The translations under genes and the position numbers were made by a program. From NCBI GenBank assembly GCA_012518115.1, contig JAAYTD010000081.1:1-35980 (forward strand): DNA of 35,980 bases. The letters are read 5' to 3'. Within the stretch, counting starts at the first letter, position 1; the number at the start of each line of letters is the position of its first letter. The notes below the pieces were generated by a model. The model worked only from the letters and a program-made list of their open reading frames with translations. It searched no databases and had not been told where the DNA came from. Shown here one piece after another: positions 1 to 35,980 of the stretch. This DNA comes from Ignavibacteria bacterium. GTDB taxonomy: Bacteria; Bacteroidota; Ignavibacteria; Kapaibacteriales; UBA2268.

Positions 1-286
1 CATAAACTGCTATTAAGCCATCACCAGCAGGTTGTTCTACATAAACTTTACAAGGTTCTTTGGAACCGATATAAATCTCTGCTAAATAGTTAGACATCTG
101 TAAGTCATTAGGAGTAACTACAACCATATACTCATTACCCAAACGAGTCTCTAATAATTTACTTTGTAATTTAGCACGCATTTCATCTGTTACTACACAA
201 TGCTCTGACTTATAGTTACCAGAATGAACAACTCCCGTTAGAGATAACCAAACTAAAAGTAAAAACAATAAGTTTAATCGTTTCAT
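1..286 (-). CDS. Secreted protein, N-terminal fragment (possible IgGFc-binding-like domain)
   Basis: Partial gene: 95 codons are visible and the 3' end lies beyond the left edge. The ATG at 284-286 is preceded by a clear AGGAG ribosome binding site about 6 bases upstream, which fixes the start. The first 23 residues form a signal peptide (MKRLNLLFLLLVWLSLTGVV, then HSG), so the product is exported. The stretch around residues 50-85 (LGNEYMVVVTPNDL, then AEIYIGSKEPCKVYVEQP) resembles the start of IgGFc-binding-protein N-terminal domains found in large surface proteins of FCB bacteria. That family match is from memory of the pattern and is tentative; the secreted status is well supported. No promoter of the TAnnTTTG type was found upstream. 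Confidence 0.75.
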   Translation of the reverse strand, partial: MKRLNLLFLLLVWLSLTGVVHSGNYKSEHCVVTDEMRAKLQSKLLETRLGNEYMVVVTPNDLQMSNYLAEIYIGSKEPCKVYVEQPAGDGLIAVY

Positions 287-861
287 GAAAAACTCCTTTT
301 AATTTTATGATTTAAATATAATTATATAATAAATAACGTAAATAATTTAATTTTTGAAAACTGTCAAATTGTTCTTAACATTGACCTAATTAACTTATAA
401 ATTGTCTTCATACATTAATACAGAATAAAACAAATATGCTATACAATGATTCACAATACAATATTAAATGTAATTTATGCAATTTAACATTTTTTTTAAA
501 AATAAACAAAAAATATATAAAAATTATGCAAAAAATATATACATTTTTTTTATTTACTACTATATGGATATGTAGTAATAAACAAAAGTAAAATAAACTT
601 GTTGTGTTTTTTAAAAAACACATGACAATAAATCGTTTTTTATTTATATAACTATACTAAAAACAAGAAAATAACATTACTATGTTTTTACCAATATACT
701 AATGTTTTAATTTAGTGATTCTATTTAATTACATTAACATACAGCATTACTATCTTCTCAAAAATAGTTATTTAGTTCTTTGCCTTATCAATATTTTTAT
801 GTATCTTTGTAATATTTTTTGATTATATATTACAGAAATAAGCAATTAAAGACATAAAGTA
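287..861. other. 575-bp AT-rich intergenic region
   Basis: Divergent region between the partial secreted protein (minus) and the DUF4175 gene (plus). It holds long A/T runs and one promoter match at 779-809. A 71-codon frame on the minus strand (408-623) is low-complexity Phe/Ile/Lys sequence without a ribosome binding site and is most likely chance. I see no RNA gene or clear inverted repeat here. Confidence 0.6.
779..809 (+). promoter_or_regulatory. Bacteroidota-type promoter of the DUF4175 gene
   Basis: TTTG at 779-782, a 19-base spacer, then TATCTTTG at 802-809. This fits the Bacteroidota primary-sigma consensus TTTG-N19..21-TAnnTTTG exactly and would give a leader of roughly 45-50 bases before the ATG at 862. 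Confidence 0.75.
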
Positions 862-3800
862 ATGCAAAATATAAATAAAACTACAACTCAAAGTGCTTAC
901 AACACTTCTTTTGATATACTTTTAAATAGGGTTGAGGCAGTACGTCGCAAAGAGACTTTTCTATTACTTACAGGCGGATTGTTTTTGTCTTTCTCTATTA
1001 CTTTACTTGCAATATTATTAGCAGTTATAATAGAATTTTTTGCAGAAGGCGATTCAAGTTTTCGTACTCTTCTGATAACTTCTATTTTTCTTACTTTCCT
1101 TATTTCATTTATAATTACAACAGTTCCACATATTTTACGACTGTTTGGAATAAAGAATTTACCGACAATTAATGATATTGCTTTGCGTATTGGTGAAGCT
1201 TACCCTAACATAAAAGATAACTTAGGCAACATATTACAACTATTTTCAAATTATAAAAACAAATTAATTAATGAGGGAATTTCTACCGAGTTAATTGAAA
1301 TGGCTTTTGAGAAAGTTTTTTCCTTAGTTAAGGACAAAGATTTCAATGTCATTCTAGACAAAAAACGTACTCGCAACATATTATTAGTGCTACTTTTAAT
1401 GCTTTTAATTACAAGTTTTAGCATAAGTTCATCGCACGATTTATCAAACTCATTTTTTCGTTTGACAAATTATTCAAAAGAATTTATTCCGCCTGCTCCT
1501 TTTACATTGGAACTTATTACTAAACCAGACACTGTTTTGCGTGGTTCAAACTTCACTATTTTATTTAAAGCAAAAGGTGATGCACCTAATTTCATAAAGC
1601 TATATATCAAAGAAAGTAAGCAAGGAGCTTACGATGATGTCAAATTGCGTTTAGATACAGCTAATACTTATAGATATGAAATTTCAGCATTAAAAGATGA
1701 TATATTTTTCTATGGAGAAGCTTCTTGGCTCACTACTTCAATTACTACAGATACATGTAGTATAAGAGTTACTGACAGACCGTTAATCAGACATTTTACT
1801 GGCACGTTAACTTATCCACGTTATACAACGTTACCTAATAAAAGTTTTGACGAACAAAGTGCAGATTTAACGGCTTTACGTGGTACTTTGGCAAGTTTTA
1901 ATATATCTACCAATAAGAACATAAAATCAGCACATATAGTGTTTGAAAAAGCAAGCAAGCTCTTGTACTCAGAGGAAGTAACCGACACTGCTGAAATTAA
2001 CAAATCTCCCGACACAACCATTATTCCATTAAAAGTGCATAATAAACAAGCTAATGGCAACTTGCGAATTTCAGAAAACGGCTCTTATTATTTTGTTCTT
2101 ACCGATAGCGCTGGCTTGCAAAATTCTTCGCCTATAAAATATTCGGTTGTAGCACTTTCAGATGATTCGCCTGCTATTTCATTGCTTTATCCTATTACAG
2201 ATGTACAAGTAAATGAGCAAGCGATACTCCCGATAAAAGTTTCAATATCAGATGATTACGGTTTCTCTAATTTAGTTTTATATTATAAATTAAATGCTTC
2301 AAAATTTTCTACTCCTGATAAAAAGTATAGTTCTATAAAAATTCCTTTGCCGATATCTTCCGACAAATTAACTTTGGAAGTCCCTTATATTTGGGAATTA
2401 AGTAAAATAAATATTATGCCAGAAGATATTTATGAATTTTACATCGAAGTTTCTGATAATGATATGATCTCAGGTCCTAAGACTGCAAGAACTCAAACAC
2501 TTACAGTACGTCTCCCTTCTTTAGAAGAAGTAGCACAAGAAGCTGATGTAACACAAACACAAGTTGTTGAAGAATTACAAAAATTAAAAAAAGAAGTAGA
2601 AGAAGTTCAAAAAAAAGTTGATGATTTAGAGCGTGATTTGCGAAAAAAAACAAAAGAACAAGAATTAGACTGGAAACAAAAGAAACAATTAGAAGATATT
2701 ATTCAAAAACATAACGAAGCTGAAAAACAAATGTCGGAGCTCAGCGATAAATTAGAAGAAACTGTGCAAGAGCTAGGAAAAAATAAAATGTTATCAACGG
2801 AAACAATGGAAAAGTATAAAGAATTGCAGAAACTTATGCAAGAAGTACGCTCTCCTCAATTAGAAAGATTGCAAAAGATGAGAGAAGAAGCTATTAAGCA
2901 AATGCGTCCTGAAGATCTGCAAAAAGCTATAGAACAAGTTAAAATCGACGAAGAACAATTCAAAAAAAATATAGAACGAACTATGGAAGTTCTAAAGCGA
3001 ATACAAGCTGAACAAAAAACTGACGCTCTGACAAAACGTGCTGAAGAGATAAAAAAAGAAGAAGATAGACTAAATGCTGAACTAAACAAAACAGACCCTA
3101 ATAACAAAGAAAAAATGAATGAGCTAGCTAAGAAGCAAGACAATCTACAACAAGCAACTAAAGCAATTTCTCAAGATTTACAAGCGCTAGATAAGCTTAT
3201 GAAAGAAATTGGCGAAGAGGAAATGCCTATGAAAGAAATGCAACTAGCACAAGAAGCTTTAGATAAACAAAACATTCAGCATGATATGCAGCAAGCTAGC
3301 GACCAAATGAAAAGTGGCGAAAAAAACAAAGCTGATAAATCTCAAAAAAATGCAAGTAAAAAATTAGATAATTTTGCTAAAAAAATGCAAGACTTGAAAA
3401 AAGCAATGCAAAATAAAAACTCAAAAGAATCTATAAGAGTAATGCAAAAAGCTATTGACAACATGCTTGATATTTCAGCCCGTCAAGAAGAAGTTAAAAA
3501 CAATACGAAAAAAGCAAGTTATAATTCAACTCGCGTTCCGGAATATGCGCAAGAACAAGCTAAACTTTTTGACGATTTATATAATGTTGCAAGTGATTTA
3601 ACTGAACTCAGTCGTAAAAGTTTTGCAGTAACTACCGAAATGGGAACAGAAATAACAAACTCTTTGCGTCTTATGCGAGAAACTATGGATATGATGACTG
3701 AACGAAGAATGTCCCAAGCTGCAAATGCACAAACGAAATCTATGCAGTCAATAAACAATGCACTACAACAAATGCAAAACTCCCTTGCTCAAATGCAAAA

Positions 3801-4458
3801 ACAAGGTGGCGAAGGAGCATGTGAAAATCCAGGTGGTGGAAGTGGAGGTTCTTCAGGAATGGGATTAGGACAAAGTATGCAACAATTAGCTGCTGAACAA
3901 CAAGCCTTAAATCAAGCTATGAAAGAAATGATGGGACAAAGCGGTACTGGCGACGGAAATAGCGGACGATTATCGCAAGAACAACTTGCTCAAATGCAAA
4001 GAATGGCAGGAAGACAAAAAGAAATGCAAAAAACAATGCAACAACTAGCGCAAGAGCAAAAAAACTTTGGCGGAAATGATGAAGATCAAAGAAAAAATAA
4101 AGACGGTAACAGACTTGCTGATGAACTAAATAAAATTGCTAACGAAATGAAAGAAATAGCCTCTGACGTTCAAAGAGGAAATATAAGTCCACAAACTTTA
4201 GAGCGACAAGAAAAAATATTGTCACGTCTACTCGATGCAACACGTTCCATTAATGAAAGAGATTACGAAAAGAAACGAGAAAGTGAACGTGGAAAAAATA
4301 TATATGCTAAATCACCTTCAGGAATTGATTTATCTACACAAGAAGGACGCTCAAAAGCTATGCAAGAGCTCCTGCAATCATTAAAACAAGGATACAACAA
4401 AGACTTTGAACAAATAATTCGTAAATATTTTGAAAAGTTATCCTTAGAAAAACAATAA
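862..4458 (+). CDS. DUF4175 family membrane protein with long coiled coil
   Basis: 1198 residues. Two hydrophobic helices near residues 33-59 and 67-91 and a third near 170-189 anchor it in the inner membrane. Residues about 200-545 are beta-rich, Ig-like and probably periplasmic (for example SISDDYGFSNLVLYYKLN). From about 550 to 900 it is a very Lys/Glu/Gln-rich coiled coil, followed by a Gly/Ser-rich linker (about 983-1005) and Gln/Met-rich helices to the end. This architecture and length match the DUF4175 proteins of Bacteroidota, whose biochemical role is not established. It is transcribed alone from the promoter at 779-809 and followed by a hairpin at 4512-4552. DUF4175 genes are, as I recall, often near moxR/bat genes; here the only moxR is about 27 kb away. 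Family assignment is fairly sure, function unknown. Confidence 0.85.
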   Translation: MQNINKTTTQSAYNTSFDILLNRVEAVRRKETFLLLTGGLFLSFSITLLAILLAVIIEFFAEGDSSFRTLLITSIFLTFLISFIITTVPHILRLFGIKNLPTINDIALRIGEAYPNIKDNLGNILQLFSNYKNKLINEGISTELIEMAFEKVFSLVKDKDFNVILDKKRTRNILLVLLLMLLITSFSISSSHDLSNSFFRLTNYSKEFIPPAPFTLELITKPDTVLRGSNFTILFKAKGDAPNFIKLYIKESKQGAYDDVKLRLDTANTYRYEISALKDDIFFYGEASWLTTSITTDTCSIRVTDRPLIRHFTGTLTYPRYTTLPNKSFDEQSADLTALRGTLASFNISTNKNIKSAHIVFEKASKLLYSEEVTDTAEINKSPDTTIIPLKVHNKQANGNLRISENGSYYFVLTDSAGLQNSSPIKYSVVALSDDSPAISLLYPITDVQVNEQAILPIKVSISDDYGFSNLVLYYKLNASKFSTPDKKYSSIKIPLPISSDKLTLEVPYIWELSKINIMPEDIYEFYIEVSDNDMISGPKTARTQTLTVRLPSLEEVAQEADVTQTQVVEELQKLKKEVEEVQKKVDDLERDLRKKTKEQELDWKQKKQLEDIIQKHNEAEKQMSELSDKLEETVQELGKNKMLSTETMEKYKELQKLMQEVRSPQLERLQKMREEAIKQMRPEDLQKAIEQVKIDEEQFKKNIERTMEVLKRIQAEQKTDALTKRAEEIKKEEDRLNAELNKTDPNNKEKMNELAKKQDNLQQATKAISQDLQALDKLMKEIGEEEMPMKEMQLAQEALDKQNIQHDMQQASDQMKSGEKNKADKSQKNASKKLDNFAKKMQDLKKAMQNKNSKESIRVMQKAIDNMLDISARQEEVKNNTKKASYNSTRVPEYAQEQAKLFDDLYNVASDLTELSRKSFAVTTEMGTEITNSLRLMRETMDMMTERRMSQAANAQTKSMQSINNALQQMQNSLAQMQKQGGEGACENPGGGSGGSSGMGLGQSMQQLAAEQQALNQAMKEMMGQSGTGDGNSGRLSQEQLAQMQRMAGRQKEMQKTMQQLAQEQKNFGGNDEDQRKNKDGNRLADELNKIANEMKEIASDVQRGNISPQTLERQEKILSRLLDATRSINERDYEKKRESERGKNIYAKSPSGIDLSTQEGRSKAMQELLQSLKQGYNKDFEQIIRKYFEKLSLEKQ

Positions 4459-4511
4459 GATAAATAATATAAACTTTATATATTTCATATACATAGTTTA
4501 TATGAAGAGAT

Positions 4512-4559
4512 AATTAAATTTATTGTCAATTTAATAAACAATAAATTTAATTATTTTTA
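4512..4559 (+). terminator. Terminator after the DUF4175 gene
   Basis: Perfect 14-bp inverted repeat, 4512-4525 with 4539-4552, separated by 13 bases and followed by ATTTTT on the plus strand. It overlaps the last codons of the convergent cheV gene. The minus-strand side is not followed by a T run, so it probably serves the plus-strand gene. The stem is almost all A/T, hence moderate confidence. Confidence 0.5.
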
Positions 4560-5503
4560 GAATTAGTGTCTCCTATTAAAGCTCTGACCACTTCTAATAA
4601 TTCACCAATTTGAGGTTTTGTCATTTGAGCATCAGCCCCTACTGCTTGCCCTTTGTGATATAAATCGCTTGTAATTAAAGAAGAAAATAGAATTACAGGT
4701 ATCTTTTTTAATATTGGATGTGTTTTTATATTTTTAGTTAAAGTATATCCATCCATTTCAGGCATTTCAATATCTGAAATAACAATATTGCATAATGAAT
4801 TAAGCCGCTTGCCTTTTTCAACTTTACTAGCTATTTCTTCTAAAGCATTCCAACAAGCTAAACCATCTTTATAAGATTGTATTTCAAACCCGGCAGTAGT
4901 TAATCTGTCTGTTATCATCTTACGAATAATAGCAGAATCTTCGGCTGTAACAGCAATCGGTTTATTTGTAAACATCTTAGTTTCTACTTCAAAATCTTCA
5001 ATTGCAGAAGTCGGAGCAAGATCAGCAACAATTTTTTCAACATCTAACATTAAAATACTTCTCCCGTCTATACGAATAAGACCTATTATGGAAGATTTAT
5101 CAGGAGTAAATTCTTGAATAGAATCAGGTGAAATAATATCTGACCAAAAAACTCTATGTATTCGTGCTACATTATTTACAATAAATCCAACTTTTAATTG
5201 ATTAAATTCTGCAATAATCATTTTGCTGTTCTTATCTTCATTTTTTTGTCCGTATAAAAAATCGCATAAATCAACAGCAGGATAAATATTGCCACGTAAG
5301 CTAAATACACCACACACTACTTTAGGTAAATTAGGCATTTTTGTAAATGAAGGCATTCGTATAATTTCACGAACTTTAGCAACATTTATTCCAAAAGATT
5401 GTTTAATTAATTTCCCTGTATTTCTATGCTTATATTCTAGCATAAACTCTACAACTTCAAATTCATTTGTGCCAGTTTCCAACAAAATACTGTTTTTAGC
5501 CAT
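4547..5503 (-). CDS. cheV: CheV chemotaxis coupling protein (CheW + receiver)
   Basis: 318 residues, normal for CheV. Residues about 15-165 form a CheW-like domain (FGINVAKVREIIRMP, then GVFSLRGNIYPAVDL), which couples chemoreceptors to the CheA kinase. Residues about 182-312 form a response-regulator receiver: acidic pair E188/D189, phosphoacceptor D244 in VISDIEMPEMDG, Ser274/Ser275 at the switch position and Lys296 in the TKP motif. All residues needed for phosphorylation are present. CheV is thought to adjust receptor-CheA coupling in response to phosphorylation. No other chemotaxis gene lies in this window, so its receptors and CheA must be encoded elsewhere. The gene is convergent with the DUF4175 gene, and its 3' end overlaps that gene's terminator hairpin. 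The gap upstream (5504-5705) showed no full promoter match. Confidence 0.92.
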   Translation of the reverse strand: MAKNSILLETGTNEFEVVEFMLEYKHRNTGKLIKQSFGINVAKVREIIRMPSFTKMPNLPKVVCGVFSLRGNIYPAVDLCDFLYGQKNEDKNSKMIIAEFNQLKVGFIVNNVARIHRVFWSDIISPDSIQEFTPDKSSIIGLIRIDGRSILMLDVEKIVADLAPTSAIEDFEVETKMFTNKPIAVTAEDSAIIRKMITDRLTTAGFEIQSYKDGLACWNALEEIASKVEKGKRLNSLCNIVISDIEMPEMDGYTLTKNIKTHPILKKIPVILFSSLITSDLYHKGQAVGADAQMTKPQIGELLEVVRALIGDTNSKNN

Positions 5504-5705
5504 TTTTTATTCTCCTATGTTTTTATTTTCTAGTAAAAATAAGTAGAAAAAATTATATATTAGTATTTACAATTTGTAAATATAATATTTTAAATTTTAT
5601 TTCCAAATATTAGCAAGATAAGTTTTTTTATATGAAAATATTATCGGCATGATTTAACAGAAATTAAACTTCAAAGTATTTTAATAAAATTAAGAGAAAT
5701 AAAAA

Positions 5706-6440
5706 ATGTTAATTGCAAACAAAACACTAAAGATAGCAATAGTCGGTTATGGTGCTATGGGAAAATCTATTGAAAAAGTAGCCGAAAGAAACAACATTGA
5801 GGTTACAGATATTTTTGATATAAACTCACCTATTGAACATTATAAAAGTTATAATTTTGATGTAGCTATTGATTTTTCATCGCCAGCTGCGATTATGGAT
5901 AACATTAAGATTTTAACTAATCTCAATAAAAATATAGTAATTGGAACAACAGGCTGGTATCAAAAAATTGATGAAGTTCGTAATTATTGTGAAAAAGCAG
6001 GCAATGGAATAATTTGGGCTTCCAACTTTTCTGTAGGGATGCAAATTTTCTTCAAACTCATAAAAGAAGCTTCTAAAGCTATAGATAAATTAGATAGTTA
6101 CGATATTTTTGTTAATGAAATTCATCATAACAATAAAATCGATAGTCCAAGTGGCACTGCTAATATGATAGCTAATATTATATTAGAAAATAATTCTCGA
6201 AAAAAAACTATTATAACAGAAACGCTAAATCGTAAAATTAGTTCGGAGGAGCTCCATATCTCTTCAAATCGCGGTGGAAGTGTGGTTGGTACGCACACTG
6301 TTTTCTTAGATTCAACGGAAGATATGCTTGAGTTAAAACATATTGCAAAAAATCGCGACGGATTTGCTGAAGGTGCAATATTAGCAGCTAAATGGATTTT
6401 TAATAAAAAAGGTTTTTACAATTTTTCAGATCTTTTTTAA
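5706..6440 (+). CDS. dapB: 4-hydroxy-tetrahydrodipicolinate reductase
   Basis: 244 residues, typical length. DapB reduces 4-hydroxy-tetrahydrodipicolinate with NAD(P)H in the cytoplasmic diaminopimelate/lysine pathway, which feeds peptidoglycan synthesis. The N-terminal Rossmann motif GYGAMG is at residues 14-19, IGTTGW at 79-84, and SNFSVGM at 106-112. The catalytic signature EIHHNNKIDSPSGTA (138-152) carries the paired histidines (140/141), the catalytic Lys144 and the substrate-binding SGT. RGGSVVGTH (189-197) is the second conserved block. The start fits because KLKIAIVGYG follows within ten residues. It stands alone: cheV is divergent upstream and the downstream gene converges with only four bases between the two stop codons. 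No other lysine-pathway gene is nearby. Confidence 0.96.
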   Translation: MLIANKTLKIAIVGYGAMGKSIEKVAERNNIEVTDIFDINSPIEHYKSYNFDVAIDFSSPAAIMDNIKILTNLNKNIVIGTTGWYQKIDEVRNYCEKAGNGIIWASNFSVGMQIFFKLIKEASKAIDKLDSYDIFVNEIHHNNKIDSPSGTANMIANIILENNSRKKTIITETLNRKISSEELHISSNRGGSVVGTHTVFLDSTEDMLELKHIAKNRDGFAEGAILAAKWIFNKKGFYNFSDLF

Positions 6441-6444
6441 AAAG

Positions 6445-7158
6445 TTAATCAATTACGATTCTTTTTCTTACAAATCTTTCTTCACCTATTCTAACTTCGG
6501 CGATATAATCACCGAACGGCATTTTCTTGCCCGCATCGTCACGTCCGTTCCAAGTAATTTTATAATTTCCGGGCTTTTGCGTTCCTTTAAAAATAACTGC
6601 AACGACTTTAGCTTGTACCGAATAAATAACAATTTCAACATCTGCTAATACACCGAGCTCATATCTAATTTCAGGCGAAACATCTTCTAAAATACCAAGT
6701 ATTGTAGCGGCTTTTTTTATAGTACCCATCATATTAAGTCCGCCTTCAGAAAAAGTGTATCCGGGATAGGAGAGCGCATTTACTTTGTTAATTTGATGCT
6801 GAACAATTTCTGAACCTATAGGATAAAATATAGAATCAGGCATATTTTCAAAAACAGCCATAACGTTGTTCCAAGGAGTTTCTTGCTCACCTTTCAACCA
6901 CAAATCCCATATATGCTCACTTCTTTCAAAATCATGATAAAAACGTGTCATTAAAGGAAGATCTAAAGATAAAGCAGCTTTATATGCACTATCTTGAGAA
7001 GGTGTCGTTTTTGTCTCTGTATTGATTCCGAAAGCCGATACACCTTTAGAAACTGTAGTATCAAGCTCAGGCGGAGATTGCAAAATATGCTCATTCGCAA
7101 TTGTGTATTTAGACGAAAACAAGAATAGAGAAAGTATTGTAAAAACAAATAATTTCAT
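6445..7158 (-). CDS. Secreted protein with FlgD-like C-terminal domain
   Basis: 237 residues. An N-terminal signal peptide (residues 1-21, ending SSKYTIA) is followed by a region of unknown fold. The last 43 residues (195-237) match the FlgD-type Ig-like fold: GNYKITWNGRDDAGKKMPFG, then DYIAEV and FVRKRIVID. This module is common at the C-terminus of exported proteins in Ignavibacteria/Kapabacteria and resembles T9SS type A sorting domains, so the protein may be carried by SprA (gene at 12698). That link is inference. It is the last gene of a minus-strand cluster with the barrel protein (78-base gap) and the FKBP. Its substrate or partner cannot be told from sequence. Confidence 0.8.
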   Translation of the reverse strand: MKLFVFTILSLFLFSSKYTIANEHILQSPPELDTTVSKGVSAFGINTETKTTPSQDSAYKAALSLDLPLMTRFYHDFERSEHIWDLWLKGEQETPWNNVMAVFENMPDSIFYPIGSEIVQHQINKVNALSYPGYTFSEGGLNMMGTIKKAATILGILEDVSPEIRYELGVLADVEIVIYSVQAKVVAVIFKGTQKPGNYKITWNGRDDAGKKMPFGDYIAEVRIGEERFVRKRIVID

Positions 7159-7236
7159 GTATCAAATTAATCAAATAAAAATAAATATAAGCATTTTTGA
7201 TAAAAAAAATGCATATATGTTATAAAAAAACATATT

Positions 7237-9201
7237 TTACAATAATGTCCAAGTTAGAGATAAACATAACTCACGCGGTTGAATTGGATAATATGCTAAT
7301 AACGAATAGTTTAACCCTAAAATATTATTAAGACTTGCGCGTATAAACGCATTCGCAATTTTTGCCGTTACAAATACAGACAAACCATCAAAATTGAACT
7401 TGTTGATTAAACCAGAATGCGAATATAATTTAAATAGCGGATTATAATAAAGAAACTCCGTATTTATTTGCATCGCGCTAGATATGCCAGCTGTAATAAC
7501 ATTTGCTCCTTTTTGATATCTATAAGCCGATGAGAGTAGAATATAAGCACTCAATTCTTTTTCTCTATAATCATCTAAGTACATTTGAGATTTAGCACTT
7601 AAAATGATTTTTTCCGCTAAGACAAAGTTAATACTAGCATTTAATCCAAATATATTTTTCTGTTGAATATGAGCTCTATCTATTTCCAATTTATCATAAT
7701 TATCTTTATCAAACTTAATTAATAGCGGATTTTCTATTTTTCTATAGAATAAATTTATATCTAAATCTATGTTTTTTTGTTTGATTTCTGTTCCTAAAAT
7801 AGATAAGAAATGTTTTTCTTTTTCAAAATTATACATAGGCAACGGCATAAAATTTGAAGAAGAAACATCTAAAAACAAAGAATAATTTTCTCCTAAGTCA
7901 ATATTAATTTTACTAGCTAGCGCTAATAAATTCTCATTAAATTTGTTTTCATAACGTCCGCCCAAACTTAAATTTAAATAATTTATGCCATAGTTTATGT
8001 ATGAAAATATATTATAGTTAAATCCTGATATGTCGTTATATATAATTGTCTTAGGTATATTTGCAAAAGCAAATTCAGCACCAGAATATAAAGTAAAGAC
8101 TTTTAAAAAATTGTAAGATAGATTTGTCTTTGTACCTATTAATTGACCATTTACAGTATTTTTTCCGCTACTATCAATAGCTAATATCTTGTCTTCGTTT
8201 TCCCATATAATATTATTTTCTTCATTTGTGAAGAAAATATTGTTAGTCATTATGAAGCTTGAATCTGAATTTTGAGTAGCGTAAGTTAAAGTGATATCAT
8301 TACGATATTGACGAGAAGCAAGTCCAGAAAAGTTTGTTTTAACTAAACTAGCACTTTCAAAATTATTGTTTTCAAAATCCGTAAAATTTATTCCGCCAAA
8401 ATCACCAGAATAATAATTTGTAAAATTATAAATTATAGCTATAGTTGATAAGTCCGATAAATTATTACGGATAGCTATTCTTGCATTCCACGATTTAATA
8501 TTAGAATTTTCATAGCTACCATTAGAAAACATACTGCGAAAACCAGCAGTTAAGTTCCAATTTGGAAGAAAGTTTTGGCTAAAGATTCCGTCAAGCCCTA
8601 TATGTTTATTAGCTCCTTGATTATACCAAATTCGTGTATAAGGTTTTGCAGTATTATATATAGGCGGTTTCAAATTTACAACTGCACCGGGCACCCCTTC
8701 AAATATCGCTGCTTTACTTCCTGTCAAAATCTCTAAATCACCGACAAATTCCGGAGAAAAAGCATTGAAGTTAGCACCGCTATAAAATAAATTGTTGATT
8801 GGCGAATTAGATAGTAAAAGTTTGTTATTTGTAGGCAAAGCTCCTAATACAGAAAAACTGTTTGAATTTCCTGCTACTCCTGTAAAAAAGGGATAGAAAT
8901 TATTCTTATCTAATATAATTTCATTCAAAGTATAGTAATTTATTTTTACAATTTCAGAAATAGGAGCTCTCTTTTCTATAATGCCTAAGCTACCTATTTT
9001 CTTATTAGCTGTAAATAGTTGAACTGTATCTTTTGCAATTTGGTTTGTAGTATCACTACTCAACGAATCTAAGACAGGCTTTTTTTCGGCTTGATTATCA
9101 TTTGAATAATATAAAGAATCGCTAACAGCATTCTCAAACGAGAAACTGCTAGCGTAACTTGAAAAAAAAACTAACAATATAAGTAGAAAAAATTTCCACA
9201 T
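7237..9201 (-). CDS. Outer-membrane beta-barrel with TonB-receptor-like plug
   Basis: 654 residues. The signal peptide covers residues 1-19. A Ser/Asp-rich linker follows, then a plug-like segment at about 85-178 (LLLSNSPINNLFYSGANFN, VGDLEILTGSKAAIFEG, GAVVNL), typical of TonB-dependent receptor plugs. From about 185 to the end, alternating polar/aromatic strands rich in Asn, Tyr and Phe indicate a transmembrane barrel, ending in LCLSLTWTLL. It is short for a TonB-dependent receptor (usually 700-1000), I see no carboxypeptidase-like N-terminal domain, and no obvious TonB box was recognised, so it may be a plugged porin rather than an active transporter. It sits 29 bases downstream of the FKBP gene and 78 bases upstream of the FlgD-like gene. 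The substrate is unknown. Confidence 0.82.
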   Translation of the reverse strand: MWKFFLLILLVFFSSYASSFSFENAVSDSLYYSNDNQAEKKPVLDSLSSDTTNQIAKDTVQLFTANKKIGSLGIIEKRAPISEIVKINYYTLNEIILDKNNFYPFFTGVAGNSNSFSVLGALPTNNKLLLSNSPINNLFYSGANFNAFSPEFVGDLEILTGSKAAIFEGVPGAVVNLKPPIYNTAKPYTRIWYNQGANKHIGLDGIFSQNFLPNWNLTAGFRSMFSNGSYENSNIKSWNARIAIRNNLSDLSTIAIIYNFTNYYSGDFGGINFTDFENNNFESASLVKTNFSGLASRQYRNDITLTYATQNSDSSFIMTNNIFFTNEENNIIWENEDKILAIDSSGKNTVNGQLIGTKTNLSYNFLKVFTLYSGAEFAFANIPKTIIYNDISGFNYNIFSYINYGINYLNLSLGGRYENKFNENLLALASKINIDLGENYSLFLDVSSSNFMPLPMYNFEKEKHFLSILGTEIKQKNIDLDINLFYRKIENPLLIKFDKDNYDKLEIDRAHIQQKNIFGLNASINFVLAEKIILSAKSQMYLDDYREKELSAYILLSSAYRYQKGANVITAGISSAMQINTEFLYYNPLFKLYSHSGLINKFNFDGLSVFVTAKIANAFIRASLNNILGLNYSLLAYYPIQPRELCLSLTWTLL

Positions 9202-9230
9202 AATCTAAATATTGCGTTTTGTATTTATCA

Positions 9231-9923
9231 TTATTCGGCAACTTTAATAAGTTCAACTTCGAAAATCAAAGTAGAACCCGGAGGAATTTGTCCCATATCT
9301 CTATCACCATATCCTAATTCAGAAGGGATATAAAGAATAATTTTGCCACCCTCTTTCATAAGTTGCACGCCTTCAGTCCAACCCGGAATAACTTGATTTA
9401 AGCCGAATTCAATAGGTTCGCCACGTTGAACCGAACTATCAAAAACAGTTCCGTCAAGCAATTTGCCGGTATAATGAACAGTAACTTTGTCTGTAGCTTT
9501 CGGTTGTTTTCCTGTACCTTCTTGAACAATTTGGTATTGCAAACCACTAGCTGTTACTTTTACATTTTCCTTTTTCTTATTTTCTTCTAAGAATTTTGCA
9601 CCGGCTTCTTTATTTGCCGCAGATTTTTTTGCCAGTTCTTCGGTATGTTTTTTCTGCAACATTGAATTTAACGCTCCTAATAACGCCTCTTCTTGCTCTC
9701 TTGTAATCTTTGAATTTCCAGTCTGTCCATCTTTAAGACCTGCAAAAAACATATCAAGATTAATTTCAAAATTATTATGTTTAATCATATTTGAATAATT
9801 TTGCCCCAAAGCATAAGAAATAGAGTCTAATTGCGTCTTCATAGAAGCTTCTACAGTTTGAACATTTGCAGCATAAGTAAATGCTATCATTGCTAATAAA
9901 ATAGCAAATTTTTTAATTTTCAT
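9231..9923 (-). CDS. Periplasmic FKBP-type peptidyl-prolyl isomerase
   Basis: 230 residues, the size and layout of Mip/FkpA. A signal peptide spans residues 1-26. The helical N-terminal dimerisation domain covers about 28-118 ([15 protein letters not shown]). The FKBP catalytic domain covers about 138-228: [18 protein letters not shown] with active-site Tyr151, Phe161 and Asp162, VIPGW (178-182), ELGYG (202-206) and [14 protein letters not shown]. The catalytic pocket is complete. The enzyme speeds cis/trans prolyl isomerisation and, as a Mip-like dimer, probably also acts as a chaperone for exported proteins. As first gene of the cluster it could assist folding of the barrel protein encoded just downstream; that is inference. 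A TATATTTG element lies about 40 bases upstream of the start. Confidence 0.94.
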
Positions 9924-9961
9924 TGTTTTATTAAGTTATAAGTTAGTGAATAAATAAACTA

Positions 9962-9996
9962 CAAATATACAAATAAATATCAATAATATTTACAAA
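9962..9996 (-). promoter_or_regulatory. Possible promoter of the FKBP cluster
   Basis: On the minus strand TATATTTG (9962-9969) matches TAnnTTTG and lies 39 bases before the ATG at 9923. The nearest upstream TTTG (9993-9996) is 23 bases away, longer than the usual 19-21, so only the -7 element is convincing. Confidence 0.4.
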
Positions 9997-10174
9997 AAAT
10001 ATTGTTAAATCTAATATTTTTTTAACGCTGTCCAACAAAAAATATGTACTTTACTATGCTTTCATTAAGTTTTGTTTAGTAATAATAAAATTAAACTAAA
10101 AAGAGTTGAAATTTACAATATATCAATAAAAATCAAATGTTCAAAAAAGACAATTAAGAATAGATATTTTATTG

Positions 10175-11023
10175 TTATTTTGCATCAATTAAAGCGCTTG
10201 TCTGTATCTTATGCATTGTCAGTAAAGTTTTTTTATTATTCGGTCCATAGTTTTTGACTTTATATCTAAATTTTTCAAGTATTATACTAAGCCTAGCTAT
10301 TTCTATGTCAGCAAAATCCAACCCTAAATTAGTTTCTAAAAATGACCTTGTAATATTAAAACTACCTCTATTAGGTACTATTACAGTATGTAGCGTAGAA
10401 TATCGCTGACCGTTTCCATCTTGTTTAGGCATATAAGTTAAACCAATCCATAATACTATATCGTCAGAGCCTGTATTTTCCCATACTAGATTATAATTAG
10501 AAGAAGGTGCAGTAATATTGAGCTGAGGAGATTCGTTCCCATTAGTATCTAAAAATCTTATTTCTCCAAAGCCTTTTTCTGTTTGAATAGTATCATATAC
10601 TGTTTCGCCATCACGAACAAATTGGAACCGAACCGCTTGGTTATAAGGACCTATCCCATTTTGCCAATCACGAGCAAAGTATTTATTCCAACCATCATCG
10701 TTTTCTAAAAGTTTAACACCATTACAAAACAGATTTGATGCATCAAGAGGTCTTTCTCTAAAATTAGTAACTGCAAGTACTGAATATTTATTACTATAAA
10801 TTTCATCTCCATTCAAAATAGAAGTCTTCTCTTGTGGTACATCATAAACATTGATACACTGTAACGCATCTACGCTGTCTAAATCTATCGGCAATGGCGG
10901 TGATGGTAACCTTTTTAACATTGAAAAATACTCATCATTAGTATCGACTACATTGTCATCTACACAAGAAGTTACAAGTAATGTTACTAAAAAACACATT
11001 AAAATACGACTGAATTTCAACAT
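10175..11023 (-). CDS. Lipoprotein of unknown function
   Basis: 282 residues. A hydrophobic leader ends in the lipobox LVTSC, with lipidated Cys20, so the mature protein is membrane-anchored. A strong ribosome binding site (AGGAGA, about 9 bases upstream) supports the start. The mature part begins with an Asp-rich spacer and is predicted to be beta-rich, with segments such as NYNLVWENTGSDDIVLWIGL and a basic C-terminus (KFRYKVKNYGPNNKK). I recognise no domain. It is separated from the FKBP cluster downstream by about 250 bases without a gene and is divergent from the propeller-like gene at 11241, so it is probably transcribed alone. It lies in a region of envelope genes, but there is no direct clue to its partner. 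Confidence 0.82.
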   Translation of the reverse strand: MLKFSRILMCFLVTLLVTSCVDDNVVDTNDEYFSMLKRLPSPPLPIDLDSVDALQCINVYDVPQEKTSILNGDEIYSNKYSVLAVTNFRERPLDASNLFCNGVKLLENDDGWNKYFARDWQNGIGPYNQAVRFQFVRDGETVYDTIQTEKGFGEIRFLDTNGNESPQLNITAPSSNYNLVWENTGSDDIVLWIGLTYMPKQDGNGQRYSTLHTVIVPNRGSFNITRSFLETNLGLDFADIEIARLSIILEKFRYKVKNYGPNNKKTLLTMHKIQTSALIDAK

Positions 11024-11240
11024 TTTGCCTTTCTCCTAATTTTACTATGTGGAATATATTATATCAAAAAAATCATAAATTATTACATTTATAATTTTTA
11101 TGAAAATACATAAAAAAAGAAAAACTTCCAAATATTTTCACAATAGTTTTAGTTTTACAAATAATTTTTTATTAATTCCTTACTTTTTTGTATTTTTAAA
11201 CTTTCAATACACTAACAATTCAATTTTTTATTTTTTCAAA

Positions 11241-12497
11241 ATGAATAAAATACCTTTGTTTTTTAGAACACTATTACTTTTATTTAGCATATTTTTTTCT
11301 TTTTCATTTAGTTCGTTATCACAAAATTTCAACGAAAAATTATTACTTGATGGTGTAGTTCCTCTTTATGCTTACGGTTTAGATACAACAGGACATTGGT
11401 GGGCGGTAACTCAACCTTTTCAAGGAAAATATCGCGTTATAGTTGATGGCGAAGAAAGTAGTACTTATGACGATATTTCTCCTATTAAATTTTCCCCGAA
11501 TGGTATAAATTGGTGTTTTTTTGGCAATGCGAGCAATAATATATACTTAGTAGATGATAGCTCCGACAATTTATTTGAAGATGCAACAGACTTCGGTGAA
11601 ATTACATTTTCTCCGAATGGTGATTATAGAGCATTTTCATATTTTCGGGCAGGAATAGAAGTCATTCACCTGCCTAATCGCAAGATAGAAGTTGAAAATC
11701 GTGTCGGCAAATTATTTATTGATAATTCAGGCACTCGTTTTGCTTTAGTCGGACGCCGTTTAGATGTTTTTGTTCTCAACGTAAATGGAAAAGAAAGTAG
11801 TACTTATGACGAAATAATACCTATAGGATTTTGGCATACAGGCGAATTTATTTATGCAGCTCGTAATGGATTTTTTTGGGAAGTTTATCAAGGTGATAAA
11901 AGTTTAGGTGAATCTTATTCTAAAATCGTATCATATAAAATAAACACATTCGGAACGGTTTTAGCTTTACTTGTCCGCTTAAATACGGGACAAAATATGT
12001 CGCTTCTTTTTTCAGATGAATATAGGGAGCCTATTTATGGAAAAACTTACGATGAAGTTTGGGGACTAGCACTTCATCCAGAATTGCCACTTATCGGCTA
12101 TGCAGCTGGCGATAAATATCGTGATTACGTTATTCAAAACTCTACGGAATATTATGCACCGGGAGCATTCAGCGATCCTTTTTATACACACGACGGTGAA
12201 GAGCTCTTGTTTGTCGGTGTTGGTAATTTCAATCCTTATATCAGCATAAATGGACGTAATTATGATATTTTTATAGGACTAACAGAAGAAACACAAGTTG
12301 CAAAAAAACCTAAACATCCTACTTTTGCTTATTCTACAAGAACGACTTTATTAGTACATTATTACGAAAAAAATGAGTATTATACAGGCTATATGACTGA
12401 TGAAACCAGTGAAACTATTTGGAATTGGCGTAAAGGTGAATATCAAACTTTAGGTGCTATTCATGATCGCTTGTATTTAATTAGTTGTAAACTGTAA
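11241..12497 (+). CDS. Secreted beta-propeller-like protein
   Basis: The frame is open from 11100, but the start at 11241 is chosen because it gives a proper signal peptide (MNKIPLFFRTLLLLFSIFFS, cleaved near SSLSQ); the 47 residues before it are Phe/Asn-rich and unlike a protein N-terminus. The product is 418 residues. Repeated short motifs (KFSPNGINW, TFSPNGDYR, ALHPELPL, ESSTYDDISPI and ESSTYDEIIPI) spaced along the chain indicate WD40/PD40-type propeller blades. Two blades share an identical 21-base stretch (11453-11473 and 11792-11812). There is no lipobox or recognisable C-terminal sorting domain. Export is well supported; the ligand or role is unknown. It is convergent with sprA, and the palindromic repeat at 12545-12675 lies between the two. 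Confidence 0.78.
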   Translation: MNKIPLFFRTLLLLFSIFFSFSFSSLSQNFNEKLLLDGVVPLYAYGLDTTGHWWAVTQPFQGKYRVIVDGEESSTYDDISPIKFSPNGINWCFFGNASNNIYLVDDSSDNLFEDATDFGEITFSPNGDYRAFSYFRAGIEVIHLPNRKIEVENRVGKLFIDNSGTRFALVGRRLDVFVLNVNGKESSTYDEIIPIGFWHTGEFIYAARNGFFWEVYQGDKSLGESYSKIVSYKINTFGTVLALLVRLNTGQNMSLLFSDEYREPIYGKTYDEVWGLALHPELPLIGYAAGDKYRDYVIQNSTEYYAPGAFSDPFYTHDGEELLFVGVGNFNPYISINGRNYDIFIGLTEETQVAKKPKHPTFAYSTRTTLLVHYYEKNEYYTGYMTDETSETIWNWRKGEYQTLGAIHDRLYLISCKL

Positions 12498-12544
12498 AGT
12501 TATTTCAAATGGAGCTCTATAATTATTTGCTACCCCTTCGCACA

Positions 12545-12675
12545 TTTTAAAATTCTCCTCCTGTGGAGGAGTGCCTGCAATAGCAGGTGAGGTGGTTTTC
12601 CAATTATTAACTACCCCGTCAAACTTCGCAGAGCGTATGCAATACGCCCCAACATTCACCGAAAGGGAATTTTAT
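12545..12675. repeat. Interspersed palindromic repeat, copy 1
   Basis: About 130 bp, GC-richer than its surroundings, bounded by AAAATTC at one end and GAATTTT at the other. It contains nested hairpins: CTCCTCC/GGAGGAG (12555-12571), CCTGC/GCAGG (12574-12587) and GCGTAT/ATACGC. The block ACTACCCCGTCA and the outer ends match copy 2 at 20287-20416 in the same orientation. Just left of it (about 12530-12550) is a fragment that looks like the end of a third, decayed copy. It lies between the convergent 3' ends of the propeller-like gene and sprA and may act as a two-way terminator. Short frames through it are artefacts of the repeat. Confidence 0.8.
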
Positions 12676-12697
12676 ATTTCAATCTGATATTAAAATA

Positions 12698-15600
12698 CTA
12701 CCTTCCACCTGATATATTGAGCATTATATCCAATCCGATTTGTAATGTATGGTATCCCGGTTGTGCTGCACCTTCATTGAAAGTACCTTCATATCTTATA
12801 AAGAAAGACGCGGTAATAATTTGGCTTATATTATATCTAGCGCGTGGTTCTATAATAATTTGCGTATTTCCTGTTAGCGTTCTTCCGTCGACATTCTCAC
12901 CTGTAAAGCTACCTCTATCTAAAACATCATAAGTTCCTGTATTATTATCTTTGTAAGTAAACAAAAATGATACTTCAAAATCATTTTTCAAGCTAATTCC
13001 GAACAGAGGAAATTCAAATCCTTTCATCACATAGCTTGCGGTTGCAGTTATATCGGTAGTATTTTGCATAGATATAATAGCTCCTGAAGCAGCTGTTGCC
13101 GAATATGCTGTCGTTTGCGACCATTTAACACTTGCTTTCAAAATACCTTTAAATATTTTCTCATCAAAGCTTGCTGATACTCCGAATAATGGCGAGAAAC
13201 CGCTATTTATTGTTTGTGTTCCAAGTGAACGTCCAATATCTGTAACTTGAGCATTTTCTACATAAGTTGAAGTATAGGCATGTTCTATTTGCATATGTTT
13301 TATAAGTCCATTCCATATAGCCCATTTTTCTATTCCTTCCCAACGGAACGACCAATTTATACTTGGTAAAAACTTTCCTATATTTCCACTTGTAAACGAG
13401 AAAGCTTCTAATCCTTCATAGAAAGATTCTGCAAGAGCGGCATGCAAAGCTTGATTTTTTGTAACTGTATCCATATTGGGATTATTATCTATTGATATGC
13501 GTTTTTCGTTAAAAATATTGACAACATTTTCAATAGAATTTCCAAAGAAATGAACACCGAATAATTTAGGACCTGTAATAAAAGTTCTATTTAAGTTTTC
13601 GGTAATCATAATATTAGAATAAGTTGGAATGCCGTTTTCGTCAGTATCAACAGTGTAATTTCTATTATATCCGAGTGTTGATTTCCAGTTCAAATCAATA
13701 GACATATTTTCCAAAATCTTTCTTGAAGTTTTTATATCAAAGTTAGTGTTTTGATTAAAGTTATCTTGAAATACAGCGTTTGCTGGTCTTGGTCCATCTT
13801 TTGCTTCAAATCCAAAATAAGGAAATCTATCAGATTTTAACATTTTAAATGATCCATGAGGATTTGAAATTAATCCGAGTTGATATGCAAAGCTAGGTCC
13901 TCTATGAAGTTGACTTTCGCGTCCAGTAATTCCACGCCCCCAGAAATTATCAAACCCTGTGCTACCGAAAACGCCCGGATTGATAGAAGCATTAGTTTGA
14001 TTAAAAGTTAAATTCAACCTTTCCCAATCAAAAAAGATTGATTGAAAAACATCAGCTATGTCTTGCCATATAGAACCACCAGAATTTGCGTCTTGTGGCG
14101 CTTTACTTGATCTACTACTTCCTGAAGGTCTTCCAAATGGAGTTGCTTTACCGAAAATACTATTTCCTATATCTTGCAATTTCACACCTACAGTAAATCT
14201 TGTATTTGAATTAACACTAGCTCTTTTTGCCGCATCTTTGAGTGCAGGATCGGTTTGTAATGGATCTTGCCATTGATAATTTGCATTATAATTACCGGTA
14301 ATAGTAAAAAATTTATCTAAGCCTATTATATTTGGTAATACTGGATTTATATTTAATGTAACGTTTTGATCGTGGAAGTTCGGATCGCCTAAATTAATCA
14401 ATCTTTCATTTAGTAGTATAACTTTACTCAACTCACTACCTGTTCTTTGCTTTCCTAATTCATTTAACTCATAAGGAACAAGAGTACTTGTAGTTGAAAA
14501 CTTATAATCAAATGTAGGAGATATAAAGCCACCTTGACTTAACTTCCAATTAAATTGCATAGCACGATTTGCTGAAAAATCACGAATTACCGGACTTGGC
14601 ATCTCTAAAAATCTTGATTGTTCTGTTTGCCTACGTCTTTGCATATCTAAATTTGTTGAGAAATTAGAAGGTAAAAAGTTTAGTTTCCAATCTCTATACG
14701 CTCCTATAAAAGGTATTTCAGTAAGGAAAGACAAAGGTTTTACTACTAGTAAATCAGGAATAGGTAAAGAATACCCTAAGTTTAGTCTCCACATCCAATT
14801 AAAGCGTTCTTGATAAAGTGGAGAACGTTCAAATTCTTGTGAATATGAATAAGAAGCGGTAACACTATTAAGAGTTTTATCCACCAACCAATGCCTAATT
14901 GGAATTCCTAATTTAATTCCCGTAAGTGCCCAGCTATCTTGTACTTTTACAGTTTGCGATCGCATTTTCACTTCATCGGCAACTTTTTGAGCAATTTCGG
15001 GCGAAGATCCTCTTGCTATTTCATGATTATAAGCAGTAGCTGCTGCAGTAGCAAGTTCTATATCGTTTGCAGCTTCATATTTTGGATTTTCTATAATTTC
15101 CGAATGCGTATATGAAATAGGAATTTTCATTTGCCTGAAACTTTGTGGTGCAAATTTTTCCAAATTTCCTGTTAATACTATGTTCCACTCTCTGGATTGA
15201 CTACGGTTTCCGTATCGTTCTTCAAGTTGATGAAAGTTCGGTTCATAATTTGAAAATGAGGCATTTATAGTACCTAAATCAGCTAAATTTGTACTAAAGT
15301 TTGCAATTCCCGCCCAATCATTTGAATTTTCAGGTGATATTAATCGTAGTTCATCAACCCAAACAGTTGTCGTAAGTTCTTGAAAAGCATCAGACGGATT
15401 AGCTACACCAAGCCCCACAAATTGGACACGTGTCAAAATAGGATTACCTTTTATTGCAAAGTGTGCAGTTGGATCGTTTGCCACAGGAAAGACTTGTCTA
15501 TCAAATTTCATCATAGTATCACGAACTTGCTTGATAGCTGTCAATTCAGACAAATTAATATCAATCTCTTGCCAACCTTGAACAATAGGTTTTCGGTATT

Positions 15601-18600
15601 CATAATAATTTCCAGAATCTATTCCGAACCTAATAAACGCATAAGCTTTCGGTTTACTTTGTGCGGATATTTCTGACGGCATTGAACCATCACCATGCAA
15701 GAATAGCTTTAGACGTTTATAGTTAAAGAAATCTTGATCGTGGAAAATTTTGACTGCTGATCTTTCTTCGCCCCAACGTAAGTTCTTTACATTTAATGAT
15801 AATGATTGCTCATTTAATCGTGCATCATAAGAATTATCAGCATAAGAAGAAAGTTGTCTAGGTGCTGAAACACCCGGTGGCATAGTATAATAATCCGGTG
15901 GTCCACTATTTTCCCAAACATTAACATAAGATACGGAAAGAGTACTGTCATTAGGATCAAAGTTTTCTTGAAAATTACTCATTCTCTGCCAATAGCTACC
16001 GACAAGCTTCCAATCAGCTACACTTATGGCAACAGGACCGCCTCCAAAACGTACTCTAACATACTGTATATTAGAAAATTGAGGATTACCTACTCTTTTG
16101 TGTGGCTTACGAATAGGTATTCTATATTGGTACCAACCTCTTTCAGGATTACCTCCGACAATTTGCGGATTTCTTTCAGCATTTGTATCTAAATTTATTT
16201 CATAAGTAAAATAGCTATTATCCAAAGAAATAGTTTGTCCATTGTTCGGATTCATCATTTCTTTATCAGGAAACTGTCCAGTTTCTGCATACTTAGCATT
16301 ATTTTCATATTTATTATATCGCATAAAATCTTCGCGAACACGTTTATGATCATCTTTTCCGAAGTCAAAGTAATAATCATCTCTTGCAGGATCATCTTCT
16401 AAATTCAACGGATAAGGATAGACTTCTTTTTCTTGCTCATTATTCAACCCATCTATACCGACATCTTCCCCTTCATCAATAATACCATTCGGCAAAGGAT
16501 TTTTTTCGGTAATTCCATCTTCTGTATCGCCTTTTCCATTAGAAATAATATCTTCTGAAATCATACCCATATCGATATACATTTTGGAATTACCAAGTTC
16601 TACATTATCAACTCTCATCATTATTTCAAGATACTCGATATTATCATCATCAAAGTTTGTACTATATGATGAAAGTATTCTCTGCATTCCGCCCCAAGTT
16701 TTTTTTCTTATTGAAACATCATAGAGATAATGCGGTTCTTCAAATTTAGGATTATCTCTGTCTAAATATTTCGGGTTCATATTATAGATACCTCTGTATG
16801 CCGGCTCAAAGTATATATGCAATACACTAACATTTTGCATACCTGATTGATAGGTTCTATTTTTCGGATATATGTCTGTAATTTTATCTCTAGCTATAAA
16901 GTATTGATACCAGAAAAGTCTTCCACGGAAATCAGAAGCTATTTTTCCTTGTTCAATCTCACTCATGGTAGAATCTATTCCTAGTATTTCAGGCATAATA
17001 GGTGGTGAGCTAAATTGCCATTGTGTAGGTTGTGTAACTAAAGTCGTAGATCTCATTGCCGCTTCAAAATTATCAATTTCGGCTACCGGTTCGTTATTAT
17101 CAGAGGTTATTTCCGATCTAACTCTATTTGGTGTCGGAGACACCATCGCCCATTCCCCAAATAAATTTATAGACGACGGAGTTTTAGTATCATAGAAAGG
17201 TAACATATCTAAAGCTCGTGTAATCCAAGGAGCATCAGCCTGAAAATTAAAATCAAATCCAAGCATAGTATTAGCTATCGGTTCGTCTCCAAGACGGGCT
17301 CGGTCAGAAATTTTTGCTTGTTTGTAATGCATAAAAGTTCCACCTAATGTTGCCGTCATATATCTATTTCTAAAGAGCTCATAGTCGGCTCGAATTCCCG
17401 CCATTGTTTTCGTTGAACTTGTAAAAATATCTTGTTGCTCATATTCAACTTTTAAATTAGCATTTGGCAACATTGCTCTTGGATTTCTTATGGTCAAAGA
17501 ACCTGAAAAATAATCTACAACATAATCATCATACTCACGCAAAAGTACGCCGTCTAAAGTAACTTTAACGCTACCCGGTGAGAGATTAAAAGCTCCTAAA
17601 CTAATTCTATTTGTTGCTCGCCCACTTATTTCCCCAGAAATTACAAATCTATCTCGCGCCGTATTTTTTTTCGCGACTTCCATAGTTGTATCATAAACTT
17701 GGTCAAAAGTATATAATTCAGCTAATTCAGGATTACCTATTTTAGAAAAATAATCACGTAAACCATCACCAAAAGGTTCTGTATGCGGAAATGTAAGTTC
17801 GCCTCGAACAGGATCAAAAAATGCAGCAACTGTAATATCAAATTGTCCGTCAGGTGGAGCGGCTCCTGTTGAATTAGTAACTTGATCGACACCAAGAATA
17901 GTTACTAGTTTATCAGGAGCTCCTTCAAGTAAATCCGTAGAATCGTTAGATTGCTGAATATACCATAAGCTAATATTAGCATCTGCTAAATTAACATTAG
18001 AGCTTCCTATGTTGTATTTATTACGCATCCGTCTTTCCCACAAAGTCTTATATGCAGGCAATAGATTAGGACGATAGATTAATTTCAGGAGAAGTGTATC
18101 TTTTAATCCAACTTGATCGTGAAAATAGCCGTAATAAACATCATCTAAAGTATCGCTAGTAGCGCCTTCAACGCGATAAGAGACCGCATAATATCTATCT
18201 CTACGAAACGTTTTTAAAGTTAGCGTTCCAAGATTATGATCTATTATATATTGATTAGAATCTAATAAAGCAAAACGTCCGCGTTCAACGCTACCTGTTT
18301 TAATAGTAGTTTGCTTTATAGAAACGTCCCAATCTTCGCCCATTTTACGCCTTTTGCCATCTAAATCAGCAATAGCAACAGCGTCAGCAACATGCGGGTT
18401 CGTTATATCTGTGGCAGCTTCCCAAACTTGAATTTGTTTTATACGCAGGGGAGCTCCCGACTTTGGAATTAGAGGAGTTGAATTTTTAAAATAATCATTA
18501 TATACTTTTTTATAAGCAGTATCAAGGAAAAAATGGTTATCCGCATATTGATATGCTCTTAAAGAAAACTTTTGCTTACTAGCGCCACCTGTGACATCTA

Positions 18601-19870
18601 CAAATCTTTTCTGTCCCTTACGCTGCGAAAAAACTGTTTTTAAAAATAAAGGCCCAAACTGAAAATCTGCACGAACTCCAAAGAGCTCAGTTCCACTACC
18701 TATAAGAATTGAAGGAATTTGAAAATCTACATTTCCGACTTCAACTTTTTTTACAATATCGTCTTCGTAACCTTCGTATCCAATCTTAAATTTATTGTCG
18801 TAATTCCACTGATTACGCGTATTTTGATTTATAGAAAATTTTAATTTATCACCAATTCTAGCACCAACATTAACATTAATATCTTGTCTAAATATAGGCG
18901 ATGATTGTATTTGCCCAAAAGCACTAACTGCTCCTAAGTTCTGTTTGTTAATCTGCCAACCTATCGTTACATTAACTTGTCCTGCAACATTTATTGATAA
19001 TTCAGGCTTGCCGAAAATATTCAAAACAGGGTTAGGCGGCAATGGTATAGCTAAACCCGTAGCTTGTCCCAATAAAAACGCTAAATCTTTTCGCGAAAGT
19101 GCTTTCTTAATATCGTAATCCGTAGTGAGCGAATCCCAAATCTTCCCCTGCAAATTCTCTTTACGTCTTGCCAAATAATCATCTAAATCTATCTTATAAT
19201 CATAGCTTAATTCATATTCGTTAAATTTCTCTTGCGTACTTACTAAAGTTCCTGTACTATCTAACTCACCTAATTTTTTATAACCCGACGGCTGAAAATC
19301 TTTCAACGGCTCTTTTGACATTGATTGTCTATCAAGAGCCGGCGGACGCATAAAAATAAATTTATTCTTATGTCTTTTGTAAAGTTCAAAAATAGTTCTA
19401 TCTTGAAAATCTAAATCATTATAATAATCATCAAAAAAGTCGCTATCTTCTACTAAAACAGAGTCTTGAGAGGAGTTGTTATTTTCAAGATTTTGAGCAA
19501 TATCAACTACTTCAAGATTTTGAACTAGCTCTTTAACTGCTTCTTCATCTTGCAGCATTGCAAGGTCAAGTAAATTATCTTGTTTTTGTTCCGTATTGAT
19601 ATTTTTAGAATAGTAGCTCATAATCTCTGAAATATCTTTAACATTATTTTCTGCAAGCATAAAAAATAGAGGCGAGTTAAAAATATAATGATAAGATGCC
19701 CAGTTCATCAATAAGCTATATGAATAGTATGGAGATATAGAATTATTTTTTCCATATCTTTCTTCTGATAGCACAGACATACTATTTGACAAGAATAGTA
19801 TCCACGCTATAAATATTGAAATGAATATATATTTATATGATAATATGTGCGACCTGCAACTTTTTCTCAT
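12698..19870 (-). CDS. sprA: SprA (Sov), T9SS outer-membrane translocon
   Basis: 2390 residues, the usual 2300-2500 for SprA. SprA forms the very large outer-membrane barrel through which T9SS cargo crosses. A signal peptide lies in residues 1-35 (YIFISIFIAWILFLSNSM). The conserved SprA region near residues 335-415 reads GDKLKFSINQNTRNQWNYD, VEVGNVDFQIPS and SGTELFGVRADFQFGPLFLK. Mid-protein there is the acidic segment GIIDEGEDVGIDGLNNEQEK with WYQYRIPI, also characteristic. The remainder is repeated membrane-strand sequence ending QIGLDIMLNISGGR. No frameshift is seen. Other T9SS genes (porK, porL, porM, porN, porV, sprE, sprT) are not in this window. The gene is monocistronic; a good minus-strand promoter at 20071-20103 would give a leader of about 195 bases. 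A palindromic repeat copy lies beyond each end of the gene. Confidence 0.96.
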   Translation of the reverse strand: MRKSCRSHILSYKYIFISIFIAWILFLSNSMSVLSEERYGKNNSISPYYSYSLLMNWASYHYIFNSPLFFMLAENNVKDISEIMSYYSKNINTEQKQDNLLDLAMLQDEEAVKELVQNLEVVDIAQNLENNNSSQDSVLVEDSDFFDDYYNDLDFQDRTIFELYKRHKNKFIFMRPPALDRQSMSKEPLKDFQPSGYKKLGELDSTGTLVSTQEKFNEYELSYDYKIDLDDYLARRKENLQGKIWDSLTTDYDIKKALSRKDLAFLLGQATGLAIPLPPNPVLNIFGKPELSINVAGQVNVTIGWQINKQNLGAVSAFGQIQSSPIFRQDINVNVGARIGDKLKFSINQNTRNQWNYDNKFKIGYEGYEDDIVKKVEVGNVDFQIPSILIGSGTELFGVRADFQFGPLFLKTVFSQRKGQKRFVDVTGGASKQKFSLRAYQYADNHFFLDTAYKKVYNDYFKNSTPLIPKSGAPLRIKQIQVWEAATDITNPHVADAVAIADLDGKRRKMGEDWDVSIKQTTIKTGSVERGRFALLDSNQYIIDHNLGTLTLKTFRRDRYYAVSYRVEGATSDTLDDVYYGYFHDQVGLKDTLLLKLIYRPNLLPAYKTLWERRMRNKYNIGSSNVNLADANISLWYIQQSNDSTDLLEGAPDKLVTILGVDQVTNSTGAAPPDGQFDITVAAFFDPVRGELTFPHTEPFGDGLRDYFSKIGNPELAELYTFDQVYDTTMEVAKKNTARDRFVISGEISGRATNRISLGAFNLSPGSVKVTLDGVLLREYDDYVVDYFSGSLTIRNPRAMLPNANLKVEYEQQDIFTSSTKTMAGIRADYELFRNRYMTATLGGTFMHYKQAKISDRARLGDEPIANTMLGFDFNFQADAPWITRALDMLPFYDTKTPSSINLFGEWAMVSPTPNRVRSEITSDNNEPVAEIDNFEAAMRSTTLVTQPTQWQFSSPPIMPEILGIDSTMSEIEQGKIASDFRGRLFWYQYFIARDKITDIYPKNRTYQSGMQNVSVLHIYFEPAYRGIYNMNPKYLDRDNPKFEEPHYLYDVSIRKKTWGGMQRILSSYSTNFDDDNIEYLEIMMRVDNVELGNSKMYIDMGMISEDIISNGKGDTEDGITEKNPLPNGIIDEGEDVGIDGLNNEQEKEVYPYPLNLEDDPARDDYYFDFGKDDHKRVREDFMRYNKYENNAKYAETGQFPDKEMMNPNNGQTISLDNSYFTYEINLDTNAERNPQIVGGNPERGWYQYRIPIRKPHKRVGNPQFSNIQYVRVRFGGGPVAISVADWKLVGSYWQRMSNFQENFDPNDSTLSVSYVNVWENSGPPDYYTMPPGVSAPRQLSSYADNSYDARLNEQSLSLNVKNLRWGEERSAVKIFHDQDFFNYKRLKLFLHGDGSMPSEISAQSKPKAYAFIRFGIDSGNYYEYRKPIVQGWQEIDINLSELTAIKQVRDTMMKFDRQVFPVANDPTAHFAIKGNPILTRVQFVGLGVANPSDAFQELTTTVWVDELRLISPENSNDWAGIANFSTNLADLGTINASFSNYEPNFHQLEERYGNRSQSREWNIVLTGNLEKFAPQSFRQMKIPISYTHSEIIENPKYEAANDIELATAAATAYNHEIARGSSPEIAQKVADEVKMRSQTVKVQDSWALTGIKLGIPIRHWLVDKTLNSVTASYSYSQEFERSPLYQERFNWMWRLNLGYSLPIPDLLVVKPLSFLTEIPFIGAYRDWKLNFLPSNFSTNLDMQRRRQTEQSRFLEMPSPVIRDFSANRAMQFNWKLSQGGFISPTFDYKFSTTSTLVPYELNELGKQRTGSELSKVILLNERLINLGDPNFHDQNVTLNINPVLPNIIGLDKFFTITGNYNANYQWQDPLQTDPALKDAAKRASVNSNTRFTVGVKLQDIGNSIFGKATPFGRPSGSSRSSKAPQDANSGGSIWQDIADVFQSIFFDWERLNLTFNQTNASINPGVFGSTGFDNFWGRGITGRESQLHRGPSFAYQLGLISNPHGSFKMLKSDRFPYFGFEAKDGPRPANAVFQDNFNQNTNFDIKTSRKILENMSIDLNWKSTLGYNRNYTVDTDENGIPTYSNIMITENLNRTFITGPKLFGVHFFGNSIENVVNIFNEKRISIDNNPNMDTVTKNQALHAALAESFYEGLEAFSFTSGNIGKFLPSINWSFRWEGIEKWAIWNGLIKHMQIEHAYTSTYVENAQVTDIGRSLGTQTINSGFSPLFGVSASFDEKIFKGILKASVKWSQTTAYSATAASGAIISMQNTTDITATASYVMKGFEFPLFGISLKNDFEVSFLFTYKDNNTGTYDVLDRGSFTGENVDGRTLTGNTQIIIEPRARYNISQIITASFFIRYEGTFNEGAAQPGYHTLQIGLDIMLNISGGR

Positions 19871-20070
19871 TAGAATAATAAATTTTGTTTCTAATTATAT
19901 TATATATTGTAACTATTACAATAGTTGTTCTTTACAAACAAATAAATTGTATAAATTGATTTAATTAAATAGTAATTGTCAAATATTGTTCCAAAATTAA
20001 AATTAAGAAATTAATTTGCAGTAAATATAAATATATATTAATTTTTGAAAATGCAAATAAACATGAAAAG

Positions 20071-20103
20071 CAAATATAAGAATTTTTGTGCTATTTTTAC
20101 AAA
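20071..20103 (-). promoter_or_regulatory. Bacteroidota-type promoter of sprA
   Basis: On the minus strand TTTG (20100-20103), a 21-base spacer and TATATTTG (20071-20078) fit TTTG-N19..21-TAnnTTTG. Transcription would start near 20065, leaving about 195 untranslated bases before the sprA ATG. Confidence 0.6.
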
Positions 20104-20286
20104 TTTTCTAAAACAAAATTATATTTTTTATAAAAACACAATGAGAAACTTACTATGTGTGAGATTTAATCAACACTTTTAATATAGAAATGAGATCTAT
20201 GCGAAAAAAAACAAGAAATATTACTCATTTTTTGTTAAATTGTATTTTTAAATCTGTGAATAATATCAAATTGAAGTATAATTTGT

Positions 20287-20416
20287 TTAAAAATTCTCCT
20301 CTTGAGAGGAGTACCCGCGAAGCGGGGGAGGTGTGGCTTTGGTCGTTGAGCGTAGCCGAAACGACTACCCCGTCAGGCTTCGCCTGCCACCCCTTCTGGA
20401 AAGGGGAATTTTAAAA
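20287..20416. repeat. Interspersed palindromic repeat, copy 2
   Basis: About 130 bp bounded by AAAAATTC and GAATTTTAAA. Internal hairpins: CTCCTC/GAGGAG (20296-20311), CCCGC/GCGGG (20314-20326), GTCGTT/AACGAC (20342-20365), CAGGC/GCCTG (about 20374-20386) and CCCCTT/AAGGGG near the right end. It is the better-preserved copy; copy 1 at 12545 has the same ends and order of hairpins. Such non-coding palindromic elements are scattered in many Bacteroidota genomes and are often wrongly called as small genes. Confidence 0.82.
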
Positions 20417-20535
20417 TCACCTCAAAATCATATAAATCATAGTTCAGACAATAAGAATGAAATAGAAAACAACTAATTATAATTCAATTTGTGAATAATA
20501 TCATTTTCGCCAAATTAGACTAGCTAGTAAATAGA

Positions 20536-23325
20536 ATGCCATCAAAACAAAAATATATTACAATAAAAAATGTAACACAAAATAATCTAAAAGGCTTAGA
20601 TATAGAAATCCCGCGTAACCGTTTAACTGTTATAACAGGTGTATCTGGTTCAGGTAAATCTACTCTTGCTTTTGATACTTTGTATGCTGAAGGACAACGT
20701 CGTTTTGTTGAATCTCTTTCTTCTTATACGCGACAATTTTTAGAAAGAATGGGAAAACCCGAAGCTGATTCTATTGTTGGACTTCCGCCAGCAATAGCTA
20801 TAGCTCAGAAAGTTCCCTACAAAAATCCGCGTTCAACAGTAGGAACAATTACAGAAATCTATGATTATTTGCGTGTTCTTTTTGCCCGAATATCTAAAAT
20901 AATTTGTAGTAAATGTGGTAGCATTGTCCAAAAACATACGCCTGACTCAATAGTTAACGAAATTTTAAGTTGGGACGCAGAAGATAAAATTTACATTTTA
21001 TTTGCATTAGACAAAAACGTCAAGGATTATAAAAAAGAGCTCTTACGTTTGCGAACTCTCGGTTTTGACCGCTTTATTATAGGCAATTCAGATGAAATTT
21101 ATGATAAAGAACTAACGGCTAAAATTCCACCTGAAGACATTTTTTTCTTAGTAGATAGAGTAAAATTATCCCACGATCAAGCAGGTAAATCGCGTCTTGT
21201 TGATTCGGTTGAACTAGCTTTGAATGTAGGCAAAGGAAGAATTATCGTAAGAAATTTAACTAAAGATATTGAAAAAAAATATAGTATATTTTTTGAATGT
21301 ACAGATTGCAATAAAACATATAAAGAACCTGATGTAAATTTATTTTCTTTCAACAACCCTAAGGGCGCCTGCACATTTTGCAACGGTTTAGGCAAAGGAT
21401 TTAATTATAGCGAAGATTTATTAATTCCCGACAAAAATCTATCTTTAGAAGAAAAAGCTGTAGCTCCTTTCAGATATCCGTCTACAGAAAAATTACAACA
21501 AGTTTTCATAGAAATGTGTCTTGCAAATAATATTCCTATCGATAAGCCATATTCATCACTATCTTCATCTCAAAAAGAGATGATTTGGCAAGGCAAAGGC
21601 AAATTTATAGGCATATTGGGCTACTTAAACTATCTTGATAGAAAAAACTATAAAATACAAAATCGTGTTATGGCTAGTCGTTATAAAGCAACAACAACTT
21701 GCATGTATTGTGGTGGCTCGCGCTTATCTGAATCAGCAAGACAAGCTTTTATTAACGGCGAAAATATCCCCTCATTATCTAAAATGCACATTGCTGACCT
21801 CAACATCTTCTTGAAAAATATAACTCTTAATGAATACGAGAAGTTAGCAAGCGAACAAATACTTTTAGAACTTATATCGCGCACGCAAATGCTATGCGAT
21901 ATCGGCTTGGAATATCTAACACTTTCACGTGAAAGCCACACTTTATCAGGCGGTGAATTTCAGCGTATAAATCTCTCTTCCGCTTTAGCTTCTTCTTTAA
22001 TAGGAACTCTGTATATTTTAGATGAACCAAGCATAGGATTACACCAACAAGACACGGAAAAATTAATCAACATTATATATAACTTACGTAATATTGGAAA
22101 TACAATCATTGTTGTAGAACATGATCCTGAAATAATATCAAAGGCTGATTTTATTCTTGATATGGGACCTGGTGCCGGTAATTTCGGTGGTGAAATTGTT
22201 TATTCGGGTAACTACGAAAATCTTCTAAAATGCGAAAAATCTGTAACAGCAAGATCAATAAAGAATATGAATAATGCTGATAATTTTCCGCATAAATCTA
22301 AAGAACCTAAATTTACAAAAGAAAATAAAATTACTATAGTTGATGCAACAGAAAATAATTTGAAAATAAAAAAACTTGATATTCCTTTGAACTGTATAAC
22401 AGTTGTAACAGGTGTATCTGGTTCTGGAAAAAGTACTTTGGTAAATGATGTAATTTATCCGGGAATAAAACAAAGTCATGGCACTCTCACAAGTAAATTA
22501 ACTGTAGGAGCATTCAAAGAAATTATCGGCTGCGAAAATATAGATGATGTTGAAATGATTGATCAACTTCCCATAGGACGTTCTTCGCGTTCAACTCCTG
22601 CAACATATCTGAACATTTTTGATGATATTAGAGATGTTTTTGCAGCTACTCCTTTGGCAAAACAACTTGGCTATAAACCCGGCTATTTTTCTTTCAATGT
22701 TCCGGGCGGTAGATGCGAAACTTGTGAAGGACAAGGCTATATTGAAATTGATATGCAATTTCTTCCCGATATTAAAGTTGCTTGTGAAACTTGCGAAGGA
22801 ACACGCTATAAAAAAGAAATACGAAGCATATTATATAAAGACAAATCAATAGTTGATGTTTTGAATATGACGATAGATGAAGCTTTAATTTTATTTGCTG
22901 ATACGCCTAAAATTACAAACAAGCTACAGTTATTATCAGATGTAGGAGTTGGATATTTGAAGCTCGGTCAATCAAGCAATTTGCTTTCAGGCGGCGAAGC
23001 TCAACGCATCAAGTTAGCGGCTCATATTAATCTAGCTAGTAACAAAAAAACTATGTATATCTTTGATGAACCTACCACCGGCTTGCATTTAGCAGATATA
23101 GATAAACTAAAAAATGCAATTCAACATCTAATTAATCTCGGAAATTCTGTTTTAATTATTGAACATAATTTAAGCATTATTTCTTTTGCTGATTGGATAA
23201 TAGATTTAGGACCTGGCGCTGGCAAGAAAGGTGGAACTGTCGTTGGTGAAGGTTCACCAAAAAAAATTGCAACATTGAATACTGCTACAGGAAAAGTATT
23301 GAATAATTTTTTTAATAATAAATAA
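20536..23325 (+). CDS. uvrA: Excinuclease ABC subunit A
   Basis: 929 residues, normal for UvrA. It is the damage-sensing ATPase of nucleotide excision repair, acting as a dimer that loads UvrB on damaged DNA. Both ABC cassettes are complete: Walker A GVSGSGKST at about 35-43 and again at 626-634, signatures LSGGEFQR (about 470) and LSGGEAQR (about 817), with LDEPSIGLH and FDEPTTGLH as Walker B/D-loop segments. The zinc modules are visible as CTDC with FSFNNPKGACTFCNGLG, CMYCGGSRL, and the CETCEGQGY/CETCEGTRY pair. It starts a plus-strand run with the Sir2 and glycosyltransferase genes (gaps 60 and 27 bases). No LexA-type box was recognised upstream. No uvrB or uvrC is nearby. Confidence 0.98.
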   Translation: MPSKQKYITIKNVTQNNLKGLDIEIPRNRLTVITGVSGSGKSTLAFDTLYAEGQRRFVESLSSYTRQFLERMGKPEADSIVGLPPAIAIAQKVPYKNPRSTVGTITEIYDYLRVLFARISKIICSKCGSIVQKHTPDSIVNEILSWDAEDKIYILFALDKNVKDYKKELLRLRTLGFDRFIIGNSDEIYDKELTAKIPPEDIFFLVDRVKLSHDQAGKSRLVDSVELALNVGKGRIIVRNLTKDIEKKYSIFFECTDCNKTYKEPDVNLFSFNNPKGACTFCNGLGKGFNYSEDLLIPDKNLSLEEKAVAPFRYPSTEKLQQVFIEMCLANNIPIDKPYSSLSSSQKEMIWQGKGKFIGILGYLNYLDRKNYKIQNRVMASRYKATTTCMYCGGSRLSESARQAFINGENIPSLSKMHIADLNIFLKNITLNEYEKLASEQILLELISRTQMLCDIGLEYLTLSRESHTLSGGEFQRINLSSALASSLIGTLYILDEPSIGLHQQDTEKLINIIYNLRNIGNTIIVVEHDPEIISKADFILDMGPGAGNFGGEIVYSGNYENLLKCEKSVTARSIKNMNNADNFPHKSKEPKFTKENKITIVDATENNLKIKKLDIPLNCITVVTGVSGSGKSTLVNDVIYPGIKQSHGTLTSKLTVGAFKEIIGCENIDDVEMIDQLPIGRSSRSTPATYLNIFDDIRDVFAATPLAKQLGYKPGYFSFNVPGGRCETCEGQGYIEIDMQFLPDIKVACETCEGTRYKKEIRSILYKDKSIVDVLNMTIDEALILFADTPKITNKLQLLSDVGVGYLKLGQSSNLLSGGEAQRIKLAAHINLASNKKTMYIFDEPTTGLHLADIDKLKNAIQHLINLGNSVLIIEHNLSIISFADWIIDLGPGAGKKGGTVVGEGSPKKIATLNTATGKVLNNFFNNK

Positions 23326-23385
23326 AAATGCTATATTAGTAAAATATCATATTATTAACAATATTATATCGGAGGTTATTAAAAT

Positions 23386-24117
23386 ATGAATTTTGAACAC
23401 AAATTAATTGAAGCATTAAATAATGCTAATAGAGTTGCTATCCTAACTGGTGCTGGTATCTCGGCTGAAAGTGGAATTAAAACTTTTCGCGATCCTGACG
23501 GACTTTGGGCAAAACTTAACCCAGCGGAACTAGCTAGTATAGATGGATTTATGCAAAATCCTGAAACTGTATGGAATTGGTACAACGAAAGACGTAAAGT
23601 TATTCAAAGTACAAAACCGAATGCAGGACATTTTGCGCTTGTTGAATTAGAAAAAAAATATGATAACTTTCATATTGTTACACAAAACATAGATAGATTG
23701 CACCAAATGGCAGGCTCAAAAAATGTTATTGAACTACACGGAAATATTATTGAAAATCATTGTTTTGATTGCAAAAAGCCATATTTAAAAGAAATTAATT
23801 TAGATGATAAAGAATTGCCGAAATGCCCAAAATGTGGCGGAAAAATAAGACCTTCTGTTGTATGGTTTGGCGAAAGTTTACCATTTGAAGCATTAAAAAA
23901 AGCCGAAAAAGTAGCTTTAGAAGCAGATGTTTTCTTTAGTATCGGGACCTCATCAGAAGTATATCCCGCTGCAGCTTTACCTTATATCGCAAAAAATGCT
24001 GGAGCTATAGTTATTGAAGTAAATCCAAATGAAACAAAACTGTCCTCTGAAGCTGATTTTATTTTGAGAGGAACATCAGCTACCGTTTTACCTGAGTTAG
24101 TAAAACTTTTGAAGTAA
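23386..24117 (+). CDS. cobB: Sir2 NAD-dependent protein deacylase (CobB/SIRT5-like)
   Basis: 243 residues. The enzyme removes acyl groups from lysines, using NAD. NAD-binding GAGISAESG is at 22-30, TQNID at 99-103 and catalytic His118 in ELHGN. The zinc site is intact: Cys126, Cys129, Cys147, Cys150. Tyr66 and Arg69 (WNWYNERR) form the YxxR pair that marks SIRT5/CobB-class enzymes able to remove succinyl and malonyl as well as acetyl groups. The start is fixed by a strong ribosome binding site, GGAGG at 23371-23375, unusual among these genes. It lies 60 bases after uvrA and 27 bases before the glycosyltransferase, probably co-transcribed, although the three functions have no obvious link. Confidence 0.95.
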   Translation: MNFEHKLIEALNNANRVAILTGAGISAESGIKTFRDPDGLWAKLNPAELASIDGFMQNPETVWNWYNERRKVIQSTKPNAGHFALVELEKKYDNFHIVTQNIDRLHQMAGSKNVIELHGNIIENHCFDCKKPYLKEINLDDKELPKCPKCGGKIRPSVVWFGESLPFEALKKAEKVALEADVFFSIGTSSEVYPAAALPYIAKNAGAIVIEVNPNETKLSSEADFILRGTSATVLPELVKLLK

Positions 24118-24144
24118 GTTTGCTTATTATTTAGTTATTGCAAT

Positions 24145-25062
24145 ATGTTAGATGTAATCATAATTTCATATAACGGAAGAAAACTAACGGAAGAATGTAT
24201 CAAATCGCTTGATAATTTATCAACCAAAAATATAAATTTTAAAATCACTATCGTTGATAACAATTCAAACGATGATACTGTTGAATTTATACGCAATAAT
24301 TATAATAATATAAACATTATCGCAAACAAAAAAAATCTCGGATATGCAGCTGCAGTAAATATAGGAATGAAAAATACGAGCTCCGACTTCGCAATAATTA
24401 CGAATAACGATGTTGTTTTTACACCTGATAGCATAGAAAAAATGTTGAATTTTCTCAAAGAAAATCATAATGCAGCTGTTGTTGCCCCACAACAATTATA
24501 TCCTGACGGAAAGTGGCAAAGAAGCTATGGCGATTTTGTTGGCATAAAAAGTGGTTTGAAATATCTATTTCTAGTTACTCTTTTTCAAAATCATTATTTT
24601 CGCAAATTTTATAAAGTTGGAAAAAGAAAAAGACCTAAGCGCGTTGAATATGCTGATGGTGCAGTCTTGTGCATAAAACGCGAGATATTTAATAAAGTCA
24701 ATGGTTTTGACGAAGATTATTTTTTCTATTCAGAAGAAATGGATTTTTGTTATCGTGTGAAACTAGCTAGCTACTCTGTTTGGCATTTGCCGACATCAAT
24801 AGTTTATCATCATCGCGGAGGAAGCGATTTAGCAATGCGTTTTACAGAGAAAAAACAAGAAATGTTAATCGCTTCTAAAATATTATTTTGCGATAAACAT
24901 CTAAGTAATTTTGAAAAAAAATTATATGTTTTGCTGGAAAAACTGCATCATAAATTTATGCTACTAAGCTATAAAATCATCTGTAAACTTAAAAATACCG
25001 AAAAAACAACTTCAAAATTAAACTATTATCAACTAATGCATAGAATCTGGATAAGAAAATAA
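24145..25062 (+). CDS. GT2-family glycosyltransferase (rhamnosyltransferase-like)
   Basis: 305 residues. The GT-A fold of family 2 is clear: VIIISYNGR at the N-terminus, IVDNNSNDDT (about 36-45), NLGYAAAVNIGM for nucleotide-sugar binding, and TNNDVVF as the metal-binding DxD equivalent. The acceptor-side block ADGAVLCIKREIF, then NGFDEDYFFYSEEMDFCYR, is typical of WbbL-like rhamnosyl transferases, and YHHRGGSD follows. There are no strong membrane helices, so it is cytoplasmic or loosely membrane-associated. It would add a sugar to a surface polysaccharide or glycoprotein; donor and acceptor cannot be read from sequence. It is the last gene of the uvrA run, and no other polysaccharide gene is present, so this is an isolated glycosyltransferase. 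Confidence 0.9.
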   Translation: MLDVIIISYNGRKLTEECIKSLDNLSTKNINFKITIVDNNSNDDTVEFIRNNYNNINIIANKKNLGYAAAVNIGMKNTSSDFAIITNNDVVFTPDSIEKMLNFLKENHNAAVVAPQQLYPDGKWQRSYGDFVGIKSGLKYLFLVTLFQNHYFRKFYKVGKRKRPKRVEYADGAVLCIKREIFNKVNGFDEDYFFYSEEMDFCYRVKLASYSVWHLPTSIVYHHRGGSDLAMRFTEKKQEMLIASKILFCDKHLSNFEKKLYVLLEKLHHKFMLLSYKIICKLKNTEKTTSKLNYYQLMHRIWIRK

Positions 25063-25141
25063 TCAAGAAAAACACACACTAATGTTTCATATTTTTACTT
25101 TGGCACAATTTATGTAATTCTATTATAACAAGCACTTGTCA

Positions 25142-25192
25142 AGACACTTTGTCTGGAAACAAGACACTTTGTCGGAAAGTTGACAAAATGTC
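25142..25192. promoter_or_regulatory. Triple GACA-N3-TGTC operator-like array upstream of dnaK
   Basis: Three small palindromes of the form GACA-N3-TGTC: 25143-25153 (extended to AGACA-N3-TGTCT), 25163-25173 and 25182-25192. Their centres are 20 and 19 bases apart, about two helical turns, so all face the same side of DNA. The first two share a 14-bp perfect direct repeat, CAAGACACTTTGTC. The third overlaps TTGACA (25180-25185), and TATAAT lies at 25209-25214. It is not CIRCE (TTAGCACTC-N9-GAGTGCTAA) nor the HspR site. A repressor or activator of the heat-shock gene is the simplest reading. Confidence 0.6.
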
Positions 25193-25250
25193 TAAATAAG
25201 TGGCAAAATATAATAGATATTCATTAATAAAATAAAATATTGTAAAAATT

Positions 25251-27167
25251 ATGGGAAAAATAATTGGAATTGATTTAGGTACAACAAATTCGTGTGTATC
25301 AGTTATGGAGGGAAACTCTCCAGTAGTTATAGCAAATAGTGAAGGTGGACGTACAACTGCATCAATGGTAGGATTTGCAAAAAACGGTGAAAAATTAGTT
25401 GGACAAGCTGCAAAACGTCAAGCAGTAACTAATCCTCACAACACTGTTTATTCAATAAAAAGATTTATGGGGCGTCGTTTAAGCGAAGTAAGCGAAGAAA
25501 TTAATATGGTGCCATATAAAGTAAAATCTTCCGCTGACGGCAATTCTATAAGAATTTCTATAGATGACAAAGATTATTCTGCACCTGAAATTTCAGCGAT
25601 GATACTTCAAAAGATGAAACAAACGGCTGAAGATTTTCTTGGACAAAAAATAGAAGAAGCTATTATCACAGTTCCGGCTTATTTCAATGACGCTCAACGT
25701 CAAGCAACAAAAGATGCTGGAGAAATTGCAGGCTTAAAAGTTAAAAGAATTATAAACGAGCCAACTGCTGCGGCATTAGCTTATGGACTTGATAAAAAAG
25801 GTAAAAATTCAACTGTAGCTATTTATGACTTAGGTGGCGGAACATTTGACGTATCTATATTAGAAATAGGCGACGGCGTTTTTGAAGTGAAATCAACAAA
25901 TGGCGATACTCACCTTGGCGGCGATAATTTTGACCAAAGATTAATTGATTTCTTAGCTGATGAATTTAACAAAACCGAAGGAATTGACTTACGCAAAGAT
26001 CCTATGGCTCTACAAAGATTGCGTGAAGCAGCTGAAAAAGCAAAAATTGAACTTTCGCAAATGTTACAAACAGATGTAAATTTACCTTTTATCACTGCAA
26101 CACAAGACGGACCTAAGCACTTGAATATTAACATAACAAGAGCAAAATTTGAAAATCTATGTGCTGACTTGTTCGATAAAACTTTAATTCCTCTTGAAAA
26201 TGCAATTAACGACGCTAAAATTAATCCAAGTCAAATAGATGATGTTTTACTTGTTGGCGGTAGTACTCGTATTCCAAAAATACAAGAGCTAGTTAAGAAC
26301 TTTTTCGGTAAAGAACCTTCTAAGGGTGTCAATCCTGATGAAGTTGTTGCATTAGGTGCAGCTATTCAAGGTGGCGTTCTTGCAGGTGATGTAAGTGATA
26401 TATTACTACTTGACGTAACTCCTTTAACTTTAGGTATAGAAACACAAGGCGGCGTTATGACTAATATGATAAACGCTAATACAACTATTCCTACAAGAAA
26501 AACAGAAGTATTTAGTACAGCAGCGGACAATCAAACTTCCGTTGAAGTTCATGTTTTGCAAGGTGAAAGACCTATGGCACGCGACAACCGCTCACTTGGA
26601 CGTTTCCATTTAGATGGAATACCAACAGCACCACGTGGCGTTCCACAGATTGAAGTTACTTTCGATATTGATGCAAACGGTATATTATCTGTGACTGCTA
26701 AAGATAAAGCTACTAATAAAGAACAAAATATAAGAATCGAAGCTTCTAGTGGTATCTCTAAAGAAGAAATCGAAAGAATGAAAAATGAAGCACAAAAAAA
26801 TGCTGAAGAAGATAAAAAACGTAAAGAAGAAATAGATCTGAAAAATCAAGCAGATGCTTTAGTTTATTCAACAGAAAAACAATTGACAGAATTAGGCGAT
26901 AAAATCCCTGCTGAACATAAAACTAAAATAGAAGAAGCTAAAACAAAATTAGCACAAGCTATAAAAGATGATAATAAAGATCTAATTAGAACTTCTGTTG
27001 ATGAATTAAATCAAGCATGGTCTAAAGCTTCAACAGAAATGTATTCGCAAGCTAATAATGCTGCAAATGAAGCACAAACAGAAAACCAACAAAATGATAA
27101 TGATAGTTCAACAGACGGTAAAAATACAGTTGAAGAAGCTGATTACAGTGTTGTTGATGACAAATAA
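25251..27167 (+). CDS. dnaK: Chaperone protein DnaK (Hsp70)
   Basis: 638 residues, full length. DnaK is the ATP-driven cytoplasmic chaperone that binds unfolded segments with DnaJ and GrpE. The nucleotide-binding domain has GIDLGTTNS (5-13), [28 protein letters not shown] and [12 protein letters not shown]. The interdomain linker is [16 protein letters not shown]. The helical lid is followed by an Asn/Gln-rich tail ending [11 protein letters not shown], the co-chaperone-binding type of terminus. It is transcribed alone, with the phased palindrome array upstream and a strong terminator downstream. grpE, dnaJ and hrcA are absent from the window. No clear Shine-Dalgarno sequence precedes the ATG, as is common in Bacteroidota. 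Confidence 0.99.
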
Positions 27168-27198
27168 AAAAAGATGTTTTTCATAATTTACCATCAGA

Positions 27199-27238
27199 CA
27201 TAGGGGTTACAAGTTTTTTGTAACCTCTGTGTTTTTTT
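27199..27238 (+). terminator. Rho-independent terminator of dnaK
   Basis: A 14-bp stem (27199-27212 with 27218-27231, two G-T wobbles) and a 5-base loop are followed directly by a seven-T run. It starts about 30 bases after the dnaK stop, before the convergent metallophosphoesterase gene. Confidence 0.9.
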
Positions 27239-27272
27239 AAAAATTAGTTTTTAAGATTTAAACAGATAATAC

Positions 27273-28388
27273 TTACCGCATAGGTATAAGTTTTATTAGA
27301 TTGATTTCGTTTTTTGTTAAGAAACGCATAGGTGGTCCCCAAGTGCCTGCACCTTCCGATATGAAAATTTTTAGTCTGTCTAAATCATACAAGCCTTTAT
27401 TATGCTTTAAAATAATAGAAGTAATTAAACTAGCGGGAAAAGTTTGTCCGCCATGGGTATGCCCAGCTAAATATAAATCAATATCTTTTTCTGCGACATA
27501 TTCGCAACCGACAGGACTATGATGTAGCAAAATAGTTGGCAACGCAGTGTTAAATTTTATTCTTTGCATAATACTTTTTATAGTATTTGTATCATTATTT
27601 GCATGCATATTAACTTCTTCATTATCTGCAACCACATAGTCTAATCCTATAATTTGTATATCATTAAAAACTTCAATTTCATTTTCTAAAACTCTTACTC
27701 CAACTTTTCTTAATAGGCTCTTAACTACATCTGCATTAGAGTATTCATCATGATTTCCTTCTACAAAATATACAGGTGCATTAAGTTGTTTTAATGGCAA
27801 CAAAACTTCTTCTTTAAGTTGGATTTTACCGTCAAATAAATCACCTGTTATACAAACAAGTTCAACATTAGAATCATTTGTTTTTTGGACAAGAGTTTGC
27901 AAATAATCTTTACCATGGAAATGCCCAAGATGTACATCAGTTATCTGCATTAGACGAAGTTCTCGCCCGATTTTTCTTATAGGAATTTCAATATATGAAA
28001 CTTGCGGATTAAAAGCATTCCAAGTTCCACAAGCAAATATCACAATAGACAATGATATTGAAATTATTCTATATACGCTTAGCTTTAATTTTAAAAACAA
28101 TTTCAACAAATCAGTAAATACTATCGCTAGTAAAAAAGAAAGCACTAAAGATATTGTTAGCGATGAAGTTATATATATTGCGTTGCTGAAGAATGTGATA
28201 GAATTTGTTGTTAAAAAGATTCCTAAGAAAGGTAGAAAGATGAGAAGTATAAAAATAACATGGGTTTTCTTTTGAGTTTTAAAGTTAAAATAGAAATTAA
28301 ACCGTTTTGTTAAATATATACTTACTAAAAAAAATATAATAAAAATTAGTATTAAAACCAAAACAGGGATTATGCAATTCAATTTCAT
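27273..28388 (-). CDS. Membrane-anchored metallophosphoesterase
   Basis: 371 residues. The first 125 or so hold about four hydrophobic helices (near 5-25, 43-61, 70-92 and 106-122), placing the enzyme in the inner membrane. The calcineurin-like catalytic domain follows with all five metal-binding motifs: D151 and H153 (ITDVHLGHFHG), GD 182-183, GNHDE 211-215, H289/H290 (LLHHSP) and GHTHGG 309-314. The architecture resembles the YkuE/YaeI group, some of which act on lipid phosphodiesters, but the substrate is not predictable here. It is transcribed alone, convergent with dnaK and divergent from the tRNA gene. Confidence 0.9.
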   Translation of the reverse strand: MKLNCIIPVLVLILIFIIFFLVSIYLTKRFNFYFNFKTQKKTHVIFILLIFLPFLGIFLTTNSITFFSNAIYITSSLTISLVLSFLLAIVFTDLLKLFLKLKLSVYRIISISLSIVIFACGTWNAFNPQVSYIEIPIRKIGRELRLMQITDVHLGHFHGKDYLQTLVQKTNDSNVELVCITGDLFDGKIQLKEEVLLPLKQLNAPVYFVEGNHDEYSNADVVKSLLRKVGVRVLENEIEVFNDIQIIGLDYVVADNEEVNMHANNDTNTIKSIMQRIKFNTALPTILLHHSPVGCEYVAEKDIDLYLAGHTHGGQTFPASLITSIILKHNKGLYDLDRLKIFISEGAGTWGPPMRFLTKNEINLIKLIPMR

Positions 28389-28535
28389 ATTTATATTACA
28401 AATAATTTTTACTAATATATTTTACGTAATTATATTTTTGAGTTGCATATGAATTGTATTTTATTAATTATGTAAATTATGCAAAGTTTATATAGTGTTT
28501 TTTTTCTGTTAATTTTCAGTTTTTTTTGCAAAAAG

Positions 28536-28567
28536 TTTGGATAATACACAAAAAAACCTTATCTTTG
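28536..28567 (+). promoter_or_regulatory. Bacteroidota-type promoter of tRNA-Pro
   Basis: TTTG (28536-28539), a 20-base spacer and TATCTTTG (28560-28567) lie 20 bases before the tRNA 5' end. The -7 box is identical to that at 802-809. Confidence 0.8.
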
Positions 28568-28587
28568 TATTCTTAAAATTTCACGTA

Positions 28588-28662
28588 CGGGGCGTGGCGC
28601 AGTCCGGCTAGCGCATCTGTTTTGGGAGCAGAGGGTCGTAGGTTCGAATCCTATCGCCCCGA
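28588..28662 (+). tRNA. tRNA-Pro (anticodon TGG)
   Basis: A full cloverleaf can be drawn: acceptor CGGGGCG (28588-28594) with CGCCCCG (28655-28661), D-arm GCGC/GCGC (28597-28614), anticodon arm TCTGT/GCAGA enclosing TTTGGGA (anticodon TGG at 28623-28625), and T-arm GTAGG/CCTAT around TTCGAAT. The discriminator is A at 28662. CCA is not encoded and must be added afterwards. It has its own promoter and terminator, so it is a single-gene unit. Confidence 0.97.
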
Positions 28663-28665
28663 CAA

Positions 28666-28698
28666 AAAACCTTATAAGTTATCTTGTAAGGTTTTTTT
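28666..28698 (+). terminator. Terminator of tRNA-Pro
   Basis: AAAACCTTA (28666-28674) pairs with TAAGGTTTT (28687-28695) around a 12-base loop, with the T run extending to 28698. It begins four bases after the tRNA. Confidence 0.85.
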
Positions 28699-28831
28699 AT
28701 TTAATTTTTCTTTTCTAAAAAAACTACAAATTATTTGTATATTACAAAAAAATATGTTAATTTGTATGTATAATTGTATATTATTTATATCAATCGATAT
28801 TGATATTTTTATTTTTTTGTGATATATACTT

Positions 28832-29377
28832 ATGATAAACAAAACAAACTCTGCCTTATTAATAATTGACATGCAAACTAAATTAATACCAGCTATGCAT
28901 AACAATCAATTATTATTGGAAAACTCTGCGAAGCTGTTAAAAGCAATGAAAATTCTGCAAGTTCCTATAATTTCTACTGTTCAGTATAAAAAAGGACTTG
29001 GTGATACTCTTCCTCAATTAAAAAGTTTGTTACCTAACGATGAATTTCAAGATATTGAAAAGTTTGAATTTAGTTGTGTTAAAAACAGTACTTTTTTTGA
29101 GAAATTACAATTATTAGACAGACAAAAAATATTTGTTATAGGTGCTGAAGCTCATGTTTGTGTTCAACAAACCGTTTTAGATCTCATGGATGAAGATTAT
29201 CATCCGATTGTTATTGCCGATTGCATTTCTTCGCGTAATCAATATGACAAAACCGTTGCAATAGAAAGAATGTCAAATTATGGTGCTGATATTACAACTT
29301 ATGAAGCAGCTGTTTTTGATTTATTAAAGACTTCCAAAGCAGATGAGTTTAAAGCAGTATCAAATATTGTTAAATAA
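28832..29377 (+). CDS. Isochorismatase-like cysteine hydrolase
   Basis: 181 residues, the size of single-domain isochorismatase-like hydrolases (YcaC-type). The catalytic triad is present: Asp13 in LLIIDMQTK, Lys77 in IEKFEFS and Cys110 in GAEAHVCVQQTVLDL. The family hydrolyses amides or enol ethers; the substrate here cannot be told. It is cytoplasmic with no signal peptide. The upstream gap after the tRNA terminator (about 130 bases) shows no consensus promoter. The next gene, a lipoprotein, starts 13 bases after the stop, so this may be the first gene of the run ending in lnt, though the functions differ. Confidence 0.9.
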   Translation: MINKTNSALLIIDMQTKLIPAMHNNQLLLENSAKLLKAMKILQVPIISTVQYKKGLGDTLPQLKSLLPNDEFQDIEKFEFSCVKNSTFFEKLQLLDRQKIFVIGAEAHVCVQQTVLDLMDEDYHPIVIADCISSRNQYDKTVAIERMSNYGADITTYEAAVFDLLKTSKADEFKAVSNIVK

Positions 29378-29390
29378 TCATATAGTGCAG

Positions 29391-29879
29391 ATGAATAAAA
29401 GATTGTTATTTATATTTTCTATATTTATATTATTAATAAGTAGTTGCACTACAACTACGCCAAACATTGAAGATGAGAACGGTAGCTATGCTCTATCTTC
29501 GGACTACAAAGATTTCACTTTATCTTGGGGATACGACTATCAAGCTTCTAATAAAATTATGGGTTATAAGTTATATTCTAACGGAAAAATCACTTTTTTT
29601 CAGCAGGATAAACATACAAAAGAAGTTGTTTCGGACTCAATAGCAAAAATTCCACTAAAAAGGATTTTAAAAATTTTAGAATATACAAATAATGCTTATC
29701 TTTATACTCCGGCTTTAAATGAACCGGGAAAAGAATGCGGATTTGTTGAACTTATAAAACCTACGGTAAACTTTTACTCAAAGGTAAAGTGGAATGAACA
29801 TAAAACTTATGGTAGCGAGACATTTCGGCAATTGTTTGACACTTTATCAACTTTAGTTCCACCAAATTTAGGTAAATAA
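29391..29879 (+). CDS. Small lipoprotein of unknown function
   Basis: The frame is open from an ATG at 29343 inside the previous gene, but the start at 29391 gives a perfect lipoprotein signal: MNKRLLFIFSIFILLISSC with Cys19 as the lipidated residue. The product is 162 residues. After a Thr-rich spacer it has a mixed, probably beta-rich domain (DFTLSWGYDYQASNKIMGYK) with no family that I recognise. Its stop lies one base before the ATG of the NtrC-type regulator, so the two are almost certainly co-transcribed and possibly translationally coupled. An envelope sensor or accessory for the regulator is conceivable but is inference. Confidence 0.82.
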   Translation: MNKRLLFIFSIFILLISSCTTTTPNIEDENGSYALSSDYKDFTLSWGYDYQASNKIMGYKLYSNGKITFFQQDKHTKEVVSDSIAKIPLKRILKILEYTNNAYLYTPALNEPGKECGFVELIKPTVNFYSKVKWNEHKTYGSETFRQLFDTLSTLVPPNLGK

Positions 29880-29880
29880 A

Positions 29881-31281
29881 ATGAAAATTTTGATTGTAGA
29901 TGATAATGTAGATTTCGCTTCTACTATAGCTGATATTATTCATTCTTTTGGATATACTTCGTTTTGTATAAATTCGCCAACCGAAGCTATTTCTTTTATG
30001 GAGGAAAACTATCAAGACATTTCCTTGATATTGCTTGACATTGAGTTTGGCTTCGGTGAAAAAATGAATGGCTTAGATTTACTTGATATATTCAGGCGTA
30101 ATTATATACAAATCCCTATCGTTATGGTAACAGGCAAAGGTACAATAGAAACTGCCGTCAAAGCTACTAAATTAGGAGCGGTAAATTTTATTGAAAAAAA
30201 TATAATTACTAAAGAAAAATTGCGTAACATTGTAGACTCTACAATAAATTCAACTAAAATTAACAGTGAAGATTACGAAATCAGAAACTTCTTAGCAAGC
30301 CTTGGCATAATAGGTGTTAGCAAAGTTATGCTTGACATTGGAAATAGCGTTGTTCGTTACGGACGTACAGATCTAAATATTCTTGTTACAGGCGAAACAG
30401 GAACAGGAAAAAAACTTATAGCCAAAGCTTTGCACTCAATAAGCAGTAGAATGCGTAATCCTTTTATTACTGTGGACATACCTAATATCCCAAAAGTACA
30501 TTTTCAAAGTGAATTATTTGGCTATGTAAAAGGTGCTTTTCCGGGCGCTAATGAAACTAAAAAAGGATTTTTTCAAGAAGCACATAAAGGAACTCTATTT
30601 TTAGATGAAGTTGGTGATTTACCTATAGATTTACAATCTAATTTACTTTCACCTATTGAAGAAAAGATTGTCCGCAAGTTTGGAGCTTTGGAAAACGAAG
30701 AAGTAGATGTACGATTCATCTCTGCAACAGATAAAAACTTACCTGAAATGATGAAAGCCGGAACTTTCCGCGAACAACTATATCACCGCTTGCGTGAATG
30801 TGAAATCTATATTCCAGCTTTACGTGAAAGAACTGAAGATATTCCTGAAATTGTTGCATACTATACTTCTTTGCATAATCAAGACTTTAATGATAACAAA
30901 ATTTTTTCTCAGTCTGCAATAGATTATCTAATGGAACAAGATTGGCCTGGAAATATCAGAGAACTAGCTTCTGTTGTTCGTGTTATATTGCAAACTATCC
31001 AAAAAGAAGAAATTGACTCAACAGATGCTATAAAATTACTTTCAACTAGAGCTTCTAAACAACAACGCATGATTAATATAAGCTCCACTATTTCTCATAC
31101 AAGAACTCTAAAAGAAGATTTAGCCGAAGTCGATAGAATAAAAATAGAAAAAACATTAGAACAAAACAACGGAAATGTAAGTAAGTCTGCAGCTATTCTT
31201 GGAGTTAGTCGTGAAACTTTACACAATAAAATCAAAAGATACGAAATAGATACTTCATCTTTTAGAAAAAAACGTTCATAA
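29881..31281 (+). CDS. NtrC-type sigma-54 response regulator with GAFPGA loop
   Basis: 466 residues with the full NtrC layout. Receiver (about 1-120): Asp7/Asp8, phosphoacceptor Asp53, Thr84 and Lys106; the loop after Asp53 (DIEFGFGEKMNGLDLL) is longer than the usual DIxMPxMDG. AAA+ domain (about 140-380): Walker A GETGTGKK (171-178), Walker B LFLDEVGDL (239-247), probable arginine fingers Arg297 and Arg303, and WPGNIREL. Fis-type helix-turn-helix at about 424-453. The sigma-54 contact loop, normally GAFTGA, reads GAFPGA (218-223), replacing the threonine important for sigma-54 remodelling in well-studied members. No histidine kinase gene is adjacent. The gene is six bases upstream of moxR and likely shares its operon. 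Confidence 0.95.
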   Translation: MKILIVDDNVDFASTIADIIHSFGYTSFCINSPTEAISFMEENYQDISLILLDIEFGFGEKMNGLDLLDIFRRNYIQIPIVMVTGKGTIETAVKATKLGAVNFIEKNIITKEKLRNIVDSTINSTKINSEDYEIRNFLASLGIIGVSKVMLDIGNSVVRYGRTDLNILVTGETGTGKKLIAKALHSISSRMRNPFITVDIPNIPKVHFQSELFGYVKGAFPGANETKKGFFQEAHKGTLFLDEVGDLPIDLQSNLLSPIEEKIVRKFGALENEEVDVRFISATDKNLPEMMKAGTFREQLYHRLRECEIYIPALRERTEDIPEIVAYYTSLHNQDFNDNKIFSQSAIDYLMEQDWPGNIRELASVVRVILQTIQKEEIDSTDAIKLLSTRASKQQRMINISSTISHTRTLKEDLAEVDRIKIEKTLEQNNGNVSKSAAILGVSRETLHNKIKRYEIDTSSFRKKRS

Positions 31282-31287
31282 ATAAAA

Positions 31288-32265
31288 ATGCAAAACATTC
31301 CGGCAAAAATAGTAGATGATAAATACTATTATATTGATCTAATTTATAGCGAACTCGCTAAAGTTGTTGTAGGACAAAAAAAACTAATAGACAGCCTGCT
31401 TATAGGACTTTTAACGGAAGGACATATATTAATTGAAGGAGTGCCGGGATTGGCAAAAACATTAGCAGTAAAATCACTAGCTAGTATTATCTCAAGTAAA
31501 TTTTCAAGAATACAATTTACTCCCGACCTGTTGCCCGCTGACATTATCGGCACGATGATTTTCAACCAACAACAAGCCGAATTTTCCATAAAATTGGGAC
31601 CTATTTTCGCTAATTTTATTTTAGCAGATGAAATTAATCGCGCTCCTGCAAAAGTACAATCTGCCCTGCTTGAAGCTATGCAAGAAAAACAAGTTACTAT
31701 CGCCGATAAAACTTTCCAACTGCCCGATCCATTTTTTGTACTAGCTACTCAAAATCCGCTTGAACAAGAAGGAACTTATCCGCTATCGGAAGCACAAACA
31801 GATAGATTTATGCTAAAAACTATTATAACTTATCCAAATAGAGAAGAAGAACGAAAAATACTTCGACAAAATAATGAAGGAGCTCCTACTCTAAGCAAAA
31901 TTCTTGATAACGATATTTTGAAGACTATGCAAAACAAAGTGAAAGCGATTTATCTTGATGAAAAAATTGAAAATTATATTCTTGATATTGTTCAAGCTAC
32001 ACGCACACCGCAAGAATTTTCTTTAGAAAAATTACAAAATTTGATAGAAATAGGAGCTTCGCCGCGCGCTACTATATCTATCGCAAAAGCTGCTAAAGCA
32101 ATGGCTTTTCTGAACAAACGCGACTATGTTCTGCCAAAAGATATTCAAACTATCGCTGCCGATGCTATGAGGCATAGAATTGGTTTAACTTTTGAAGCAG
32201 AAGCCGAACAAATAAAAGTAGATGATATTATTAATGAAATACTAACTAAAATTGCAACACCTTAA
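31288..32265 (+). CDS. MoxR-family AAA+ ATPase
   Basis: 325 residues, standard for MoxR. Walker A is GVPGLAKT (51-58), Walker B ILADEINRAP (111-120), with FTPDLLPADIIG and QNPLEQEGTYPLSEAQTDRF as MoxR-specific blocks and a C-terminal lid (GASPRATISIAKAAKAMAFL). MoxR proteins act as chaperone-like ATPases, usually working with VWA and DUF58 proteins encoded alongside. Here those partners are missing: upstream is the NtrC-type regulator, downstream a DUF5683 protein and lnt. The partner must be elsewhere or one of these neighbours. It is cytoplasmic with no signal peptide. Confidence 0.95.
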   Translation: MQNIPAKIVDDKYYYIDLIYSELAKVVVGQKKLIDSLLIGLLTEGHILIEGVPGLAKTLAVKSLASIISSKFSRIQFTPDLLPADIIGTMIFNQQQAEFSIKLGPIFANFILADEINRAPAKVQSALLEAMQEKQVTIADKTFQLPDPFFVLATQNPLEQEGTYPLSEAQTDRFMLKTIITYPNREEERKILRQNNEGAPTLSKILDNDILKTMQNKVKAIYLDEKIENYILDIVQATRTPQEFSLEKLQNLIEIGASPRATISIAKAAKAMAFLNKRDYVLPKDIQTIAADAMRHRIGLTFEAEAEQIKVDDIINEILTKIATP

Positions 32266-32275
32266 CTCTATAAAT

Positions 32276-32788
32276 ATGAAAAAATTTCTTTTTATGTTTT
32301 GTTTCTTGTTAGCAACAAACAACTTGTTTTGCGATGATAATTACCTTAATAAACAAATAGATACTTCTTATACAGCACAAAAAAAATCAACAACTGGTGC
32401 TATTCTGCGTTCTTTAGCATTGCCCGGCTGGGGACAAATTTATGTTGAACATTACTGGCGAGCTCCTATATTTTTTGCAGGTGCTACTACTCTATGGTAC
32501 TTCGTTATAGATAACCACTTGAAAGCTAATGATCTTAAAAAACAAATTGATATAATTGAAAATAAAAACGCTCCCGAAGTAAATTTATTGAAAAGGAAAT
32601 ACGAAAATGCCATTGATAATAGAGATCTTTCTGCCTTATGCTTAATAGGCGTATATACCTTAGCTACTATTGATGCCTACGCTGGAGCTCATTTGTTTGA
32701 TTTCAAAATAGGAAATAATGAGCTCAAAATAAATGCTATCCCAAGCGTAGAAACAGGTGTAAAATTACAGATAAGATATAAATTCTGA
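32276..32788 (+). CDS. DUF5683 family envelope protein
   Basis: The frame opens at 32252, overlapping moxR, but the ATG at 32276 gives a clean signal peptide (MKKFLFMFCFLLATNNLFC), so it is preferred; the product is 170 residues. Cys19 follows Phe, which does not fit a lipobox. The DUF5683 hallmark RSLALPGWGQIYVEHYWRAP (about 45-64) precedes a hydrophobic segment (IFFAGATTLWYFVI), a charged helix, and a second hydrophobic segment near 125-145. The C-terminus (VKLQIRYKF) looks like an outer-membrane strand or surface beta segment. The family is common in Bacteroidota and has no assigned function. The close spacing with moxR (10 bases) and lnt (32 bases) suggests an operon concerned with the envelope. 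Confidence 0.85.
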   Translation: MKKFLFMFCFLLATNNLFCDDNYLNKQIDTSYTAQKKSTTGAILRSLALPGWGQIYVEHYWRAPIFFAGATTLWYFVIDNHLKANDLKKQIDIIENKNAPEVNLLKRKYENAIDNRDLSALCLIGVYTLATIDAYAGAHLFDFKIGNNELKINAIPSVETGVKLQIRYKF

Positions 32789-32820
32789 AAAATTAAACGA
32801 AGTATTTTAATTGATAATTT

Positions 32821-34479
32821 ATGAACTCTACAAAAATAAATTCTAAAAAAATAAATAATTATTTCCTAGCTATATTATCAGGAGCGGCACTAGTGCTAGC
32901 TTTCCCACCTATGCCATTTTTTTTATTAGCTCTTATAGCTTTTATCCCCATATTTATAATTTTGAATAATAAAGAGGAAACAAAGAAATTTAGATATATC
33001 TATCTCACTTTCTTCATATATCATCTTGGAACAAATTACTGGATTAGTAGCTGGCAAGAAACAACCGATCCATATTTGTTTTGGTCAGGAATAATTTTAG
33101 ACTTTGTTCATCCATTTTTCTTTTTCGTTCCATTTGTAATATATAATCTATTAAGAAAAATTATTGACAAACAAACTTTATTATACTTTTTCCCACTAAT
33201 TTGGGTAACGTTTGAATGGCTACACAGTCTTGGTGATTTAGGATATCCATGGCTAACTGTAGCTTTTACGCAATTTAATAATTATTACTGGTTTCAAGTT
33301 GTTGATATTGCTGGAATTTGGGGCGCTAGTTTATTGATTCTATATATAAATGTTTTCTTCTATAAAATTTTAGAAGAAATAATGAAGACAGATAAAAAAA
33401 CGCTTAATAGTACTATTCTAAAAAACATCGCAATAATTATATTAATGCTATTATTACCAACGACTTACGGATTTTTTATCACTAAAAAATTTGACTATGA
33501 AAAAGAGATTAAAGAGAATAAAAAAATAAAAATAGGACTAATCCAACCTAATATAGACCCTTGGGATAAATGGGAAAAAAACAATCTGGAACAAATAAAG
33601 CTACATTTTATTTTGCAAGATTCTATTTCTAAAAAACATCCTGATATAAATCTATTTATATGGAACGAAACAGCTATTCCTGCTATAAGCATAAGCATTA
33701 ATAGAGACTTACAATTTGATTTTATTCAATATCAACTCAAAAAAAATAATGCTGCTCTCTTAACAGGCTTTGCTCAATATGAATTTTTGAACAAAACAGA
33801 TGAGAATTTACCTGCAACTGCACGCCCTTTTCCGTTTGATACTTCACAACTTTTTTGCTCATATAATTCTGCTATCTTATTAACGCCTAATACTAATGAT
33901 ACATTGCAAATATATCATAAACAAAGACTTACTCCTTTTGCTGAAGGAATACCTTTTGTTGAATACTTGGGATTTGCACAAAAATTCTTGACTTGGGATG
34001 TTGGAATATCTACGTGGGAAAAAGGAAAAGAAATAAAAAATTTCAACTTAAATATTGAAAATAAAAATATAGCTATAGCACCTATAATATGTATAGAATC
34101 TATATTTCCTGATTTTGTGCGTAAATTTGTTCAGCAAGGTGCAGAAATCATTACAATTATCACAAATGACGCTTGGTATAACTATACTTTCGGACCAAGA
34201 CAACATTATATGATTGCAGCTACTCGCGCTATAGAAAACAGAAGATATATCGCAAGATGTGCAAATTCTGGAGTTACAGGATTTATTTCGCCTACTGGAA
34301 AAACTATAGAATGTGCTGAACCATACCAAACTACAGCAATTACTAAAACAATTCCTGCCCTAAAAGAAAAAACATTATACACAACTTACGGAGATTTTTT
34401 ACCAAAAACTTGTACGTTAATAATTTTAATCACTGCAATAATAATGCTATTTCTAAGAAAAAAACAGGTGAAAATTTGA
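32821..34479 (+). CDS. lnt: Apolipoprotein N-acyltransferase
   Basis: 552 residues, normal for Lnt. It adds the third acyl chain to the N-terminal cysteine of lipoproteins at the periplasmic face of the inner membrane. About six hydrophobic helices occupy the first 220 residues, followed by the nitrilase-like domain (about 237-510) and a last helix near 530-545. The catalytic triad is complete: Glu283 in FIWNETAIPA, Lys367 in YHKQRLTPFAEGIPF and Cys424 in APIICIESIFPDF. NDAWYNYTFGPRQHYMIAATR and ANSGVTGFISPTG are conserved Lnt blocks. It is the last gene of the plus-strand run and convergent with the LRR gene, 58 bases away. It would mature lipoproteins such as those encoded at 29391 and 10175. 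Confidence 0.97.
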   Translation: MNSTKINSKKINNYFLAILSGAALVLAFPPMPFFLLALIAFIPIFIILNNKEETKKFRYIYLTFFIYHLGTNYWISSWQETTDPYLFWSGIILDFVHPFFFFVPFVIYNLLRKIIDKQTLLYFFPLIWVTFEWLHSLGDLGYPWLTVAFTQFNNYYWFQVVDIAGIWGASLLILYINVFFYKILEEIMKTDKKTLNSTILKNIAIIILMLLLPTTYGFFITKKFDYEKEIKENKKIKIGLIQPNIDPWDKWEKNNLEQIKLHFILQDSISKKHPDINLFIWNETAIPAISISINRDLQFDFIQYQLKKNNAALLTGFAQYEFLNKTDENLPATARPFPFDTSQLFCSYNSAILLTPNTNDTLQIYHKQRLTPFAEGIPFVEYLGFAQKFLTWDVGISTWEKGKEIKNFNLNIENKNIAIAPIICIESIFPDFVRKFVQQGAEIITIITNDAWYNYTFGPRQHYMIAATRAIENRRYIARCANSGVTGFISPTGKTIECAEPYQTTAITKTIPALKEKTLYTTYGDFLPKTCTLIILITAIIMLFLRKKQVKI

Positions 34480-34537
34480 AATGAGAAAAAAAAAATTCTG
34501 CAATTAGATTAAAATAAATTCTATTTCACAACTATTA

Positions 34538-35662
34538 TTATTTTATCTCAAGTTTAGCATTGCAATAGTTTTTCTCAGTAAATTCGTTTTTTTGCTCATT
34601 AGTTAAATGCAGAATAAAACCTTCTGATTGATTACAACAGAACATTACATTTAAATTTAGTAGTGCGCTAATATCTAAGCTAGCTAGTTGATTATTAGAA
34701 CAATTTATAACTGCTAAATTTACATTTTCACTTAAATCTAAGCTAACTATTTGATTATACCGACAATCCAATTTTTCTAAATTTATATTCTTGTTTGTGT
34801 CTAAACTAATCAATTGATTATTATAGCATTTTAATTCTTCTAAATTTATATTTTTACTTATATCTAAGTTAGTTAAATGATCATTATAACACCACAATAT
34901 TCTTAAATTTATGTTTTCACTTAAATCTAAGTTGCTTAATTTGTTTTTATAACAATGTAAGCAATCTAAGCTTATGTTTTTACTTAGGTCTAAATTAGTC
35001 AATCCATTATTATAACATTCCAATTTTTCTAATCTTATGTTGTTACTTAAATCTAAGTTAGTTAAATTATTATCATAGCACCACAATATTCTTAAATTTA
35101 TGTTTTCACTTAAATCTAAGTTAGTTAAATTATTTTGAAAACAATCCAATATTTTTAATTCTATACCATTACTTATATCTAGACTAGTTAATTGATTTTG
35201 AGAACAATCTACATGATATAAATTTATATTGTTACTTAAGTCTAAATTACTTAATTTGTTTTGAGAACAATATAAGGAATCTAAGTTTATATTTTTACTT
35301 AGGTCTAAATTAGTCAACCCATTACAAGAACACCATAAATCTTCTAAGTTTATATTTTTACTCAAATCTAATTCAATCAAAGAATTATTGTTACATTTTA
35401 ATATCTTCAAATTCGGCATATGTCTAATTAATTCATCTATGCTGTTAAGATTAGAAAAACTACAATCTAAATTCTCTATTTTTGCTAATGCTTTTAAATT
35501 TATTTTAGTATTAGCTATGCCACCATCTTCACTTACAACAACTCCTGGCAATTTGTCTTTAACTACATTAAGTTTTATCCAGTTTTTCAACTGTGAATTT
35601 GTTATTAATTCATTAGAAGATGTAGGATCAGAAAACAAACGATTAATTAATCCTTTAAACAT
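34538..35662 (-). CDS. Leucine-rich-repeat protein with 21-residue units
   Basis: 374 residues. The N-terminus (MFKGLINRLFSDPTSSNELI) is not a signal peptide, so the protein is probably cytoplasmic, unusual for bacterial LRR proteins of this kind. Residues about 75-347 are an unbroken run of 21-residue repeats of the form LTNLDLSKNINLxxLxCxxNx. Thirteen cysteines fall at exact 21-residue intervals (90, 111, 132 and so on to 342), giving a cysteine ladder inside the solenoid. There is no C-terminal sorting domain, lipobox or membrane helix. LRR solenoids bind proteins; the partner is unknown. It is transcribed alone on the minus strand. The start at 35662 is the only good ATG before the repeat region; TATTTTTG elements occur just upstream without a matching -33 box. 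Confidence 0.85.
   Translation of the reverse strand: MFKGLINRLFSDPTSSNELITNSQLKNWIKLNVVKDKLPGVVVSEDGGIANTKINLKALAKIENLDCSFSNLNSIDELIRHMPNLKILKCNNNSLIELDLSKNINLEDLWCSCNGLTNLDLSKNINLDSLYCSQNKLSNLDLSNNINLYHVDCSQNQLTSLDISNGIELKILDCFQNNLTNLDLSENINLRILWCYDNNLTNLDLSNNIRLEKLECYNNGLTNLDLSKNISLDCLHCYKNKLSNLDLSENINLRILWCYNDHLTNLDISKNINLEELKCYNNQLISLDTNKNINLEKLDCRYNQIVSLDLSENVNLAVINCSNNQLASLDISALLNLNVMFCCNQSEGFILHLTNEQKNEFTEKNYCNAKLEIK
34622..35440 (-). repeat. Tandem 63-bp coding repeats of the LRR gene
   Basis: Thirteen units of 63 bp, each coding one 21-residue repeat. Most are diverged at DNA level, but a 44-base stretch is identical at 34890-34933 and 35079-35122. These are exactly 189 bp (three units) apart, which points to a fairly recent duplication or gene conversion of a three-unit block. 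Confidence 0.85.
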
Positions 35663-35738
35663 AAAATGTGTGTCTATACTTGTTTCAAAAAATGATTTTA
35701 CAATTTTAAAATTGTTTCAAAAATACAAAAATAATGTG

Positions 35739-35779
35739 AATAAAAAAACTGCTTACTGAAAAAAATCAATAAGCAGTTT
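35739..35779 (-). terminator. Minus-strand terminator for a gene beyond the right edge
   Basis: AAACTGCTTA (35746-35755) pairs with TAAGCAGTTT (35770-35779) around a 14-base loop. Read on the minus strand the stem runs into a T-rich tract (35742-35748). It lies upstream of the LRR start, so it should end transcripts coming from the right and separate the LRR gene from them. Confidence 0.65.
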
Positions 35780-35914
35780 ATATGAAGTAAAAATTTAGTA
35801 AAATTGTTTTCTACTAATTTTTAACAATTTTTCTGTATTTCCTTTTGTTCCTCAGATTTCTCCTTAATTTATATTTATTATTAAGTTAATTGCCTGTTTA
35901 CATAATTCTTTAAT

Positions 35915-35980
35915 TTAGTGAACATCTTTTTTGTTTTTAAACAAAAATTTTGATAGAGGCGGTATGCTCCATTGGTATGA
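35915..35980 (-). CDS. Possible C-terminal end of a minus-strand gene (partial)
   Basis: The minus strand at the right edge is open and reads SYQWSIPPLSKFLFKNKKDVH before a TAA at 35915-35917; a second frame stays open to a stop at 35881. Which is real cannot be decided from about 22 codons. The minus-strand terminator at 35739-35779 supports a gene ending here. No product can be assigned. Confidence 0.3.
   Translation of the reverse strand, partial: SYQWSIPPLSKFLFKNKKDVH

Follow-up and report, generated by a model that had tools for sequence, protein, structure and literature searches.

The dnaK Locus and Its Palindromes

The DNA analyzed here (the window) is a stretch of 35,980 nucleotides that carries dnaK (Hsp70; 25251-27167, forward strand; Pfam HSP70, E 4e-267), the gene whose regulation is at issue, and elsewhere a 2390-aa open reading frame (12698-19870). 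Ahead of dnaK lie three GACA-N3-TGTC palindromes, none assigned to a strand: two copies of GACACTTTGTC at 25143-25153 and 25163-25173, and GACAAAATGTC at 25182-25192. Their centers (25148, 25168, and 25187) are spaced 20 and then 19 bases apart. As the preliminary description had stated, a 14-bp direct repeat, CAAGACACTTTGTC, takes in the first two palindromes (25140-25153 and 25160-25173), an extra TGTC half-site can be read in the forward-strand sequence at 25137-25140, and the third palindrome overlaps a TTGACA at 25180-25185. No other GACA-N3-TGTC occurs in the window, for which 0.17 are expected, and three or more were obtained in 0 of 100 shuffles.

Beyond the window we refer to its own genome, a 2.48-Mb assembly (G000), and to the other genome of its genus (G001); genome-wide statements rest on pattern searches. 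Fourteen exact GACA-N3-TGTC sites were counted on one strand of the own genome, vs. nine for the reversed control pattern. Nine of the 14 are isolated and all fall within open reading frames, where single sites occur at the control rate, while the five clustered sites are intergenic and found only before dnaK (three) and groES-groEL (two). The groES cluster comprises the two exact sites and a third with one mismatch, at the same 20/19 spacing as at dnaK. Coordinates, shuffles, and genome counts thus confirm the three phased sites of the preliminary description as a non-random feature, and one that is conserved.

Putative Promoter Elements at dnaK, groES, and clpC

A sigma-54-type element overlooked in the preliminary description, TTGGCACAATTTATGTA, lies on the forward strand at 25100-25116; it was scored against shuffles, and it recurs before groES and clpC. 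Its -24 GG is at 25102-25103 and its -12 G at 25114, followed at 25115 by a T where the consensus has C. The -24 elements of dnaK (TTGGCAC), groES (TTGGCAT), and clpC (TTGGTAT) all fit the TGGCA(C/T) type with GG. At -12, GC is present in groES, in clpC of G001, and in dnaK of three family genomes (G018, G020, and G004). The groES element, TTGGCATACTTTATGCA, is a perfect GG/GC match, and that of clpC reads TTGGTATAATTATTGTA in the own genome and TTGGTATAATTATTGCC in G001, with degenerate sites behind both. RpoN is encoded in the own genome (contig C9; PF04552, E 1.4e-51), and rpoN was found in 39 of 40 family genomes. From the sigma-54 rule we infer a dnaK start at about 25126-25127; with a start near 25127 the array would fall inside the transcribed leader, its first palindrome at approximately +17 to +27.

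Read as a -35 hexamer, the TTGACA box of the preliminary description would imply a sigma-70 promoter, with the palindromes serving as a CtsR- or HrcA-like operator, and the hexamer is indeed there; no -10 follows at a usable spacing, however, the TATAAT coming 23 bp after TTGACA. More generally, a consensus scan of 25051-25250 returned no properly spaced sigma-70 -35/-10 or Bacteroidetes-type -33/-7 pair. As the preliminary description had stated, the known operators do not fit either: the CIRCE element TTAGCACTC-N9-GAGTGCTAA was not found at the dnaK promoter with up to six mismatches allowed, and the motif scan gave no match to the HAIR operator of HspR and only five-mismatch look-alikes of the CtsR operator. 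With HrcA also not found in the genome, we regard such a promoter as highly improbable.

When promoter and sites were searched for together in the own genome, the pattern TTGGYA-N6-WTG-N15..45-GACA-N3-TG matched only before dnaK, groES, and clpC; reverse and control matches were both zero. The same three genes were returned in G001, and in every case the sites follow the promoter and are helically phased. Given the sigma-54-type promoter upstream, activation by an enhancer-binding protein (bEBP) is the likeliest reading. We consider it probable that the array acts as a downstream enhancer of a bEBP-activated sigma-54 promoter and that dnaK, groES-groEL, and clpC are controlled together. The module common to these three genes supports the heat-shock control proposed in the preliminary description, with heat induction of the regulon being assumed from the identity of its target genes. 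Sigma-54 use and activation at dnaK are themselves predictions from sequence. Speaking against the enhancer reading is the -12 of the window dnaK, which is G-T and not G-C; downstream enhancers are, moreover, uncommon.

The groES promoter also suggests what this module may have displaced. HrcA was found in neither G000 nor G001, and no CIRCE precedes groES in either; HrcA is present in 25 of 40 family genomes, and CIRCE is seen at most readable groES upstream regions of the family. Since the genus lacks features that are common in its family, the control of groES has probably been rewired, and judging from these patterns a sigma-54/GACA module probably replaced HrcA/CIRCE at groESL. G018, in which HrcA was likewise not found, has groES immediately behind dnaK, so that groES may share the dnaK module. 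These absences are read from assemblies of 95-100% completeness. In G014 (contig C5, 10284-10517), a short sequence resembling HrcA and containing three stop codons is possibly an hrcA remnant.

Site Geometry and Conservation

Within the family, a sigma-54-type element was found in about 18 of 30 dnaK upstream regions. It is missing in 12, most of which have an upstream hsp20, and no such element was found before the upstream hsp20 in the family genomes checked. Among hsp20-first loci, clear sigma-54-type elements precede hsp20 in L190, L208, and L209, accompanied by enhancer-like sites in L190 and L208; in L181 and L196 sites are present and the promoter scores are weaker. The 18 family dnaK upstream regions with the element contain 30 sites with at most one mismatch (0.59 expected), vs. 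two sites in the 12 regions without it. The array is conserved among relatives.

Counted from the first base of -24, the sites lie at +43, +63/64, and +82/83 before dnaK and groES of G000 and before groES of G001; dnaK of G001 has the second and third of these positions, and the sites of G025/G062 match this layout within two bases. In other genomes, sites are found at +51-54, +72-75, +84, +91-93, and +100-105. Relative to the promoter, site positions follow a period of about 10 bp (R 0.77, a value reached by 0 of 2000 null sets, whose mean was 0.24), although the relatedness of the genomes means that these shuffle and phasing statistics overstate independence. Such phasing lends support to the cooperative binding on one DNA face that the preliminary description had suggested.

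That description had also considered a hairpin in the leader RNA, in which the first or second site pairs with the third; with the first and third paired, such a hairpin could control dnaK translation or termination, for example as a thermosensor. The dnaK leader does fold better than shuffled sequences (z -3.48), but nearly the same stability is obtained when the palindromes are kept and the rest is shuffled (z -1.0). The structure is absent in relatives: the leaders of six of them, and of groES, fold differently, with unusual stability in G032 only, and the sites shift by helical turns, as protein-DNA contacts would. We regard the hairpin as very unlikely.

Outside the family, we found GYCA-N3-TGRC in 19 of 26 dnaK upstream regions with a good sigma-54 score (0.4 expected; reversed control at chance), in a set spanning Ignavibacteria, Bacteroidota, KSB1, and Gemmatimonadetes. 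Among genomes of the Fibrobacterota-Chlorobiota-Bacteroidota (FCB) group other than Gemmatimonadota, most of those that have a site carry it 94-151 bp ahead of the sigma-54 element. Kapabacteria differ in having GACA sites downstream of the promoter. By its nearest relatives among named dnaK loci, from which its own genus was absent, the window belongs to Candidatus Kapabacteria. Because the same 4-3-4 repeat recurs at the sigma-54-type dnaK promoters of other phyla, GACA-N3-TGTC appears to be the Kapabacteria form of a wider GNCA-N3-TGNC enhancer. Within the family the inverted repeats are several and helically phased, and their position relative to the promoter varies between phyla (upstream, adjacent, or downstream). 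In Gemmatimonadota (L222, L231, L234, L235, and relatives) GYCA-N3-TGRC stands at a fixed -19 from the -24 start, unusually close for a bEBP enhancer. A different long palindrome, GACAGAATGTCATTCAAAATGACATTCTGTC, was noted before an ECF-type sigma gene in a more distant genome of the family (G011; L017, about 1501-1531).

These distances also bear on whether the palindromes might be operators of a TetR-, MarR-, or Xre-like repressor that blocks the start or leader and is released on heat. Sites downstream of the predicted start occupy a classic repressor position, and with HrcA lost in the genus another repressor could have taken its place. A simple repressor would, however, hardly be workable at the 94-151 bp upstream seen in those FCB genomes, and the sigma-54-type promoter needs a bEBP site, the palindromes being the sole repeated motif noticed ahead of dnaK, groES, and clpC. 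We therefore think a repressor unlikely.

Candidate Activators

The own genome encodes only three proteins of the bEBP class, designated EBP-A, EBP-B, and EBP-C. Contact with sigma-54 needs the GAFTGA loop, which reads GAFTSA in EBP-A, GAFTGA in EBP-B, and GAFPGA in EBP-C. EBP-C (receiver-AAA+-Fis-HTH; 29881-31281, forward strand) is encoded near dnaK and is not favored, given GAFPGA in place of GAFTGA; the loop is degenerate in all four copies compared (own, G001, G031, and G060). EBP-C and its orthologs resemble a regulator that descends from a bEBP but has given up contact with sigma-54. A pair of sites with three mismatches before its gene (29819-29848) was likewise set aside, as it lies within an open reading frame and such pairs occur at the control rate.

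EBP-A, which has no receiver domain, is encoded on contig C71 (L256, 4573-5769). It is a stand-alone bEBP in an operon (L256, 3511-5769), where its gene follows those of a J-domain protein (PF00226) and a rhodanese-domain protein (PF00581) with a hydrophobic N-terminus. This J-domain-rhodanese-EBP-A operon is conserved across Kapabacteria, including lineages for which KatS3mg040 is the closest named relative. In Ignavibacteria and Bacteroidota the EBP-A ortholog has another conserved neighborhood, with miaB-, TPR-, and LptE-like genes (translations judged by eye). Its helix-turn-helix is conserved FCB-wide and ends close to ISERTL(Y/F/H)RK. An EBP-A-type match from AAA+ to HTH was obtained in 17 of 24 genomes with a sigma-54-type dnaK and in 0 of 5 Acidobacteriota, a comparison confounded by phylogeny. 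EBP-A is also found in family genomes whose dnaK has no array, and its presence alone is therefore no proof that it pairs with the array. Before the J-domain operon (L256, 3380-3515) we noted an element, TATCTTTG, like the Bacteroidetes -7 motif.

The enhancer array could alternatively be served by EBP-B, an AtoC-like, receiver-domain protein that would be kinase-driven. EBP-B has the canonical GAFTGA and an HTH, but the two species of the genus diverge far more in this HTH than in that of EBP-A (20/24 identical), while the operator is the same in both, and the neighborhood of EBP-B has no chaperone link. We give EBP-B a small chance of being the activator. By elimination and genomic context, EBP-A is the better candidate, with somewhat more than an even chance of being the bEBP at the array.

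With EBP-A as activator, sigma-54 RNA polymerase would sit at 25100-25116, and three Fis-type bEBP dimers would occupy the three palindromes on one DNA face, from about +17 to +66. The dimers would then form an AAA+ hexamer that uses ATP to open the promoter. The J-domain neighbor tentatively suggests chaperone feedback on EBP-A: the J-protein and DnaK may restrain it, and unfolded protein occupying them would set it free. Such restraint can be likened to that of sigma-32 and to that of PspF by PspA. On the broadest view, EBP-A (a conserved bEBP associated with LptE-like or J-domain genes in the FCB group and relatives) might act via GNCA-N3-TGNC enhancers as master activator of a heat-shock regulon with sigma-54 promoters; in Kapabacteria a dedicated J-domain partner would tune it and it would act in the leader, and the HrcA/CIRCE regulon would have passed to it in one genus or more. 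We put this generalization at a little less than an even chance.

Comparison With Known Systems

Much of the microbiota of the gut and the environment belongs to the FCB group, and to our knowledge it is not settled how chaperones are switched on in many of its members. With a short motif and one candidate activator for dnaK in several phyla, this question would become directly testable, and the loss of HrcA with the probable rewiring of groES offers a clear example from nature of a stress circuit being replaced by another. The idea that sigma-54 controls chaperones has a precedent: a 2025 survey found, in Bacteroidota and Planctomycetota, an enrichment of sigma-54-type promoters before groEL, groES, grpE, dnaJ, and dnaK (PMC12316311). 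In its available text, that survey proposes neither an activator nor an enhancer motif for chaperone genes and does not contain the terms Gemmatimonad or Ignavibacter, and the paper it cites for Bacteroides (ref. 80) deals with a cockroach endosymbiont, its relation to the claim not being apparent (PMC12316311). We found no literature dealing directly with such chaperone control in Kapabacteria or Bacteroides. What we propose as new is the enhancer motif with its position, the three-gene regulon, the replacement of HrcA, and the candidate activator.

The putative regulon shares the targets groES and dnaK with HrcA/CIRCE, but the genus has neither CIRCE nor HrcA. Closer in geometry is NorR, whose core GTCA-N3-TGAC has the 4-3-4 arrangement of the array. 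At norVW of Escherichia coli, NorR uses three enhancer sites, the same number as here, which are essential for activation and scaffold a higher-order oligomer (PMC2941729). The NorR sites, however, lie upstream, and the Kapabacteria half-site differs from theirs. NorR also has a nitric-oxide-sensing GAF domain, while EBP-A has no N-terminal domain and scores below the curated NorR cut-off (306.6 vs. 476 bits). For the downstream position, the parallel is FlrC of Vibrio flagellar genes, whose sites typically lie downstream of the start and act as true enhancers (PMC6504787), although FlrC is a receiver-domain protein with flagellar targets and another motif. EBP-A also falls below the curated cut-off for PspF (286.8 vs. 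443.55 bits). Like EBP-A, PspF has no N-terminal receiver, and a partner in trans could restrain EBP-A as well; that partner would be a J-domain protein and not PspA.
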